The notes beneath the pieces are model-generated. The model saw nothing but the letters and a program-made list of their open reading frames with translations, was not told the origin of the DNA and did not search any database. Both the position numbers and the translations under genes were made by a program. From an uncultured Kordia sp. (GTDB taxonomy: Bacteria; Bacteroidota; Bacteroidia; Flavobacteriales; Flavobacteriaceae): a DNA stretch of 64,000 nt. Below are positions 1 to 64,000 of the stretch, one piece after another (position 1 is the first letter of the stretch; every line of letters starts with the position of its first letter). The stretch is taken from contig NZ_CANLEA010000021.1 in assembly GCF_947489565.1 (NCBI RefSeq), forward strand, positions 1-64,000, in the 5' to 3' direction.

Positions 1-77
1 GCATTTTACATTTATAGTTTCTAAGTACTTCTCGATACTAATTTGTTTCACAAATTCACTCGAAGTGACGTTTGGTA
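1..77. repeat. Dispersed intergenic repeat, copy A
   Basis: A 77-base block reading CTTCTCGATA ... TCACTCGAAG, with an inner hairpin AATTTG/CAAATT. It is repeated without visible change at 152-228. Related blocks lie near 55.8-56.1 kb and 61.9 kb. The arms are partly complementary, so the block can fold. All copies are intergenic. Positions 1-266 hold no gene. Confidence 0.85.
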
Positions 78-151
78 GTATAGAAGCAGATTACTTCATC
101 GCAACTCCTCATAATGACGTATTGAAATATAACTTTTACATTTATAATTTA

Positions 152-228
152 GCATTTTACATTTATAGTTTCTAAGTACTTCTCGATACTAATTTGTTTC
201 ACAAATTCACTCGAAGTGACGTTTGGTA
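152..228. repeat. Dispersed intergenic repeat, copy B
   Basis: Repeat of 1-77 at an offset of 151 bases. The spacer (78-151) contains a second shared phrase, roughly AGAAGCAGATTACTTCATCG, which is also found beside the 55.8-56.1 kb copies. The repeat family is therefore composite, and it sits just downstream of the last 2TM gene. Confidence 0.85.
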
Positions 229-266
229 CATTTAGAATTTATAATTCAACATTTATAATTTCAAAA

Positions 267-602
267 TCATTCCCAGTTTCTTCTGTCGTCAGACATGTAT
301 TCTTGAATTTTTCGTTCTTCCCATTTTTTTCCTAATAAAAAATCGGGACCAAAAACGCCTGCTGCATGAAATGCAACTCCAATTCCCCAGAAAAATGCTG
401 TTGAAAAATGTCCAAATTTCCAAAATGTTTCGCCTTCGTCTAAATTCAACCAAATCATGGCTAATATAAAAACATTGACGATGATATATGAAGCAAAATG
501 TCCATAAAATCCTTTTAGTTTTTCAACCTTCTTGCGCGCACGCATGTATGCTTCTTCTTTGGTGTAATCTTTATTATATGTGTTTGATGATAATCTTTCC
601 AT
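267..602 (-). CDS. 2TM domain-containing protein
   Basis: A 111-residue protein of the 2TM family, small proteins found next to LytS-type kinases in Flavobacteriia; biochemical role unknown. The family signature is visible as A-R-K-K-V-E-K-L-K-G-F-Y, followed by two membrane segments (about residues 34-52 and 66-86), an H-A-A-G turn, and a C-terminal W-E-E-R-K-I-Q-E-Y-M. It is the last gene of a tight minus-strand series, 10 bases after its paralogue at 613-960, so it is probably co-transcribed with the kinase. Identity to the family is clear; function is not. Confidence 0.9.
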   Translation of the reverse strand: MERLSSNTYNKDYTKEEAYMRARKKVEKLKGFYGHFASYIIVNVFILAMIWLNLDEGETFWKFGHFSTAFFWGIGVAFHAAGVFGPDFLLGKKWEERKIQEYMSDDRRNWE

Positions 603-612
603 AACTCTTAAT

Positions 613-960
613 TTATAGATTTTCGGAACGAGTTTCCTCGTCCATATACTGTTTTATTTTTCGTTTTTCCCATTGTGCTCCAAAGATGTTAATGGAAGAA
701 AACACATTCATTCCATGTATCAAAAGTACAAAACCCCAAATGATCCAAAGTGTATATAAATCTCCATCTTTTAGTGAACTTTTTATCGTTGCTCCAGCTT
801 CCATATTATGAAAATGTTCTCGAAAAGAAATAAATAAGTTAACGAATATGTATATGGCTACATGCTTATAAAAACTGCGCAAAGACGCTACTTTTTTCTG
901 AGCTTCAATATATGCTTCACTTTTGTGTATATGCACTTTTTCATTTTCCATTAGTTCCAT
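613..960 (-). CDS. 2TM domain-containing protein
   Basis: A 115-residue paralogue of its two neighbours with the same plan: A-Q-K-K-V near residue 22, two hydrophobic segments (about 33-48 and 70-92), and a C-terminal W-E-K-R-K-I-K-Q-Y-M. It differs in its loop, where the usual F-H-A is replaced by I-H-G, so it is the most diverged of the set. Its start overlaps the end of the upstream 2TM gene by 10 bases, which suggests translational coupling in one operon. No catalytic residues are visible; a membrane accessory to the sensor kinase is an inference from context only. Confidence 0.9.
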   Translation of the reverse strand: MELMENEKVHIHKSEAYIEAQKKVASLRSFYKHVAIYIFVNLFISFREHFHNMEAGATIKSSLKDGDLYTLWIIWGFVLLIHGMNVFSSINIFGAQWEKRKIKQYMDEETRSENL

Positions 961-1298
961 CTTTTTTGCTTCTCTTCCTCCATGTATTCCTTAATTTTAC
1001 GCTCTTCCCAACTTCTTCCTAGTTTTCCATCTTTCACGAAAACATTGAATGCATGAAATGCCAATCCAATTCCCCAAGCTAACCACACAACAAAGGTTCC
1101 TACATCAAAAAATGCTTCATTAAAGGTTTCTCCGTTATCTAGGTTTCTTGATATTTTTTTGATGCTAATGAATAAGTTTATACAAAGATATACGAGCAAG
1201 TGGACATAAAAACCTCTAATGTTTTCTACTTTCTTTTGCGCACGCATGTATCTTTCTGTTTTTTCGCGCTTTTGATCGTCTGTATTCATTAGTTCCAA
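951..1298 (-). CDS. 2TM domain-containing protein
   Basis: A 115-residue 2TM protein. R-A-Q-K-K-V-E-N-I-R-G-F-Y opens the domain, two membrane segments follow (about residues 32-48 and 68-86), then F-H-A-F-N and a final S-W-E-E-R-K-I-K-E-Y-M. It overlaps the kinase gene upstream by 10 bases and the next 2TM gene by 10 bases. Overlaps on both sides indicate a single transcript. It closely resembles the 2TM module fused to the C-terminus of the kinase, so the array probably arose by tandem duplication. Confidence 0.9.
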   Translation of the reverse strand: MELMNTDDQKREKTERYMRAQKKVENIRGFYVHLLVYLCINLFISIKKISRNLDNGETFNEAFFDVGTFVVWLAWGIGLAFHAFNVFVKDGKLGRSWEERKIKEYMEEEKQKRWN

Positions 1299-2650
1299 TT
1301 TTTACGTTCTTCATGTTCCATAAATTCTCTAATCTTACGCTCTTCCCAATTTCTACCAAAACGTCCACCTTCTAAATACACGCTCATTGCATGAAATGCT
1401 AATCCGATTCCCCAACCAAATATTGGAAACCAAAACCAGTGGAATTGTGGACTGAATCTTAAATTGATGAATATTAAAAATGGAATTACTAAACAGTATG
1501 ATAATAAGTTATAATAAAATTCTTTTAATTTTTCTACGTGCTTTCTAGCTTGGATGTATTTATCATCTAAGTCTTGATCTTCTCTATGTATTGTTCTATT
1601 TTTCATGACTTCTCTTTGTTTTGTTAGCATCGGAATTGCTACTTGAAAATCCGATGTAGTTTTGTTAATGTATACTTGGCGTTCTGTGAGTAAATCGTAT
1701 CGTTGTCGGATATTATTTAAACCTACACCACTACTCTTTTTTACAATTTGTTTTTCTTGAAGATTGTTTTCAATGATTAAATTCCCACGATCTTCATGTA
1801 TTTTTATATGTAACGGTTTTGAAGGCGTTACCATATTGTGTTTTACGGCGTTTTCTAATAGTAATTGTAATGACAATGGCACTACTTTACTTTCTGGATT
1901 ACTTGCCGTTTCTGGAGCTTCAAAAATGATACTATCTTCAAATCGCATTTTTAGCAAACTCATATACGTTTTGGCAAATTTCAATTCTTCATCAACCGTG
2001 ACCAATTCTTTGTTTTTCTGTTCTAATACATACCGATATACTTTGGAAAGTCCGGATGTAAATTTCTGCGCTTGACGCGGATTTTCATCAATTAAAGAAC
2101 TGAGTACATTTAAACTGTTGAACAAAAAATGTGGATCGAGTTGATTTTTTAAGGCATCAAACTGTGCAGAGGCCGTTCCTGCAATGATTTTTTGTTCGGT
2201 AACTCTCTTTTTTTGTAATTCCTTGTAAAAGTATATTGCGTGAAAGAAAACAGCGAAAATAATGGTGATGAGTAAAGCTCTAAAATAAAAACTGGGACTT
2301 TCCTTTTGTAGAAACTCTCCATAAGAAAGTCCTTCAATATATACACGTTGCGTAATTCTAACTAAAAATACGGTAACTATTGTAATAACAACTGAACCAA
2401 CAATTCCTATAAACAATCGATATTGTTTCATCGTTTTTGTCCATTGTACTTTGGTGTTCAAATGATCAAAAAAGTACGAGTTTGCTAAACTGATTGGAAT
2501 GGAATACAAGCAATAGTATCCAAAAACTATGAGCGTTTGTTTATTAAATACGATCGTGCCTCCACCTACATACTTAAATAACAGGTCTACTCCCATTAAT
2601 ACGATTGCAATTATAATTCCTACAAATACAACTCTTGTAAACTCTTTCAT
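1289..2650 (-). CDS. LytS-type sensor histidine kinase fused to 2TM domain
   Basis: A 453-residue membrane kinase. Four hydrophobic segments (about residues 7-25, 41-60, 79-98 and 122-142) precede a His_kinase domain whose phosphoacceptor is His174 in L-D-P-H-F-L-F-N-S-L. The ATP-binding part shows the N box (L-L-L-E-N-A-V-K-H-N) and the G box (S-S-G-V-G-L-N-N-I-R). From about residue 350 a complete 2TM domain is fused, ending N-W-E-E-R-K-I-R-E-F-M. Kinases of this class normally phosphorylate LytTR response regulators; none is encoded in this window. A possible internal -7 box (TATATTTG) lies at 2677-2684, so it may be transcribed apart from the upstream TPR gene. Confidence 0.93.
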   Translation of the reverse strand: MKEFTRVVFVGIIIAIVLMGVDLLFKYVGGGTIVFNKQTLIVFGYYCLYSIPISLANSYFFDHLNTKVQWTKTMKQYRLFIGIVGSVVITIVTVFLVRITQRVYIEGLSYGEFLQKESPSFYFRALLITIIFAVFFHAIYFYKELQKKRVTEQKIIAGTASAQFDALKNQLDPHFLFNSLNVLSSLIDENPRQAQKFTSGLSKVYRYVLEQKNKELVTVDEELKFAKTYMSLLKMRFEDSIIFEAPETASNPESKVVPLSLQLLLENAVKHNMVTPSKPLHIKIHEDRGNLIIENNLQEKQIVKKSSGVGLNNIRQRYDLLTERQVYINKTTSDFQVAIPMLTKQREVMKNRTIHREDQDLDDKYIQARKHVEKLKEFYYNLLSYCLVIPFLIFINLRFSPQFHWFWFPIFGWGIGLAFHAMSVYLEGGRFGRNWEERKIREFMEHEERKNWN

Positions 2651-2676
2651 TATTTGCTTTTTTAGTTGGCTTCTAT

Positions 2677-2684
2677 CAAATATA
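2677..2684 (-). promoter_or_regulatory. Possible -7 box for the kinase operon
   Basis: The minus strand reads TATATTTG, an exact match to the Bacteroidota -7 consensus TAnnTTTG, 27 bases before the kinase ATG in the 57-base gap after the TPR gene. No TTG is present at the usual -33 distance, so this is only a candidate. Confidence 0.35.
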
Positions 2685-2707
2685 CTAAGGATTTTTAAAC
2701 GATCTCG

Positions 2708-3334
2708 TTACTTTTTACAATCTTCTACTAATTGTGTAGCTCGTTCTTTTCCCCAACTTGGACTATAATCATCTTTCTTTTTTTCTGCTTCAAAGAGTGT
2801 TTTTGCTCTTTCCAATTCTTTGCAATATGGCGCCGTGTCTTTTCCAAAATAGCGTGCACTTCCCATATCCCATTCTGTTTTGCTTAGTACAACTCTTGGA
2901 TTGTTTTTGTCAATTGCATATGCTTTCGCGTAGATTTCACTCACTTTTGGTGCATACTGCATTCCATACGTTGCGCCGTCATAAGCTACCCAAACTGTAT
3001 ATAACATGGCTTGTAAAATCATGATTTCTGGATTATTTGGCGAAATACTTGTTGCATGATCAATTTGTTTTTGTGCCTTTTCTAGTTGTTGTGCTAATTT
3101 ACTTTTGTCTTTAATTGCAAATCCATTAATAACGTTGATTTGCGCTGCATAATACGATGGCAACCATTCGTTTGGAGTTGCTTCAGCAATGCGCTCAAAT
3201 AAATTAGCAGCTTCTACACTTTTTTGTTCTTTCCATAACGAAAAGGCTTTTTCCATTCCTTTTTCATACTTTGTTTGTGCTGTGGCAATGCTTCCGAAGA
3301 AAACTAAACTTAAAATTAATACGACTTTTTTCAT
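2708..3334 (-). CDS. Secreted TPR-like protein next to sensor kinase
   Basis: 208 residues. An N-terminal signal peptide (M-K-K-V-V-L-I-L-S-L-V-F-F, cleavage after A-T-A-Q) is followed by alpha-helical repeats typical of tetratricopeptide proteins: A-F-S-L-W-K-E-Q-K-S-V-E-A-A and a second set near residues 95-125. It is probably periplasmic or surface-exposed. It lies 57 bases upstream of the LytS-type kinase on the same strand, and its promoter carries the direct-repeat element at 3468-3538 shared with the TonB receptor and DUF2141 genes. It may be an output or sensor of that system (inference). No enzyme motif is visible. Confidence 0.88.
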   Translation of the reverse strand: MKKVVLILSLVFFGSIATAQTKYEKGMEKAFSLWKEQKSVEAANLFERIAEATPNEWLPSYYAAQINVINGFAIKDKSKLAQQLEKAQKQIDHATSISPNNPEIMILQAMLYTVWVAYDGATYGMQYAPKVSEIYAKAYAIDKNNPRVVLSKTEWDMGSARYFGKDTAPYCKELERAKTLFEAEKKKDDYSPSWGKERATQLVEDCKK

Positions 3335-3467
3335 TGTGTTTGCTTTTTGATGATTTTACTTTGTTTGCTTGAATTCCTGTTTTCAAATGATTGAAAAAAG
3401 ATATTCGATGATGATGAATGCGATACTGATCATTTTTTGATTGATTTGATTGTTTTGATTGATGGTT
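3335..3467 (-). other. Leader of the TPR gene, low complexity
   Basis: About 130 bases between the predicted -7 box and the TPR start codon. It is rich in TGATT/TTGAT tetra- and pentanucleotides and has no coding potential; the 68-aa ORF in the track here is composed of K/N/S/H codons and is spurious. Similar ATCAATCA-rich leaders precede the TonB receptor and DUF2141 genes. Confidence 0.5.
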
Positions 3468-3538
3468 CAAATATCCAATAAACTATAGGTCTGAAAAAAA
3501 AGAAACTACCGAATTGTAATTTTTTAAGGATGAATTGT
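3468..3538 (-). promoter_or_regulatory. Shared direct-repeat promoter (site 1 of 3), LytTR-like
   Basis: On the minus strand ACAATTCATCC starts at 3538 and ACAATTCGGTAG starts at 3517, exactly 21 bases later. A degenerate -7 box GATATTTG starts at 3475, 42 bases after the second repeat. Identical spacings and similar flanks (a T-rich run after the second repeat, CCATCA after the box) occur at 19537-19607 and 39272-39342. Two direct repeats two helical turns apart are the known arrangement of LytTR-family sites; assignment to that family is inferred. Confidence 0.75.
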
Positions 3539-3837
3539 CATTATGTAGATTTTTAGACTTCTTAGACCGCTTCGCTTTTAGATTTTTTGGTGGTTTATGC
3601 TTGACTTTTGTTACTTGGTTGGTTGATTTGTTTATTCGTTTACGCTACGTTTATTGAAGTCTTTGTCATTGAAAATATACTGTCAATCTAGGATTTCGGT
3701 GTTTAATAAATAAACTTCAAATACCCAAAACCTAAAAGCAAAGCGTCCCAAAACCTATTCAAAATCTCCCTATGTATAGGTATTTCCTAACATTGTGAAT
3801 TGGTTATTTTTAAACTACTTAACCGAAACATTTTTTT
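3539..3837. other. Divergent intergenic stretch
   Basis: About 300 bases between the element of the TPR gene and the start of the next plus-strand gene. It contains an imperfect inverted phrase (GACCGCTTCGCTTTTAG and CTAAAAGCAAAGCGTCCC) that could form a large hairpin over about 3560-3750. Nothing codes here. A promoter for the gene at 3838 was not recognised. Confidence 0.4.
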
Positions 3838-4299
3838 ATGCAATTTTCAGCAACCTTAGAATACTTTATACTTATTGTTGTATATGCTTTACTTAGTTAT
3901 GATTTTTTAGCTACAATTGGTTTTAAAAAACCGTTAGGGAAAGAAAAGAAAAGTGTACAGAGGTTTCAACAGGTTTTATTAATACTGATTTTACTTTGTA
4001 TGATTTTATATTATAGATCAGCAACAATCACAACAGTTCAATTGTCTATTGTTCCATGGATTTGGGGATTTTTAGCAGGTCATATTTTTATTAAAACTAA
4101 AAAACGTTGGCTGAACGAATTGTTAGGTTTGGGTATTTTATTGGCTATTACAATTGTGTTGTTTTTTAAACAAACAGAAATCATTCAGTCATTTACAACC
4201 ACTGACATAGCGACAATTACCTCTACGATATATCTTTTGTATATAAATCTCGGATTTCTTTTAGGCATATTTCTCTGGCCTTCTACTTCAGACACATAA
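3838..4299 (+). CDS. Polytopic membrane protein, unrecognised
   Basis: 153 residues with about five hydrophobic stretches (roughly 8-26, 44-60, 67-86, 98-114, 126-147) and a short basic loop (K-K-P-L-G-K-E-K-K). I do not recognise the family. The start ATG is the first in frame and is followed directly by hydrophobic sequence. Its stop is only 19 bases from the stop of the convergent gene at 4319-4693, with no hairpin between them. A short integral membrane protein of unknown role is all that can be said. Confidence 0.75.
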   Translation: MQFSATLEYFILIVVYALLSYDFLATIGFKKPLGKEKKSVQRFQQVLLILILLCMILYYRSATITTVQLSIVPWIWGFLAGHIFIKTKKRWLNELLGLGILLAITIVLFFKQTEIIQSFTTTDIATITSTIYLLYINLGFLLGIFLWPSTSDT

Positions 4300-4318
4300 G
4301 AAGCATTTTACATCTGTA

Positions 4319-4693
4319 TTAAGTAGTTGATACAACTTTTTTGAGTTGCTCTTTATATATTATGATACAGATGATACTGAAAAGGAAATTAATTCCCCAT
4401 GGTAGCATACAATACGGAAATTCTATCACAATCATTGGACACGTCAATATGGAAGGAAACAAAAAAGCAGCTATTTTTTCCCATTCTTTGTTATAATCTG
4501 GAATTGTAAAATAAATGGCATAAATAAGCAAACTCCCTACAGCCCAAGCAGCTACCAATATGTATATCATTTGTATTTCACCCGTTCTGTCTCCCACAGT
4601 AATTTTGGCAAGTATCCACGGAAGCACTACATTGAGCAATAACGCTACCAAATAAAAATTTCGAACCAAATGTTGGGCAAGCTTTTTTTGCAT
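4319..4693 (-). CDS. Small membrane protein, unrecognised
   Basis: 124 residues, almost entirely four membrane segments (about 13-31, 42-62, 76-92, 94-112), with a basic N-terminus (M-Q-K-K-L-A-Q-H-L-V-R) and a basic C-terminus. Family not recognised. It converges with the preceding membrane gene, and the unrelated TTG-started gene lies upstream on the other strand. Codon use looks like that of its neighbours, and the ORF is open over its full hydrophobic length, so it is likely real. Confidence 0.7.
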   Translation of the reverse strand: MQKKLAQHLVRNFYLVALLLNVVLPWILAKITVGDRTGEIQMIYILVAAWAVGSLLIYAIYFTIPDYNKEWEKIAAFLFPSILTCPMIVIEFPYCMLPWGINFLFSIICIIIYKEQLKKVVSTT

Positions 4694-4779
4694 GATGAGT
4701 TCTATTTTTTACTTAAAGATAGTTTATTTTTAAAAAGTTTTACTTTTAAACTTAACTTGTATAAAAAATATAAAAGCTT

Positions 4780-5238
4780 TTGAAAAACTTGACATTTACC
4801 GGTATTATAAAACTCCCTATTCAGGTAAAAGTAATTACAATATATAATTGCTTTCAAACATTGGTTATTTTATACATACTTATGCAAGTCTTTCCCATCG
4901 GTTGGTGGTTAGGAACGATAGCCGTATTGTTGATGATTACTAATTATCATTTGCTATTAGGTAAAAGAATTGCATGGAAAATCATGTGTGTTTGGTATAT
5001 CCTTCTCACATTTTCAATTCAGCTGGTCTTCGATTCTTTTAGTTTTTCGTTTGACTTCGGATATGGGCTTGACATGTCAATAAGTCTTGGAATTAATTTA
5101 GGAGCTCAAAAACTAAGTATTGATGTATTATCATTAATTATGTTGATTATTCATTTTTCCTCAAGAAAATACTTTAGAAAGAAAACAGTTATTGACGAAA
5201 TTGATGAGATTTCAGGAAAAGATATAAATATAAATTAA
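4780..5238 (+). CDS. Membrane protein with likely TTG start
   Basis: 152 residues, with membrane segments near 22-40, 44-60, 65-85 and 100-125, then a charged C-terminal tail (S-S-R-K-Y-F-R-K-K). The only plausible start is TTG (reading M-K-N-L-T-F-T-G); no in-frame ATG lies upstream near the open region. The family is not recognised. It sits between two other small membrane genes and 75 bases before the TonB-C-like gene on the same strand, possibly co-transcribed with it. Confidence 0.65.
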   Translation: MKNLTFTGIIKLPIQVKVITIYNCFQTLVILYILMQVFPIGWWLGTIAVLLMITNYHLLLGKRIAWKIMCVWYILLTFSIQLVFDSFSFSFDFGYGLDMSISLGINLGAQKLSIDVLSLIMLIIHFSSRKYFRKKTVIDEIDEISGKDININ

Positions 5239-5312
5239 TACACATACGTTCTTTCCTTTTAAGCTGTTTACATTATTTTTGTAAATACATTAACATACTA
5301 TAAATCATACTT

Positions 5313-6290
5313 ATGATTAAACATACAATCCGCTTATTTTTTATGATAAGCCTCTTTCCTCTCCTTCTTTTGGGGCAAAAAACAAAAAATACTGATAGCA
5401 AAAAAAATACAAAAGCTGTAATAACGCCAATGGTTCAAAAAGACAAAGAACTTTATCACTATTCCAAAGTAACAACACTTCCTTTTGAAAATAATTGTGC
5501 TCCCGAATTAAATGAAAAAGAACGTATGGCATGCGCAGAAAGTCATGTACGTACAATGATCTTTGAAAACTTAAATATGTTTAATGATTTTAGTGGAAAT
5601 GTATATGTTTATTTTACAGTTACTAAAGAAGGTAAAATCACAGATATTGCCACAGCTAACTATCCTAAGACTTACGATTATTCCGATGATTTTAGGGATG
5701 CCATCATGAAATTAAAAGTAAAACCTGGAATGGTTGATGGAAAGGCTGTACATACCCGTATGTGGACGCCTTTTACTTTTCCTACATCTTCTAAAGAATT
5801 ATTATCAGAATCTTTTGCAAAGATGAAAGACGATAAAGATGCTAGCTATGAAAAATATGAATTATTACTTTTTGATGCTACACAATACATTTTTGCGCTT
5901 CCTGTATTTGAAAAAGGTAGAGAGTGTAATGCCGCTTTTAATATTGTTCGTTTTTGGATGAATAAAGAAACTGAAACCGCAATTCCTCTTGGTGGTAAGT
6001 TTTATGAGAGCTTAACTTCTAATCAAAAATTCTTATATGTTGCTGCAGTACTAAAATATCAATTGGAACAGAAACACTATGAAGGACGCTTAGTTTCTTG
6101 TAATCCAAAAAGAGAAGGTTTAAGTAAAGAGGAACTTCGAAAAGAAATCAAAGAAGTTCAATTAGAAGCAGCAAAAATAATGCTCACGTATATGTCTGAT
6201 GAAAAAAATAATGTTCCAATGAAGTCCAAAACTAAAAAGTTTTATAGAGCAATGAAGAAAGGAAAACTCAAAGAAAAGCTTTTTGATTAA
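5313..6290 (+). CDS. Secreted protein with TonB-C-like domain
   Basis: 325 residues. A signal peptide (L-F-F-M-I-S-L-F-P-L-L-L-L-G-Q) precedes a domain at about residues 90-155 with G-N-V-Y-V-Y-F-T-V-T-K-E-G-K-I and F-R-D-A-I-M-K-L-K-V-K-P-G, the pattern of the C-terminal domain of TonB energy transducers. The remaining part is an alpha-helical region of unknown role. There is no N-terminal membrane anchor with a proline-rich linker, so it is probably not a working TonB but one of the secreted TonB-C proteins common in Bacteroidota. A terminator follows at 6312. Confidence 0.8.
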   Translation: MIKHTIRLFFMISLFPLLLLGQKTKNTDSKKNTKAVITPMVQKDKELYHYSKVTTLPFENNCAPELNEKERMACAESHVRTMIFENLNMFNDFSGNVYVYFTVTKEGKITDIATANYPKTYDYSDDFRDAIMKLKVKPGMVDGKAVHTRMWTPFTFPTSSKELLSESFAKMKDDKDASYEKYELLLFDATQYIFALPVFEKGRECNAAFNIVRFWMNKETETAIPLGGKFYESLTSNQKFLYVAAVLKYQLEQKHYEGRLVSCNPKREGLSKEELRKEIKEVQLEAAKIMLTYMSDEKNNVPMKSKTKKFYRAMKKGKLKEKLFD

Positions 6291-6311
6291 TCTTTTACAT
6301 TATAAAATACA

Positions 6312-6344
6312 AACGCCACAACTTTTACATTGTGGCGTTTTTTG
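6312..6344. terminator. Bidirectional intrinsic terminator
   Basis: Stem AACGCCACAA / TTGTGGCGTT with a 7-base loop and a T run (TTTTTTG) on the plus strand. It lies between the converging TonB-C-like and phosphatidylserine decarboxylase genes and can serve the plus-strand gene at least. Confidence 0.85.
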
Positions 6345-6366
6345 TTACTATGTATAATCTGATAAA

Positions 6367-7674
6367 TTATTGTACATAAATAGCAGTCTGTCCATATTGA
6401 AAATGAATTGGAACATGCCCTGGATCTGCTTTAAACATATATAAATCTTTTACTGGTTTTTCGAATACCATGATGATATCAGAACCACCGAATCTGAACT
6501 TACCAAATTCGCGTCCTTTTACGACTGAATCGCCGACTCCAATCAATTTTTCTGCTGGCACACCTGCTGGCGGATTGTCTTTTGTATACATCATCACACC
6601 TGAAACTTGTGCCATTCCGATAGGAAGAATCGCTACTTTTCCAACATCTTCGCCTCCATCAACAATGACTAATCCACGTGCTTGATTGAATTCGTATCCA
6701 TCTTCAGAACCATCTGGCGCATCCCATTGTCCTTCTACCATATCAACATTTAAAAATACTTTTCCGTTAATATCTTTAATTTCCAATACTTCTCCACTTA
6801 CTGGCGTATGGAAACGGTGATAATCGTAAGGTCCTAAGAAATAGTGTACAAAGGTTCCTCCGTAAAAATCACTTGCATATTCGCTTCCATCCAACAACTC
6901 GTCAATAGTTCCGATGGCATGCGTGTTTTTTAAACGATCTTGTGTAGGCACTCCATCTTTTCCTAATACATTTCCTTGTGCATCAATTATATAATCTTGC
7001 TTAAAGGTACAATCTGCTGGCGCTACTACAGTTGTATTATCGTCTGGCGCTGCAATTGGTCGCAATGGAGAAATTCCTGTGACTGCATCAGCTCCGTTAA
7101 ATTCTCTGTAAAAGAATTCGTTAAACGTAGTCCAACTTTCAGAATTATCTCCATATAAAGGATAATTATACATTGGATTGTGTCTAAACGAATAATAACT
7201 TTCTTTGGTTAATGAATCGGTTGTATCTAAAAAGCTTCCCCAAGCTTTGGCAAAATCTACCAACCAATCTGCAAACTCTGGATAGCTTTGTAATGAAAGT
7301 CCTGATTGTTCTACTTTTTGATCTACCAACCAATAGAATTGACATAATAAATCGTATACTTTTTGGTTGTAACCGTTAGAAGAATCGGTACTTTTCCATG
7401 CATTCGGGTAATTTGGATCATCACTTTCGTCTGGTACCAAACATACATACATGTCTAAATAATCATAATAATCTTGAATAGTTGTTGGCCATGCATTTCC
7501 ATTAAACTCATCATTATACGCATTGTATAAATCTGAATTTAAGCTTTCTTTCGCAGAAATATTTGCGGCTTGTAATGATACTAATAAGGCAGACTCTATT
7601 TCTGGCTTCGCTTTTAATAATGCTTGTAACTCTACCACAACTGGGCTATGCTTCAAATGTATTGGGTTTTTCAT
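6367..7674 (-). CDS. Phosphatidylserine decarboxylase family protein
   Basis: PSD removes CO2 from phosphatidylserine to give phosphatidylethanolamine, using a pyruvoyl group made by self-cleavage. The signature Y-D-Y-H-R-F-H-T-P-V (near residue 285) and the C-terminal F-G-G-S-D-I-I-M-V-F-E match the family, with G-S replacing the classical L-G-S-T processing site. At about 435 residues it is longer than typical bacterial PSD (about 220-320) because of an N-terminal extension, as in the longer PSD-like branch with a separate N-terminal helical domain. The ATG at 7674 is preferred over the track start ten codons upstream. Whether it is a housekeeping or specialised enzyme is unknown. Confidence 0.88.
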   Translation of the reverse strand: MKNPIHLKHSPVVVELQALLKAKPEIESALLVSLQAANISAKESLNSDLYNAYNDEFNGNAWPTTIQDYYDYLDMYVCLVPDESDDPNYPNAWKSTDSSNGYNQKVYDLLCQFYWLVDQKVEQSGLSLQSYPEFADWLVDFAKAWGSFLDTTDSLTKESYYSFRHNPMYNYPLYGDNSESWTTFNEFFYREFNGADAVTGISPLRPIAAPDDNTTVVAPADCTFKQDYIIDAQGNVLGKDGVPTQDRLKNTHAIGTIDELLDGSEYASDFYGGTFVHYFLGPYDYHRFHTPVSGEVLEIKDINGKVFLNVDMVEGQWDAPDGSEDGYEFNQARGLVIVDGGEDVGKVAILPIGMAQVSGVMMYTKDNPPAGVPAEKLIGVGDSVVKGREFGKFRFGGSDIIMVFEKPVKDLYMFKADPGHVPIHFQYGQTAIYVQ

Positions 7675-7800
7675 TGTAATATGGTTTAGTTTTATATATC
7701 TCAAATATAGAAGCTAAATACTTCTGATATAAGCGTAATACTATCCTAATTTAAAAAGCACGTAGATTTGCGTACTTTTATAACTACATATTGATTTTAC

Positions 7801-7808
7801 TATATTTG
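7801..7808 (+). promoter_or_regulatory. -7 promoter box
   Basis: TATATTTG, an exact match to TAnnTTTG, 18 bases before the ATG at 7827. It lies inside the longer ORF start proposed by the track (7791), which supports the later start codon. No clear TTG is present at the -33 distance. Confidence 0.5.
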
Positions 7809-7826
7809 ATTCTTAAGAACAATACA

Positions 7827-8198
7827 ATGGATTATTTAGATCAAGAAAAGTTTGGAAAAGTATTCTGCTTTTTTGATTGTCATGGCGAATTTTTAGATCC
7901 ACAATCATTTAAAGCATGTATAAAACTTCGAAATACTGTAGATGATTTAATGGCACAAGGCTTAACTAAGTACGAAGCTATTATGGAAGTTTGTAAACAG
8001 GTACATATTTCTTTTGAAATACTTTTAAAACAGAACCATGTTATTACCATTACTACATTTATGAATAACAAAGAATGGAGTCACAATACCTTTCAAGGAA
8101 ATAGATTTGATGCCACAAAGTTTATAGCAAGTGAATTATATAAGATGCTGTATATTAAGTTTGAAAATATAGTTTTCATTGAAGAAGTCTCTGAATAA
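7827..8198 (+). CDS. Hypothetical cytosolic protein
   Basis: About 123 residues starting M-D-Y-L-D-Q-E-K-F. It is mixed alpha/beta with several Cys (F-F-D-C-H-G, K-A-C-I-K, M-E-V-C-K-Q) and no signal peptide or membrane segment. I do not recognise the family. The start is set by the -7 box just upstream, which makes the track start (a TTG at 7791) unlikely. It ends 23 bases before the GNAT gene on the same strand and could share its transcript. Confidence 0.7.
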   Translation: MDYLDQEKFGKVFCFFDCHGEFLDPQSFKACIKLRNTVDDLMAQGLTKYEAIMEVCKQVHISFEILLKQNHVITITTFMNNKEWSHNTFQGNRFDATKFIASELYKMLYIKFENIVFIEEVSE

Positions 8199-8221
8199 GA
8201 TATTAATCCTCTGTATTTAAA

Positions 8222-8737
8222 ATGATTCACATACGAAAAGCCACTCCAAATGACATCAATGCCATTGCGCAATTAGGAAGCACTACTTTTTTAGACACGT
8301 ACTTACCAAATACGCCTAAAGAAGCCGTGGAATCTTTTGTAGAAAATGCTTTTGCTATAGATACGCTTTGCGCAGAATTTGACGATCCAAACGTTCACTA
8401 TTTTTTGATTTTTTTGGAAGAAACACTCGCAGGATATTCTAAAATTATACACAACGTACCTAATACTACTATTGAAGAAACGCAGCTTACCAAACTTGAT
8501 CGTTTTTATGTATTGAAAGAATTTCACGGACAAAAATTGGGCGCACAACTATTTAATCATACTATAGATTTTTCTAAAGAAAACGAACAACAAGGAATTT
8601 GGTTATATGTATTAATTGAAAACGAACGTGCTTTGCGTTTCTATCAACAAAACAACTTTCAAATTGTGGGCGAATACGATTTTAAAATTTCGGAAACACG
8701 ATACAATCCTAATTATATCATGTATTTGGAATATTAA
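8222..8737 (+). CDS. GNAT family N-acetyltransferase
   Basis: 171 residues with the GNAT fold. I-R-K-A-T-P-N-D at the N-terminus is beta-1; L-D-R-F-Y-V-L-K-E-F-H-G-Q-K-L-G-A-Q-L-F covers beta-4 and the acetyl-CoA loop (Q/R-x-x-G-x-A, here H-G-Q-K-L-G-A); and W-L-Y-V-L-I-E-N-E-R-A-L-R-F-Y is motif B. It transfers an acetyl group from acetyl-CoA to an unidentified amine; the substrate cannot be read from sequence. It lies between a hypothetical gene and a DUF6090 gene on the same strand. Confidence 0.9.
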   Translation: MIHIRKATPNDINAIAQLGSTTFLDTYLPNTPKEAVESFVENAFAIDTLCAEFDDPNVHYFLIFLEETLAGYSKIIHNVPNTTIEETQLTKLDRFYVLKEFHGQKLGAQLFNHTIDFSKENEQQGIWLYVLIENERALRFYQQNNFQIVGEYDFKISETRYNPNYIMYLEY

Positions 8738-8802
8738 ATCGACGCAGAAGTTTGTATATTGGTTCAATCCTAATAGGAAGACATCATCTAATCAGAAATA
8801 TT

Positions 8803-9486
8803 TTGAAAAAATTCATTAAAAAAATTAATTGGAAATATGCGTTTGGAGAACTATTCTTAATTTTTCTCGGTATTACCATGGCTATTTGGTTTAACAATTG
8901 GAATGAACATCAAAAATCGAAAAGAATAGAAGTAAAATCCATTAAGGAAATCAAAAATGCAATTCATCAAGATTTATTAGATATCGAAGAAAACATTGCA
9001 GGTTTTGGCGCAAGAGTTGCCTTGTACGAACGTATTATTCGTCATATTAAAAATGATCTTCCTTTAGATAAAGATTTACAAGCACAACTTCCATATTTGC
9101 AAGGTATCACAACATTTCTATCGAATATTGGTCCTTATGAAACCTTGAAGTCTAGAGGTTTGGAAACCATAAGTAACGACAGCATTCGGTTAAAAATATC
9201 GCTGTATTATGATTTTGAATATGAAAAAATTCAAACCAATGAAAGACAACATTATGAACATCATATAAATTATATGAAACCTATGATGTTGAAGAGTTTT
9301 GACATGTCAAATAATGAAATAAAGCCGCTAAATTACGACGAATTATTCCATGATTTTGAGTTTAAGCAAACCATTAGTTGGGCACTGCGTATCGATCAAT
9401 ATATGTTGGATTTGTATAAACGATTATCCAAAAAAGCAAGATCGCTTATAAAAGAACTTGACGACGAAATTATTCGCATTGAATAA
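8803..9486 (+). CDS. DUF6090 family membrane protein
   Basis: About 227 residues from a TTG start (K-K-F-I-K-K-I-N-W-K-Y); the track uses another TTG 17 codons earlier, and either is possible. The N-terminal region Y-A-F-G-E-L-F-L-I-F-L-G-I-T-M-A-I-W-F-N-N-W-N-E is the hallmark of DUF6090: one membrane segment followed by N-N-W-N-E and a cytosolic alpha-helical domain. Function is unknown; these proteins are frequent in flavobacteria and often occur as tandem paralogues. Here there is a single copy, starting 65 bases after the GNAT gene. Confidence 0.85.
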   Translation: MKKFIKKINWKYAFGELFLIFLGITMAIWFNNWNEHQKSKRIEVKSIKEIKNAIHQDLLDIEENIAGFGARVALYERIIRHIKNDLPLDKDLQAQLPYLQGITTFLSNIGPYETLKSRGLETISNDSIRLKISLYYDFEYEKIQTNERQHYEHHINYMKPMMLKSFDMSNNEIKPLNYDELFHDFEFKQTISWALRIDQYMLDLYKRLSKKARSLIKELDDEIIRIE

Positions 9487-9617
9487 AGAAGTATCACAAC
9501 GCTTTCAACAAAATAATCATTCCTTTACAGTTTTTTGTCTTTTATGTTTGCTGATAAATCGTTAGGCAAAAAAGTTCCGTACATTAGAGAAAAACGCTAA
9601 TACTTTACTTTCATCAC

Positions 9618-10133
9618 ATGAAATCTAACGCTATTCTCTTTTGTCTATTTTTGATCATGGTAAGTTGTCATCAAACAAAAAACGACAATGCTAAAACTCC
9701 CATACAAATTATCAATGCATTTGATGATGCAGAAGTAACATGGTTCAAATCTAAAGGAACTGGAACAATTACGGGCGTTGCGAAATTTAAATCTAAAAGC
9801 GGTGAAGTACGGTATGGAAAAGAGTTTCGAATTGAGTTGATGCCAAGTTGCACATATACGGAAGAACGATTGCAACATATTTACAAAAACAAACAATCTG
9901 GAGCTGTATTTCTTGAAGATGGAATTCCAACATTTACACCTGATCCCGAAGGATATCACGACACTATAAAAATGATGTGTGATGAAGATGGTGCGTTTGC
10001 ATATAAAGATTTGCCTGCAGGCGATTATTACATAATTGCTTTTATGCTGTGGGATGAAACTGGCGGCGGACTCATGCAACGTGTGACACTTACCGAAGGC
10101 GCAACCAAACATATTGAAATGACTAATTTTTAA
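9618..10133 (+). CDS. Lipoprotein with carboxypeptidase-regulatory-like fold
   Basis: 171 residues. The lipobox is M-V-S-C near residue 17, so it is lipidated. The rest is beta-rich, with a pattern (F-A-Y-K-D-L-P-A-G-D-Y-Y-I-I-A-F) typical of the carboxypeptidase-regulatory-like or prealbumin-like domain, where a conserved D-L-P-A-G-x-Y turn occurs. It is probably anchored at the outer membrane. The next lipoprotein gene starts 7 bases after its stop, so the two are likely one operon. Substrate and role unknown. Confidence 0.82.
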   Translation: MKSNAILFCLFLIMVSCHQTKNDNAKTPIQIINAFDDAEVTWFKSKGTGTITGVAKFKSKSGEVRYGKEFRIELMPSCTYTEERLQHIYKNKQSGAVFLEDGIPTFTPDPEGYHDTIKMMCDEDGAFAYKDLPAGDYYIIAFMLWDETGGGLMQRVTLTEGATKHIEMTNF

Positions 10134-10140
10134 CAGAAAC

Positions 10141-10719
10141 ATGAAAAAGTATTTCGTATTGCTGCTCGTATCATACTTGTATGCGTGTTCAACCAAAGAA
10201 GCTACGCAATTTGTATTGTTTGATGAAGAATTTACCTTTACGCATCAAGATGCATTAACTTCTTCGCCGAGTAAATCACATTATTATGTCATGAATGAAA
10301 TGCTTTCTCCTAACATTCCGAAAGATTGGACGCATCCTATTGATTATAGAAACGGAACAGTTCACATTCGTATTGAAGTCATTGAAAAACCTACAGGAAA
10401 CGAACCTACAAAATGGACACTTTGCTATATTCCCAACAAAGGACAAGAAAATATGTACGGCTGTACTTCTACGAATTTGTTTACGAACGAAGGAATTTAT
10501 GAAAAAGACGTTTCTATGAACGAATTCTGGGAAAATGAATCTATTATTTGGTCAGAAGGTATCAAACAAATGGATTTAGTGATTAAAGATGATAGCGGCG
10601 GACAAGGACATGCACACAAACGTTCTGATCATGAAAAATTTTTTCCCACCAAAGTACGCATCACCATGATTCAAGTGGCAAAAGGAGCGACTTATGATGC
10701 TTCTATCTTCCAAAAATAA
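10141..10719 (+). CDS. Lipoprotein, unrecognised
   Basis: 192 residues with a short signal sequence ending in the lipobox L-Y-A-C-S (Cys16). The mature part contains predicted beta strands and the phrase S-G-G-Q-G-H-A-H-K-R-S-D-H-E-K-F, whose His cluster could bind metal (inference). It is second in a two-gene unit with the lipoprotein at 9618. No family was recognised. No terminator hairpin is evident downstream, and the next 435 bases are gene-free. Confidence 0.78.
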   Translation: MKKYFVLLLVSYLYACSTKEATQFVLFDEEFTFTHQDALTSSPSKSHYYVMNEMLSPNIPKDWTHPIDYRNGTVHIRIEVIEKPTGNEPTKWTLCYIPNKGQENMYGCTSTNLFTNEGIYEKDVSMNEFWENESIIWSEGIKQMDLVIKDDSGGQGHAHKRSDHEKFFPTKVRITMIQVAKGATYDASIFQK

Positions 10720-10987
10720 TCTTTAATTTAGCTTCCGCTTCTCTAGTTCTCTTTACAATAATTTCATTCAATCGGATTGGAATTATTAAAAATAAAACCT
10801 ACTTTTAAACCTGTAAAAGTTTACTTTTCATTAAAGTAATTACACATTTTCTTGTTTTAAGAATCATGGATATTATTTATTCTACGCTAAAACTATCGTT
10901 TGTAGCTGATTAGAATTACGCCTTATCAAATTCATGATGTCTTGAAGCCAAGGTAGAATTGCTTGAAAAAAACTTTTATAGCAGTTT

Positions 10988-11035
10988 GATGTACTACATA
11001 AATTTAAGATAAGGCATATCTTCAAAAAGTACATC
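10988..11035. promoter_or_regulatory. Nested inverted repeat upstream of PLP-fusion gene
   Basis: Outer arms GATGTACT / AGTACATC enclose inner arms AAGATA / TATCTT around AGGCA. It lies 120 bases before the PLP-fusion start and 30 bases upstream of the candidate promoter. It could be an operator or an RNA hairpin. The rest of the 10720-11154 gap shows nothing coding. Confidence 0.45.
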
Positions 11036-11064
11036 TACAATACAACACATAGCAAATTATAGAC

Positions 11065-11096
11065 TTGCAAAAAGGGACATTATAGTCGTGACTTTG
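11065..11096 (+). promoter_or_regulatory. Candidate promoter of PLP-fusion gene
   Basis: TTG at 11065-11067, 21 bases of spacer, then TGACTTTG at 11089-11096. This is one mismatch from the Bacteroidota pattern TTG-N19/20-TAnnTTTG. It predicts a leader of about 50 bases. Confidence 0.4.
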
Positions 11097-11154
11097 CTAT
11101 GGAATACATGCCAAATTTTACAGAAAAAAGTTAACTCCATAAACAACCTACATT

Positions 11155-13560
11155 ATGATTGACACGTTAAATCAAATCATTGAAGATGGATTTAGAAGAA
11201 AGTTGGTACACAATTTTACTACTCCAAATCCACAATTACCCAACAACACTATTGTCATAGACGATAATGAAATGATCCATTTTGGATCTTGCAGTTATTT
11301 AGGACTCGAAAAAAACAGAACGTTACAAAACGGTGTTATCAATGCCGTCATGAAATACGGCACACAGTTTTCGTCCTCAAGAGGCTATGTTTCGGTAGAC
11401 TTGTATCAAGAATTGGAACAGTTAATGTTTCAAATATTCAACAAACCTGCGATTGTTTCAGCAAGTACAACCTTAGGACATTTGGCAACAATTCCTGTCT
11501 TGGTCGGCAAAAATGATGCTGTGATTCTGGATTTGCAAGTACATTCGAGCATTCAGATGACTGTACAACAGTTGAAAGCTAAAAACATTCCAATCCATAT
11601 TATTAAGCACAATTGTATGGAATCGCTAGAAAATCAGATAAAAAAACTATACAACAAGCATGAAAAAATCTGGTATTTTGCGGACGGTATTTATTCCATG
11701 TACGGAGATTATGCGCCGTTTGAAGCACTCGATTCTTTACTAAATACCTATGATAAATTCCATCTGTACATTGATGATGCGCATGGTATGGGATGGACTG
11801 GCAAAAGCGGTTGCGGTGTTGTGTGGAGTAAAATGCAACAATCTGAAAAAATGATTTTGACAGTTTCTTTAAATAAATCCTTTGCTGCTGCTGGCGGATG
11901 CATCGTTTTTCCGAATGAAGAAACCGCAAAGAAAGTTCGGAATTGTGGTCCTACGTATTTGTTTTCTGGTCCAATTCAACCGCCAATGTTAGGCGCTGCA
12001 GTTGCTTCTGCAAAATTGCATCTTTCTGAAGAAATCAAACCGATGCAAGATACGCTTTGGGAACTTATTCAATATACAAACCAGCGATTGGATGCTCTTG
12101 GTTTTCCGCAGTTTCAAAAAACAGATAGTCCTGTATTTTTTATTCCTGTGGGACTTCCTAAAATCTGTTATGATATTATTTCTAAAATGAAAGACAAAGG
12201 TTTCTTTGTAAATACCGCTTCTTTTCCGGTAGTTCCGATGCGTAAAAGCGGAATTCGTTTTATGATTACTACTTTTTTGGACAAAACTCATATCAATTCC
12301 ATGTTGACGACTTTGTGTGAAGTGTATGCGGAAACTATCATGGAAAATGAGATGACTTATGAAAAAATAGCAAAGACATTTTCCATTCCAAATTTCAACA
12401 TTCATATTGAAAAACAACACATTAGAAATGAATCAAACGAGAAACTTCAAGTGGAGTTATTTCGTACCATCAAAGATTTGGACGAAAAAGAATGGAATGC
12501 AACTTATTCCCGAAATGGCACCTTGAGTTATGCCAATTTAAACTTGATTGAAGATGTATATTCGCATCAAACAACACCCGAAAATAACTGGGATTTTTAT
12601 TATTTACTCATAAAAGATCACACGCAAAAAGTCATACTAAAAACTCCAATTACAGTAGCGTTGATTAAAGACGATATTTTTCATCCAGGATATGTTTCTG
12701 AAAAAATTGAAAACTTACGTTTGGAAAACACGCCTTATTTTTTGACTTCAAAAACGGTCATTACGGGAACTTTGATTACCAAAGGAAATCATGTATATAT
12801 TGATTATAAAAACAAACATTGGAAAAAAGCCTTGTCTTTGTTTATTGAACAACTTTATAAAGTGTTGGAAACGTCCAAAGCAACTAAAATCATGATTCGC
12901 GATTTCTACGGACAACAAGATAGCGAGTTTGAGACTGAAATGCTTGAACGCGGATTTATCAAGTTTCAATTGCCAAATAATATGGAAGTTGAGCATTTAA
13001 CTTGGAACGATAGGAATCAGTATTTAAAATCGCTGCCACAGAAATACCGCTACAATGTAAAAAAGGAAATTATACAGTACGAACCGAATTTTGAGACTTC
13101 ATATACAAAACCAAACAGCGAAGTTGAAATCAGTCAAGTGTATAAATTATACGAGCAAGTCTTTGAAAAGTCGTATGATTTGAATGTTTTCAAACTGACT
13201 TATGAATACTTTCAAAGAATGTGTACTTCTGATGAATATGATGTGATTCGATTGTACTTAAAAGATGATGAAAGCAAACATACAAATCGTTTGGTGGGCG
13301 TTATGTTTAGTCATATTCATGAAGATGTATACAATGCGTTAATTGTCGGTTTGGATTATGAATATGTGTACAGTCACAAAACGTACAAACAAATTTTATT
13401 CAAAACCTTATTAAGAGCTAGAGCTTTAAATTGCAGAAAATTAGATTTGGCATTTACTGCCGAAATGGAGAAGAAAAAAATTGGTGCCAGACCCAAAGAA
13501 GTATTCGCGTATATGCAAGCCACAGAACATTTAAAAGGCAGCATGTTGGAGTTTATGTAA
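11155..13560 (+). CDS. Alpha-oxoamine synthase-like PLP enzyme fused to acyltransferase domain
   Basis: 801 residues. Residues about 1-395 are a class I/II aminotransferase-fold enzyme of the alpha-oxoamine synthase group (AONS, KBL, serine palmitoyltransferase, CqsA). G-S-C-S-Y-L-G-L is near 44, the Asp-Ala-His motif D-D-A-H-G-M-G is at 207-213, and the Schiff-base Lys is K241 in S-L-N-K-S-F-A-A-A-G-G. Such enzymes condense an amino acid with an acyl thioester and release CO2. Residues about 430-800 form a GNAT/FemAB-like acyltransferase region, with K-Y-R-Y-N-V-K-K-E and later L-N-C-R-K-L-D-L-A-F. The fusion suggests that one product is N-acylated by the second half, for example in sphingolipid- or sulfonolipid-like or signal synthesis (inference). 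No other pathway gene is adjacent. Confidence 0.87.
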   Translation: MIDTLNQIIEDGFRRKLVHNFTTPNPQLPNNTIVIDDNEMIHFGSCSYLGLEKNRTLQNGVINAVMKYGTQFSSSRGYVSVDLYQELEQLMFQIFNKPAIVSASTTLGHLATIPVLVGKNDAVILDLQVHSSIQMTVQQLKAKNIPIHIIKHNCMESLENQIKKLYNKHEKIWYFADGIYSMYGDYAPFEALDSLLNTYDKFHLYIDDAHGMGWTGKSGCGVVWSKMQQSEKMILTVSLNKSFAAAGGCIVFPNEETAKKVRNCGPTYLFSGPIQPPMLGAAVASAKLHLSEEIKPMQDTLWELIQYTNQRLDALGFPQFQKTDSPVFFIPVGLPKICYDIISKMKDKGFFVNTASFPVVPMRKSGIRFMITTFLDKTHINSMLTTLCEVYAETIMENEMTYEKIAKTFSIPNFNIHIEKQHIRNESNEKLQVELFRTIKDLDEKEWNATYSRNGTLSYANLNLIEDVYSHQTTPENNWDFYYLLIKDHTQKVILKTPITVALIKDDIFHPGYVSEKIENLRLENTPYFLTSKTVITGTLITKGNHVYIDYKNKHWKKALSLFIEQLYKVLETSKATKIMIRDFYGQQDSEFETEMLERGFIKFQLPNNMEVEHLTWNDRNQYLKSLPQKYRYNVKKEIIQYEPNFETSYTKPNSEVEISQVYKLYEQVFEKSYDLNVFKLTYEYFQRMCTSDEYDVIRLYLKDDESKHTNRLVGVMFSHIHEDVYNALIVGLDYEYVYSHKTYKQILFKTLLRARALNCRKLDLAFTAEMEKKKIGARPKEVFAYMQATEHLKGSMLEFM

Positions 13561-13600
13561 TGTTTTGACATAAAACAGAAAGCTTTTAACAATCAATACT

Positions 13601-13676
13601 TTGTCAGTTTCAGCGCAGTCGTGTAGTGAGGAATAATCATATTTTTCATTCATCTCGACTGCGCTCGACTTGACAA
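13601..13676. repeat. Intergenic inverted repeat
   Basis: Perfect inner arms AGCGCAGTCG (13612-13621) and CGACTGCGCT (13656-13665), with outer arms TTGTCA / TGACAA. The CTCGACTGCGCTCGACTTGACA phrase resembles REP-like palindromes common in flavobacterial intergenic DNA. It may act as a transcription end for the PLP-fusion gene. Confidence 0.7.
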
Positions 13677-13766
13677 TTTTGCAAAATTTTTCCTTATCAA
13701 AGTGGTAAAAAAAGTAGTTTTTTGAATGTATATTGTGACACCTTTACTGATTTAAACACCAATCTT

Positions 13767-14252
13767 ATGCAAAAAGAAAGTTTATCCAAAAGTCTGGCAA
13801 ACCGATTACGTGAAGTATATACTGAAGGAAAATGGGTTACAGGAACCAACGTGAAAGAGCAAATTATGAATACTTCTTGGCAAGATGCTATACAAAGTAT
13901 TCACGGTTTAAACTCTATTGCAAAATTGACATTTCACTTAAACTATTATATCGTTGGTGTGACACAAGTATTTGAAGGCGGAACCTTAGATATTAGAGAT
14001 AAATACAGCTTTGATGCGCCTCCAATTACTTCGGAACAAGATTGGAAAGATCGCGTTAAAAAGTTTAGTGAAGATGCTGACAAATTCATTCTTTTGGTAG
14101 AAAACATGTCCGAAACACAATTATTTGAAAATTTTGTGGTGGAAAAATACGGTACTTATCATCGAAATATAGATGTACAAATTGAACATGCGTATTATCA
14201 TTTGGGACAGATATTGTTAATTAAAAAGATGCTAAAAAACTCAGAATCATGA
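13767..14252 (+). CDS. DinB/DUF1572-like protein
   Basis: About 161 residues from the ATG at M-Q-K-E-S-L-S-K; the track's earlier TTG adds an unlikely 15 residues. It is all-alpha with conserved His positions (I-A-K-L-T-F-H-L-N-Y-Y and I-E-H-A-Y-Y-H-L-G-Q-I), spaced as in DinB-like four-helix bundles, where three His bind a metal. These proteins are often thiol transferases or of unknown role. Its stop overlaps the next start (ATGA), so the two genes are translationally coupled. Confidence 0.75.
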   Translation: MQKESLSKSLANRLREVYTEGKWVTGTNVKEQIMNTSWQDAIQSIHGLNSIAKLTFHLNYYIVGVTQVFEGGTLDIRDKYSFDAPPITSEQDWKDRVKKFSEDADKFILLVENMSETQLFENFVVEKYGTYHRNIDVQIEHAYYHLGQILLIKKMLKNSES

Positions 14253-14734
14253 ACATTTTCCCTACAAAAAAGCTGTATTTCAAACTTCATGATACGCAAA
14301 CAAAAACCTTAGATCAATTACAACGAAGAACTAAAAAATCTGAAAAATTAGTTACGTATTATACAGATAAATCTTTTATAGGAACAATTAAAGGAAATAA
14401 CTTTCATCTTATTTCTTCAACTATAGGCAAAGGTGCTTTCTGTGTGATGAAAGGTAAAATTGACGCAAATAAAGGCTATGTCCATGTGGAAATTCACAAA
14501 GCTTTCAGAATATTAATCACTATTATGATATGTCTTATTCCAATTGGTCTTTCCATCGTTTTCTTTACTGATAAAGAGCAATTCAGTTTTTTATTGATTA
14601 TTGTGGCGATTATACAAATATTGATAATTCGCTTTATTGCTGTAGAACTTGCTTTTAAATTTTTATCAAGAAACAGTTTACAACGACTACGAGACGTTTT
14701 AGATGCTGATTGGATACGTCAAAATGAGTATTAA
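14249..14734 (+). CDS. Membrane protein coupled to the DinB-like gene
   Basis: 161 residues. A soluble N-terminal part with beta strands (S-F-I-G-T-I-K-G-N-N-F-H-L-I) is followed by two adjacent membrane segments (about 90-106 and 112-130) and a short basic tail. I do not recognise the family. The ATGA overlap with the preceding gene implies co-translation. The following 208 bases to the LysM gene contain no gene. Confidence 0.75.
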   Translation: MNIFPTKKLYFKLHDTQTKTLDQLQRRTKKSEKLVTYYTDKSFIGTIKGNNFHLISSTIGKGAFCVMKGKIDANKGYVHVEIHKAFRILITIMICLIPIGLSIVFFTDKEQFSFLLIIVAIIQILIIRFIAVELAFKFLSRNSLQRLRDVLDADWIRQNEY

Positions 14735-14942
14735 AATCAGTAATTAAAATCCAACGGAGAAACCTTAGCTTTCAAAAGGCATTTCACGATTTAACACATA
14801 TATATTCAGGCATTCAAAACAATTTTCTTCTTTTTCTTTTCCGACATTTGAAAGTTTTTAATGCATATCACATTGTCTATTTGTAATCTTTTTTCTATTT
14901 TTCAAGTACAATATATTTGAAATCTTACCTAAATCTTTAATC

Positions 14943-15605
14943 ATGAAATTCTTTTCAAAATTACTTCTCATAACCATTTTTCAATTATTTTTTCACACGG
15001 GCTTTTCTCAAGAAGTCAATTCAGCATATGTAGTTCAACATGGAGATTGGTTGAGTAAAATTTCTCAAAAAGCATATGGAAATCCGCATTTATACTATAG
15101 AATTATTGAAAGTACCAATGAAAAGCAACTGACAGACCATAGTTTTCAAAAAATTACGGATGTTCGTAAAATTCGTGTGGGTCAAAAATTGTGGATTCCA
15201 AATTATTCTTCAACTAAAGACACAAAAGGCGATGGTGTTTTAGTAACTATTCCGGTTACAGATTGTGAAATACGCGTATGGTATAACTATCAAGTTGTCG
15301 CTATTTCCGAACTTAATAAAAACTGGATTTCACAAGATATCGATTTAAAAACCAGAGCGAAAAAAGCGTATACACTTCGACATAATGCGCGTGTAAATGC
15401 CAGATTCATGATGCAAAACAAAGATTCAGTAAAAGCTTTACAGGCTAGAGATTTAAAAAAATATAAAAATCCGCATGGACCCACTTTTGAATATCTCATG
15501 GAAAAATGCAGTAAAAGTGGCGCTACAACCGAACAATGTTATCAAAGTATTATTAAAACTTCAAGTACGGTTAGTAAAGTATATAATAATCAATGTAAGG
15601 ATTAA
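14943..15605 (+). CDS. Secreted LysM-domain protein
   Basis: 220 residues. The signal peptide is M-K-F-F-S-K-L-L-L-I-T-I-F-Q-L-F-F, with cleavage probably after F-S-Q. A LysM domain covers about residues 29-85 (Y-V-V-Q-H-G-D-W-L-S-K-I-S-Q-K-A-Y-G, ending I-R-V-G-Q-K-L-W-I-P), which binds peptidoglycan-type glycans. The C-terminal 130 residues are unassigned and contain several basic stretches and two Cys. It is likely periplasmic and wall-associated. A hydrolase domain is not visible. Confidence 0.85.
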   Translation: MKFFSKLLLITIFQLFFHTGFSQEVNSAYVVQHGDWLSKISQKAYGNPHLYYRIIESTNEKQLTDHSFQKITDVRKIRVGQKLWIPNYSSTKDTKGDGVLVTIPVTDCEIRVWYNYQVVAISELNKNWISQDIDLKTRAKKAYTLRHNARVNARFMMQNKDSVKALQARDLKKYKNPHGPTFEYLMEKCSKSGATTEQCYQSIIKTSSTVSKVYNNQCKD

Positions 15606-15725
15606 AAACTCGAATCTAAGACTGCTTTCAACACTTTTAGAAACTTAGACGAATACTGATTGTGCTGTTTTGGTCTAGTTTTTGTGCTATTGTATACACA
15701 AAATTAACCATCAAAATCATTACAC

Positions 15726-16451
15726 ATGAAACATTTTGTAAGTGTTGTTATCGTAGCTTTATTCGTAAGTGCTTGTTACCAGCAACCCCAAAAGAAAACT
15801 GTGGCTACATTAGAAACGTCACAAATTTCAAACGAAATCAAAAAGAACACGTATCCTTTTTCAAATGTGAGCTTATATGATGATTTCAGTAATGAATTGA
15901 TTTTAGATACGCTTCAATTTAAACGTGAAGCTCAATTCTCACCGCTATATATTGGTGATGAAAAAAAAACGATCAAGCTTGTATACAAAACGTCCAAACT
16001 AGCCTATAATGGAACTGAGTTTGATCGTGATTATAGAATTCCGACTACTTCTGACATACAAATATTTATAGATACTACCAGAACTATTGGTTTTTCTATG
16101 CCTATGGCTGTCTCATATAATAAAACTGAATATCGCACCAATAAAAAATCGTATCCTGTATTTATTAAAAATACTTCTAATAAGATTCACCAAATTGGTA
16201 TAGGAGAAATTTTATATATGAAGACTGAAGCAAAAGATTCTACTGGGAATTGGCGTGAAATAGAACGTGATTTCATGTATTTTTGTGGCACAGGATTAGC
16301 TAGGTATTACCTTAATCCAAACCAGATAGCAATAACAGCATTCCGACAAAATTACGGTCGTTTTAAAACTAAGTTCCGTATAAAATTTGGCAGTTTTGAA
16401 CATCCAATTTATTCTAATGAAATTGATGGATATTTAAATTTTGAGTTGTAA
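15726..16451 (+). CDS. Lipoprotein, unrecognised
   Basis: 241 residues with a lipobox F-V-S-A-C-Y near residue 17. The mature protein is beta-rich, contains many aromatic and charged residues, and ends in a strand-like N-E-I-D-G-Y-L-N-F-E-L. No known domain was recognised. It stands 120 bases after the LysM gene on the same strand and 26 bases before a GNAT gene. Outer-membrane or periplasmic location is inferred from the lipobox. Confidence 0.78.
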   Translation: MKHFVSVVIVALFVSACYQQPQKKTVATLETSQISNEIKKNTYPFSNVSLYDDFSNELILDTLQFKREAQFSPLYIGDEKKTIKLVYKTSKLAYNGTEFDRDYRIPTTSDIQIFIDTTRTIGFSMPMAVSYNKTEYRTNKKSYPVFIKNTSNKIHQIGIGEILYMKTEAKDSTGNWREIERDFMYFCGTGLARYYLNPNQIAITAFRQNYGRFKTKFRIKFGSFEHPIYSNEIDGYLNFEL

Positions 16452-16477
16452 ATTTAACTCAATCTTTTCCTATCCAA

Positions 16478-17011
16478 ATGATCGAAACAGAAACGCTTTT
16501 ACTAAGACCTATTCGTCTTGAAGATTCTATACAGGTATTTGATTACAGATCAGATGCCAACACAAATAAATTTCAAAATTTTGTCCCAACAGATGTATCT
16601 CAAGTAGATGAATTCATTGCTGAAAATCCTTCACAATTTAATGTACCTAATACTTGGTTTCAATTAGTTATTATTGAAAAATCTTCTCAAAAAATCATTG
16701 GAGATTTAGGAATTCATTTTATAGCAGGAGATCATCAGCAATGTGAACTTGGTTGTACTTTACACAAGGATTTTCACGGAAAAGGATACGCGACAAAAGC
16801 CATGGCACTTGTCATTGATTATTTGTTCAATACATTAAACAAACACCGAATCATAGCTTCTGTAGATCCAGAAAATACGGCTTCTATTCAACTTTTAGAA
16901 CGCTTACGCTTTAGAAAAGAAGCACATTTTAAACAAAGTCTATTCTTCAAAGGAACTTGGGTTGATGATGTTGTGTATGCTGTTTTACAACATGAATGGA
17001 ATAAAGATTAG
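16478..17011 (+). CDS. GNAT family N-acetyltransferase (RimJ/RimL-like)
   Basis: 177 residues. The N-terminal E-T-E-T-L-L-L-R-P-I-R-L-E-D-S is the classic opening of the RimJ/RimL/SpeG-type Acetyltransf_3 branch. The acetyl-CoA loop is H-G-K-G-Y-A-T-K-A-M, and motif B reads V-D-P-E-N-T-A-S-I-Q-L-L-E-R-L-R-F. The substrate may be an N-terminal amine or a small molecule; sequence alone does not decide. It probably shares a transcript with the lipoprotein upstream and the 77-residue gene downstream. Confidence 0.9.
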   Translation: MIETETLLLRPIRLEDSIQVFDYRSDANTNKFQNFVPTDVSQVDEFIAENPSQFNVPNTWFQLVIIEKSSQKIIGDLGIHFIAGDHQQCELGCTLHKDFHGKGYATKAMALVIDYLFNTLNKHRIIASVDPENTASIQLLERLRFRKEAHFKQSLFFKGTWVDDVVYAVLQHEWNKD

Positions 17012-17057
17012 CTAGTACGAGTTTCCAAACGCGTGCAAACAAATAAAACTAAAAAGT

Positions 17058-17291
17058 ATGTCGCATCAATTAAAATTCAATTCTTTTGAAGAACTAGAAA
17101 ATCATTTAAGAAATTGTATTCATTGGAATGCCACAGAAGATATTGGACAATATGATACTGTTGGAATTACGACGCTTCTCGTGGCTTTATTAGAAAATCT
17201 AGAGGAAAACACACATGAATCTCAATACGAAGACTTAAAACAGATGCTTTCCAAGCAACATATTAATTTTTTGGAAAAGCTACTGAAATAG
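17058..17291 (+). CDS. Small hypothetical protein
   Basis: 77 residues, soluble and acidic, with predicted helices (F-E-E-L-E-N-H-L-R-N-C and Y-E-D-L-K-Q-M-L-S-K). No membrane segment, signal peptide or recognised family. It follows the GNAT gene by 46 bases on the same strand, and a hairpin repeat follows it at 17302. The clean ATG and ordinary codon use suggest a real gene. Confidence 0.65.
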   Translation: MSHQLKFNSFEELENHLRNCIHWNATEDIGQYDTVGITTLLVALLENLEENTHESQYEDLKQMLSKQHINFLEKLLK

Positions 17292-17301
17292 AATATAGAA
17301 G

Positions 17302-17328
17302 CTAGCACGAGTCTCAGACTCGCGCTAG
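17302..17328. repeat. Hairpin repeat between convergent genes
   Basis: CTAGC-A-CGAGT / ACTCG-C-GCTAG around CTCAG. A diverged relative (CTAGTACGAGTTTCCAAACG) lies at about 17013, on the other side of the 77-residue gene. This suggests a dispersed palindromic repeat; it may end transcription from both sides. Confidence 0.6.
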
Positions 17329-17351
17329 GTTTTACAGTTAGATAGCAACAA

Positions 17352-19505
17352 CTACAACGTATCCAATTGATTGCTTTTCTTATCATCACTAATCGTCCAA
17401 AAGAATCCTACAAAGAAGAATTGATCTGCATTCGGACGACGTGTCATACGCTGAAATGTTCCGTTTATATCTGGTTGGTTTGCGTATTCATACCCAAATA
17501 CATTTCGAAGTCCAAGCGGATTTGATACTGAGAAAAATAATATTTTTTGTTGTGAAATTAAGTACGCCCAATTCACACTTACACTATGGAAATCTTTGGT
17601 TTTTTCATTTAAGAAACCGCCAACATTCGGGTTGGTATATGCTCTACCTGTAGAGTAGCTATAGCTGAATCCTACCTGACTTTTCAATTTGTCAATCCAA
17701 TGTTTTGTCACCAATGAAAAGTTGTGCTTTGTCGCAAAATTTGGCATGGCTTCTACAGGATAATTTTCAAATTTACGCGAAGTGTCTAAGTACGAATACG
17801 AAACCCAATAATCTACATTTTTGATACTTTTATTATCTCTCCACCAAAGATCTAATCCAGTTGCATGTCCAAAACCATCATTGGCAAAATCAGTTCCGAA
17901 CTGAGGAAAATCACCTGAAAACGTAATTAAATTGTTGTATTCTTTATGATACGCTTCCGCGCGAAATGTCTTTCCATCATGCACATATTGATAGTTTAAA
18001 ATATAATGTGTCGCATTTTCTGGACGGAAATTCGTATTAAATTTCAGATAATTACTATTCGGATTCTGGTAAAACTGTCCGAAAGCAAACGATACTTGAT
18101 CTTTTTCTGAAGTTTTGTACGCCACAGATAAACGCGGTGAAATCGTAGTCTTGTCTAATAATGAAGTATGATCTAAACGTACGCCAACTTTAGCTGCGAA
18201 GTTTTTAGAGAAAAAGATATCTGTTTCCGCAAAAGCACCAATTAAATTACTCTTAAAACCATAATCAACCTTTGGTACGAACGGATTTTCAAACTCTTCG
18301 TCAAAATCAGTTGTAAAATATTCTGCTCCAAAACTCAGTTTGAAGCGATTGCTAAAGTTCTTTTTCAACTTTGTTTTAAAGTGGAATGAATTTTCCAAAC
18401 TGTTAATTCGATCGTCAATAATACGTACTTTCGATTGATCGCGCGTATAACTCAATCCAGAAGTTATTGCCCAATTTTCACCAAATACGCCTTTGTACGA
18501 ACCATTCATATATAAATTGTTGTTGTTCAATTTGAAACGAACCAATTCATCAAAATTGATACTTTCTTGATCTAGTTCAAAATCGGTAATATCAAATGCA
18601 GTATAAAATTTTAAGGTTCCATTCTCAAAATGATGACGAAATACACTTTCTCCTTGTCCACCTTGAAACGGTTTAATCCAATCGTTACGATCTGGAAACA
18701 ACTCTAAATACGGCGCTAAGTTGATATATGACGTACTAAAACTGACAGAACCTTTCTCCCACTTTTCTGTATGTCCAAGTGCGCCACCAACCGTCATCAC
18801 TGAAATATCTGTCTTCTCTTGATCGGGTTCGTTAATCGTATTCAATTCTAAAACTCCCGACAAGGCTTGTCCAAATTCTGCGGAGTAACCACCTGTAGAA
18901 AAGGTAATTCCTTTAAATAAAAATGGCGAATAACGTCCACGCGCAGGAATATTATTGGTTGTATTGCTATACGGCGTAAACACACGAATTCCATCAATAA
19001 ATATTTGTGTTTCTTCGGCACGTCCGCCACGTACAAACAAACGTCCATCTTCTGCTACCGTACTCGTTCCTGGTAACGTTTGTAAAGCACCTACAAAATC
19101 GCCCAAAGCACTTGCTGTAGTCACAATATCTAAAGGTTTTAACGCTGTTACTTTGGCATTTTCTCCAGCTTCAAACGATCCTGCGCTCAAAATTACGGCA
19201 TTCAATGCATCTACATTTTCACGAAGTTGAATCGTTATATTTTCCATTTTTGAAACTTCCAGAGATATTTCTTTCGTTTCAAACGATAAAAAAGAAATTA
19301 CTAAAACCTGTGTTCCTGTTTCTTCTGTGGTAAAGTTAAATGCCCCTTTTTCATTGGTAGAAGCGCCATCATACGTACCTTTTAAATACACATTGGCGCC
19401 AAAAATAGGTTCGTTTGATTGATCGGTTACAATTCCAGAAACAGTCGTTTGTGCCACAATTATATTGCAGAAACAGAAACCGATAAGTAGTAGTAATTTT
19501 TTCAT
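17352..19505 (-). CDS. TonB-dependent receptor with carboxypeptidase-D-like N-terminus
   Basis: 717 residues; outer-membrane active transporter. The order is: signal peptide (to about A-Q-T at 19); a carboxypeptidase-regulatory-like domain (V-S-G-I-V-T-D-Q-S-N-E-P-I-F-G-A-N-V); a plug with L-P-G-T-S and R-G-G-R-A-E-E-T-Q-I-F-I-D-G-I; then a 22-strand-type barrel. At about 700 residues it is shorter than SusC proteins (about 1000) and no SusD partner is adjacent, which fits a metal- or siderophore-type receptor more than a glycan one (inference). It is transcribed alone, and its promoter carries the shared direct-repeat element at 19537-19607. Confidence 0.92.
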   Translation of the reverse strand: MKKLLLLIGFCFCNIIVAQTTVSGIVTDQSNEPIFGANVYLKGTYDGASTNEKGAFNFTTEETGTQVLVISFLSFETKEISLEVSKMENITIQLRENVDALNAVILSAGSFEAGENAKVTALKPLDIVTTASALGDFVGALQTLPGTSTVAEDGRLFVRGGRAEETQIFIDGIRVFTPYSNTTNNIPARGRYSPFLFKGITFSTGGYSAEFGQALSGVLELNTINEPDQEKTDISVMTVGGALGHTEKWEKGSVSFSTSYINLAPYLELFPDRNDWIKPFQGGQGESVFRHHFENGTLKFYTAFDITDFELDQESINFDELVRFKLNNNNLYMNGSYKGVFGENWAITSGLSYTRDQSKVRIIDDRINSLENSFHFKTKLKKNFSNRFKLSFGAEYFTTDFDEEFENPFVPKVDYGFKSNLIGAFAETDIFFSKNFAAKVGVRLDHTSLLDKTTISPRLSVAYKTSEKDQVSFAFGQFYQNPNSNYLKFNTNFRPENATHYILNYQYVHDGKTFRAEAYHKEYNNLITFSGDFPQFGTDFANDGFGHATGLDLWWRDNKSIKNVDYWVSYSYLDTSRKFENYPVEAMPNFATKHNFSLVTKHWIDKLKSQVGFSYSYSTGRAYTNPNVGGFLNEKTKDFHSVSVNWAYLISQQKILFFSVSNPLGLRNVFGYEYANQPDINGTFQRMTRRPNADQFFFVGFFWTISDDKKSNQLDTL

Positions 19506-19536
19506 GAGATTATTTTATTATTGATTGATGATGGGA

Positions 19537-19607
19537 CAAATCTCTTGTAAAATGAAAGACTTAGAAAAAAGGAACTACTCAATTGTCGTAATTTATGGAT
19601 GAATTGT
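19537..19607 (-). promoter_or_regulatory. Shared direct-repeat promoter (site 2 of 3), LytTR-like
   Basis: On the minus strand ACAATTCATCC starts at 19607 and ACAATTGAGTAG at 19586 (21 bases apart). The -7-like GAGATTTG starts at 19544, 42 bases after the second repeat. The geometry equals that of the TPR and DUF2141 promoters. It drives the TonB receptor, whose ATG lies at 19505. Confidence 0.75.
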
Positions 19608-19663
19608 AGTTAAGTTAAATTCGAGTTAAAAAAACAGAATTCAGCAATTGAATTTGATTCTAA

Positions 19664-19694
19664 TTGCAGAAAAAATAGAAATATCATACTTTTG
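19664..19694 (+). promoter_or_regulatory. Promoter of membrane-hydrolase operon
   Basis: TTG at 19664-19666, 20-base spacer, TACTTTTG at 19687-19694. It fits the Bacteroidota sigma-A consensus TTG-N19/20-TAnnTTTG exactly and predicts a leader of about 30 bases before the ATG at 19730. Confidence 0.75.
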
Positions 19695-19729
19695 ATATCT
19701 AAAAAAATCCCTAGAAGCACTATTTACTC

Positions 19730-19990
19730 ATGAATATAATGGTTTACCTTGCCTGTGCAGTTATTGCAATTTTTATTTACATTAAATTTTTTAAGCCAAA
19801 GAGTGATGGCGGAGGATTTACTGAAAAGTCAGGTCAAAGATACCAAACCATTGATGATAAATACAACGCGCAACGCAAAGAGAAACAACAACGCATTGAT
19901 CGTATTTTAGAGAAAATCAATGAAAAAGGTGTAGCCAGTTTAACACCACAAGAAAAAGCGCTCTTGGACGAATATTCAAACTCTCAATAA
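19730..19990 (+). CDS. Small membrane-anchored protein (DUF6576-like)
   Basis: 86 residues. One N-terminal membrane segment (about 4-20) precedes a basic linker and an amphipathic C-terminus, L-E-K-I-N-E-K-G-V-A-S-L-T-P-Q-E-K-A-L-L-D-E-Y-S. That tail is also found at the C-terminus of some rhomboid-like proteins in this phylum. Role unknown. Its TAA overlaps the next ATG by one base (TAATG), so it is coupled to the YdjM-like gene. A good promoter lies 36 bases upstream. Confidence 0.8.
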   Translation: MNIMVYLACAVIAIFIYIKFFKPKSDGGGFTEKSGQRYQTIDDKYNAQRKEKQQRIDRILEKINEKGVASLTPQEKALLDEYSNSQ

Positions 19991-20529
19991 TGGCGTCTAT
20001 TTTTGGACATGCTTTGGCAGCGTATACGATTGGAAAAGTTGCCCATGTAAAACTAAATCCTGTAAAGTTATCCTTATTAGCTATTTTCTGTGCAGTTATT
20101 CCTGATGCAGATGTGATTATGTTCAATTTTGGGTATCCATACATGCATCCGCTTGGACATCGTGGATTTACCCATAGTATTTTGTTTGCTTTTATATTGG
20201 CTTTTTTGATCCGTGCTATCTTTTACAGAAAAGTCAATTATTTCTCCAAACTCGGTATCATATTATTTGTCATTTTTCTCTTATCTACCTTATCTCACAG
20301 TATATTAGATGCGTGTACCAATGGCGGAAGAGGTGTTGGTTTCTTTATTCCTTTTGAAAATTCTCGTTATTTTTTCCCTTGGCGACCGATTATGGTTTCT
20401 CCATTAGGCGCTGGCAAGTTCTTTAGTGAATGGGGATTGCGAGTGCTTCAAAGTGAAGCGCTGTATATTGGAATTCCTGCAGTAAGTTTATTAGTCTTAA
20501 ATTATTTCTTTAGAAGGAAATCCTCATGA
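19990..20529 (+). CDS. YdjM-family membrane-bound metal-dependent hydrolase
   Basis: 179 residues. The family motif G-H-R-G-F-T-H-S and the acidic A-V-I-P-D-A-D at about residue 38, plus S-H-S-I-L-D-A, supply the metal ligands of the DUF457/YdjM family (LexA-binding inner-membrane-associated hydrolase). Four or five membrane segments are visible. The substrate is unknown; the fold is shared with phospholipase-C/S1-P1-like enzymes. Coupled to both neighbours: TAATG upstream, ATGA downstream. Confidence 0.88.
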   Translation: MASIFGHALAAYTIGKVAHVKLNPVKLSLLAIFCAVIPDADVIMFNFGYPYMHPLGHRGFTHSILFAFILAFLIRAIFYRKVNYFSKLGIILFVIFLLSTLSHSILDACTNGGRGVGFFIPFENSRYFFPWRPIMVSPLGAGKFFSEWGLRVLQSEALYIGIPAVSLLVLNYFFRRKSS

Positions 20530-21191
20530 AAACAAAATTCTTCCTTATTCTTTTTGCAGTTATCACAATACTTGAACTCTTTTTTGGAAGCTTTGAAGAC
20601 TATACATATTTACATTATTTTACAAAACCAGCAATTGTAATTTCTTTACTTGTGTTTTTTCTTTCAAATTCAAAACATTTGACTTCTTCTTTGAAGTTGA
20701 TCACTATTCTTGCCTTACTCTTTTCCTTATCGGGAGATGTTTTATTAATGTTTGTTACAAGCTCTGAAACTTTTTTCATCGCAGGTTTGGTTTCTTTTTT
20801 GTTAGCACATATCATGTATATTTTGGTTTTCCTGCGCAATAGAAATACCAAAATGAACAATTTCCCATTCATAGCACTATTATTAGTATACGCTACAGGT
20901 TTGTTTTGGTTAATTAAAGATGGATTAGGAGATTTGTTGATTCCTGTTTTGGTTTATATGGCAGTAATCTTAACTATGGCTACAACAGCATTTTTGCGAA
21001 AAGAAATGGTATTACACGTTGGTTATGTATATGTTTTTGTGGGTGCAATATTTTTCATGTTATCTGATAGTTTACTAGCAATCAACAAATTCCATTATAC
21101 ACTTCCTTTTTCAAACCTTAGCATTATGTCTACATATGCCTTGGCGCAACTTTTCATTGTTTTGGGAATTATCAAAAGTTATAAGAACTAA
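20526..21191 (+). CDS. YhhN family protein (lysoplasmalogenase-like)
   Basis: 221 residues with about seven or eight membrane segments. The YhhN/TMEM86 family pattern is visible: Y-T-Y-L-H-Y-F-T-K-P at the N-terminus, L-F-S-L-S-G-D-V-L-L-M (the acidic catalytic region), and S-D-S-L-L-A-I-N-K-F near the C-terminus. Characterised members hydrolyse the vinyl-ether bond of lysoplasmalogens; function in this clade is not established. It overlaps the YdjM-like gene by 4 bases and is followed 55 bases later by a paralogue. Confidence 0.88.
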   Translation: MKTKFFLILFAVITILELFFGSFEDYTYLHYFTKPAIVISLLVFFLSNSKHLTSSLKLITILALLFSLSGDVLLMFVTSSETFFIAGLVSFLLAHIMYILVFLRNRNTKMNNFPFIALLLVYATGLFWLIKDGLGDLLIPVLVYMAVILTMATTAFLRKEMVLHVGYVYVFVGAIFFMLSDSLLAINKFHYTLPFSNLSIMSTYALAQLFIVLGIIKSYKN

Positions 21192-21246
21192 AAAGTACTA
21201 TTTTTTTCACTAAATTGCACTGCTTTTTGAGAAGCATGATAGTTGT

Positions 21247-21951
21247 ATGAAATTTTTTAAAGTCTTTATTGCTATATTCTTACTAAATCTTTCTTTAGAC
21301 ATTTATTTTAATAATGCTAAAGAGTTTTATGAATTCAGAATTGTCACAAAGCCTCTAATAACTCTTTTATTAGCTGTCTTTTTTTATGTGAATAGTCATG
21401 CAATGCAATTTCGCCATCGAATGACTATTATTGGTGCTTTGTTATTCCTGTGTGCAGGCGATGTTCTTTTATTACAAGACACTCCTTTTTATTCTTTTAT
21501 GGGAGGATTGGCACTATTTTTAATCTCTATGCTACTCTACTCGCTGTATTTTTATAAGCAAACGAGATACGATATTGACCGATTGATTCCTTATTTGGCA
21601 GTATCCTTATTGATTTCGCTCTCCATGATTTACTTAATGTATGATGGTTTAAATAATTTATTAATTCCAGTCATGATTTATCTGGTAACTGTACTCAACT
21701 TTTTAAAAATTGGTTTTTTACGTTACAAAAGTGTAAATATGAAAAGTTATCGCTTGGTATTTATAGGAATTGTTTGCTTTACGTTGGCGCAAATGATTAT
21801 TGGACTCAATGAATTTTATAAAACTTTACCATATAAAGATATATATATCATGTTCTTCTATGGAACTTCTCAATTATTAATTATTATGGGTATTTTGTCA
21901 ATCAGTTCCCATGAAAAAGTTCAAAAACAAGAAGACGCTTTCTTATTGTAA
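21247..21951 (+). CDS. YhhN family protein, paralogue
   Basis: 234 residues with the same plan as the preceding gene: F-R-I-V-T-K-P-L near residue 32, L-F-L-C-A-G-D-V-L-L-L at the catalytic acid, and several membrane segments. The C-terminal S-D-x-L-L-A is replaced by A-Q-M-I-I-G-L-N-E-F, so one acidic residue of the pair seen in its neighbour is missing and activity may differ. It is the last gene of the operon; its 3' end overlaps the convergent NDH-2 gene by 9 bases. Confidence 0.87.
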   Translation: MKFFKVFIAIFLLNLSLDIYFNNAKEFYEFRIVTKPLITLLLAVFFYVNSHAMQFRHRMTIIGALLFLCAGDVLLLQDTPFYSFMGGLALFLISMLLYSLYFYKQTRYDIDRLIPYLAVSLLISLSMIYLMYDGLNNLLIPVMIYLVTVLNFLKIGFLRYKSVNMKSYRLVFIGIVCFTLAQMIIGLNEFYKTLPYKDIYIMFFYGTSQLLIIMGILSISSHEKVQKQEDAFLL

Positions 21952-23235
21952 AGATGATTTTTTGCGTTTTTTATACGGTCTAATAATTAAGCGTGCTTCA
22001 CGATCGAAACGAATATAATTATATACCCAATTGATAAAAACTACCATTCGATTTCGGAATCCAATTAGGAAGAATAAATGTACAAACATCCACACAAACC
22101 AAGCAAAAACTCCTTGAAATTTGAATTTTGGTAAATCAACTACTGCTTTGTTTCTTCCAACAGTTGCCATAGAACCTTTGTCATAATAACTGAAAGGTTT
22201 CATTTCTTTGCCATTGAGTTGACGCACTAAGTTTTTTCCCAAGTTTTTTCCTTGCTGAATGGCAGGTTGTGCCATCATTGGATGTCCAAAAGGATATTCT
22301 TCACTTTGCATAGAAGCAATATCTCCTAAAGCATATATATTGTCAAATCCTTTTACTTGATTGAACTGATTCACCAAAATACGATTGCCTCTTGTAATGA
22401 GTTCTTCTCCGTCTAAACCTGGAATAGTTGCTCCTTTTACACCTGCTGACCAAATTACAGTAGCCGATCTGAAGTTTACAGTATCATTTGTTTGTACCTT
22501 ATCTCCATCATAATTGGTCACTCGTAAATTTTTCCAAACATCAACGCCCAAACCTTGCAAATAATCTTCTGCCTTTGCAGACGCTTGTTCGCTCATTGCT
22601 GGTAATATACGATCGGAACCTTGTACTAAATTGATTTTCATCTGACGAATGTCTAAATCAGGATAATCTTTTGGAAGAATTCCTTTTTTTATTTCTGCCA
22701 ACGCTCCTGCCAATTCAACACCCGTTGGACCAGCGCCTACAATCACAAAATTCATGAGCGCATTTCGTTCTTCCAAATCAGAAATTAAAATCGCCTGTTC
22801 AAAATTTTCAAGAATCAAACTACGAAGGTTCAACGATTGTGGAATCGTTTTCATCTCCATACTGTGTTTTTCAATTTCGCTATTGCCAAAAAAGTTTGTT
22901 TTTGAACCTGTGGCAATGATCAAATGATCGTAGCTCAATTCCCCAATATCAGTATTAATACATTTATTGTCCGTGTCTATAGCTTCCACATTGGCCATAC
23001 GGAAATAAAAATTTGGGTAATCTTTGATAATTTTTCGAATGGGATATGCAATAGAATCGGGTTCTAATCCGCCCGTAGAAACCTGATACAGTAAAGGTTG
23101 AAAAGTGTGATAATTATGTTTATCGATTAATACGGCTTGAACTTCTTGTTTTTTTAACTGCTTTGCCAGCGAAATTCCTGCAAATCCGCCACCAATAATG
23201 ACTACTCTTGGGTAGCTTGTTCTTGGTATGTTCAT
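21943..23235 (-). CDS. ndh: Type II NADH dehydrogenase (NDH-2)
   Basis: About 430 residues from the ATG at M-N-I-P-R-T-S-Y-P; the track's 28 earlier residues are upstream DNA. This is a membrane-associated flavoprotein that oxidises NADH and reduces quinone without pumping protons. It shows the FAD-binding V-V-I-I-G-G-G-F-A-G-I, the NAD-binding V-I-V-G-A-G-P-T-G-V-E-L-A-G-A, a second FAD contact Y-A-L-G-D-I-A, and a C-terminal amphipathic/hydrophobic segment (F-V-W-M-F-V-H-L-F-F-L-I-G-F-R-N-R) for membrane attachment. Divergent from the ECF sigma gene, 108 bases apart. Confidence 0.9.
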   Translation of the reverse strand: MNIPRTSYPRVVIIGGGFAGISLAKQLKKQEVQAVLIDKHNYHTFQPLLYQVSTGGLEPDSIAYPIRKIIKDYPNFYFRMANVEAIDTDNKCINTDIGELSYDHLIIATGSKTNFFGNSEIEKHSMEMKTIPQSLNLRSLILENFEQAILISDLEERNALMNFVIVGAGPTGVELAGALAEIKKGILPKDYPDLDIRQMKINLVQGSDRILPAMSEQASAKAEDYLQGLGVDVWKNLRVTNYDGDKVQTNDTVNFRSATVIWSAGVKGATIPGLDGEELITRGNRILVNQFNQVKGFDNIYALGDIASMQSEEYPFGHPMMAQPAIQQGKNLGKNLVRQLNGKEMKPFSYYDKGSMATVGRNKAVVDLPKFKFQGVFAWFVWMFVHLFFLIGFRNRMVVFINWVYNYIRFDREARLIIRPYKKRKKSSLQ

Positions 23236-23343
23236 AAAAAAAAGTGACTTTACACTACAAAAATACGGCTTTCTAATTTTTTTTTGAAAAATATGTAACA
23301 TATTTGTGAAAAGAAACACTCATAAGCAAATAACCATCAAAAA

Positions 23344-23838
23344 TTGAGCAAAAACCTCGAACATAGTTTTGTTACCGAATTAGAACGTCATCAGAATATC
23401 GTTCATAAAGTGTGTCGTATATATACCTCAAATAAAGATCAGCACAACGATCTTTTTCAGGAGATTACCATACAATTATGGAAAGCATACCCAAAATTCA
23501 GAGGCGATTCTAAGTTTAGTACTTGGATGTACAGAGTAGCGTTGAATACAGCGATTACCTTATACAGAAAATCTAAACGTAGTGTGAAGACGCAAGACTA
23601 TGAAAGTGTTGTTTTTAAAATCAAATCTGAAGATTATGACAATACTGAAGAAGAACAGTTAAAAATAATGTATAAAGCAATCAAGCAGCTATCAGATATA
23701 GAAAAAGCCTTGATTTTCTTATACTTAGAAGATAAAAATTATAAAGAAATAGCCGAAACAATTGGGATTACAGAAGTGAATGCACGTGTGAAGATGAACA
23801 GAATTAAGACCAAATTGAAAAAGATTTTAAATCCATAA
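23344..23838 (+). CDS. ECF-type RNA polymerase sigma factor
   Basis: 164 residues. Region 2 includes H-N-D-L-F-Q-E-I-T-I-Q-L-W-K-A-Y-P-K-F-R-G and S-K-F-S-T-W-M-Y-R-V-A-L-N; region 4 reads Y-K-E-I-A-E-T-I-G-I-T-E-V-N-A-R-V-K-M-N-R. The start is TTG (M-S-K-N-L-E-H). It directs transcription of an unknown regulon. The downstream gene, 3 bases on, encodes a membrane protein probably acting as its partner. The third gene is a short exported protein. Confidence 0.92.
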   Translation: MSKNLEHSFVTELERHQNIVHKVCRIYTSNKDQHNDLFQEITIQLWKAYPKFRGDSKFSTWMYRVALNTAITLYRKSKRSVKTQDYESVVFKIKSEDYDNTEEEQLKIMYKAIKQLSDIEKALIFLYLEDKNYKEIAETIGITEVNARVKMNRIKTKLKKILNP

Positions 23839-23841
23839 CTC

Positions 23842-24468
23842 ATGGAAGAATTAGATTTATTAAAAAAAGATTGGAAAAAGCAAGAGGCACATCAGCCGAA
23901 GCTATCCTACGACGATATTGACAATATGATGTTGAAGAAATCCTCTTCGCTTGTAAAATGGGTTTTTTACGTCAGTTTGTTAGAACTTGGGTTTGGAATT
24001 GCCATTGTGATTCTCGCTTTGTTAATTCAACCCGACATTTTGAACGATTCTAGCATGCCATCATGGTTGAATTGGTTCTTTTACGCCTCCTCTGCAGTTG
24101 TATTTTATTTTATTTACAAGTTTTTTACCAATTATAAAAAAATCTCTACAACAAGCTCCATTAAAGATTTAATGAAAAATATTATGACCACACGTAGAAC
24201 TGTAAAACATTATGTGATGTACAGTTTGAGTGTGATTGCTTTTACCGTATGTATTGCGGTTCCAACAGGATATATTGAAGGAGCAGGCGGAGCAGATAAG
24301 TTTACAGCCGAAGCAACACTTTCGCATTATTTATTACTTGCGGTAGCCACTATTATTGCAGCTTGTTTGGTTGTAGCCTTATTTTACGGAGTGTATTATT
24401 TATTATACGGACTCCTTACCAAGAAGCTCAAAACAAATTATACAGAGTTACAACAATTAAAATCATAA
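23842..24468 (+). CDS. Membrane protein paired with ECF sigma factor
   Basis: 208 residues. A soluble N-terminal 32 residues (L-L-K-K-D-W-K-K-Q-E) precede four membrane segments (about 35-56, 75-95, 124-146, 170-195). It starts 3 bases after the ECF gene, so the pair is co-translated. In this phylum membrane proteins in this position are often anti-sigma factors; no zinc-binding H-x3-C-x2-C is present, so the role is inferred from context only. Confidence 0.85.
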   Translation: MEELDLLKKDWKKQEAHQPKLSYDDIDNMMLKKSSSLVKWVFYVSLLELGFGIAIVILALLIQPDILNDSSMPSWLNWFFYASSAVVFYFIYKFFTNYKKISTTSSIKDLMKNIMTTRRTVKHYVMYSLSVIAFTVCIAVPTGYIEGAGGADKFTAEATLSHYLLLAVATIIAACLVVALFYGVYYLLYGLLTKKLKTNYTELQQLKS

Positions 24469-24501
24469 AAACAATCATACCTTTTTAATAAACCATATAT
24501 C

Positions 24502-24753
24502 ATGAAAAAGATCTTTTTTTTAGTACTAGCTGCTATGTTTTGCGTCTCAGTAAGTGCACATGAAAACACAAAGAGTTTCCAACAACAATTTGGAACATCC
24601 TTAGTACAAAATACAACTTCACATGCATCAATGCATACTATTAATAATGGTGGATGGATGCAGTTTATTTATAATGTATTTCATAAAGTTGGACAAGCTT
24701 TGTATTCAACGGTAAACGATACACCGCAAGAAGAAGAAAACACTGAGAATTAA
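24502..24753 (+). CDS. Small exported protein in ECF operon
   Basis: 83 residues with a clear signal peptide (M-K-K-I-F-F-L-V-L-A-A-M-F-C-V-S-V-S-A-H). The mature part is polar, with a short amphipathic stretch (W-M-Q-F-I-Y-N-V-F-H-K-V-G-Q-A-L-Y) and an acidic tail. It is the third gene after the ECF sigma factor, followed by a strong terminator, so the operon ends here. Possibly the signal or output protein of the sigma system (inference). Confidence 0.75.
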   Translation: MKKIFFLVLAAMFCVSVSAHENTKSFQQQFGTSLVQNTTSHASMHTINNGGWMQFIYNVFHKVGQALYSTVNDTPQEEENTEN

Positions 24754-24780
24754 TACGCTCGGTAAATTCAACATATAAAA

Positions 24781-24812
24781 AAAGGACGTTATTTCGAAGT
24801 AACGTCCTTTTT
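24781..24812. terminator. Bidirectional terminator
   Basis: Perfect 11-bp stem AAAGGACGTTA / TAACGTCCTTT around TTTCGAAG, with A runs before and T runs after. It serves both the ECF operon (plus) and the acyltransferase (minus). Confidence 0.92.
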
Positions 24813-24832
24813 CTGCATGTTTTTGAAATATA

Positions 24833-25636
24833 TTAATACTCCCATTTACGTTTTTCATTGAGTTTTTCCATCGCCTCCAATTCTGCTTGAGGAATTACTT
24901 TTAAGAACGAAGGATGCTGCTCAATTGCATATTCTATTTTTTCTATGATCGCTGCTACGCTTTCATTTTCATAATCAATCTCTAACGGTTGTTTGATTTC
25001 CATGGATTGCAGAATTCCTTTCTTTTTGATACGAAGTCCTTTGCGATCAAAAGAACGTCTAAAACCATCTATTACTATTGGAACAACAATAGGTTTGTAA
25101 CGTTTTATGATATGTGCTGTCCCTTTTCGGATAGGTTTCCAAGGTCTTGTAGTTCCTTGTGGAAATGTAATTACCCAACCGTCATCAAGTGCGATTCCAA
25201 TATTGGAAATATCACTCATTTTCACTTGTCTGTTTACATCTTCACCATTGGCACGCCAAGTACGTTCAATGCTTACAGATCCTGCATATGCTAATATTTT
25301 TGGTAGTAATCCTGATTTCATTGTTTCCTTAGCCGCAACATAGTATAAGTTTAGCTTCGGATTCCACAAATATCCTACGTTTTTAATAGAATCACCTCGA
25401 CCTTTCAAACTCGCATTAAACACGTGAAACATCGCTACAACATCTGCAAAATAGGTTTGGTGATTGGACACAAATAATACATTTTTGTCTGGTAAGGAGC
25501 GTAATACTTCTGAGCCTTCAATTTTTAGTTCATTAAAACCACGATAACGTCTATGCGTCATAGTACCCGCGATTCTAATCAACCATTTTTTTAAAAATAG
25601 TATATGTCCGAAAGGATTTCTTTTGAATAATCCCAT
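24833..25636 (-). CDS. 1-acyl-sn-glycerol-3-phosphate acyltransferase (PlsC-like)
   Basis: 267 residues, inner-membrane-associated lipid acyltransferase. Motif I is V-S-N-H-Q-T-Y-F-A-D (N-H-x4-D), and motif III is F-P-Q-G-T-T-R-P, with Gln replacing the usual Glu of F-P-E-G-T. That Glu normally contacts substrate, so specificity may differ. Motif IV is I-V-V-P-I-V-I-D-G. It transfers an acyl chain to lysophosphatidate or a related lipid. It is followed by the Nudix gene upstream on the same strand (38 bases apart), so a two-gene unit is likely. Confidence 0.87.
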   Translation of the reverse strand: MGLFKRNPFGHILFLKKWLIRIAGTMTHRRYRGFNELKIEGSEVLRSLPDKNVLFVSNHQTYFADVVAMFHVFNASLKGRGDSIKNVGYLWNPKLNLYYVAAKETMKSGLLPKILAYAGSVSIERTWRANGEDVNRQVKMSDISNIGIALDDGWVITFPQGTTRPWKPIRKGTAHIIKRYKPIVVPIVIDGFRRSFDRKGLRIKKKGILQSMEIKQPLEIDYENESVAAIIEKIEYAIEQHPSFLKVIPQAELEAMEKLNEKRKWEY

Positions 25637-25674
25637 GTATTTTAAATTTTGAACGAATTACAAAGCTACAAAAA

Positions 25675-26322
25675 CTAATTTGAAATGGCTTTAGAAATAA
25701 TGTCTTTAACTTCACTTAGCATCATTGCTGTTGCTCCCCAAACCACGTGTTCATTTAAATAAAATGCTGGAACTTGGATCTTTTTCATGTAGGAAGTTGT
25801 CAATTCTTTTTGAATAACGGTACGTTCCGAAAGGAAGTCTGCCAAGGTCACTTCAATGATTGCTTCTACTTCTGAAGGTTCCGGAATAAAACTTGGCGTT
25901 TCATGTAAAATTCCGATAAATGGCTGTACGATAAAGTTACTTGGAGGAATGTAAGTCGCTGTAAGTTCACGAATTACCTCAACGGTATGTATTGGCACTC
26001 CTACTTCTTCTTCCGTTTCACGCAATGCGGCTGCTTCATAGTTTACATCCTCAGGCTCTAGCTTTCCGCCTGGAAATCCAACCTGATTGGAATGCACTCC
26101 ACTGTAGGTTTTACGAAGAATTAAAACAAAATTTGTTTCTCCTTTTTCATCCGGATAAAACAATGCCATGACTGCCGATTTTCGTGCATTTTTCATACGA
26201 TCTTCCATGGCGTTGAGCTCTTGTTCTCGCATCGAAGGCGCCATTTTCAACTGTGAAGAAACGCCTGGAAGCGGGATTTTTGCTATTTTTGGAAGGATTT
26301 TTTTAAAATTATCAAAATTCAT
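25675..26322 (-). CDS. CoA pyrophosphatase-type Nudix hydrolase
   Basis: 215 residues. The Nudix box G-G-K-L-E-P-E-D-V-N-Y-E-A-A-A-L-R-E-T-E-E-E-V-G is intact (G-x5-E-x7-R-E-x2-E-E-x-G, with the two-residue spacing change common here). The upstream L-I-L-R-K-T-Y-S-G-V-H-S-N-Q-V-G-F-P-G-G is the NuCoA motif of CoA/acyl-CoA diphosphatases (NudL/PCD1 type). It probably cleaves CoA or oxidised CoA to phosphopantetheine and 3',5'-ADP. It starts 2 bases from the divergent cyclophilin start. Confidence 0.9.
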   Translation of the reverse strand: MNFDNFKKILPKIAKIPLPGVSSQLKMAPSMREQELNAMEDRMKNARKSAVMALFYPDEKGETNFVLILRKTYSGVHSNQVGFPGGKLEPEDVNYEAAALRETEEEVGVPIHTVEVIRELTATYIPPSNFIVQPFIGILHETPSFIPEPSEVEAIIEVTLADFLSERTVIQKELTTSYMKKIQVPAFYLNEHVVWGATAMMLSEVKDIISKAISN

Positions 26323-26324
26323 CT

Positions 26325-27035
26325 ATGAAAAAGATTTGCTTTGTATTAATTGCTGCATGCGTTTTATTCGGTTGCGAAGATACTAAAACTTCTACATCCG
26401 ATACGAAAGAATCGCAAAAAACAGAAACCCCAAAAACAGTTAAAAAGCCTACGAAAGAGGTGAAAAAGCAACCAAAAAAAGAAGTCAAGATTACCAGTAA
26501 GAATGTATTAGATTATATGATCGAATACGGTAAAAATAATCCTGAACGTAAGGTGCGAATTGTGACTGATTTTGGAGATATTGATATTGAATTATACAAC
26601 GAAACTCCGTATCACAGAGCAAATTTTATCATGCTTGCCAAGCGTAAATATTTTGATGGTACACAATTTCATCGTGTGGTAAAGGACTTTGTTATTCAAG
26701 GTGGAAACTCCGATGGCTGGAATATTGCAAAAAAACGTCGTGCTATTGGTAGGTATTTGCTTCCGCCAGATACTAAAAAAGGATTCAAACATGACCGAGG
26801 CGTTATTTCCATGCCTAGTGGTGAAATTAATAATGCGTATAAACTTGCTTCACCATATGAATTTTTTATCGTTCAGAAAAAAGGTGGTACACATCATTTA
26901 AATGGAGGATATACGGCTTTTGGAAAAGTATTTGCAGGTATGGATGTTGTGGATGAAATTGCCAATCAGCCAACGGATAAAGGCGAATGGCCAAAGGCAA
27001 ATATTATGATTCTTCGTGTGGAAGTGTTGGATTAA
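26325..27035 (+). CDS. Lipoprotein cyclophilin-type peptidyl-prolyl isomerase
   Basis: 236 residues. The lipobox is V-L-F-G-C-E near residue 17, followed by a Lys/Thr-rich linker (about 20-65) and a cyclophilin domain (about 85-235). The core shows F-H-R-V-V-K-D-F-V-I-Q-G-G and F-F-I-V-Q. It isomerises proline bonds in periplasmic or outer-membrane proteins. It is divergent from the Nudix gene, with only 2 bases between the two start codons, so the promoter of each must lie inside the other's coding sequence. Confidence 0.92.
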   Translation: MKKICFVLIAACVLFGCEDTKTSTSDTKESQKTETPKTVKKPTKEVKKQPKKEVKITSKNVLDYMIEYGKNNPERKVRIVTDFGDIDIELYNETPYHRANFIMLAKRKYFDGTQFHRVVKDFVIQGGNSDGWNIAKKRRAIGRYLLPPDTKKGFKHDRGVISMPSGEINNAYKLASPYEFFIVQKKGGTHHLNGGYTAFGKVFAGMDVVDEIANQPTDKGEWPKANIMILRVEVLD

Positions 27036-27120
27036 TACGATTCTATACAACGCTCATACATTTTTTCACTCCTTATTAAGATAATTCATTAGTTTTGCGT
27101 TAAAATCAACATTAAAACAC

Positions 27121-28326
27121 ATGAAAAACTGCACAAGAGTATTACTTATTTTCTTGTTATTTACTTCTAGCCTTTTTGCACAGATTAACTTTGAAAAAGG
27201 CTATTTTATTTCTGAAGACGGTCAAAAAACAGACTGTTATATTAAAAATGGAGATTGGCTCAACAATCCTTCTAAATTTGAATATAAACTAACTCTTGAT
27301 GGAGATACCAAAACATTAAGAATATCATCTTTAAAAACCGTTGTGATAAACAATGCGTTTAAGTTTGAGAAACATACTGTTCCTTTTGATAATTCAGATC
27401 GTTCAATTGCAAAGTTAAATTATGAAAGAAGTCCAAATTTAAAAGAAGTAGATCTTTTATTAAATGTGCTTATTGAAGGAGAAGCTTCTTTGTATTCTTT
27501 TGTCGATGGAGATAAAAGAGCATTTTTCTTTAAGAAAGGAGACAATGCTATTGAACCATTAATTTATAAAGTTTATACCAACAAAGATCGCGATATTTTA
27601 TACAATAAGAGATACCAACAACAGTTATTAACTGAATTACCGTGTGCTGGAATTTCTATGAAAAAAATTACGCGTGTTGATTACAAAACGGATGATTTAA
27701 AATCCTTTTTCAGAGATTACAACCAATGTAAAGGAAAAACTAGCGTTGAATTTAATAAAAAGAAAAAAGGAGTATTCCATTTAAAAGCCTTTGCAGGAGC
27801 TTATCAAGGAAGTTCTGAAAGCAATATAGCCATTTCTGCCTTTTTTAATAATGGTATTGATACAGGAACTGCTTGGTCACCGACTTTTGGTGTAGAACTT
27901 GAATATGTTTTTCCGTTTAACAAAAATAAATGGTCCGTATTCGTAGCGCCAAACTATAGCTCTTATGAAGGTGAAGGTGGCTTTTTAGATTTATCCGTCA
28001 GAAGAAGATTTAAACTAGAATACAGTTCCATTCAAGTTCCTATTGGGTTTCATCATTATATGTTTTTGAATGATTCTTCTAAATTATTTTTAAGTGGTGC
28101 TGTTATTTTTGACATGTTGTTAGATGCAAAAGGAAGTGGAAATATCGTGATTGAAAAAGATCGATTCAAAACTGCTGCCGGATTTTCCGTAGGACTTGGA
28201 TATAGTTATGATAAGTATTCAGTGGAAGCAAGATATATTCCAAATAGACAGATTTTGGAAACTAGTCCAGTATCTAGTATTGAATTGCAACAATTCTCTA
28301 TTACTGTAGGATATACTATTTTCTAA
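27121..28326 (+). CDS. Outer-membrane beta-barrel protein
   Basis: 401 residues. Signal peptide to about A-Q (residue 21), an N-terminal beta region, then from about residue 215 alternating strands (F-H-L-K-A-F-A-G-A-Y, F-S-V-G-L-G-Y-S-Y-D-K-Y-S-V-E-A-R-Y) ending in aromatic F (T-V-G-Y-T-I-F), the classic C-terminal barrel signal. Probably an eight-strand porin-like barrel with an extra periplasmic domain. Function unknown. Followed by a terminator. Confidence 0.82.
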   Translation: MKNCTRVLLIFLLFTSSLFAQINFEKGYFISEDGQKTDCYIKNGDWLNNPSKFEYKLTLDGDTKTLRISSLKTVVINNAFKFEKHTVPFDNSDRSIAKLNYERSPNLKEVDLLLNVLIEGEASLYSFVDGDKRAFFFKKGDNAIEPLIYKVYTNKDRDILYNKRYQQQLLTELPCAGISMKKITRVDYKTDDLKSFFRDYNQCKGKTSVEFNKKKKGVFHLKAFAGAYQGSSESNIAISAFFNNGIDTGTAWSPTFGVELEYVFPFNKNKWSVFVAPNYSSYEGEGGFLDLSVRRRFKLEYSSIQVPIGFHHYMFLNDSSKLFLSGAVIFDMLLDAKGSGNIVIEKDRFKTAAGFSVGLGYSYDKYSVEARYIPNRQILETSPVSSIELQQFSITVGYTIF

Positions 28327-28349
28327 AAAATCTAAGAAAAATATATTGT

Positions 28350-28380
28350 AAAGGAACTGACACATGTTGGTTCCTTTTTT
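28350..28380 (+). terminator. Intrinsic terminator after beta-barrel gene
   Basis: Stem AAAGGAAC / GTTCCTTT, with a T run continuing after it. Lies 24 bases after the stop of the beta-barrel gene. Confidence 0.8.
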
Positions 28381-28984
28381 ATTTATGATAAATGGTTGGC
28401 AATTGAATTCGAAACTTTACCACAATCAAACGAATTGAAATGACCATAAGCGCTGTAAAAATATAGATTAAGTCTTCTGGTAAACCTGCATATTTCAACA
28501 CAAAAAAGGTAATTCCGCCCAAAATACAAGCAGTTGCATAAATTTCTTTGCGGAAGATTACAGGAATTTCATTACATAAAATATCTCGAATTACACCACC
28601 GAAACTCGCGCTCATAGTTCCTAATGCAATACAGATAAGCGGATTTAAGTCTTTTGAGATTCCGACCTCAACACCAATAATGGTAAAAACTCCAAGTCCA
28701 ATTGTATCAAACAGAAAGAGAGACGTTCTGAGTCGGTTGAGTTTTTTCCGAAGTACTATCGAAAAAATAACAGCCGCACCAATAGCATATACATAGTTTA
28801 AATCGTTCATCCAGCCAACGGGAGTTTTCCCAATAAGCACATCACGCAAAGTTCCGCCTCCAACAGCTGTGACAAAAGCAATGATGAAAATTCCAAACGG
28901 ATCCATACGTTTTTGCATCGCAATAAGCACGCCTGAAATTGCAAATGCAAAAGTCCCAATAATATCTAGTGCGTAAAAGAGCAT
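28379..28984 (-). CDS. TRIC-family (UPF0126) cation channel protein
   Basis: 201 residues with seven predicted membrane segments arranged as an internal repeat: F-A-F-A-I-S-G-V-L-I-A and G-G-G-T-L-R-D-V-L-I-G in the first half, then I-G-V-E-V-G and F-G-G-V-I-R-D-I-L-C in the second. The G-G-G-x-x-R-D motifs mark the trimeric intracellular cation channel family. It probably carries K+ or other monovalent cations. Its start overlaps the stop of the RDD gene on the same strand. Confidence 0.88.
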   Translation of the reverse strand: MLFYALDIIGTFAFAISGVLIAMQKRMDPFGIFIIAFVTAVGGGTLRDVLIGKTPVGWMNDLNYVYAIGAAVIFSIVLRKKLNRLRTSLFLFDTIGLGVFTIIGVEVGISKDLNPLICIALGTMSASFGGVIRDILCNEIPVIFRKEIYATACILGGITFFVLKYAGLPEDLIYIFTALMVISIRLIVVKFRIQLPTIYHK

Positions 28985-29724
28985 TACATGTTTTGTGTGT
29001 AAAAGTTGTAGTCTTTAATGATAATTTCTATAAAAGGAATCGTTGCTTTATCGGACTTCGTTTCCATTACCTGCTCTACTTTGGCACGTAATTTATTCAG
29101 TGTATCAAAATCTTTTCCTTTTTTAGCGATCAAGAAGGTTTCTTTAATGATGCGCATATCATTATCTGAAAGATTGATCACAGAAGGATATTGTGGCACA
29201 TAATTGTCGCCCAATTCCTCCATGATTGTATGTGAAATGCGGACTTTATTTTTCTGAGAAATTACAGCCGTTCCAGCAGTAACATCTCCTAAACGCTGCG
29301 CTTTATCGCTCATAATGATACTAATGATTGCAATAAAACCACTTAACAGATTTAAATCAACAATTCTAAAAAACCATCGAATCAAATAATCGACAAAAGT
29401 AGCTTGATAGCCATCAATTTTCACGACTTTAATCTTTGTAATTTTCTTTCCCACGGTTTGTCCTTCCCACAAAGATTCTAAAACCAAACTATAAATCAGC
29501 GCAGGAAAAAGCAACATTGCATAAATGGCATATTGAGACCAATGATCTGCATAATAAAACCAATCCGAATATTGAAAAAGACCAAGAAAACTCATGATAA
29601 TTACATATCCGTATGCAATTTTAATAATTAAGTCAATAACGTGCGCAACAACACGTTCTCCAATAGCTGCCAGTGTAAAATCGATATTTACATTTTGCGT
29701 AGTATTAATTTGTATCTCTGACAT
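28984..29724 (-). CDS. RDD family membrane protein
   Basis: About 246 residues from the ATG at M-S-E-I-Q-I-N-T-T; the 17 track residues before it would overlap the divergent gene. Family pattern: L-A-A-I-G-E-R-V-V-A-H-V-I-D-L (with the Arg and Asp that name RDD), several membrane segments, and L-W-E-G-Q-T-V-G-K-K-I-T-K-I-K-V-V. Some RDD proteins are ion antiporters; here its place in the SpoIIM/MoxR cluster suggests a shared envelope role. Only 24 bases separate its start from that of SpoIIM. Confidence 0.88.
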   Translation of the reverse strand: MSEIQINTTQNVNIDFTLAAIGERVVAHVIDLIIKIAYGYVIIMSFLGLFQYSDWFYYADHWSQYAIYAMLLFPALIYSLVLESLWEGQTVGKKITKIKVVKIDGYQATFVDYLIRWFFRIVDLNLLSGFIAIISIIMSDKAQRLGDVTAGTAVISQKNKVRISHTIMEELGDNYVPQYPSVINLSDNDMRIIKETFLIAKKGKDFDTLNKLRAKVEQVMETKSDKATIPFIEIIIKDYNFYTQNM

Positions 29725-29748
29725 ATTATGTTTTATTTTAGCGTATCT

Positions 29749-30726
29749 ATGAGAGAAGTTGCATTTATCAAGCAAAATAAGGAAAAATGGTTAAACTTTG
29801 AAAAAACCATTTATAATAATCAGTTTCAAAATCCAGATGAACTTTCGTCCTTATACATTCAGTTAATGAATGACTTGTCGTATGCACAAACCTATTACCC
29901 TAAGAGTAAAACCATTAGCTACCTAAATCAGCTTGCCGCTGCAGCTTTTCAACGTATTTACAGAACCAAACGTACCAAAACAAATCGTATTGTTTCTTTT
30001 TGGAAAACAGAAGTTCCACTAATTATGTACGATGCTCGCCGTTATGTGATGTATGCGTTTTTAATATTTGGTGTTTTTGTTGCAATTGGTGCAGTTTCTG
30101 CTGCGTTTGATGATTCATTTGTTCGTTTAATTTTAGGCGATGGTTATGTCAATACAACCTTAGAAAACATTCAAAAAGGAGATCCTGTAGCCATTTATAA
30201 AAGTGGAAGTAATTGGGGAAGTTTTATTGGCATTACACTTCGGAATCTGTATGTAGGAATGCAATGCTTTATCCTTGGCGTTTTTGGAGGCATTGGTACT
30301 GGCTATGTTTTAATGCGCAACGGTGTGATGTTAGGTTCTTTTCAGTACTTCTTTTATGACCAAGAAGTATTGTGGGAAAGCGTTCGTGGTATTTGGATTC
30401 ACGGTGCTATGGAAATATTTGCCATTGTTATAGAAGGTGCTGCTGGCTTAATATTAGGCGCTAGTATTTTGTTTCCTAAAACCTATTCGCGCATTACTTC
30501 TTTTAAGATGGGACTCAAAATTGGAATAAAAATATTAATCAGTACATTTCCTTTTACAATCGCTGCTGGCTTTTTAGAAGGATACGTTACGCGATACTCG
30601 AATATTATGCCGAATTGGCTTTCGGTTGGTATTATAATTCTTACCTTAGGAATTATATCATTTTACTACTTACTATATCCGCGTATCGTTCATAAAAAAT
30701 TAAGAACACATGTTGCAACTATATAA
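29749..30726 (+). CDS. Stage II sporulation protein M-like membrane protein
   Basis: About 325 residues starting M-R-E-V-A-F-I-K-Q-N-K-E-K-W. The N-terminal helical region is followed by five membrane segments containing F-I-G-I-T-L-R-N-L-Y-V-G, typical of the SpoIIM (DUF95) family in non-sporulating Bacteroidota. Role unknown. It begins a run of six co-directional genes that recurs in this phylum: SpoIIM, a membrane protein, DUF4129, DUF4350, MoxR, DUF58. The downstream gene overlaps its end by 17 bases. Confidence 0.88.
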   Translation: MREVAFIKQNKEKWLNFEKTIYNNQFQNPDELSSLYIQLMNDLSYAQTYYPKSKTISYLNQLAAAAFQRIYRTKRTKTNRIVSFWKTEVPLIMYDARRYVMYAFLIFGVFVAIGAVSAAFDDSFVRLILGDGYVNTTLENIQKGDPVAIYKSGSNWGSFIGITLRNLYVGMQCFILGVFGGIGTGYVLMRNGVMLGSFQYFFYDQEVLWESVRGIWIHGAMEIFAIVIEGAAGLILGASILFPKTYSRITSFKMGLKIGIKILISTFPFTIAAGFLEGYVTRYSNIMPNWLSVGIIILTLGIISFYYLLYPRIVHKKLRTHVATI

Positions 30727-31654
30727 ATCTAGAGATTTCGGACTCTTTTTTAAAGATACTTTTGCTTTTCTAAAAATGCATGCTGCCCATTTTTTCAAAA
30801 ATTATATTTTGGTAAATGGACTCTTTTTGGCAGTTTTAATTGGTATGAGTTATTTTTTATATAACGAATTAGCCGAAATGCAAGCGCTAGGTCTTTTGGA
30901 AGAAAACAACTATCAAGAACTCTTAAGATATCTTCAGAGATATTCGGCTACGTTTTCTACCTATGGTATCTTTTACATATTGTTAGCTGCTTTTGTGGGA
31001 ATCTTGAATTATTCATATATCGCTTTCTATTTTAAGTTGTATGAACGACATCAAGGAGCCAATTTTGGTTATAAAGAAATATCTGATGAATTATTTTCCA
31101 ACTTTGGAAAATTGGTCAAGTTCATTTTAGCTACCATAGTTATTTCAATTCCTATTCTTATTGCAACTTTTATTGTAATGGGTATTTTAACATTTACGAT
31201 TATTGGAATTCCGTTCATTTTATTTGTAATCGCATTTCTTTCGCTTTTTTATCATTCTGCCATCATGGAATATTTAAAGTCTGATAAAGGTGTATTTGAT
31301 TGTTATGGATATAGCTTACAACTTTGTCTTCAAAACTTTTTCCCTGCAGTCGGAGCCGTTGGTGTTTTTATGTTGATTACAGGAGTATTTCAATTTGTAT
31401 TAGGATTGGTACATGAAGGAATTTTATTCTTTATTGGGATTTCTGTATATGAAAATCCTGCATATTTAAACGATTTAGAGAAAAGTTCCACAATATTCAT
31501 GATTGCATTTGTATTGCAAATTGCCATATATCTTATCAATTTTATAATTTCAGCTATTATACAAATACATCAGGCTATTGTATATTATGGTTTAAAAGAA
31601 GACCGAGAAAATATTCACACAAGAAGTACCATTGATAGTATTGGGAAAGGCTAA
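30710..31654 (+). CDS. Polytopic membrane protein in MoxR cluster
   Basis: 314 residues, start inside the end of the SpoIIM gene. Multiple membrane segments (about 28-48, 80-105, 140-165, 168-190, 210-245, 260-285) with a glycine-rich center. I do not recognise a named domain, but proteins in this position of the cluster are consistently membrane proteins of this kind. It ends 5 bases before the DUF4129 gene. Function unknown. Confidence 0.82.
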   Translation: MLQLYKSRDFGLFFKDTFAFLKMHAAHFFKNYILVNGLFLAVLIGMSYFLYNELAEMQALGLLEENNYQELLRYLQRYSATFSTYGIFYILLAAFVGILNYSYIAFYFKLYERHQGANFGYKEISDELFSNFGKLVKFILATIVISIPILIATFIVMGILTFTIIGIPFILFVIAFLSLFYHSAIMEYLKSDKGVFDCYGYSLQLCLQNFFPAVGAVGVFMLITGVFQFVLGLVHEGILFFIGISVYENPAYLNDLEKSSTIFMIAFVLQIAIYLINFIISAIIQIHQAIVYYGLKEDRENIHTRSTIDSIGKG

Positions 31655-31659
31655 CATTC

Positions 31660-32427
31660 ATGTCAAAATTCTTAAAACACATATTTTTTACTTTTCTCAT
31701 TGTTGGAATTTGCACAAATCCGCTTCGAGCTGAAGTTCGTACGTCTGTTAACGAAACAACCGTACAACAAACACCTCTAAAAGAAGATTTCTCATATATA
31801 AGTCCAAAGAAATACGATGACGATTTTAAAGAGCGTTATCAAACGGATGATTATATATATGATGGCGAAAAAAGAAGCAAATCTTGGCTTTCTAGTTTGG
31901 TTGATTGGTTGGAAGAAACCATGCAAGATTGGTTTAATTTAGACACACGCGAAGAAGCTTCTGCTATCGTAAAAAATCTTACAAATGCATTTTATATAAT
32001 TATCATTGTATTGGTTGTTTTCTTTATTGTGAGAACACTGATGAATGGTGAAGGTCGTTGGGTTTTCGGAAAACAATCCATCCGTCATAAAATAAATTTT
32101 GAAGATGTAACTACAGATATTCTCATTACCGATTTCAAAAAACTTATTGAAGCAGCAATGGCAAAAGGCAATTACCGATTGGCAATTCGCTATCAGTATC
32201 TCAATATGCTCAAAAAATTAAATGCTGCTGAAGTCATTGCGTTTGATCCCGAAAAAACGAATCTTGATTATACGTATGAAATTAAAGATGAAGCTGTCCG
32301 CGAACAATTTCAATATACTTCTTATCTGTATAATTATGTTTGGTATGGCGAATTTGACATTGATGAAGCACAATATCAAAAAGCCCAAGAATCATTTCAT
32401 GTCTTACTTAAAAATGTTGCCGCATGA
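31660..32427 (+). CDS. DUF4129 domain-containing protein
   Basis: 255 residues. Signal peptide (to about L-R-A), a periplasmic part, one membrane segment (about 108-128: A-F-Y-I-I-I-I-V-L-V-V-F-F-I-V), and a cytosolic DUF4129 domain near the C-terminus (A-K-G-N-Y-R-L-A-I-R-Y-Q-Y-L-N-M-L-K). The family occurs beside MoxR and transglutaminase-type proteins and is thought to help envelope or surface assembly. Its stop overlaps the DUF4350 start by 4 bases. Confidence 0.87.
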   Translation: MSKFLKHIFFTFLIVGICTNPLRAEVRTSVNETTVQQTPLKEDFSYISPKKYDDDFKERYQTDDYIYDGEKRSKSWLSSLVDWLEETMQDWFNLDTREEASAIVKNLTNAFYIIIIVLVVFFIVRTLMNGEGRWVFGKQSIRHKINFEDVTTDILITDFKKLIEAAMAKGNYRLAIRYQYLNMLKKLNAAEVIAFDPEKTNLDYTYEIKDEAVREQFQYTSYLYNYVWYGEFDIDEAQYQKAQESFHVLLKNVAA

Positions 32428-33647
32428 GTAAAAGACTAAAAATATATCTTGGAATTTTAATCGCGATAATTATTTCGGTTACGTTTATAGAAGTGTCTCA
32501 ACCTACGGTTATTGATTGGCGAGAAACGTATAATGAAAAAGAAACCAATCCGTATGACTTGGAAGTATTTTACAAGGAATTAGGAATCATTGTATACGAT
32601 GGAGAAATCAAAAATATTTACCGAACTCCGTACGAATTTTTCAATGACGAATACGATTGGAAGAAATATGAATATAAAATTGAAGGAACCTACATGAATA
32701 TCACACCAGATTTTTTGGTTGATCCTTCATCCATTCATGAAATGCTTGATTTTGCCGCAGAAGGAAATACCGTTTTTATTTCCGCTAAAGAAATGCCACG
32801 TTATCTGAGAGATTCTTTAGGTTTTTCAATAAAACATGAACCTAGAATTGTAAGTGAAGCGACCTTTACATTTGCTAACAGTCGATTGGCTAATCATCAT
32901 GTTACATACAAAAAAGGAATTAGCAACGTCTTCTTCTCATATATTGATACCTTGACAACTACCGTATTAGGATATCAAAAATTTAAAGAGGATCCTAAAA
33001 AAAAGACATATACCAATTTCATTCAAATTCCAATTGGGAAAGGTTCTTTCTTACTACACACGCAACCTGCTACGTTTACAAATTATTATTTACTAAAAGA
33101 TAATTATCACAAGTATACAGAAGGCGTGTTGGCATATATTCCAAATGATGATATCTTTTTCGATTCACCCAATAAAATACAAAGCGCGGATGGCACAAAT
33201 AACGATTCACGATTTCGTTTTATAGATTCGCAACCCGCATTGCGTTGGGCTTGGTACTTATCGTTAGTATTCTTAACTATTTTTATTCTTTTCAATATCA
33301 AACGAAAGCAACGTATTGTAAAAGTCATAAAACCACTAGAAAACACCACTGTAGATTTTACCAAAACCATTGGAAATCTTTTCTATGAAACCAAGGATCA
33401 TCAAAATGTAGCACATAAAAAAATTACGTATTTCTTAGAATATCTGCGCACAGAATATTTTATGGATACGCAAGTTCTCGATGAAAAATTTTGCAAACGT
33501 TTGCATCAAAAATCAGGAAAATCATTAGAAGAAACGGAGCGACTCATCAAACTAGTCAAAATTTTAAAGAAGAAATTATTTTTTGACGAAAATGATGTCA
33601 TTCGAATTACGGACGCTATTGAAAAATTCCGCAAAAAAGACAATTAA
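32424..33647 (+). CDS. DUF4350 domain-containing protein
   Basis: 407 residues. An N-terminal membrane segment (about 6-22), then a DUF4350 domain that begins N-P-Y-D-L-E-V-F-Y-K-E-L-G-I and continues to F-I-S-A-K-E-M-P. A second membrane segment lies at about 275-295 and precedes a cytosolic helical tail. Overlaps DUF4129 by 4 bases (ATGA), so these are translated together. Role in the MoxR-associated system unknown. Confidence 0.87.
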   Translation: MSKRLKIYLGILIAIIISVTFIEVSQPTVIDWRETYNEKETNPYDLEVFYKELGIIVYDGEIKNIYRTPYEFFNDEYDWKKYEYKIEGTYMNITPDFLVDPSSIHEMLDFAAEGNTVFISAKEMPRYLRDSLGFSIKHEPRIVSEATFTFANSRLANHHVTYKKGISNVFFSYIDTLTTTVLGYQKFKEDPKKKTYTNFIQIPIGKGSFLLHTQPATFTNYYLLKDNYHKYTEGVLAYIPNDDIFFDSPNKIQSADGTNNDSRFRFIDSQPALRWAWYLSLVFLTIFILFNIKRKQRIVKVIKPLENTTVDFTKTIGNLFYETKDHQNVAHKKITYFLEYLRTEYFMDTQVLDEKFCKRLHQKSGKSLEETERLIKLVKILKKKLFFDENDVIRITDAIEKFRKKDN

Positions 33648-33677
33648 ATTAGTAAATTACACTATTAAACGCATTAT

Positions 33678-34703
33678 ATGGACTTTAAAGGAGATATTAA
33701 CGAAGAAGAAGCACAGTCAGCAAAAGACACGCCATTGTCTTTTGAAAATAGAATTGATTTGACCGAATTGCAAGATGGAATTCAGAAAATAAGACAAGAA
33801 CTCTCTAAAGTAATTGTTGGACAAAAAGGCATGATTGATATGCTGATTACCGCATTGCTTGCCAAAGGACACGTACTGATTGAAGGTGTGCCTGGAGTTG
33901 CCAAAACGATTACTGCAAAGTTGTTAGCAAAATCGTTGACGGTTGATTTTAGTCGTATTCAATTTACGCCAGATTTGATGCCAAGTGATATTTTAGGAAC
34001 GTCTATTTTTGACATGAAAAAGTCTGAATTTGAGTTTAAAAAAGGACCTGTATTCACCAATATGTTATTAATTGACGAAATCAATCGTGCGCCCGCAAAA
34101 ACACAAGCTGCTTTGTTTGAGGTTATGGAAGAACGTCAAATAACAATGGATGGTACTAAATATTCTTTAGACGCACCTTTTATGGTATTGGCCACACAAA
34201 ACCCAATTGAACAAGAAGGAACGTATCGTTTGCCGGAAGCGCAATTGGACCGTTTTCTGTTTAAAATCAATGTAGAATATCCTAATCTTGAAGAAGAAGT
34301 AGAAATCATTGCTCGTGAACACGCTTTGAAAGAAAGTAAAAAAATAGATCAAATCACGGCGTTTTTAAATCAAGAACAAATTACCAAGTACCAATCGTTG
34401 GTCAATGAAATTGTAGTAGAGCCTCACTTATTAAAATACATTGCAGAGATTATCATTAATACGCGCAGCAATCAATTTTTATACATGGGCGCGTCTCCAA
34501 GAGCTTCGATTGCAATTTTGAAAGCTTCTAAAGCGTATGCTGCGATGAACGGACGTGATTTTGTGACGCCAGAAGACATTAAACAAGTGGCAGCACCTGT
34601 ATTACAACATCGTATCATTGTAACACCTGAGCGCGAAATGGAAGGTATGACTTCAAAGCAAATTATCAATCAAATCATACAAACTATTGAGATTCCTCGA
34701 TAA
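33678..34703 (+). CDS. MoxR family AAA+ ATPase
   Basis: 341 residues. Walker A is E-G-V-P-G-V-A-K-T near residue 72; Walker B and sensor motifs include L-L-I-D-E-I-N-R-A-P-A-K-T-Q and A-T-Q-N-P-I-E-Q-E-G-T-Y-R-L-P-E-A-Q-L-D-R-F, diagnostic for MoxR. MoxR ATPases act as chaperones for metal insertion or assembly of partner proteins with DUF58/VWA domains. It lies between DUF4350 and DUF58, its usual partner. Confidence 0.95.
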   Translation: MDFKGDINEEEAQSAKDTPLSFENRIDLTELQDGIQKIRQELSKVIVGQKGMIDMLITALLAKGHVLIEGVPGVAKTITAKLLAKSLTVDFSRIQFTPDLMPSDILGTSIFDMKKSEFEFKKGPVFTNMLLIDEINRAPAKTQAALFEVMEERQITMDGTKYSLDAPFMVLATQNPIEQEGTYRLPEAQLDRFLFKINVEYPNLEEEVEIIAREHALKESKKIDQITAFLNQEQITKYQSLVNEIVVEPHLLKYIAEIIINTRSNQFLYMGASPRASIAILKASKAYAAMNGRDFVTPEDIKQVAAPVLQHRIIVTPEREMEGMTSKQIINQIIQTIEIPR

Positions 34704-34728
34704 TGTATGGTTTTTAAACTACTAGTGA

Positions 34729-36072
34729 GTGCAAGTCATAAAAGATTTTTTTAAGTCCTTATATATCCAAGATCGTTTCTTTTACGTGTGTTTGGGAATC
34801 GTGCTATGCTTTATTATTAGCTTCCTTTTTCCAAGACTCTTTTATGTCTCAAAGCTTTTATTGCTTATTTATTTCACTGTAACTCTACTTGATATTTTTA
34901 TCTTATACCGAACGAACAATGGTATTGTTGGGAAACGACAACTTCCTGATAAATTGTCTAATGGTGATGAAAACGAGATATATCTCAAATTGGAAAACTA
35001 TTATACATTTCCTGTATTTACTACTATTATTGATGAAATTCCAGAACAATTCCAGGTACGTGATTTTTCTATTGAACGAAAAATAAAACCTTCAAGTATT
35101 GTTGAACTAAAATATAAATTACGTCCGACCGAACGTGGCGAATATACCTTTGGAAAACTCAACGTATATGTTGCTACTTCTTTAGGATTGGTTTCCCGTC
35201 GTTATCATTTTGATAAGGAAGCTATGGTACCAACCTATCCTGCTTTTTTACAGCTTAAAAAGTACGATTTGTTGGCTATTGGTAATAATTTGACGATGTA
35301 TGGAATCAAGAAAATTCGTCGTATCGGACATACGATGGAGTTCGAGCAAATCAAAGAATATGTGATTGGAGATGATTTGCGTACGATTAACTGGAAAGCC
35401 ACCGCAAAACAACGTCAGTTGATGGTGAATCAGTACCAAGACGAGAAATCGCAACCTATATATTCTGTGATTGATAAAGGGCGAATGATGAAAATGCCTT
35501 TTAATGAATTAAGCTTGCTCGATTATGCCATTAACGCCACTTTGGTGATGAGCAATGTAGTTTTAAAAAAGCAAGACAAAGCAGGTATGTTCACCTTTTC
35601 TAAAAAGGTTGATAATATGGTAATTGCAGAGAGACGCAGTTCACAGATGAATTTAATCTTAGAAGCGCTGTACAATGTAAAAACAGATTTCTTTGAATCC
35701 GATTATGGAAGATTGTACGCAAACATTAAGCAAACGATAAAACATCGCAGTCTTTTATTGTTGTACACGAACTTTGAAACTGTAGAAGCGCTCAACCGAC
35801 AATTGCCTTATTTAAAAGGAATTGCCAAAAGTCACTTACTCGTAGTCATCTTTTTTAAGAATACAGAATTAGATCAGTTGATCCATACGGATGTGACTAA
35901 CATTCAAGAAGCGTATGATAAAGTCATCGCGGAAAAGTTCTCTTTCGAAAAACGTTTGATTGTCAACGAACTTAAGAAATACGGAATTCACTCTATTCTT
36001 ACGACTCCAGAGAATTTAACTATTGATGCTATTAATAAGTATTTGGAGATGAAATCTCGTGGGTTGGTGTAG
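34729..36072 (+). CDS. DUF58 domain-containing protein (MoxR partner)
   Basis: 447 residues. Two N-terminal membrane segments (about 18-36 and 42-58), a beta domain, and the DUF58 signature G-D-D-L-R-T-I-N-W-K-A-T-A-K near residue 220, followed by a VWA-like region. The track start is GTG, 25 bases after the MoxR stop. DUF58 proteins are the expected substrate or partner of MoxR. It ends the cluster; 43 bases separate it from the convergent gene at 36116. Confidence 0.9.
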   Translation: MQVIKDFFKSLYIQDRFFYVCLGIVLCFIISFLFPRLFYVSKLLLLIYFTVTLLDIFILYRTNNGIVGKRQLPDKLSNGDENEIYLKLENYYTFPVFTTIIDEIPEQFQVRDFSIERKIKPSSIVELKYKLRPTERGEYTFGKLNVYVATSLGLVSRRYHFDKEAMVPTYPAFLQLKKYDLLAIGNNLTMYGIKKIRRIGHTMEFEQIKEYVIGDDLRTINWKATAKQRQLMVNQYQDEKSQPIYSVIDKGRMMKMPFNELSLLDYAINATLVMSNVVLKKQDKAGMFTFSKKVDNMVIAERRSSQMNLILEALYNVKTDFFESDYGRLYANIKQTIKHRSLLLLYTNFETVEALNRQLPYLKGIAKSHLLVVIFFKNTELDQLIHTDVTNIQEAYDKVIAEKFSFEKRLIVNELKKYGIHSILTTPENLTIDAINKYLEMKSRGLV

Positions 36073-36115
36073 AGATTTAAAATAACTACAACTCCTATAT
36101 TTTTGATTAACCTCT

Positions 36116-37252
36116 TTAATTGAAAAGTATTTGACAGAAATATAAACTTAAAATAATACAAACAATACCGATAAGAATCCAGCATAAGAATTTAATCAAA
36201 TCTTTTTTTACAGGTTCATTTCTATCTCTTTTTTCATGATATCTTTTGTAATGATAGAAACCATAATAGCACAAACATGCACTCAAAAGCAATAAAAATA
36301 TTTGAAAAACAATGTTACATTTTTTTTCAGGAGCAGGTGGTAAGCCTATAGGGTTAATAATGTCAATCGTAAATTTAACTTTTCGAAACTTCCCTCCTTT
36401 TTTTGTAACATCTTTAGTCGTAGTTGCATGATATGAAATTCTTGTTTTACTCTCTACTTCACGAATTTGTTTTACAGTAACCAAGTACTCACTGTATAAG
36501 CAATATGCTCTTAAAAATGCTAAAGTCTCATTGGTAAGAAGATCTCCTTCTTTTAATTTTATAGGAGTTTCGACTCCATTTAGTTTGTATGCATATATTT
36601 TTTGTCCGTTTAACGTTTCTTGGGGACTTTTAGGAAAATCTCCTTCAATACCATCATAATATTTAGGGTCTTTGGGATCAAATGGGGTTGCATCGGCAAA
36701 ACCATGTAACTCTAATTGAATTTCCTCTCCTTGTTCAAAGTTATCTTTAAAAAATTCTCTAATTGTTATATCGGCAAATTCTAACATTGAAAGTGCACTT
36801 GGAGAATCTGCAAGATGATATTTCCCTAAATTATAATCAGTAATTTTTCCTTTTAATTTTTCACCTTTAGTTGTATAACTAAATTCTGATCGTAAAACCC
36901 TTTGATTATCTTTAATTATATTCTGATAAGAAAATTTAGGTTCAAATTCTTTAGATATTTTCCCTGTCTTTTTTAAACTATCAAAATATGAAAAAATGTT
37001 TTTACGAATTTTGTCTTCTACTAGTTTGATATCTTTATCGATCTGAATTTCAATTTTCAGATCTGCTTCTGTTAAGCTTCTGACATCATCAGTGAATAAT
37101 AGAGATGAAAACGTAATCGCTGTAAAAGCGCAAAAAAGTATTATAAAACTTTTTAAAACTTTATTAGTTTCCTCAGAAAAAAATGCTAATATCCCACAAT
37201 AAATTGAAAGTATGATATAAATAACAAATACGATAATTTTTGGATAGTCCAT
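36116..37252 (-). CDS. Membrane protein with central extracytoplasmic domain
   Basis: 378 residues. Two N-terminal membrane segments (about 5-24 and 33-51) and two at the C-terminus (about 308-328 and 350-375) flank a soluble region of about 250 residues. That region includes L-H-G-F-A-D-A-T-P-F and a later N-E-T-L-A-F-L-R-A-Y-C-L, spaced somewhat like the G-x-x-D and N-x-x-L-S-x-x-R-A parts of OmpA-type domains, but the match is weak. Family not recognised. It stands alone: convergent with DUF58, and 693 gene-free bases upstream. Confidence 0.75.
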   Translation of the reverse strand: MDYPKIIVFVIYIILSIYCGILAFFSEETNKVLKSFIILFCAFTAITFSSLLFTDDVRSLTEADLKIEIQIDKDIKLVEDKIRKNIFSYFDSLKKTGKISKEFEPKFSYQNIIKDNQRVLRSEFSYTTKGEKLKGKITDYNLGKYHLADSPSALSMLEFADITIREFFKDNFEQGEEIQLELHGFADATPFDPKDPKYYDGIEGDFPKSPQETLNGQKIYAYKLNGVETPIKLKEGDLLTNETLAFLRAYCLYSEYLVTVKQIREVESKTRISYHATTTKDVTKKGGKFRKVKFTIDIINPIGLPPAPEKKCNIVFQIFLLLLSACLCYYGFYHYKRYHEKRDRNEPVKKDLIKFLCWILIGIVCIILSLYFCQILFN

Positions 37253-37726
37253 TGTGAATTTAGGAATTATTAGATTTTTAAATTAAGATAGCGCTTTTAT
37301 AAATTTGTGTAAGAGTAAGGTTTTTAATTAATTACTAGCAAAGTTCAATTTGATTATTTTATTTTCTCTTATTTTAAAACTAAAAAAGTATTGCATTTAC
37401 AAATTACTAATATCTAAGTTTTTATATTTATTTAAATCTCTTTTTATCATAGATTATAATATTATTTCAGTATTGTATATACTTAAATTATATATAACAA
37501 CAACTCGTTATTTAATGGCTATTATCTTTAAAAGTAAAATAAAGATTATACATACGCAATGTAATTTCCTGTAATCGCATACAATAAAACTTAACTTTCT
37601 TTCTACATCCTATACTATAAGTAAAGACAAATCCATCATCTCCTCAACTACTTTCAACCATTTCCTCTTGACATTCCAATCAAAACATCAAGAAGTTTTC
37701 ACACTTTACTACGTAGCAAAATAAAG
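37253..37726. other. Gene-free A+T-rich stretch
   Basis: Very A+T-rich upstream region of the 36116 gene. The 74-residue ORF at 37350 is hydrophobic I/L/K/Y with no start context and is judged spurious. Near the right end, TTTACTACGTAGC (about 37705-37717) repeats the arm of the palindrome that follows. No promoter motif was recognised. Confidence 0.5.
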
Positions 37727-37764
37727 TTTACTACCTAGTAAAAATATTTTTACTAGGTAGTAAA
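37727..37764. promoter_or_regulatory. Perfect 38-bp palindrome
   Basis: Left arm TTTACTACCTAGTAAAAAT and right arm ATTTTTACTAGGTAGTAAA are perfect reverse complements with no loop. A third half-site, TTTACTACGTAG, precedes it by about 20 bases. No T run follows, so an operator or recombination site is more likely than a terminator. No gene lies within 180 bases on either side. Confidence 0.7.
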
Positions 37765-37887
37765 GAATAAAAAGTACTTGAAAAGAGATTTCATTTCTCT
37801 AGAGAAAAAAGATAAAAGAAGCGGTAATTTTATAATTATGGACAGATAAAAAAGGAAGTTAGCTCAGCAAAAAAAAGCAAGCAATAA

Positions 37888-37915
37888 AAAAGCGAACTCT
37901 GAAAAGTCCGCTTGT
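37888..37915 (-). terminator. Terminator of 43-residue-repeat gene
   Basis: On the minus strand AAGCGGACT / AGTTCGCTT stems (one mismatch) are followed by TTTTTT. It is about 30 bases after the stop of the repeat protein. Confidence 0.75.
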
Positions 37916-37945
37916 GTTTGTATTTTATGTTGAGAAGTTATGATT

Positions 37946-38776
37946 TTAATTTGCTGTTTTTCCTTCTCGGTATTCAATTCCTTTTTGACCGATCAACGTA
38001 CCTTTGGAATCTGCATACATTACGTATATGGTATTACTCTTTGGATAATAGACGGTTCCGAAAGTTTTAGAAATGTCTTTGGCTGTTTTTCCTTCACGAT
38101 ATTCAATTCCTTTTTGTCCAACCAACGTTCCTTTAGAATCTACATACATTACGTATATGGTATTACTCTTTGGATAATAGACCGTTCCAAAAGTTTTGGA
38201 AATATTTTTAGCCGTTTTTCCTTCACGATATTCAATTCCCTTTTGCCCAACTAACGTGCCTTTGGAATCTGCATAGACCACATAGATCGTATTATTTTTA
38301 GGGTAATACACCGTACCAAATGTTTTAGAAATGTCCGTTGCCATTTTTCCTTCGCGATATTCGATTCCTTTTTGTCCAATTAAAGTGCCTTTGGAATCTG
38401 CATAAATCACATATATGGTATTACTTGGAGGATAATAGACCGTTCCAAATACTTTGGCAATATCCGTTGCCATTTTTCCTTCGCGGTATTCCAATCCTTT
38501 TTGTCCGATCAGCGTACCTTTGGAATCGGCATAGATTGCATAGATCGTATTATTGTTTGGATAAAATACTGCGCCAAAAACTTTGTCGATATCAGTAGCT
38601 GTTTTTCCTTCACGATATTCTATTCCGTTTTGTCCGATTAAAGTATGATTCTGATTGCTAAAAATGGTATAGATTGAATTGTTTTGTTTGTAATATACCG
38701 TTCCGATAGCATGATCAATTTGACTGAATAGCACAATAGGAGTTACAAACAATAGAACAGCAATGAGTTTTTTCAT
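37946..38776 (-). CDS. Exported protein with six 43-residue repeats
   Basis: About 276 residues from M-K-K-L-I-A-V; the track start is 7 codons early. A signal peptide precedes about six tandem units of 43 residues of the form F-G-T-V-Y-Y-P-K-S-N-T-I-Y-V and G-T-L-I-G-Q-K-G-I-E-Y. The repeats are also near-identical at the DNA level (129-base period), especially the last two, which implies recent duplication or gene conversion. They look like small beta-sheet units, somewhat WG/MORN-like, but no family is certain. The protein ends inside a repeat. Likely surface or periplasmic. Confidence 0.82.
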   Translation of the reverse strand: MKKLIAVLLFVTPIVLFSQIDHAIGTVYYKQNNSIYTIFSNQNHTLIGQNGIEYREGKTATDIDKVFGAVFYPNNNTIYAIYADSKGTLIGQKGLEYREGKMATDIAKVFGTVYYPPSNTIYVIYADSKGTLIGQKGIEYREGKMATDISKTFGTVYYPKNNTIYVVYADSKGTLVGQKGIEYREGKTAKNISKTFGTVYYPKSNTIYVMYVDSKGTLVGQKGIEYREGKTAKDISKTFGTVYYPKSNTIYVMYADSKGTLIGQKGIEYREGKTAN

Positions 38777-38877
38777 AATATTCTTATTTGATAGCATTTT
38801 ACACTTGTTTTAGATACTATTTTATAAAAATAAGATTAAAGAGGTTACGTACGTATGATTTCATTCGTTTATTTTTT

Positions 38878-39028
38878 AAAATAAGAGACCATCTGAAAAG
38901 TTTTTAAAACGTCATTCTAAACTTGGTTCAGCACCTAACTCAACTGGTTTTTCAATTGTACTGAGAAACCGAATCATATTCGACTTGACGAAGATTTGAC
39001 TTTTATGACAATCTCTTATTTTTTTAAA
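38878..39028. repeat. Degenerate large inverted repeat
   Basis: Left arm TTAAAATAAGAGA (about 38876-38888) and right arm TCTCTTATTTTTTTAAAA (about 39011-39028) flank GTCATTCTAAACTTGGTTCAG and ATTCGACTTGACG phrases, typical of decayed flavobacterial intergenic repeats. No coding potential. Confidence 0.5.
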
Positions 39029-39121
39029 AGACTCCGTTTTTCAACGAAGCTCGTAAAATTCGTAATTTTGAATTCTACTAACCTAAATCAATAACTAACG
39101 AAAGTTTTATAAATGTTACTT

Positions 39122-39180
39122 TTTTATGGAAGCATAATATATACTGTGATTACCTAAAAAACCGTTGAGCTTCCATAAAA
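39122..39180. repeat. 12-bp-arm inverted repeat
   Basis: TTTTATGGAAGC (39122-39133) and GCTTCCATAAAA (39169-39180) are perfect complements, 35 bases apart. It lies upstream of the DUF2141 promoter; role unknown. Confidence 0.55.
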
Positions 39181-39271
39181 TAGCAATACTACATTCTATA
39201 TATATAGACGTAGTTAATTTTGAAAAGGTTCCCGACCTAACACCTAAAATCTATTACCAAATGCCTTTTTT

Positions 39272-39342
39272 ACAATTCATCCTTCAAAAATTACAGTTAG
39301 GTATCTTTTTTTGTGTGTGATTGAGATTTATTTGGACATTTG
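39272..39342 (+). promoter_or_regulatory. Shared direct-repeat promoter (site 3 of 3), LytTR-like
   Basis: ACAATTCATCC starts at 39272 and ACAGTTAGGTA at 39293 (21 bases apart). The -7-like GACATTTG starts at 39335, 42 bases after the second repeat. This is the same geometry as the TPR and TonB-receptor promoters. It drives the DUF2141 gene, whose ATG is at 39386. Confidence 0.75.
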
Positions 39343-39385
39343 AATCATCAAACAATAAATCATTAATCAATAAACAATTACAATC

Positions 39386-39811
39386 ATGAGAAATTTACTT
39401 TTAATCGCAGTTTTCTTTACAGGTCTTTTTACAACAACAGCACAAACAACTTCTGAAGAAGGAGTAACCATCACAGTTACCATTGACAAAATTAAAAACA
39501 ACACCGGAAAAGTATTATTCGCTTTACATACCGAAAGTACGTTTATGAAAACAACACCTGTACAAACTGCAGGAAGCAAAATTGAAGGCAATACAGTAAC
39601 CGTTACTTTTACAAATGTTCCAAAAGGCACGTATGCAATTACATGTGTACATGACGAGAACAACAACGGACAAATGGATTTTGAAGCTAGCGGAATGCCA
39701 AAAGAAGATTACGGCATTTCTAATAATCCAATGAGCTACGGACCACCACAATTTGATCCTGCAAAATTTGACGTAAAAGATAGCGATGTAACTTTAAAAA
39801 TCGTTTTATAA
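39386..39811 (+). CDS. DUF2141 family secreted protein
   Basis: 141 residues. A signal peptide ends at about T-T-A-Q (19), then a DUF2141 beta domain: V-T-I-D-K-I-K-N-N-T-G-K-V-L-F-A-L-H, G-T-Y-A-I-T-C-V-H-D-E-N-N-N-G-Q-M-D-F, and Y-G-I-S-N-N-P. These are secreted or outer-membrane-associated proteins of unknown role, often encoded near TonB receptors. The promoter carries the shared direct-repeat element, which predicts co-regulation with the TonB receptor at 17352. Terminator follows. Confidence 0.92.
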   Translation: MRNLLLIAVFFTGLFTTTAQTTSEEGVTITVTIDKIKNNTGKVLFALHTESTFMKTTPVQTAGSKIEGNTVTVTFTNVPKGTYAITCVHDENNNGQMDFEASGMPKEDYGISNNPMSYGPPQFDPAKFDVKDSDVTLKIVL

Positions 39812-39893
39812 TATAATTTTTGAGCTCTTAGATTTGCGTATTGAGATACCGATCTAGATAAATTCAAACAAACAACATTCTTTCATCAATCAT

Positions 39894-39929
39894 AAAAAAG
39901 CAATGCTAAAAAGTGTTGCTTTTTTTATG
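39894..39929 (+). terminator. Terminator of DUF2141 gene
   Basis: AAAAAAGCAA / TTGCTTTTTT stem with a loop of about 12 bases and a long T run. About 80 bases after the DUF2141 stop. Confidence 0.75.
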
Positions 39930-40124
39930 TAATAAACAGTATGACAACATCTTAAATTCTCATCTTTTTATAAAATCTTACAAGGAAAAACATGTTATTT
40001 CACCTTATGTTCATCGTGATTTATAAAAAGTGGTACATGATTTATAAATGGCGATAATCTTCATTTTTCAAGCTCCAAATATTGGAATAAGTTTGATCAA
40101 TTATTAATTCAAAAAAATATAATT

Positions 40125-40397
40125 ATGAAGAAAAAGAATTTGAAAAACTTGCTATTAAACAAAACAGTAGTATCAAACCTTGTAAAAGGAGGCGATGGGC
40201 GCGACATTACTAGACAAAGTCCATGTGCTGTTAAATCTGATGGTGGTGCTTGTGATTCTCTTGATTGCGGTCCCGTAGGTGATGTAACAGTAATTGCTAC
40301 TTGTGCTGCCGGATGTACTAGTCCAACCGATCAACTTTCATACTGCGCTGGTGGAGGTGTACCGCACAATTGTTTGTCAATACAAGCATGTGCATAA
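40125..40397 (+). CDS. RiPP (class I lanthipeptide-like) precursor peptide
   Basis: 90 residues. The leader M-K-K-K-N-L-K-N-L-L-L-N-K-T-V-V-S-N-L-V-K-G-G matches the Bacteroidota lanthipeptide/natural-product-precursor leaders (a basic start, L-N-K, then G-G). The core holds 8 Cys and many Ser/Thr (S-P-C-A-V, G-A-C-D-S-L-D-C-G, A-T-C-A-A-G-C-T-S, N-C-L-S-I-Q-A-C-A), suited to thioether or disulfide formation. No LanB/C, radical SAM, protease or ABC exporter is adjacent, so maturation would be in trans, or the precursor is an orphan. Terminator 24 bases downstream; monocistronic. Confidence 0.8.
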   Translation: MKKKNLKNLLLNKTVVSNLVKGGDGRDITRQSPCAVKSDGGACDSLDCGPVGDVTVIATCAAGCTSPTDQLSYCAGGGVPHNCLSIQACA

Positions 40398-40420
40398 TCC
40401 AAACACTTTTTGATAAAGAA

Positions 40421-40449
40421 AAAGCGAGCCAGTTCAGCTCGCTTTTTTT
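40421..40449 (+). terminator. Terminator of RiPP precursor gene
   Basis: AAAGCGAGC / GCTCGCTTT with loop CAGTTCA and a TTTTTTT run. Confidence 0.92.
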
Positions 40450-40549
40450 GTAATTTATTATTTATACTTGTATATTTAATTCTATTTTACTTAAAGCTAA
40501 AAGTTTAAAAATTCATAATTTTTTTAATAATTAAAACTTAGTAAAAACG

Positions 40550-40654
40550 ATGAGCAAAATTCAAAAATTCAAAAAATATCTTGTAAAGTCTCCCTCAAAG
40601 ATAAAAGGTGGGAAAATAACATTTAAAGCAAAAGAAGGAGCTACCTTACCTTAA
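40550..40654 (+). CDS. Micro-ORF with double-Gly-type leader
   Basis: 34 residues: M-S-K-I-Q-K-F-K-K-Y-L-V-K-S-P-S-K-I-K-G-G, then K-I-T-F-K-A-K-E-G-A-T-L-P. The first 21 residues resemble bacteriocin or RiPP leaders that end in K-I-x-G-G. It lies between two terminators (40421 and 40814), so it has its own transcript. The core has no Cys. In another frame, ending at 40787, a stretch T-D-C-T-C-S appears, which may be a remnant of the original core lost by frameshift. It may be a decayed precursor; too short for the track. Confidence 0.45.
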   Translation: MSKIQKFKKYLVKSPSKIKGGKITFKAKEGATLP

Positions 40655-40813
40655 TAGCTTATTTTATGATTAAAGTTAGAATAATTTCTGGCTAAGCGTC
40701 AGTAGTATTGAACAAAACCCAAATTCAATGACTATTCTGAAGTATACACTAGCAATGATTGCAAATACAGATTGTACTTGCAGTTAATTTTTAGTAGTAA
40801 ATGATTTAACTAA

Positions 40814-40846
40814 GAAAGCGACACATTTCTGTGTCGCTTTTCTTTT
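40814..40846 (+). terminator. Terminator after micro-ORF
   Basis: GAAAGCGACACA / TGTGTCGCTTTTC with a TTTC loop and T-rich tail. With the 40421 terminator it delimits a separate transcript. Confidence 0.88.
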
Positions 40847-40880
40847 AACCAACCTTATAAACTTTAATTAAAACTTAGTA

Positions 40881-41354
40881 CTACTTATCTAACCAAGCAT
40901 TCATCATCCAAATAGTTTTTTCTTGCTCAGAAATTAAATCGCTCATCATCGCATTGGTTCCTTCATCATGAGCTTCGCCTGCTTTTTCTAAAAGTGTTCT
41001 TTCTAACTGCAACAATTCTGAGATAGAAGCCACAATCAATTCAACTGCTTTTTCATCTTTAGAAATATGTTTTCCAACAGGAACTTTCGCGTTTGCTATA
41101 TAATCTTGAAATGTGTGTAATGGTTCGCCTCCAAGAGTTAAAACACGTTCTGCAATTTCATCTACTTTTACTTGCGTATCGTTGTACAACTCTTCGAATT
41201 TCGTATGTAACTCAAAGAATCCTTTTCCTTTGATATTCCAGTGAATTCCACGTAAGTTTTGATAATACACTTGAAAATTTGCCAATAATACGTTCAAATC
41301 TTCAACTAAACTTTCTGTTTTTTGGATGTCTAATCCTAATATATTTAATGTCAT
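40881..41354 (-). CDS. dps: Dps/ferritin-like DNA-protecting protein
   Basis: 157 residues; 12-subunit iron-storing and H2O2-detoxifying cage. The ferroxidase region reads N-L-R-G-I-H-W-N-I-K-G-K-G-F-F-E-L-H-T-K-F-E-E-L-Y-N-D and V-K-V-D-E-I-A-E-R-V-L, with the ligands His, Asp and Glu in Dps spacing. Divergent from OxyR (116 bases between start codons), which fits peroxide induction. A -7 box TAATTTTG (minus strand, 41391-41398) lies 37 bases before the start with no -33 TTG, as expected for an activated promoter. Confidence 0.93.
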   Translation of the reverse strand: MTLNILGLDIQKTESLVEDLNVLLANFQVYYQNLRGIHWNIKGKGFFELHTKFEELYNDTQVKVDEIAERVLTLGGEPLHTFQDYIANAKVPVGKHISKDEKAVELIVASISELLQLERTLLEKAGEAHDEGTNAMMSDLISEQEKTIWMMNAWLDK

Positions 41355-41390
41355 TTGATTCTGTTTTTACAGTGTTAACTTTTGTTGAAG

Positions 41391-41398
41391 CAAAATTA
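41391..41398 (-). promoter_or_regulatory. -7 box of dps promoter
   Basis: Minus strand TAATTTTG, matching TAnnTTTG. Upstream, GATA-N13-TATC (41434-41454) forms an imperfect dyad that could be an OxyR site; OxyR is encoded divergently. Confidence 0.45.
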
Positions 41399-41470
41399 TT
41401 GAACATTTAACCTGATTTAGTATAAGTTTTATTGATAGTTTTTATATTTTTATCACTCAAATTTATAACG

Positions 41471-42409
41471 ATGACAATCACACAATTACAATATGTATTG
41501 GCAGTAGCCGAACACCAGAATTTTACACTTGCCGCACAAAAGTCATTTGTAACGCAACCTACGTTGAGTATGCAAATACAAAAGCTTGAAGATGAGTTGG
41601 AAATTCAGATTTTTGATCGAAGTAAGAAACCTATTCAGCTCACAGAAATTGGGAAGAAAATTGTTGAACAAGCACGCAATATTGTCAATGAATCTGGGAG
41701 AATGCAAGATATTGTCGATCAGCAGAAAGGATTTATTGGTGGCGAATTTAAGTTAGGAATCATTCCGACCATCATGCCGACTTTGTTGCCAATGTTTTTA
41801 AAAACGTTTATTAAAAAGTATCCAAAAGTCAACTTAAAAATAGAAGAATTAACGACAGAAACTATTATTAAAAGACTCAATGACGGACATTTGGATGCCG
41901 CTATTGCTGCAACTCCGCTCGGATATGACCAAATTAAAGAACGTGTTTTATATTACGAACCCTTTGTAGGGTATACGACCGAAAATCACCGTTTGTATGA
42001 CAAGAAAGAAATTGAAACTAGCGATTTAGATATTGACGATATTTTATTGTTAGAAGATGGACATTGCTTTAGAGATGGTGTTATCAATTTATGTAAAGTA
42101 CCAAGAACGGCAATTGACGATCATTTTCAATTGGAAAGCGGAAGTTTTGAAACTTTAATAAAACTGTCTAATGAAGACTTAGGCATGACACTTCTGCCCT
42201 ATTTACATACCTTAGACATTAAAGAATCGGAACGTAAATATTTGCGCCATTTTGCAGAGCCAAGACCAGCACGAGAAGTCAGTTTGCTATTTCACAAAAG
42301 CGAATTGAAAATGCAGATTATTGAAGCACTACGCAGTGTAATTATGGGCATTGTACGCGGTGCCATTGCGTTTCACAATGTGCAAATTATTAGTCCAATA
42401 CAACAATAG
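41471..42409 (+). CDS. oxyR: OxyR hydrogen-peroxide-sensing LysR regulator
   Basis: About 312 residues from the ATG at M-T-I-T-Q-L-Q-Y-V; the 13 track residues before it are upstream DNA. An N-terminal LysR winged HTH (F-T-L-A-A-Q-K-S-F-V-T-Q-P-T-L-S-M-Q-I) is followed by the effector domain. Cysteines in G-H-C-F-R-D-G-V-I-N-L-C-K fall at residues 199 and 208, the same numbers as the redox pair of E. coli OxyR. It therefore senses H2O2 and probably controls dps next door. Terminator follows at 42425. Confidence 0.92.
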   Translation: MTITQLQYVLAVAEHQNFTLAAQKSFVTQPTLSMQIQKLEDELEIQIFDRSKKPIQLTEIGKKIVEQARNIVNESGRMQDIVDQQKGFIGGEFKLGIIPTIMPTLLPMFLKTFIKKYPKVNLKIEELTTETIIKRLNDGHLDAAIAATPLGYDQIKERVLYYEPFVGYTTENHRLYDKKEIETSDLDIDDILLLEDGHCFRDGVINLCKVPRTAIDDHFQLESGSFETLIKLSNEDLGMTLLPYLHTLDIKESERKYLRHFAEPRPAREVSLLFHKSELKMQIIEALRSVIMGIVRGAIAFHNVQIISPIQQ

Positions 42410-42424
42410 AAAAGTATATATGCT

Positions 42425-42456
42425 AAAAAAGCCGCGACGTATCGCGGCTTTTTTTA
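42425..42456. terminator. Bidirectional terminator
   Basis: AAAAAAGCCGCGA / TCGCGGCTTTTTT, loop CGTA. Serves oxyR and the convergent 66-residue gene. Confidence 0.93.
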
Positions 42457-42651
42457 TGGTTTTAAATAGATTAAACATTGATCTAATTGTGGATTTGCTG
42501 TTACGAGAGAATTGATCCAAATTTTCAATTCTTCTATTTCGTGAGGCAGCAATCTCTGCAAAGCTTTTTGTAACTCTTTACAAAACAGTGATGGATCAAA
42601 ACTAACTTTTTTGAGTATAGTTTTTGTGTAATCAAACATCGCTCTAGCCAT
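42454..42651 (-). CDS. Small conserved-looking cytosolic protein
   Basis: About 65 residues, start M-A-R-A-M-F-D-Y-T-K-T-I-L-K-K-V-S-F-D. Helical with a clear pattern (F-C-K-E-L-Q-K-A-L-Q-R-L-L-P-H-E-I-E-E-L) and no signal. I believe similar short proteins occur widely in Flavobacteriaceae but cannot name the family. The ORF ends at the bidirectional terminator that also closes oxyR. Real gene likely; function unknown. Confidence 0.75.
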   Translation of the reverse strand: MARAMFDYTKTILKKVSFDPSLFCKELQKALQRLLPHEIEELKIWINSLVTANPQLDQCLIYLKP

Positions 42652-42781
42652 ATTCAACGAGGGTTAAGGTTAAAATTTCTAAGAGTAGTTTTCGTCTATA
42701 AGCATTTTGTTTATCCTTATAAATGTACTAAAAAAAATTAATGTTTATACTTCTTCAACAAAACTTTAACAATAAGACCTA

Positions 42782-45643
42782 TTATTCTTTCATTACCTTA
42801 CTTATTATCTTACCAGAATTTGTTAGTGTATTTAGTATGTATATTCCTGCTGCGGCTTCTGATAAATTAACTTCGTATGAATTATGAGTGATTTGCGTAA
42901 TGTTACTTTTTAAAAGTCTCCCTTCCATTGTTCTTATTTCTATCGCTTTTATAGCTTCTTTGGCAGTAATATTCAAAATTCCATTTGTTGGATTTGGATA
43001 GATATTGATCATATCTCTTTCCAAATTTTCTTCTGCAATACTCAACGGATTTGCAATTAAAGTAGATGCCGTATTTGTAATGATTGGAAAATTGAAATCA
43101 AAATAAATGTTTGCTGTATTGTCAAATGTATCATTTTCTACCAATGTTGTTAGTGTCTTAATTTTAAAAACTAGGTATCCATCATTATCGGCGTCATCAA
43201 AAGGAAGGTTTATGTTCTCAAAAATGAATTCTACTTCATTGTTACTTTTGATATTGGTAACCATTTCATGACTACTCGAAACTGGTCGCAATGTAGAAAT
43301 ATCAAATTTAGAAGTATCTATTTCGTCTGTTACTACCACATTTACTGCGGATGCTGTTCCCGTATTCTCAAAACGAATCATATAGTGTACAAACTCGTTT
43401 ATATAATCTGTGGTGACAGTTTCACCTTCCAAACAACGTATATCATTTGGATCATACGAGTTGACAACAGTTTGTTGTAACACCATTATATTATTATTAG
43501 GTGTTTCGTCTGACACTCCTGAATTTATAGTAGTTTCAAAACTTAACACATCGCCTCCATTCACTGCAGGAACTTCTGTTGGTGAATTGATATTCATCGT
43601 AAAAGCAATATTTCTTGTTTCAAATGGCACTAGGTTTGTAAAATTCCACGTACTTGTATTAATAGCCTGCGTATCTGACATAGGAGTTGCAGTTACTACA
43701 TCCATCAAATCATCATCGAAGGTCAATTGGACAGTTCCTGACAGCGTTGTATTCCCTTTATTTTCATATTGAATTTGATATGAAGCATCGAAACCTGGTC
43801 GTGCAATTTCTAGTGGCATAATAGTGACTTCTACATCATTATGAGTTCCGTTTGGTGTCACACAAAAATCTTGTATGGTAGGATTGGAAGCCGTTGCAGT
43901 ATCAATCATTATAGAAGCTGGTGAAACTGTATAGTATGCAGAGTTTTCTAATTGTGGCGTGATTGTATAGGTCTCGCCTTCTGACAAGTACAAAGCATAA
44001 TCACCTGAAGTATCTGTAATAATTGTCTCCGTTGCTGAACCTTCAACTATCGCTAATCCAATACTCGGGTATACAATATCATTTATATCGCAGCCATTTG
44101 TATTGTTATCTAATTTTGAACTTCCTTGCAATACTACATATTCGCCTCCAGGCGTAAAAGAACAGTACGTACTTACAACTGCTGTTGCAGGAACTATTGA
44201 TAAAGCCGATATAAAAGCTTGTTCTTCTTCATCTACACAAATAAATTCTAAGGTTGGATTGTTATCAAAACGAAGGTCATATATACTTGAAATAATGATT
44301 CCGTTTTTTACATTTATATATGTTAGTTGATTATTATAACAATCAATATCATTAAGTCGAGGATTTTGACTTACATCTAATTCTGTTAAGAGATTATCAG
44401 TACATTGTAAACCTATCATTTCAGGGTTTTGACTTAAATCAAGAGCTGTCAAGGAATTTGAATTACATTCTAAGCCTAAAAGATTTGGATTTCCACTTAG
44501 TTCCAATTGTGTTAATGAATTATCATTACATTCAAAATAGATAAGATTGTTATTACTAGTAACATCTATAGTTTCTAATAAATTATTATTACAAAACAAT
44601 CTTTTAAGGCTTGTAGCTCCTGTTGTATTTATACTCGTTAATAGATTATCATTACAATTTACATTTTCTAAGTTTGGATTTTGAGTAAAGTCCAAACTTG
44701 TCAATTGGTTTTCAAAGCAATTAACGGTTTGTAAAATAGGATTTTGAGAAACATCTAAACTTGTAAAGCTATTTTTTTCACAGTCTAAATATTTTAAGTT
44801 GGGATTTTGAGTAAGATTTAAGCTAGTTAATGAAGTTTCGCTGCATCGTAATGATTGCAAATGAGGATTTTGGGTGACATCAATAGTTGAAATACTATTT
44901 TTATCAATACTTAGAGTTCTTAATGATGGATTTTGCGTGGGATTGATTGTTGTTATTGAATTGTCACTAGCAGTTAATAACTGTAAATTTGGATTTTGAG
45001 AAATATCTAAACTAGTTAACAAGTTATTGTTACAACGTAAATCTTCAAGATTTGGATTGGAAGTTACATCTAAGCTTGTGATTCCATTTCTAAAACAAGA
45101 AAAATTCTTTAATTGTGTGTTTTGTGTAACATCAATACTTGTAAAGTTACAGCGATATATATGTAAGTACTCTAAATTTATATTCTGCGTTACATCTAAA
45201 GTAGTTAATTGATCATTCCCTGATAAAAATAAAGATTCTAGATTGACATTTTGTGTTACATCAACAGCAGTAAGAGAGAAATTTGAGAAATCATTACTAC
45301 AAGCTAGTGTCTTTAGATTGACATTTTGTGTAAGTGATAAGGTCGAAATTGGATTTGCTGAACAATATAATGCTTCAAGATTTGTAAAATATTCAATTCC
45401 TTCTAGTGACGAAATCGATCTCCCCGTAGCACTCATAAATGTTACTAATAAGGCTTCCGATTCTTGAATTTCACCATCATTATTAAGATCAATCGTACTA
45501 TCATTTATTTCATCATCATCCGTATCAACAAGATTTGTTGTTAATAAATAGTTTTTAAAATTAGCATCGGGAATATTTATAATTTGTGCTTGACTCCATT
45601 GTATTATAAAAAATAGTGGTAGTAGTAGGTAACTTTTTTTCAT
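42782..45643 (-). CDS. Leucine-rich-repeat T9SS cargo protein
   Basis: 953 residues. Signal peptide (to about S-Q-A-Q), about 16 LRRs of roughly 20-21 residues (L-T-S-L-D-V-S-Q-N-P-N-L pattern, about 80-460), a beta region with a carboxypeptidase-like D-T-S-G-D-Y, a DUF7619-like conserved-repeat domain (Y-D-P-N-D-I-R-C-L-E-G near 725), and a C-terminal T9SS sorting domain (I-Y-P-N-P-T-N-G-I-L-N-I-T-A near 885). It is exported by type IX secretion and probably displayed as an adhesin. A promoter is visible at 45709-45738; the terminator lies off the 3' side and was not seen. Confidence 0.92.
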   Translation of the reverse strand: MKKSYLLLPLFFIIQWSQAQIINIPDANFKNYLLTTNLVDTDDDEINDSTIDLNNDGEIQESEALLVTFMSATGRSISSLEGIEYFTNLEALYCSANPISTLSLTQNVNLKTLACSNDFSNFSLTAVDVTQNVNLESLFLSGNDQLTTLDVTQNINLEYLHIYRCNFTSIDVTQNTQLKNFSCFRNGITSLDVTSNPNLEDLRCNNNLLTSLDISQNPNLQLLTASDNSITTINPTQNPSLRTLSIDKNSISTIDVTQNPHLQSLRCSETSLTSLNLTQNPNLKYLDCEKNSFTSLDVSQNPILQTVNCFENQLTSLDFTQNPNLENVNCNDNLLTSINTTGATSLKRLFCNNNLLETIDVTSNNNLIYFECNDNSLTQLELSGNPNLLGLECNSNSLTALDLSQNPEMIGLQCTDNLLTELDVSQNPRLNDIDCYNNQLTYINVKNGIIISSIYDLRFDNNPTLEFICVDEEEQAFISALSIVPATAVVSTYCSFTPGGEYVVLQGSSKLDNNTNGCDINDIVYPSIGLAIVEGSATETIITDTSGDYALYLSEGETYTITPQLENSAYYTVSPASIMIDTATASNPTIQDFCVTPNGTHNDVEVTIMPLEIARPGFDASYQIQYENKGNTTLSGTVQLTFDDDLMDVVTATPMSDTQAINTSTWNFTNLVPFETRNIAFTMNINSPTEVPAVNGGDVLSFETTINSGVSDETPNNNIMVLQQTVVNSYDPNDIRCLEGETVTTDYINEFVHYMIRFENTGTASAVNVVVTDEIDTSKFDISTLRPVSSSHEMVTNIKSNNEVEFIFENINLPFDDADNDGYLVFKIKTLTTLVENDTFDNTANIYFDFNFPIITNTASTLIANPLSIAEENLERDMINIYPNPTNGILNITAKEAIKAIEIRTMEGRLLKSNITQITHNSYEVNLSEAAAGIYILNTLTNSGKIISKVMKE

Positions 45644-45708
45644 GTGTAGGTTTTGGTTGGTAATCGTTTATTTAGGGCTTACTAAGATAAAATTCATTCG
45701 TAATAGTA

Positions 45709-45738
45709 TAAAGATATAGCATTGGGAAATAATTTCAA
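45709..45738 (-). promoter_or_regulatory. Promoter of LRR protein
   Basis: Minus strand TTG (45738-45736), 19-base spacer, TATCTTTA (45716-45709), one mismatch from TAnnTTTG. Predicted leader about 60 bases. The rest of the 45739-45940 stretch holds nothing recognisable. Confidence 0.55.
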
Positions 45739-45940
45739 TATTAAATGTAAATATGTAGCTATTTATTTCATATTTGCATTTTCTTAAACTAATTTGGGAC
45801 TGCTTGTTTAGCGCTCTTTGTAATTATTAAATCAATTTTGATGTAATATATAAATTTAACTAAAGTAAGCATATAAGTGTACATCGTAATTTATAAATTA
45901 TGTATACTTTAGGGTATTATCCTTTGATGAAAGACATACA

Positions 45941-45993
45941 AAAAGCGCTCATTATCAAGTCACAAGCCGTAACTCGGTAATAAACGCTTCTTA
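45941..45993 (-). terminator. Terminator of AIM24-like gene
   Basis: On the minus strand AAGCGTTTATTA and TAATGAGCGCTT pair (one mismatch) around a 25-base loop, followed by TTTT. 24 bases after the stop. Confidence 0.65.
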
Positions 45994-46016
45994 TATTTTT
46001 ATAATTTTAGACTTAA

Positions 46017-46814
46017 CTAACGATTGTCTCCATCGAATAAATCGCCAATACTTCCTAAGATGCTTCCTTCTCCTTTGCTGTTTCCACCATTTGGTAATGA
46101 AGAGATAATTCGTCCTGCCAAACGACTAAATGGTAAAGATTGAATATATACAATTCCTGGTCCCTTTAAGGTTGCAAAAAACATTCCTTCGCCACCAAAT
46201 AAGGTGTTTTTAATACCGCCAACAAATTCAATATCGTAATCTACATCTTGTGTAAAACCTACAATACAACCTGTATCTACACGTAATGTTTCGCCAGGCG
46301 CCAATTCTTTTCGTGCCATGGTTCCACCAGCATGTACAAACGCCATTCCGTCTCCTTCAAGTTTTTGCATGATGAAGCCTTCACCGCCAAAAAATCCGCG
46401 GCCTAACTTTTTAGAAAATTCAATACCTACCGTTACACCTTTTGCAGCGCATAAGAAGGCGTCTTTTTGACAGATAAATTTTCCGCCATAATTTGTTAAA
46501 TCTATGGGAATAATTTTTCCTGGATATGGTGATGCGAAACTTACTTTGCGGACACCAAACGCTTTTTCATTTAAAAAAGAAGTCATGAATAAGCTTTCGC
46601 CAGTTAGAATTCGTTTTCCGGCAGAGAATAATTTCCCTAAAATACTTTGTTCTTGATTGGAACCGTCGCCAAAAATGGTATTCATACTAATACCATCGTC
46701 CATCATCATAAAGCTTCCTGCTTCCGCGACTACGGCTTCTTGTGGATCCAGTTCAATTTCTACATATTGCATTTCTTCACCATAAATATGGTAATCTATT
46801 TCGTGTGCTGTCAT
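46017..46814 (-). CDS. TIGR00266/AIM24 family protein
   Basis: 265 residues. The family's triplicated beta structure is visible, with [21 protein letters not shown] at the start, [16 protein letters not shown] near 190 and [12 protein letters not shown] near 225. Function unknown; the mitochondrial relative AIM24 supports inner-membrane organisation. It lies 64 bases downstream of the DUF4442 gene on the same strand. Gly- and Ser-rich C-terminus. Confidence 0.9.
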
Positions 46815-46878
46815 TGTTTATTTTGTTTTTTGATTGCAATGTATAAGATGAAAAAAAATACAATTTGTTACAAGGAAA

Positions 46879-47340
46879 TTATTTTTTCTTTCTGAGTTTT
46901 ATTCCCCATTCGTATTCAAAATTGGAAACACTTTCTCCTGATGCATCAAAACCTTCCGCGTATAAGGTTAGGCTTTGCCCTTCTCCTGTTTTGACAGCTT
47001 CTTCAATAGCTGCTTTTACTTTGAGTCCATCTTTACACACAAAATGAATACGTCCTGTCGCTTTTTTGGTAAATGTTCCTTTTTGCGATCGGACTAACAT
47101 TGAAATTTTTTTGCCTGAGTTTTCAATTTCTTGAATCACCAATACGCCTGTTGCCAACTCGGAAGCCATTCCTTGCGTTGCCCAATACAATGATTTAAAA
47201 GGATTTTGATTGATCCAGCGATGTTTTACAGTCACGGTTGCTTCTTCTTGGTTGATTTCTTTTAATCGTACACCTGAGAAGTAAGCCGATGGAAGTTTGA
47301 ATAATAAAAATTTGTTGATTTTAGATGGAGTCAGTTTCAT
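46879..47340 (-). CDS. DUF4442 (hotdog-fold) protein
   Basis: 153 residues, hotdog-fold domain of thioesterase type. K-L-P-S-A-Y-F-S-G-V-R-L-K-E-I at the N-terminus, H-R-W-I-N-Q-N-P-F-K-S-L-Y-W-A-T-Q-G-M-A-S-E-L-A-T in the central helix. The family acts on acyl thioesters, but activity in DUF4442 is uncertain. Basic C-terminus. Upstream gene of the pair with the AIM24-like protein. Confidence 0.87.
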   Translation of the reverse strand: MKLTPSKINKFLLFKLPSAYFSGVRLKEINQEEATVTVKHRWINQNPFKSLYWATQGMASELATGVLVIQEIENSGKKISMLVRSQKGTFTKKATGRIHFVCKDGLKVKAAIEEAVKTGEGQSLTLYAEGFDASGESVSNFEYEWGIKLRKKK

Positions 47341-47658
47341 GAATTATATTTTATGCACGCATAGCAAATTACAAAAAAATAGTGATGCTCACAAAGAAAC
47401 TTAGAGTATTGCATTTATTGCAAAGAGTTTTAAAGATTAATATTATTCTATAGTTTCAGAATTAATTATTTGTTGCCTGTTTCATATTTCGACTTATCTC
47501 TTCTCTTAAGTACACCTGTATCCTAAATTATGTTTTTGAGCTAAAACGACACGCATTACCATTTTAAATAACTAATAATCAATACCATAACTCTAATACC
47601 TTCATCTAAAATCACGATATCAAAATGTTAATATTATGTTAAATTTAAGTACTATGTT
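47341..47658. other. Gene-free divergent region
   Basis: About 320 bases between the DUF4442 start and the promoter of the DUF4870 gene. A+T-rich, with no ORF or strong dyad visible. Promoter of DUF4442 not recognised. Confidence 0.45.
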
Positions 47659-47690
47659 TTGCATAATACCTTTTTTTAACCATATATTTG
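47659..47690 (+). promoter_or_regulatory. Promoter of DUF4870 gene
   Basis: TTG at 47659-47661, 21-base spacer, TATATTTG at 47683-47690, giving a short leader before the ATG at 47710. Spacer is 1-2 bases longer than ideal. Confidence 0.6.
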
Positions 47691-47709
47691 CATAAGAAAA
47701 TAATATGCA

Positions 47710-48174
47710 ATGGAATCAACTTTAACAAATCATGACAAAAATGTAGCGACAGTTTTACATGTAGCGTCGTTTAGTAAATACTTTTTTCCTTTTGGAAATT
47801 TTATACTTCCCGTCATTTTGTGGTCGATGTATAAAAAGGATGGTGAATACATAGATCATCATGGAAAAGAAGTGATTAACTTTCAATTGAGTCTGTTTTG
47901 TTATAAAATCATAGCTACGATGTTATGCATTCCATTTTTCTTTGTATTTGGAGTTCGATCTATTAATACTTGGGATATTTTTTGGTTCAATCATATTTCA
48001 TTCAATGTAGAAGAAGGAACTCGTTTTTTTGGATTCTCTGTGATTGGAATTATTTTAGGACTCGTAGCATTATTATTTTTTGCAGTAAACATTACGTATA
48101 CCATTGTGGCAGCAATGAAAGCGAATGAAGGTGAACGTTATCGTTATCCATTAACGTATCGATTCATCAAATAA
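47710..48174 (+). CDS. DUF4870 domain-containing protein
   Basis: 154 residues. H-V-A-S-F-S-K-Y-F-F-P-F-G-N-F-I-L-P and D-H-H-G-K-E-V-I-N-F-Q-L-S show the DUF4870 motif; three membrane segments (about 22-42, 58-80, 105-135) follow. Function unknown. First of a run with PadR, PspC and GIN-domain genes, but 135 bases separate it from the PadR gene, so a separate transcript is possible. Confidence 0.88.
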   Translation: MESTLTNHDKNVATVLHVASFSKYFFPFGNFILPVILWSMYKKDGEYIDHHGKEVINFQLSLFCYKIIATMLCIPFFFVFGVRSINTWDIFWFNHISFNVEEGTRFFGFSVIGIILGLVALLFFAVNITYTIVAAMKANEGERYRYPLTYRFIK

Positions 48175-48309
48175 AATCATCACACTTCTGCTTAGCTCAG
48201 TATAACATCATCAATCATTATACTTGGATTTAGCTTAGTGTACAATCAATCATCAATCAATCATCATCAATCAAAAAACGAACAGAATCATTAAAAGACA
48301 CATGAAAAC

Positions 48310-48654
48310 ATGAAGATAGAGAACACAAAAGCACAAATGCGTAAAGGCGTGTTGGAGTATTGTATTTTATCCATCTTGAGAGATCAGGATGCGTACGTGG
48401 CCGAAATACTTGGAACACTTAAAGACGCAAAAATGCTTGTCGTAGAAGGCACTATTTATCCGCTACTGACAAGATTAAAAAATGCAGGTTTATTAAGTTA
48501 CCGCTGGGAAGAATCTACTTCTGGACCTCCAAGAAAATACTATGGACTTACAGAAACAGGAAGATTATTTCTTAAAGAACTCAATACTACTTGGGACAAT
48601 TTACAAAAAGCTGTATCACTCGTAACACGACAAAAAAATACTAACAATGAATAA
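48310..48654 (+). CDS. PadR family transcriptional regulator
   Basis: 114 residues. Winged-helix pattern of PadR: M-R-K-G-V-L-E-Y-C-I-L-S-I-L near 10, V-V-E-G-T-I-Y-P-L-L-T-R-L-K-N-A-G-L-L (recognition helix and wing), G-P-P-R-K-Y-Y-G-L-T-E-T-G. It lacks the C-terminal helices of subfamily 1, so it is of the short type. It probably represses its own operon with the PspC gene, whose start overlaps its stop by 8 bases. Confidence 0.92.
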   Translation: MKIENTKAQMRKGVLEYCILSILRDQDAYVAEILGTLKDAKMLVVEGTIYPLLTRLKNAGLLSYRWEESTSGPPRKYYGLTETGRLFLKELNTTWDNLQKAVSLVTRQKNTNNE

Positions 48655-50395
48655 GACCATAAATATAAATTTAGCAAATATGTTTTTTCATATCGATGAA
48701 GATGCATATAACACATTGCAGCGTTATTTAAACGCCATAAAACGCTCCTTTACAGACTCGCAAGGAAGAGATGAAATTATTACTGATATTGAAGCAAGAG
48801 TTGCCGAACTTTTCTCAGAACGTCTAAAATCGGACCGACAAGTAGTTGGAATGAAAGAAGTTCAGGAAGTTATTGATATCATGGGACAACCAGAAGATTA
48901 TTTGGTAGATGACGAAATCTTTGAAGACGGACCAAAAGCTGGCAATACGAACGCAACAGGAACTTCTGGAGCCACTAGAAAGTTATACAGAGACTATGAC
49001 AATAAAGCAATTGCAGGTGTTTGTGCTGGATTGGCACAATACTTTGGTGTAGATTCTTTATGGATCCGTTTGTTAGCAATTATTATTGTATTTGCAGGAG
49101 TTGGATCGCCTATACTTGTGTATTTTATCTTATGGTTTATCATTCCAAAAGCTACCACTACTAGTGAAAAACTAGCAATGGCGGGAAAGCCGGCGAACAT
49201 CAGCAATATTGAGCAAAAAATCAAAGAAGGATTGGATGATGTTCAAGAAACATTAAATGACATCAACTTTGAGCAAGTCGGACAAAAAGCAAAAAGTGGA
49301 ACATCTTCCTTCTTTGATTCTATAGGACATATTATTGAAACTTTTTTAAAGATTTTTGGAAAGTTTTTTGGAGTTATTTTCATCATTACAGCCGCTTCTA
49401 TTTTAATTAGCGTTTTAATGTCAGCACTTGGGTTTAGCTTCTTTAATTTTGAAGTTTGGGAAGGAAGAGATTTCTTCTACTACGAAGATTTAGGAGTCTT
49501 GAATGAAACTTCACCTTGGATATTAGCTCTACTCGCTTTAGTTGCTATTGGAATTCCTGCAATCGTGTTATTCATTTTGGGAATGAAGATTTTAGTGAAA
49601 AATTCAAGATCTATTGGAACTCCAGCTAAAACAATTTTAATTGTATTGTGGGTTGCTGCTTGTATCGGAATTGCCTATATCGCTTCTAGCGCAGCTTTGC
49701 ATCAAAATGTAGAAGCTAGTTTAACTGAAAAAGTGCAATTGCCAATTAGTCAAAATGATACGATTAAAGTAAGAATGGTAAAGAATGAAGATTTTAATGA
49801 AAGCTTCCGTAGATACGATCATAGTTACAAAGTTGAATATGACGAAAATGGAGATGTTATTCTCTACTCTCAATCTGTAAAACTAATTGTAAGAGCTACT
49901 GAAAATGAAAATGCAAGAATCAACATTAATAGAAAAGCTAGTGGTGTATCCTTCCAAAAAGCAAAACAACGCGCACAAGGAATTAACTATAATTACCTTT
50001 TTGAAGATAATACCTTAAAGCTTAATGGTTACTTTTTATTTGATGAAGACGATAAATACAATAATCAAGAAGTAGAAGTAATTCTTTATTTACCAGAAGG
50101 TGCTATTATTTATCCAGATAAGAGTACTAAACCATTCCACTATAATTCTAGACGTTCTGGAGATATTTTACCAAATGGTTCTAAGACAGAAGGATATCAT
50201 CACCAAGTTGTTGACGATGAATTACAATGTTTAGATTGTCCGCCATCGGAAACAAAAAAAAGTAAAAAGAGAACAACCAAGAAAAGTGATATTACAATCA
50301 ACTCTGAAAAGGTAGATATTAATATTAAAAATAAAGACAACGATGTAAATGTAAACGTTCCAAAGGATAGCGTTTCAAACAATACAAATAACTAA
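48647..50395 (+). CDS. PspC domain-containing envelope-stress protein
   Basis: 582 residues. N-terminal HAAS-type segment (about 1-95; D-A-Y-N-T-L-Q-R-Y-L-N, M-G-Q-P-E-D-Y), a PspC domain (about 106-165: R-D-Y-D-N-K-A-I-A-G-V-C-A-G-L-A), membrane segments near 130-165, 230-255, 290-315 and 325-345, and a beta-rich C-terminal region with a Lys/Asp/Asn tail. Such PadR-PspC pairs respond to membrane stress in Bacteroidota. Overlaps PadR by 8 bases, so it is co-translated. Confidence 0.9.
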   Translation: MNKTININLANMFFHIDEDAYNTLQRYLNAIKRSFTDSQGRDEIITDIEARVAELFSERLKSDRQVVGMKEVQEVIDIMGQPEDYLVDDEIFEDGPKAGNTNATGTSGATRKLYRDYDNKAIAGVCAGLAQYFGVDSLWIRLLAIIIVFAGVGSPILVYFILWFIIPKATTTSEKLAMAGKPANISNIEQKIKEGLDDVQETLNDINFEQVGQKAKSGTSSFFDSIGHIIETFLKIFGKFFGVIFIITAASILISVLMSALGFSFFNFEVWEGRDFFYYEDLGVLNETSPWILALLALVAIGIPAIVLFILGMKILVKNSRSIGTPAKTILIVLWVAACIGIAYIASSAALHQNVEASLTEKVQLPISQNDTIKVRMVKNEDFNESFRRYDHSYKVEYDENGDVILYSQSVKLIVRATENENARININRKASGVSFQKAKQRAQGINYNYLFEDNTLKLNGYFLFDEDDKYNNQEVEVILYLPEGAIIYPDKSTKPFHYNSRRSGDILPNGSKTEGYHHQVVDDELQCLDCPPSETKKSKKRTTKKSDITINSEKVDINIKNKDNDVNVNVPKDSVSNNTNN

Positions 50396-50452
50396 AATCA
50401 ATCAAAATACCTCAGCTTCACTCAGTATGAAACATATTGAGTATTGTTGAAA

Positions 50453-50487
<35 letters not shown>

Positions 50488-50597
50488 TGAGCAGTTCACA
50501 ATCCATATCAATACTATCGAAACTAGTTGACACCATTAGTTTTGATAGTTGGATTGTTTGTTAGGAATTTTAAACAACAAAACATCATCAATCATCA

Positions 50598-50654
50598 CTT
50601 CGACTCCGCGTTCAGTGTGAAAAAGACATGTCACATTGAGCGAAGTGGAAATGA
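50598..50654. repeat. REP-like inverted repeat
   Basis: CACTTCGACTCCGCGTTCAG and GAGCGAAGTGGAA flank GTGTGAAAAAGACATGTCAC. The arms are imperfect complements of the widespread TCGACTTCGCTCAGTGTGACA palindrome of Bacteroidota. Confidence 0.65.
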
Positions 50655-50687
50655 AGAACAAAACATCAACAAAAAACACTAACTATT

Positions 50688-51425
50688 ATGATCACAATAG
50701 CACGAATTATCGCCATTGCAATTTTGAGTCTACTGATGACTTCCTGCGACTTTAATTTTAGTTCAGGTATTGCTGGTAACCGTAACGTGGTTACCGAAGA
50801 AAGAGACGTAGATCAGCGCTTTACTATTATCAAAGCTTCTGAAGGATTGGACGTGTATATTACACAGTCTGAAACAGCTTCTATTGAAGTAGAAGCAGAT
50901 GAAAATATTATTGGATTAATTGCTACCGATATTAATAATGGTACGCTTAGAATTCATACAGAAAAAAATATTGGACGCTGCAAAGCTAAAAAAGTACATG
51001 TAAGCGTACCCAATATTGAAAAAATTGTAGGGACAAGTGGTTCAGACGTATATGGAACGAACACTATTGTCACAGAAGATCTTGAAGTAAAAAGCAATAG
51101 TGGAGCAGATGTAAATCTTGAAGTAGAAGCAGAATATGTAACTTGCTCTAGTTCTAGCGGTGCTGATATTAAAATTTCAGGAACTGCAGATTCATTGGAA
51201 GCAAGTGCCAGTAGCGGAAGCGATATTCATGCAAAAGAATTGACTGTGAAAGACTGCAATGCTTCTGTAAGTAGCGGCGCTGATATTACCGTATATGTTA
51301 CTGAGAAATTAACAGCAAATAGTTCTAGTGGCGGCGATATTAGTTATTATGGAAATCCAGAATCGGTTACAAAAAACAAATCTGTAGCTGGTGGTATTCA
51401 TCAAAAAACAAATAACCATCGCTAG
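50688..51425 (+). CDS. Lipoprotein with DUF2807/GIN head domain
   Basis: 245 residues. Lipobox M-T-S-C-D-F near 20, then a right-handed parallel beta-helix made of repeated short strands (S-N-S-G-A-D-V, S-S-S-S-G-A-D-I, A-S-S-G-S-D-I, S-S-G-A-D-I) typical of DUF2807, which caps auto-transporter-like heads. Probably anchored in the outer membrane. The repeated S-S-G-A/S/G-D-I rungs are clear. Functionally linked to the PadR/PspC genes by position (inference). Terminator follows. Confidence 0.9.
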   Translation: MITIARIIAIAILSLLMTSCDFNFSSGIAGNRNVVTEERDVDQRFTIIKASEGLDVYITQSETASIEVEADENIIGLIATDINNGTLRIHTEKNIGRCKAKKVHVSVPNIEKIVGTSGSDVYGTNTIVTEDLEVKSNSGADVNLEVEAEYVTCSSSSGADIKISGTADSLEASASSGSDIHAKELTVKDCNASVSSGADITVYVTEKLTANSSSGGDISYYGNPESVTKNKSVAGGIHQKTNNHR

Positions 51426-51460
51426 TATATAATATCACATCAACCAAACCCTGCCTAACC

Positions 51461-51500
51461 AAAAAACCGCGCTAAATTATTTAACGCGGTTTTTTATTTT
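51461..51500. terminator. Terminator after GIN-domain gene
   Basis: AAAAAACCGCG / CGCGGTTTTTT around CTAAATTATTTAA. Also positioned to end the convergent trxB transcript. Confidence 0.9.
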
Positions 51501-51551
51501 TTATATTTTTATTGATCAATCTTCAAAGTAGAAAATTATCAAATTGAATTT

Positions 51552-52523
51552 TTACGCTTCTACAACATCTTCTACAGATGCTAAATAACGTTCTGCATCC
51601 AATGCTGCCATACAACCTGTACCTGCAGCAGTAATTGCTTGACGGTATTCTTTATCTTGAACATCTCCAGCAGCAAATACACCTGGAATGTTTGTTTTAG
51701 TTGACTTTGCTCCCGTGATTAAATATCCAGTATCATCCATGTCTAAAATTCCTTTAAACATATCTGTATTTGGTTTATGTCCAATCGCAATAAAAACTCC
51801 TGTTACAGGAATTTCGTGTTTTTCTTTCGTTTGATTGTTTACCACACGAACACCTTCTACCACCATATTACCTAATACTTCATCTAATTCTGTATTGTAT
51901 AATACTTCTAAGTTTTCAGTAGCATTTACGCGGTGTTGCATTGCTTTACTAGCACGCATTTCATCTCTACGAACCAACATGGTTACTTTTTTACAAAGTT
52001 TTGCTAAGTATGTAGCTTCTTCTGCAGCAGTATCTCCACCACCAACAACAATTACATCTTGTCCTTTATAGAAAAATCCGTCACAAGTAGCACACGCAGA
52101 AACGCCACCACCTTTTAAACGTTCTTCACTTTCCAAGCCTAAATACTTGGCAGAAGCTCCAGTTGAGATGATTACCGTTTTGGCTAAAAATGGTTTCTCC
52201 TCTGCTCCATCACTTATGTATACTGTATGAACTCCTCCTACTTCCGTAGAAAAATCAACCTTTGTAGCAATTCCAAAACGCACATCAGTACCAAAGCGAG
52301 TTGCTTGGTTTTTTAAATCTTCCATCATGGCAGTTCCATCTGTACCATTTGGATATCCTGGAAAGTTATCTACTTCTGTTGTCGTGGTTAACTGTCCTCC
52401 AGGCTCCATTCCTGTGTACATTACTGGTTTCATGTCTGCTCTTGCTGCATAAATTGCGGCTGTATAACCTGCAGGTCCACTTCCTATGATTAAGCAATCT
52501 AATGCTGTATTTGTGTCTGACAT
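51552..52523 (-). CDS. trxB: Thioredoxin-disulfide reductase
   Basis: 323 residues; flavoenzyme that reduces thioredoxin with NADPH. FAD-binding C-L-I-I-G-S-G-P-A-G-Y near 10, redox centre C-A-T-C at 144-147 followed by D-G-F, NADP-binding V-V-G-G-G-D-T-A-A-E-E near 155, and the C-terminal F-A-A-G-D-V. Length is normal. A -7 box TACTTTTG lies at 52556-52563. Single gene, and closed by the 51461 terminator. Confidence 0.96.
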   Translation of the reverse strand: MSDTNTALDCLIIGSGPAGYTAAIYAARADMKPVMYTGMEPGGQLTTTTEVDNFPGYPNGTDGTAMMEDLKNQATRFGTDVRFGIATKVDFSTEVGGVHTVYISDGAEEKPFLAKTVIISTGASAKYLGLESEERLKGGGVSACATCDGFFYKGQDVIVVGGGDTAAEEATYLAKLCKKVTMLVRRDEMRASKAMQHRVNATENLEVLYNTELDEVLGNMVVEGVRVVNNQTKEKHEIPVTGVFIAIGHKPNTDMFKGILDMDDTGYLITGAKSTKTNIPGVFAAGDVQDKEYRQAITAAGTGCMAALDAERYLASVEDVVEA

Positions 52524-52555
52524 ATTCTTTTTTCTAAATATTAAACGCTTTTTAA

Positions 52556-52563
52556 CAAAAGTA
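52556..52563 (-). promoter_or_regulatory. -7 box of trxB
   Basis: Minus strand TACTTTTG, matching TAnnTTTG, about 33 bases before the ATG. No clear TTG at -33. Confidence 0.5.
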
Positions 52564-52640
52564 GTTTTTTCTGTGAATTCCTTACATAAAATTTATCAAC
52601 AATATTCGTTAAGTGTTTGATATCTTTTTTCAAGCTCATA

Positions 52641-52676
52641 AAAAAAGCAACAATGCCTTGTAAACATTATTGCTTT
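52641..52676 (-). terminator. Terminator of frameshifted lipoprotein gene
   Basis: Minus strand AAAGCAATAATG / CATTGTTGCTTT (one mismatch) then TTTT. About 80 bases beyond the stop at 52759. Confidence 0.7.
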
Positions 52677-52758
52677 GTAGTTTCTAATATGTATTTCTTC
52701 TTTATAAAACCTTTAATTGCTTATACATACAAACAATCGTAAGACTCTTTTAAAGAGG

Positions 52759-53212
52759 TTATCTTTCAAAGTTTAGTACATATTGGTAAATACCATCTGT
52801 AAGCGGGATTTCTGTCTGATCTATGGTTAATGTATTATCTGGATTAAGCGTCATGATTCCTATTTCAGCTTGACCAAATTGATCATTTTCTACGACTAAA
52901 TATGCATTCCCATTAAATTCAAAAATTAAGTATGAATATATCCCAGAATACATTCTTCCTGAAGGTTTTGGACTAAAATCTGTAGTTTCTATGGCATTGT
53001 TTTCAACAGTTAGTGTACCATTGTCAAAAGTATAGGTTACTAAAACCTCATTATATATAGGTTTCATCTCCTACTATATCAGATCTTTTAAGGTTCCAAG
53101 ATCCGCTTAATGTACTGTCATCTATTACTAAAGGAGTAACATCATCATCATTGTTACAACTCGCAGTAATAATCAACAATAATACTGGTAATATTATGTT
53201 TCTAATTTTCAT
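52759..53212 (-). pseudogene. Frameshifted lipocalin-like lipoprotein
   Basis: The upstream part (53212 to 53051) encodes 53 residues: a signal with lipobox T-A-S-C-N-N-D-D-D, then T-L-S-G-S-W-N-L-K-R-S-D-I, ending at TAA. The downstream part (53067 to 52759) continues in another frame as Y-N-E-V-L-V-T-Y-T-F-D-N-G-T-L and on to L-N-F-E-R (102 residues by the track). Together they make a normal lipocalin-like lipoprotein of about 150 residues, as found in many flavobacteria. One indel near 53050-53075 explains the break. Either a real decayed gene or a sequencing error. Confidence 0.75.
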
Positions 53213-53342
53213 TTTGGTATGGTTTTAATGTTTATAAAAGTATTAAATGAGCAATATATAAAAAAGCAATAGCCTGTAAAAAACACAGTCATCGTCGGAA
53301 GAAATAATCTTCTAAACATGAATGACTTAGGTTCGCCTTAAT

Positions 53343-53467
53343 TTATCTAGCTGGACAATATAGTTTATAGCTAGTATAATACAATCCTCCTAAAAGCTGA
53401 CCTTTATGTTCTAAACTTGAAATTGACCTCTTATTCAAGCTTAACGATTTAAGATTTTTTTCTTCAT
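53343..53467 (-). pseudogene. RiPP precursor disrupted by a one-base frameshift
   Basis: ATG at 53467 is followed by AAG and seven A. As written the frame ends after 8 codons (M-K-K-K-I-L-N-R). With one more A the frame stays open for 41 residues: M-K-K-K-N-L-K-S-L-S-L-N-K, then an R-S-I-S-S-L segment, L-L-G-G, and a core L-Y-Y-T-S-Y-K-L-Y-C-P-A-R. The leader matches the precursor at 40125 (M-K-K-K-N-L-K-N). The core has one Cys and two Ser/Thr. Missing from the track. Real decay, phase variation or a homopolymer sequencing error cannot be told apart here. Confidence 0.7.
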
Positions 53468-53658
53468 AATAATTCTAATTTTAATATTAAACATAAATAT
53501 CTAAAAAGAAGTATTAAGTCACAATACAAACTACAAAAGCGCAGGTGAAAATTTCAAAAGTGAAGTACTAAATTTCAAATTTAAGAATCAAACCATTCAG
53601 AACATATGAGTCAATGGAAAATTAAAAGTTTTGAAAAGAAGTTTTGAGTGTTGGCGTA

Positions 53659-53693
53659 AAAAAAGCAATAACCTATAAAATACGTTATTGCTC
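53659..53693 (-). terminator. Terminator of three-gene operon
   Basis: Minus strand AGCAATAAC / GTTATTGCT, then TTTTTTT. 29 bases after the stop of the 89-residue gene. Confidence 0.88.
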
Positions 53694-53721
53694 TATTTTG
53701 TGTATTTAATTTTTGTGCTGT

Positions 53722-53991
53722 TTACACAATTTTATTTGCCAAACTCACTAAGAAATTTACGCCATTGTCTATATTAGAAATTGCATCTGCTTTTGAAGAG
53801 TTTGAAGCAGCTGCATCATTAATTTCTTTTAATACTTTAATTGCATTTCCATTGGTAATATTGCTTTCTTTAATGAATTGATCAACTTCTGAAATACTCA
53901 TTTGCGTCAAACTTGCAATGGTAGTTTGAAACTGAGCATCTGTTTGTGCTGCAGCCTGATTTGCTAGGCTATTCCAATCTATATCACTCAT
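53722..53991 (-). CDS. Small helical protein, third gene of unknown operon
   Basis: 89 residues, no signal or membrane segment. Rich in Ala, Ser, Gln and Asn with repeated helical phrases (S-L-A-N-Q-A-A-A-Q-T-D-A-Q-F-Q-T-T, S-K-A-D-A-I-S-N-I-D-N). Ends V-S-L-A-N-K-I-V. I do not recognise it. It is 12 bases after the lipoprotein gene in a minus-strand unit closed by a terminator. The start ATG is clear. Confidence 0.78.
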   Translation of the reverse strand: MSDIDWNSLANQAAAQTDAQFQTTIASLTQMSISEVDQFIKESNITNGNAIKVLKEINDAAASNSSKADAISNIDNGVNFLVSLANKIV

Positions 53992-54003
53992 ATGTTTTCT
54001 ATT

Positions 54004-54606
54004 TTAATTGTTTCCTTTAATTGCTGATTCTATGTTGAGAAGTTTGTTAAATCCATTTCCAGTTTTAACCAATAAACTGTCTAAATGCCTTTGAATTTTC
54101 CCTACATCAAAATTAGTTTTCGTTAAACTCTGAATTTGCGTCAATGTATTGGCTTCAGTTTGTTTCAACTTTACCGCAGAACTGATTAAATTTTGTAAGG
54201 TAGCGCTCGCCTGTTGATAGCTTGCAAAGTTTGTATTGAGCGAAGTAACCATTTGCTCACGTTGTGTATCGAGTAAATTATGAAGCGAATCGCGTTTTCT
54301 ATTAATGACTGGCATGACACTTTTTAAGATATTTGCCAATTCTGAATTCACATCTACGCCAGCAGGTATTTTTGATTGTAAATTTTTAACGAATGACGGA
54401 ATGTATTGATTATTCATGAAAGCATCTACCTTTCCTTTTCGCTCTTCAAATAATTTATTGACTAATGCTATGTTTAATTGGTGCATTGAATTGGCTTCTG
54501 CAATTACTTCTTGTGATAAAGTAGCCGTAGATGCTGGAATGGAAGCACAAGCGTTGATACTTATAACCACAAAGGCAATCGCTATACTGCGGATAAAAAA
54601 TTTCAT
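54004..54606 (-). CDS. Lipoprotein, second gene of unknown operon
   Basis: 200 residues. Signal with lipobox S-I-N-A-C-A near 20, then an almost entirely helical mature part with heptad-like stretches (L-A-N-I-L-K-S-V-M-P-V-I-N-R, S-A-V-K-L-K-Q-T-E-A-N-T-L-T-Q-I-Q-S-L), probably coiled coil. No family recognised. Lies between the membrane protein at 54642 and the small protein at 53722. Confidence 0.82.
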   Translation of the reverse strand: MKFFIRSIAIAFVVISINACASIPASTATLSQEVIAEANSMHQLNIALVNKLFEERKGKVDAFMNNQYIPSFVKNLQSKIPAGVDVNSELANILKSVMPVINRKRDSLHNLLDTQREQMVTSLNTNFASYQQASATLQNLISSAVKLKQTEANTLTQIQSLTKTNFDVGKIQRHLDSLLVKTGNGFNKLLNIESAIKGNN

Positions 54607-54641
54607 GAGTTCTTTATTTAATAGGGTTGGTTTTTAGTTTT

Positions 54642-55448
54642 TTATTGAAAGATGGATTTTATTTTATTGATAATTCCTTGAAGAATACTAAAAATAGCAT
54701 CCGAAGAAAATCCACCAATAAGCGCTAAAACTGCATTGTTAAAAATACTTAGCTCTTGATTCACATTATAAGAAGAAACAATTTCTGAAAGAATCAATCC
54801 TGAAATAATTCCCAATATGATTAATGCGGTATAATAAATAGTTTGTTCGGGTAGTAATGTAGCATTCTTTATGCCTTCGCTAATACTTCTTAGGAGGTAA
54901 AACATCACTCCTAATCCCGAAATTGCACAAAGAAATAGGATATTTAGCAATAACGATTTTCCGCTATTACTTAAAATTCCTTTAGATAACGACAAGGTAT
55001 TTACCTCATCTGACAAGGAAGTTCCAATAAACAAAATTAAGAATATAATCGCCAGAATGATTAAGTTTCTGATGATTGGCAATTTTGTTAATAAACTTTT
55101 TTTGGTGTTATCTTTTGAAACGACATCGAGATACGCAATAGATTTCGGTGTTGCTGGTGCAACATTTTTCACAAGAATATTATGTGCATTTATCAAATCG
55201 CTTATTTTATCACTTTCTATTAAAGAGTTGACATCTGTATTGATCGTTTTGCCACTATTCATTGCATACAAAAGCATGTTTTCTAGCTCTTGTTTGAATT
55301 GAATCATCGTATCATCTGACACACCTTTGGAGATTCCTTTTGGCGGTTCATTTGCCGTTTCATTTGTACTCGCAGTGGTCGTAGTACTTGATTTAGATTT
55401 AGAAGAACCTGTTGGCGTAAACGTTGGTGTTGGGTTTGAAGTAGCCAT
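54642..55448 (-). CDS. Membrane protein, first gene of unknown operon
   Basis: About 268 residues from the ATG at M-A-T-S-N-P-T-P-T; the track's 25 earlier residues are leader. A Thr/Ser/Pro-rich N-terminal region (about 1-45) and a helical segment lead to four membrane segments (about 127-147, 167-190, 203-222 and a last at about 240-258), ending S-I-F-Q. No signal peptide and no family recognised. The first of three genes with short gaps (35 and 12 bases). Promoter and palindrome at 55475-55525. Confidence 0.8.
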   Translation of the reverse strand: MATSNPTPTFTPTGSSKSKSSTTTTASTNETANEPPKGISKGVSDDTMIQFKQELENMLLYAMNSGKTINTDVNSLIESDKISDLINAHNILVKNVAPATPKSIAYLDVVSKDNTKKSLLTKLPIIRNLIILAIIFLILFIGTSLSDEVNTLSLSKGILSNSGKSLLLNILFLCAISGLGVMFYLLRSISEGIKNATLLPEQTIYYTALIILGIISGLILSEIVSSYNVNQELSIFNNAVLALIGGFSSDAIFSILQGIINKIKSIFQ

Positions 55449-55474
55449 ATGATTAATAATTTTGGTCAGTTCTT

Positions 55475-55482
55475 CAAACTTA
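55475..55482 (-). promoter_or_regulatory. -7 box of three-gene operon
   Basis: Minus strand TAAGTTTG, matching TAnnTTTG, about 27 bases before the ATG at 55448. TTT, not TTG, sits at the -33 distance. Confidence 0.5.
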
Positions 55483-55489
55483 CAATTTA

Positions 55490-55525
55490 AAATGCGTATT
55501 TGAAAACTTATACAAATACGCATTT
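55490..55525. promoter_or_regulatory. 13-bp-arm palindrome over the operon promoter
   Basis: AAATGCGTATTTG / CAAATACGCATTT, perfect arms, 10-base centre. It begins 8 bases upstream of the -7 box and covers the -33 position, suited to an operator for a repressor. A hairpin is also possible, but no T run follows. Confidence 0.65.
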
Positions 55526-56181
55526 AAAAATCAAGGGTTTATACGTAGCTTTTTGGTTGGTGGTTGGTTTTTTGTTTCAAAGCATGTATTCTTAAACTTA
55601 TAAACTCCTATGCTTTAAATTTGTTGATTTGTTGATTTGTTGATTTGTCTGTTTGTTTGCTTGTTTATGCTGAGATTGTCGAAGTATTGGTTGGTTTGTC
55701 TTTGCGAGCGTTTTGAAAAACGTGTAGCAACTTATTTCTAACAAGCAGATTACGCCATCGCAAACTTCTCGTCATGAAGTATCGAAACGCAACTTTTACA
55801 TTTAAAATTTAGCATTTTACATTTATAATTTCTAAGTACTTCTCGATACAATTTTTCTTCATTTCATTTTGAAAAATCACTCGAAGTGACGTTTGGTATT
55901 ATAGAAGCAGATCACTTCGTCGCAAACTTCTAGTCATGAAATATCGAAACGCAACTTTTACATTTAAAATTTAGCATTTTACATTTAACATTTCATAGTA
56001 CTTCTCGATACAATTTTTCTTCATTTCATTTTGAAAAATCACTCGAAGTGACGTTTGGTATTATATTAACAGATTACTTCGTCGCAACTCCTCGTAATGA
56101 CGTATCGAAACGCAACTTTTACATTTAAAATTTAGCATTTTACATTTATAATTCAACATCCAACATTTATAATTCCAAAAA
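55526..56181. repeat. Intergenic region built of dispersed repeats
   Basis: Over 650 bases without a gene. TTGTTGAT x3 at 55621-55644. Two copies of the CTTCTCGATACAATTTTTC ... TCACTCGAAGTGACG hairpin, near 55831-55888 and 56001-56057, each followed by an AGAAGCAGATCACTTCGTCG-like phrase (the second reads TTAACAGATTACTTCGTCG). These are the family seen at 1-228. Confidence 0.85.
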
Positions 56182-58578
56182 CTACTCAAACTTCAAATAT
56201 TTAATTAAATCAACTTTGGTAGCATTAAAAGCTTTGATACCTACTACAACAAATACTAATATCAATAATATCACTGGAGCAATAATAAATGGCCACCAAG
56301 GCATCTCAATTCTGTACGCAAAGTTATCCAACCAGTTTTGCATCAAATAGTACGCAATTGGCAATAAAATAATAACCGCAATTCCCGTAATTTTTATAAA
56401 ACTTTTGACAAGCTGCACGATGATTTCTTTGACAGATGCGCCCAATGTTTTCCGAATGGCAACTTCTTTTAAACGCTGCTGAATGGTCAACGTAGCTAAG
56501 GCAAATAAGCCAAGAAGTGCAATGAATATTACTACTAACGTTAGAATGAAAAATAGTGTTTGTTGCTTTTTGTAAATATCATGTGTTTTGTTAAAATATT
56601 TATCAAGGTAATAGAATGAAAACGGATAGCCAGGTTCCAATTCCGTAGTCCAAAAACGTTCAATTTCTGTCAATGCTGCTTCTTTTTTTCCTGGTTTTAT
56701 TTTAAATTGTACTGTACTCATTGCACCTCGAATCCAGCTAAAACCTGTATAATACATAAAGAATGTTGGACGAATTTCTTTGTCTAATCCTTGAATATGA
56801 TAATCTTTTACTACACCAACAACGGAAAACTTCTTTTCATTAATGTCTAATTCTTTGTCTAATGGATCGTTTGCAATTCCCAAACGTTTCGCAGCCGTTT
56901 CATTTAAAATAATACTGTTAATGGTATCGGAAGCAAAATCCTTAGAAAAATAGCGTCCTTTGGCAATTTTTGTATTGATCATTTCTAAATGTCCAAAATC
57001 GAGCGGAATGAATTTTATATCTACCACAACATCTTTGTACATGACATCTAGAGAAATATCATTGTCATCGCCAGGCACTAAAAACGTAGAAGAAATATCT
57101 TCTATATTCGGGTTGTTTTGAAATACATTTTGAATCAAGTTGTATTGCTTGCTTCTACTCATTTGTGTATCATTAAACTCTACCACCAAGATTTCTTCTC
57201 CTGAAAATCCTAAATCTTTTGAGCTCATATAATCTACTTGCGCGTACACAACCAATCCACCAATAAAGAAGAATCCTGAAATTACAAATTGCAATCCTAG
57301 CATTACATTTCGCATCAAAATCATACCGCCACTTCTTGAGAAGTTTCCTTTTAGTACACGTACGGTTTTAAAGTTAGATACATACAATGCCGTAATGAAT
57401 CCGATCACAAAAGCAATTCCAACAGCTAATAAAATTACTTTGACAATAATAGCGGCACTTCGTAAAGTCAAGTCCTTATTAATAAATACATTAAATACAG
57501 GTAAAATTAATTCTACAATAATCAACGCCAAGAAAGCAGCAATAAGTCCTTGCACTACGATTTCTGAAACAAACTGCAAATGCAAGCCAAATTTAGAAAC
57601 ACCCAAGGTTTTCTTAACACCTACTTCTTTTGCTCGCTGACTTGCAGAAGCTATGGATAAATTAATAAAGTTGATACTTGAAATGATAATCACTAAAATT
57701 GACAAACTCAACATAATCAAGAGTAACGAATAGTTTCCTTTTCCTTCCAACATACCATCATCTCCTTGCCCGTGCAAACGCAAATCAACTAACTTTTCTA
57801 ACAACGGATACGAACCTTGCATAGACACATATTCATCGACAGTAATTCCTTGTTCTTCAGCTTCTTTTTTATAATATCGATCTACATAAATATCAAAAAT
57901 TTTCTTTTCAACCGAAGCCAAATCCGTTCCAACTGGAATTTTATAAAAAGTATATACTCCGTATCCGCCCCAATTATCGTTTGTACTCACAGGTTTGTGC
58001 ATCATTGCATTGGGCAAATACACCGAAGGTTTTTCTAATTTATATACACCTGTAACAATACATTCCGTTTTTCCATATTTAATGGTTTTCCCAATAGATT
58101 CCTTATCTCCAAACAATTTTTTTTCAAGATCTGTAGAAAGTACAATTGCTGTTTTGGTCGCCAAAATAGTTTTTGGATCACCTTTGACAATCGTATGCGG
58201 GAAAAATTCGAAAAAGTTTGCATTCGCTTGTCCAATTTTCATTTCATAGACCGATTGATCTTTGTAAGTCAATATTTGACTGTTGTAGGCAGAGTGCACC
58301 GAACAATAATCGGTTACTTCTGGCACCAATTCTTTGATTGTTCTTCCTTCTGGATTAGTTGCGCCATCATATATTTGTCCATCGCCCCATTTGTGCGCTA
58401 CTTTGTATATCGTATCTTTTCCTTCATTCCATTGATCGTAACTTTTTTCATTATTATAATATAATAACACAATAATGAGTCCTACCAATCCTAGCGTTAA
58501 ACCACTAATGTTAATTGTGGTATTGAGCCAGTTTTTTTTGCTATTTCGAAAAAATAATTTTAGCCAAGTCTTTACCAT
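56182..58578 (-). CDS. MacB-like ABC transporter permease (copy 2)
   Basis: 798 residues. N-terminal membrane segment (about 20-42), large periplasmic MacB-PCD domain, an FtsX-type core of three or four segments (about 285-400), a second periplasmic domain, and three C-terminal segments with the coupling motif T-I-Q-Q-R-L-K-E-V-A-I-R-K-T-L-G-A. Starts one base after the stop of its paralogue. Lacks its own ATPase domain; pairs with the ABC protein at 61033. Exports an unknown substrate (peptide, lipid or drug). Confidence 0.92.
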   Translation of the reverse strand: MVKTWLKLFFRNSKKNWLNTTINISGLTLGLVGLIIVLLYYNNEKSYDQWNEGKDTIYKVAHKWGDGQIYDGATNPEGRTIKELVPEVTDYCSVHSAYNSQILTYKDQSVYEMKIGQANANFFEFFPHTIVKGDPKTILATKTAIVLSTDLEKKLFGDKESIGKTIKYGKTECIVTGVYKLEKPSVYLPNAMMHKPVSTNDNWGGYGVYTFYKIPVGTDLASVEKKIFDIYVDRYYKKEAEEQGITVDEYVSMQGSYPLLEKLVDLRLHGQGDDGMLEGKGNYSLLLIMLSLSILVIIISSINFINLSIASASQRAKEVGVKKTLGVSKFGLHLQFVSEIVVQGLIAAFLALIIVELILPVFNVFINKDLTLRSAAIIVKVILLAVGIAFVIGFITALYVSNFKTVRVLKGNFSRSGGMILMRNVMLGLQFVISGFFFIGGLVVYAQVDYMSSKDLGFSGEEILVVEFNDTQMSRSKQYNLIQNVFQNNPNIEDISSTFLVPGDDNDISLDVMYKDVVVDIKFIPLDFGHLEMINTKIAKGRYFSKDFASDTINSIILNETAAKRLGIANDPLDKELDINEKKFSVVGVVKDYHIQGLDKEIRPTFFMYYTGFSWIRGAMSTVQFKIKPGKKEAALTEIERFWTTELEPGYPFSFYYLDKYFNKTHDIYKKQQTLFFILTLVVIFIALLGLFALATLTIQQRLKEVAIRKTLGASVKEIIVQLVKSFIKITGIAVIILLPIAYYLMQNWLDNFAYRIEMPWWPFIIAPVILLILVFVVVGIKAFNATKVDLIKYLKFE

Positions 58579-58579
58579 G

Positions 58580-60997
58580 TTATTCGAATTTTAAGTATTT
58601 GATTAAATCTATTTTTGTGGCATTCATCGCCTTTACACCTACTACGGTAAATACAAGGAGTACTAATATGATTGGCGTCATAATGTATGGCCAAATAGGC
58701 ATATTGATACGATATACAAAGTTCTCTAGCCAGTTTTGCATAAAATAGTACGCAATAGGAATTAGAATAACAGAAGCGATCACTGTAATTTTCAAAAAGC
58801 TTTTTATGAGTTGAAAAATGATTTCTTTGACCGATGCGCCAAGCGTTTTACGGATGGCAACTTCTTTTAAACGTTGTTGAATGGTTAAGGTTGCCAACGC
58901 AAACAATCCGAGTAATGAAATGATAATTACGATGCTTGTTAATATAAAGAATAAGGTTTGTTGTTTTTCATACTTTTTATAAGTTCTGGCAAATCGCTTA
59001 TCGACAAATACAGGATTAAAAGGGTAGCCTTGTTCTATATTCTCATTCCAATACTCTTCAATAAAGTCTAAGGTTTCTTCTACATTATCTGGTTTTATTT
59101 TGAATTGAATTGTCCAGAAATTTTGTTTCATCCAATCAAAACTATTCCAATGCATAAACACTGTTGGTGGAATTTTGCCATCTAATCCTGTAATATGATA
59201 ATCCTTAACCACGCCAACTACTTCTAAATTTTTACCGTCATTATTGTCTCCCTGAAAACCTGCGCTCAGTTTTTTTCCAATAGGATCATCGTAAATATGT
59301 AAAGCTTTGGCTAAGGTTTCATTTATTAGTACATTTTTTGTTGTATCGGATGCAATTTCCTCTTTCAATTCTCGCCCTTTTACAAGCTTAATATTCATGA
59401 CATCTAAGTAATTATAATCTATTGCATTGGCGTTAGTTTGTACCGAAATGTCTTTATAATTAAAGTTTGTTGAGTTAGAACTTCCGCCTCCTATAATAAA
59501 AGAGTTGCTTGTTATGGTTTCAATATTAGGATGCTTTACCAATTCATTTTTTGCTAGTAAATAGTTTTTGTAACGATCTTTATATTTATTCATAGAAACC
59601 ATTACAACTTGATCGCCTTTAAAACCAAGATCTTTTTCTATCATATATTCAACTTGCTTGTTGATAATGATTGATCCCGTAAGGAAAAAACCTGAAATCA
59701 AAAATTGAATTCCCAGCATAATATTTCTTGCTAGCACACCTTTTTTGCTTCTTGAAATATTCCCTTTTAAAACTTCTACCGATTTGAATTTTGATAGATA
59801 TAACGCAGGAATAATTCCGATAAGTAATGAAATCACTATAGCTAACAATGCTACTTTTATCAATAAATCGATCTCTAAAATGGAGATTTCTTTATCCATA
59901 AATTCATTAAAATACGGCAAAAGAAGTTCCACAAATAATAAAGAAAGTAGAAAGGCTATAAAGCTTTGCAAAACTATTTCTAAAGCATATTGTCTAACTA
60001 AAGTTGCTTTAGATAAGCCAAATGTTTTCTTTACGCCTACTTCTTTGGCTCTTTGCGTTGCAGAAGCTATGGATAGATTTATAAAGTTTACACAAGAAAT
60101 TATAATTAATAAAACAGACAGCGATAACATAATAAGTATCAACTGATAATTTCCGCTGCCTTCTGGTCCAGCATCATCCGAAATTGTTTTTAATCGAATA
60201 TCCTCTATGGCTTCAAAAACAGGAGTTGTTCCATATTTCTCCATAAATTTTTCTGGAGTAATTCCATCTCTTTTCGAAGAAGGCAATACTTCATTTTTAT
60301 ACCAAACTGCCAAGGCTTTTTCCTCTAAATCTGCCAAATTTGGTTTTTCAACTGTTTTTACAAATAATGTTTTTGAAAAATTTCCCCAACGCACATCTAA
60401 GGGTTGCTTTTTATATTGAATTACCATTTCGGGCATGAAATAATGCTTTCCTTCAATCTTATAAACCGCAGTAACAGTATATATACTACCTGATACATCG
60501 ATTGATTTTCCTATCGCAGATTCCTTCCCAAAAAAGATCTTTGCTTGCTTCTCAGAAAGTGCTGCATTATTTCGTGTTTGCTTGAATGTCTCTGCATTCC
60601 CTTCTACGATTTTAAAAGAAAAGAATTCAAAGAAATTAGGTTCTCCCTGTAGTATGTCTCTAGTATATAATTCTTTGTCACCGACTTTAACTAAGCTATT
60701 CTCATACCAACTATTACTTAAATAATAGTCTTTAATCTCTGGAATATCTTCTTTGTATTTTGGTCCTTCTACATTGGTACTCGTTGCCCAAACATCTCCG
60801 TCAGACATTTTATGAATTACTCTAAATATTTCGTTTTTATCGGGATTCGTTTTATTGTAACTCAATTCGTCATTAAAATACAATAACACAATAAGTAAGC
60901 CTGCAAAACCAAGTGTTAACCCTAAGATATTGACTACTACATTGAGCCAATTCTTTTTGCTGTTTCTAAAAAATATTTTGATCCAAGTTCGTAACAT
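58580..60997 (-). CDS. MacB-like ABC transporter permease (copy 1)
   Basis: 805 residues, same topology as the downstream copy: F-F-R-N-S-K-K-N-W-L-N at the N-terminus, periplasmic domains, and the T-I-Q-Q-R-L-K-E-V-A-I-R-K-T-L-G-A-S-V-K coupling region, nearly identical in the two. Together they could form a heterodimer. Starts 35 bases after the ATPase stop. Clear paralogue. Confidence 0.92.
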   Translation of the reverse strand: MLRTWIKIFFRNSKKNWLNVVVNILGLTLGFAGLLIVLLYFNDELSYNKTNPDKNEIFRVIHKMSDGDVWATSTNVEGPKYKEDIPEIKDYYLSNSWYENSLVKVGDKELYTRDILQGEPNFFEFFSFKIVEGNAETFKQTRNNAALSEKQAKIFFGKESAIGKSIDVSGSIYTVTAVYKIEGKHYFMPEMVIQYKKQPLDVRWGNFSKTLFVKTVEKPNLADLEEKALAVWYKNEVLPSSKRDGITPEKFMEKYGTTPVFEAIEDIRLKTISDDAGPEGSGNYQLILIMLSLSVLLIIISCVNFINLSIASATQRAKEVGVKKTFGLSKATLVRQYALEIVLQSFIAFLLSLLFVELLLPYFNEFMDKEISILEIDLLIKVALLAIVISLLIGIIPALYLSKFKSVEVLKGNISRSKKGVLARNIMLGIQFLISGFFLTGSIIINKQVEYMIEKDLGFKGDQVVMVSMNKYKDRYKNYLLAKNELVKHPNIETITSNSFIIGGGSSNSTNFNYKDISVQTNANAIDYNYLDVMNIKLVKGRELKEEIASDTTKNVLINETLAKALHIYDDPIGKKLSAGFQGDNNDGKNLEVVGVVKDYHITGLDGKIPPTVFMHWNSFDWMKQNFWTIQFKIKPDNVEETLDFIEEYWNENIEQGYPFNPVFVDKRFARTYKKYEKQQTLFFILTSIVIIISLLGLFALATLTIQQRLKEVAIRKTLGASVKEIIFQLIKSFLKITVIASVILIPIAYYFMQNWLENFVYRINMPIWPYIMTPIILVLLVFTVVGVKAMNATKIDLIKYLKFE

Positions 60998-61032
60998 AAT
61001 TTTGTTTTTGATTGATGAATGATTGATATATG

Positions 61033-61734
61033 TTACTCAACTAACACGTCTATATCACGTGTATTTGTTTTTTCTGAAATGATTTCTCCATCTTTCATCA
61101 TCACAATTCTGCTAGAAAATTGCGCATCGTATGAAGAGTGTGTTACCATGATGATAGTCGCGCCTGAAGCATGCAATTCTGCTAATAATTCCATTACTTC
61201 ATTACCATTTTTACTGTCTAAATTTCCTGTCGGCTCATCGGCTAAGATTAATTTTGGATTGGCAACCAACGCTCTTGCTACGGCTACACGTTGCTGTTGT
61301 CCTCCAGATAATTGTAATGGAAAATGTTTGGCTCTGTGTGCAATTCCGATGCGTTCTAAAATTTCATTGACACGTTTTTTGCGATCGCTTGAAGGTACTT
61401 TGTTGTAAATCAATGGTAATTCAATGTTTTCATATACTGAAAGTTCATCGATGAGATTGAAATTTTGAAATACAAATCCAATATTCGCTTTGCGTAATAA
61501 GGCGCGTTGTTTTTCGGAATATTTTGAAACTTCTTCATCTGCAAACTGATAGCTTCCTGAAGTTGGCGCATCTAACAATCCGATGATGTTTAATAAGGTA
61601 GATTTTCCACATCCTGAAGTTCCCATGATCGAAACAAATTCTCCTTCTTTCACGGTTAAATTTAATTTATGAATGGCCGTGGTTTCTACTTCTTCTGTTC
61701 TGTAAACTTTCGTTAAATCTGATAATGTAATCAT
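61033..61734 (-). CDS. ABC transporter ATP-binding protein (MacB/LolD type)
   Basis: 233 residues. Walker A G-T-S-G-C-G-K-S-T (38-46), signature L-S-G-G-Q-Q-Q-R-V (142-150), Walker B L-I-L-A-D-E-P (162-168), all intact. Powers the two downstream permeases. 35 bases upstream of the first permease. Upstream gap of 292 bases to the adaptor gene contains tandem repeats. Confidence 0.94.
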   Translation of the reverse strand: MITLSDLTKVYRTEEVETTAIHKLNLTVKEGEFVSIMGTSGCGKSTLLNIIGLLDAPTSGSYQFADEEVSKYSEKQRALLRKANIGFVFQNFNLIDELSVYENIELPLIYNKVPSSDRKKRVNEILERIGIAHRAKHFPLQLSGGQQQRVAVARALVANPKLILADEPTGNLDSKNGNEVMELLAELHASGATIIMVTHSSYDAQFSSRIVMMKDGEIISEKTNTRDIDVLVE

Positions 61735-61760
61735 TGTTCGTTTATTTGTTTGTTCGTTTT

Positions 61761-61816
61761 TTGTTGATTTGTTGATTTGTTGATTTGTTGATTTGTTGAT
61801 TTGTTGATTTGTTGAT
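61761..61816. repeat. TTGTTGAT octanucleotide repeat, 7 copies
   Basis: Seven perfect 8-base units plus a partial one, in the leader of the ATPase gene, 27 bases upstream of its start. Same unit as 55621-55644 (three copies). Slippage would change the spacing to the start. Confidence 0.92.
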
Positions 61817-61854
61817 TTGTTGTGTGTTAAAAAGTATCTTTTTTCATTTAAAAT

Positions 61855-61950
61855 TTAGCATTCAACATTTACAATTTTGATTATTTTTCAAAGCGTCTCT
61901 TCGAGTGATTTTCACTAGAAAATTGTATCGAGAAGTACTTAAATAACTGT
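61855..61950. repeat. Dispersed hairpin repeat, inverted copy
   Basis: Reads CTTCGAGTGATTTTCACTAGAAAATTG and ATCGAGAAGTACTT, which is the 1-228 / 55.8 kb family in the opposite orientation. Also contains GCATTCAACATTTACAATTT phrases. In the gap between adaptor and ATPase genes. Confidence 0.75.
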
Positions 61951-62026
61951 TTGGTACTTTAAACTAATTTTTATAAAAATAATGTGACAAGCTTTTCTAT
62001 TAAAATATATACAAATACAAGCATGA

Positions 62027-63271
62027 TTAATTTAAATTTAATTCTTCCATATCTTTATAATCATCATAACTCGAAGTAATGACACGATCGCCTTCTTTTA
62101 AACCTTCTAAAACTTCGTAATAAAAAGGATTCTCACGTCCGATGCGTACAGAGCGTTTTACGGCTTTATTGTCTGAATTTAATACAAAAACCCATTTCCC
62201 ATTGGTGCTTTGGTAAAATAATCCTTTTGGAAGTAATAATGCTTTGCTATTGTTTGATAAAAACATTTTACTTTTTAAAGACATTCCTCGACGAATTCCT
62301 TTTGAAATTGAATCTGTTTCAAACTGCAATTCTACTTGAAAACCTCCTTTCACAATCTCAGGATAAATTTTTGAAATACGAATTGGCATTTTTTGATCGT
62401 CCACAGTCACGGTTCCACGTATGCCTTCTTTAAGTTTTGAAATATAGTATTCATCAACTTTTGCGGTTAATTTATAACCATCCAAAACATCAATTTTCCC
62501 AACATTATCACCTTGATTGTAGTTTTGTCCCAACGTCGGATTGAATGACGATAACAAACCATCTTTAGGCGCTTTTACAATAAAGTTTTCTTTGTTTTTA
62601 CGCAATAACTCCAAACTTTCTTCCATCTTTCTTACCGAAGCATTGATACGCGACAATTGTACATTACGATCATTTTTTTCGTTAGAAACTTTCGTTTTAA
62701 TCACTTCGTTACGCTCTTTTTGAAATTTGTATTCTTGCTCTGATGTTTGATACTTATTGCGTGCAATGATTTCTTTTTTGTACAATCGTTGATCAATTGC
62801 ATACTGACGTTCTGCATTTTTATAAGCATTGTCAATACTCAATAACTGTTCGTCCAAATTCAATTGTTGATTTTTGATAGTGACACGAATATTTCTCAAA
62901 TTATTAATCTGTTCTACAATGGCAGTTTCTTGTGTCAAATAATTCAATTCTGCATTCGGATTGTACACACGTAATAACGGCGTTCCTTTTGTCACCGTTT
63001 GTCCGCTTTCTACAAATACTTCCGAAACCGATCCGCCTTGAATTACATTGATCAATACCGAAGTTTTTGGTTCTACAGTACTATTAAATAATAACACATC
63101 TTCAAAGTCACCTTTTGTTACTTCCTTAATAGAAATGGTTTCTTTGTCTAAGTTCACTTGCTTTTTACGTGTGGCGCTCATAAAAATAATAGCGGCTAAC
63201 ACAATCGTTGGAATTCCCCAAAACAGCATACGTTTCGTTTTTTTATTTTTTGGTTGAATTTGCTTGTCCAT
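62027..63271 (-). CDS. HlyD/MacA-type periplasmic adaptor protein
   Basis: About 414 residues from M-D-K-Q-I-Q-P-K-N-K; the track start 38 codons earlier lies upstream of the sigma-54 promoter. Single N-terminal membrane anchor, barrel-sandwich domain, a long coiled coil (about 95-235, N-L-R-N-I-R-V-T and later R-N-K-Y-Q-T-S-E-Q-E-Y), and a beta-barrel/MP domain with G-R-E-N-P-F-Y-Y-E-V-L-E-G-L-K-E-G-D-R. Links the permeases to an outer-membrane factor, which is not in the window. First gene of the efflux operon. Confidence 0.92.
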   Translation of the reverse strand: MDKQIQPKNKKTKRMLFWGIPTIVLAAIIFMSATRKKQVNLDKETISIKEVTKGDFEDVLLFNSTVEPKTSVLINVIQGGSVSEVFVESGQTVTKGTPLLRVYNPNAELNYLTQETAIVEQINNLRNIRVTIKNQQLNLDEQLLSIDNAYKNAERQYAIDQRLYKKEIIARNKYQTSEQEYKFQKERNEVIKTKVSNEKNDRNVQLSRINASVRKMEESLELLRKNKENFIVKAPKDGLLSSFNPTLGQNYNQGDNVGKIDVLDGYKLTAKVDEYYISKLKEGIRGTVTVDDQKMPIRISKIYPEIVKGGFQVELQFETDSISKGIRRGMSLKSKMFLSNNSKALLLPKGLFYQSTNGKWVFVLNSDNKAVKRSVRIGRENPFYYEVLEGLKEGDRVITSSYDDYKDMEELNLN

Positions 63272-63299
63272 CGTTTTTTTATTTGTTTGATAGATAGAG

Positions 63300-63315
63300 T
63301 GCCATTCTTGTGCCA
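63300..63315 (-). promoter_or_regulatory. Sigma-54 promoter of efflux operon
   Basis: Minus strand TGGCACAAGAATGGCA: GG at -24, GC at -12, exactly 10 bases between, against consensus TGGCACG-N4-TTGCA. Predicted start about 63289, giving an 18-base leader before the adaptor ATG at 63271. Confidence 0.82.
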
Positions 63316-63378
63316 TGAAAAAAAAAACATGTAAAAAACTAAAAATCAGATATTTAAAAAATAAAGCGTTTTTGCAAG

Positions 63379-63416
63379 TGTTCATTTTCGAACATTTTTT
63401 TGTTCATTATCAAACA
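63379..63416. promoter_or_regulatory. Two candidate enhancer sites
   Basis: TGTTCATTTTCGAACA (63379-63394, TGTTC-N6-GAACA perfect dyad) and TGTTCATTATCAAACA (63401-63416, one mismatch). Starts are 22 bases apart. They sit 90-130 bases upstream of the sigma-54 start and just before the NtrC-type gene. Confidence 0.65.
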
Positions 63417-63434
63417 TCTCACTAACTATGTAGT

Positions 63435-64000
63435 ATGAGAAAAAAGGAAGCTTCCATATTAATTGTTGATGATGATGACGATATTTTATTTTCTGCGCGT
63501 ATTAGCTTGAAGAAATATTTTACGGAAATCATTACCACAAACAATCCTAAGAAGATTAACAATTATATTACGTCACAAACGTTTGATGTGGTTTTGTTAG
63601 ATATGAATTACCGCATTGGTTTTGAAGATGGGAAAGAAGGATTGTATTGGCTGCAACAAGTCAAGGAAATAAGTCCAGAAACAACCGTAATTCTCATGAC
63701 TGCTTTTGGAAGCGTGAATCTAGCTGTAGAAGCGATTAAGCAAGGTGCAACCGATTTTATTCTGAAACCTTGGAATACCGAAAAACTGTATAGTATTGTC
63801 AATGCAGGTGTGGAATTAGCGCGATCGAAACGAAAAACAACACAATTAGAAACAGTTCAGAAACAACTGGACAAAGATTTTCATCAACAGACAGAACATA
63901 TCATTGGAAAATCCGCTGCGATGAAAAAAGCGATCAATTTGGTCCAAAAAGTAGCGCCAACAGATGCAAATGTGTTGATTTTAGGTGAAAACGGAACTGG
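63435..64000 (+). CDS. NtrC-type sigma-54 response regulator (partial)
   Basis: 188 residues visible, cut by the window's right edge and so missing from the track. Receiver domain with I-L-I-V-D-D-D-D-D-I-L, phosphoacceptor Asp56 (V-V-L-L-D-M-N), Thr89 and Lys111 (L-K-P-W). After a linker, H-I-I-G-K-S-A-A-M begins the AAA+ domain, and the last residues L-G-E-N-G-T-G are Walker A. Divergent from the efflux operon and the obvious activator of its sigma-54 promoter. Its sensor kinase is probably further right. Confidence 0.93.
   Translation, partial: MRKKEASILIVDDDDDILFSARISLKKYFTEIITTNNPKKINNYITSQTFDVVLLDMNYRIGFEDGKEGLYWLQQVKEISPETTVILMTAFGSVNLAVEAIKQGATDFILKPWNTEKLYSIVNAGVELARSKRKTTQLETVQKQLDKDFHQQTEHIIGKSAAMKKAINLVQKVAPTDANVLILGENGT

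What the first reader, a model, noticed from the sequence alone, without database searches (positions are those of the whole stretch)
53343..53467. Hidden RiPP precursor broken by one missing A in a homopolymer
Seen directly: an A7 run after ATGAAG kills the frame after 8 codons. Restoring one A gives 41 residues with the same M-K-K-K-N-L-K..L-N-K leader as the intact precursor at 40125, an L-G-G site, and a core ending T-S-Y-K-L-Y-C-P-A-R. It lies in a gap where the ORF track shows nothing. A slippage-prone A tract could make this a phase-variable switch or a decayed gene.
Basis: seen in the sequence. Interest (0 to 1): 0.7.

Follow-up and report, generated by a model that had tools for sequence, protein, structure and literature searches.

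The report
Broken member of huge peptide family
A small gene for a lanthipeptide precursor (the raw form of a modified, possibly antibiotic-like peptide) in the marine bacterium Kordia has been put out of frame by one missing base in a run of A's; it is probably one of several casualties of the same slip in a family of at least 150 such genes in this genome, not a designed on/off switch.

Summary
At 53467-53343 (-) the gene starts ATGAAG-A7-TC and stops after 8 codons. The -1 frame reads through as a 41-residue precursor with the Bacteroidetes class I lanthipeptide leader (LxLxKx5L, ending GG). The leader is real: 31.8 bits against 11.6 for the best shuffle. The genome is a Kordia species with about 150 to 200 scattered leader-bearing genes but one LanB dehydratase gene. 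Single-base lesions in the same 5' A tract recur: five copies here and four in other Kordia genomes. A tandem pair in this genome shows the event directly: A7 broken copy, A8 intact copy, 0.5 kb apart. Evidence against a selected phase switch: A9 tracts are strongly avoided (3 of 59 MKKK leaders, 33 expected; 0 of 77 internal KKK, 43 expected); the neighbouring lipoprotein gene is also broken; the spacer between n89 and trxB gains and loses genes across Kordia. Best reading: a slippage-inactivated, probably decaying orphan precursor. Reversion in some cells is not excluded, and reads were not available. The more interesting context is one LanB gene facing a very large, hypervariable precursor set.

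The parts
53343..53467 (-). Frame-broken class I lanthipeptide-type precursor gene; as it stands it codes only MKKKILNR
53455..53461 (-). A7 tract carrying the lesion (codons 3-5); family codon pattern needs one more base here
53385..53457 (-). Leader remainder in the -1 frame, NLKSLSLNKRSISSLEHKGQLLGG (coordinates to within a codon), with the LxLxKx5L motif and a GG end
   Evidence: motif described in PMC7268733
53346..53384 (-). Putative 13-residue core LYYTSYKLYCPAR (one Cys, one Thr, one Ser); the restored 41 aa is shorter than any intact copy in the census (43-105 aa)
53468..53497 (-). Upstream region that still resembles the family's 5' region (score 5.07; intact median 8.42; 99th percentile of random window sites 2.96)
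52759..53212 (-). Lipoprotein gene also broken: ORFs 53051-53212 and 52759-53067 match consecutive parts of one intact gene in K. algicida (L051)
53722..53991 (-). 89-aa conserved neighbour (n89), one border of the variable spacer
51552..52523 (-). trxB-like gene (named from sequence), the other border of the variable spacer
40125..40397 (+). Intact family member in the window (90 aa)

Best explanation
This is an orphan (unclustered) class I lanthipeptide-type precursor gene of Kordia that lost its reading frame by a one-base deletion in its 5' A tract, most likely A8 to A7 replication slippage. It now makes only an 8-residue peptide and is a young pseudogene, in a spacer where precursor and lipoprotein genes come and go. 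Intact copies presumably work like the other Bacteroidetes LxLxKx5L leaders: the leader is recognised by the genome's single LanB with a LanC, and cut at GG by an exporter protease. Shown: the lesion, the leader family, the recurrence, the conserved synteny, the broken neighbour, and the single LanB gene with an adjacent LanC. Inferred: that LanB acts on these peptides, that the missing base was an A, and that the loss is not switched back.
For: Leader far above shuffles. Tract frameshifts recur in other copies: L150, L151, L153 (-1) and L158 (+1) in four other genomes, and four more copies in this genome. Tandem pair C12:96961 (A7, broken) and C12:97463 (A8, intact) differ in the tract by one A; their other indels in the coding part are 12 and 3 nt, and dN/dS in the restored frame is 0.32. 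The neighbouring lipoprotein is also split, while intact in K. algicida. The spacer between n89 and trxB holds a different intact leader gene in G006 and G007, a lipoprotein in G002 and G004, and no recognisable gene in the other six. A9 avoidance speaks against a selected contingency tract. LanB is present once in each of 11 genomes; in this genome LanC and a third ORF lie beside it.
Against: The frame after the tract has no further stop, and the upstream region still scores like intact copies, so decay is not far advanced and reversal would be easy. At least six other broken copies keep open cores, which switching would also explain. No orthologous intact copy of this gene was found; cores are species-specific.
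Confidence: 0.72

Rival explanations
1. Phase-variable switch: the A tract slips back and forth and turns the precursor on and off in a subpopulation.
For: The same tract is hit in 5 copies here and 4 in other genomes, and most of those keep open cores. A7/A8 tracts are common in these leaders: 85 of 144.
Against: Longer tracts are avoided: 3 of 59 MKKK leaders use AAA-AAA-AAA against 33 expected, and codon 4 is usually AAG, AGA or another interruption. The adjacent lipoprotein is broken too. A7 is short for a contingency tract (general knowledge).
Confidence: 0.12
2. Homopolymer sequencing or assembly error; the real gene is intact.
For: The lesion is a single-base indel in a homopolymer in a 100-contig draft. 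This genome has more strict-pattern tract lesions than the other Kordia (4 of 44 against 4 of 280, p = 0.014).
Against: 82 orthologue-matched genes with 62 A7/T7-or-longer runs showed no true frame split. Tract lesions also occur in other Kordia assemblies, including one-contig K. algicida (L158). The lipoprotein lesion lies at a TA repeat, not a homopolymer. The difference 5 of 93 against 0 of 62 is only p = 0.07.
Confidence: 0.1
3. Programmed -1 ribosomal frameshift or transcriptional slippage at the A tract makes the full precursor from the present sequence.
For: Two divergent copies (this one and C12:106073) share the identical start ATGAAGAAAAAAATCTTAAATC and open downstream frames.
Against: The 0-frame codons (AAG AAA AAA ATC) do not form a good tandem-slip heptamer (G AAA AAA). 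About 97% of leaders need no shift (316 intact strict-pattern matches), and no in-frame alternative start precedes the leader.
Confidence: 0.05
4. Chance resemblance in non-coding sequence.
For: The core has no orthologue, the frame is only 43 codons, and the genome is AT-rich.
Against: 31.8 bits against 11.6 for the best shuffle; zero matches of the reversed patterns in 11 genomes; upstream family signal.
Confidence: 0.01

Closest known systems
Class I lanthipeptide precursors of Bacteroidetes with an LxLxKx5L leader ending GG (PMC7268733)
   Same: The leader contains LSLNKRSISSL, an exact LxLxKx5L, and ends LLGG; the core has Cys plus Ser/Thr.
   Different: Frame-broken, very short core, and no biosynthesis genes nearby.
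NCBIfam NF038153 lant_leader_L1a
   Same: Aligns over positions 1-23 of the 32-position leader model.
   Different: 17.7 bits, below the cut-off of 22; the intact copy at 40125 also falls below it (14.4 bits).
Prochlorosins of marine cyanobacteria (many scattered precursors, one enzyme; from general knowledge, distant precursors noted in PMC7268733)
   Same: Many scattered precursors with a shared leader and hypervariable cores, and one modification enzyme gene.
   Different: Class II (LanM) there, class I (LanB plus LanC) here; unrelated leader; use of the single LanB is only inferred.
Homopolymer phase-variable genes such as those of Campylobacter (PMC6321876 found by search, only its abstract seen)
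   Same: One-base tract changes alter the reading frame near the 5' end.
   Different: The tract is short and longer tracts are avoided; no population data.

Membership tests
Class I lanthipeptide precursor (LanA), Bacteroidetes type | Leader with the LxLxKx5L motif | tested here: met
   Strict match in the -1 frame; 88 of 144 intact copies match strictly, 138 loosely
Class I lanthipeptide precursor (LanA), Bacteroidetes type | GG cleavage site between leader and core | tested here: met
   LLGG at the leader end; 141 of 144 intact copies have GG or GA at positions 16-40
Class I lanthipeptide precursor (LanA), Bacteroidetes type | Core with Cys and Ser/Thr | tested here: met
   LYYTSYKLYCPAR has one Cys, one Thr, one Ser
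Class I lanthipeptide precursor (LanA), Bacteroidetes type | Intact open reading frame from a start codon | tested here: not met
   Stop after 8 codons; leader and core only in the -1 frame
Class I lanthipeptide precursor (LanA), Bacteroidetes type | LanB/LanC in the same gene cluster | tested here: not met
   The single LanB is on another contig (C2:166694), beside a LanC
Class I lanthipeptide precursor (LanA), Bacteroidetes type | Lanthionine-bearing product | not testable with these tools
   Needs mass spectrometry
NCBIfam NF038153 | Score at or above the curated cut-off (22 bits) | tested here: not met
   17.7 bits for the read-through peptide; 14.4 for the intact one at 40125
Phase-variable (contingency) locus | Tract lengthened or maintained beyond codon-usage expectation | tested here: not met
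   A9-coding Lys triplets strongly avoided, as elsewhere in the genome
Phase-variable (contingency) locus | Both tract states within one population or species | not testable with these tools
   One assembly per species, no reads

The most novel reading that the evidence does not exclude
The 5' A tracts of the Kordia leaders act together as a low-frequency, reversible lottery. At any time a few of the 150 or more precursors are off, each cell shows a different subset of peptides, and one LanB/LanC set modifies whatever is on. This copy is one of those presently off.
Probability: 0.08. Interest if true: 0.75.

Novelty: new member of a known kind. Interest (0 to 1): 0.36.

Why it matters
Automatic annotation would miss such copies, and they show that lanthipeptide precursor repertoires in Kordia are being lost as well as kept. 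The broader setting, one LanB gene against at least 150 scattered precursors with largely species-specific cores in this genome, and one LanB in every Kordia examined, is a testable class I counterpart of the prochlorosin arrangement and would make repertoire turnover directly measurable.

Tried and rejected
Naming search with the 41-aa peptide: too short, replaced by a 200-aa neighbour. Orthologues of two other broken copies (C12, C2): none outside this genome at E 1e-8. One apparent split gene in the sequencing-error check proved to be an over-extended start in the relative. Two of the nine -1 pattern hits were not tract frameshifts: L149 is in frame, L154 is a nonsense change. A downstream hairpin folds better than most shuffles (z -2.35), but the terminator scan did not list it, so no terminator is claimed. 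Bacteroidota -7 motif TAnnTTTG was found in only 13 of 144 upstream regions and was not used. No paper on phase variation of lanthipeptide precursors was found in the held library.

Full report
Observation. On the minus strand from 53467 the sequence is ATG AAG AAA AAA ATC TTA AAT CGT TAA. The A7 is real in this assembly and the frame ends after eight codons. The -1 frame is open from NYYEEKNLKSL to the TAA at 53343-53345, with no in-frame start before the leader. Read as one frame it is MKKKNLKSLSLNKRSISSLEHKGQLLGGLYYTSYKLYCPAR.

More than chance. A profile built from intact leaders of the same genome scores it at 31.8 bits; the best hit in block-shuffled sequence of the same 677 kb was 11.6. 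The -1 pattern search gave 9 hits in 11 genomes, with none for the reversed control. NF038153 gives E = 0.003 but stays below its cut-off. The leader contains the LxLxKx5L motif described for Bacteroidetes class I lanthipeptide leaders that often end in GG (PMC7268733; test).

What genome. Contig lengths identify relatives G008, G005 and G002 as Kordia sp. (MAG ALOHA_ZT_18), K. periserrulae and K. algicida OT-1, so the window is from a Kordia species. A search with the peptide gave 149 matches at E up to 10 in this genome. Of the 148 besides the finding, 144 have an ATG where expected and 4 do not; the profile found 197 leader-like hits at 12 bits or more in the 677 kb held. In one genome for each of 121 genera sampled from the family, only six had any NF038153 hit at E 0.01, with 49 in this genome and 1 to 3 in the others.

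The lesion recurs. True one-base lesions in the tract: in this genome C21:53467 (the finding), C12:106073, C12:96961, C2:378481 and C6:74050; elsewhere L150, L151 and L153 (-1) and L158 (+1). Strict intact leaders number 316 (summed here). The pair C12:96961 and C12:97463 lies about 0.5 kb apart and differs in the tract by one A, A7 in the broken copy and A8 in the intact one; the remaining coding indels are 12 and 3 nt, and dN/dS in the restored frame is 0.32. This shows the step for that copy. For the finding itself an A8 ancestor is likely but not proven, since loss of a G in codon 4 (AAG or AGA) would leave the same A7. Among intact copies codon 4 is AAG in 44, AGA in 43 and AAA in 19.

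Switch or decay. Lys is AAA in 82.5% of codons in genes of 200 aa or more. At that rate 33 of 59 MKKK leaders should read AAA-AAA-AAA; 3 do. Internal KKK triplets: 0 of 77 against 43 expected. Leaders therefore avoid long A tracts as the rest of the genome does, which is not what a selected contingency tract predicts. The lipoprotein gene beside the finding is split into two frames, while K. algicida has it whole and G004 has an intact gene of the same kind. The order 200-aa gene, n89, spacer, trxB is conserved in all 11 genomes; the spacer holds a different intact leader gene in G006 and G007, a lipoprotein in G002 and G004, and no recognisable gene in six others. This is a turnover site, and both genes here are broken. 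On the other side, the upstream region still scores like intact copies and the downstream frame is open, so the loss is recent or reversible.

Sequencing error. In 82 orthologue-matched genes with 62 A7/T7-or-longer runs no true frame split was found. This speaks against frequent homopolymer errors but is weak (p = 0.07). This genome does have more strict-pattern tract lesions than the other Kordia (p = 0.014), so error or a raised slip rate is not fully excluded.

Machinery. Each of 11 Kordia genomes has exactly one Lant_dehydr_N (LanB) gene. In this genome it follows a LanC gene and precedes a 302-aa ORF; the role of that ORF was not tested. LanC-like matches number six here. That the one LanB serves the scattered precursors is inference.

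Verdict. A real, hidden, broken precursor of a known kind; decay by slippage is the best explanation, a switch is possible but less likely. The single-LanB, many-precursor setting deserves more attention than the broken gene. Kordia was already noted as rich in RiPPs (PMC11118758); in the passages read, that paper did not state the one-LanB arrangement.

Noticed in passing
L222 (G000:C2:165432-168664) and all 11 Kordia genomes: Exactly one LanB gene per Kordia genome; in this genome it lies beside a LanC and a 302-aa ORF, against roughly 150 to 200 scattered leader genes.
   Followed up: partly
G000:C12:96961 and C12:97463 (L109): Tandem precursor pair, one broken by one A fewer in the leader tract, the other intact.
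   Followed up: yes
window 52759-53212: Lipoprotein gene split into two frames near a TA repeat; whole in K. algicida (L051).
   Followed up: partly
window 51552-53991 and L049-L058: Spacer between n89 and trxB is a gene-turnover site in the genus: leader gene, lipoprotein, both, or neither.
   Followed up: yes
G000:C4:115168, C31:12917, C4:279443 and C8:214744: Leader-like copies without an ATG at the expected place (ATA, ATT or other), probably further decayed copies.
   Followed up: partly
G000:C12:106073 (L156) and window 53467: Two diverged copies share the identical start ATGAAGAAAAAAATCTTAAATC and the same lesion; whether inherited or repeated is unclear.
   Followed up: partly
L156, L158 and the C12 tandem pair, downstream of the stops: GC-rich hairpins such as GCGAACTTCGGTTCGC and GCGATCTTCGGATCGC followed by T-rich sequence, likely terminators.
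   Followed up: no
genes of 200 aa or more in 677 kb of this genome: AAA-AAA-AAA for internal Lys triplets is absent (0 of 77, 43 expected).
   Followed up: yes
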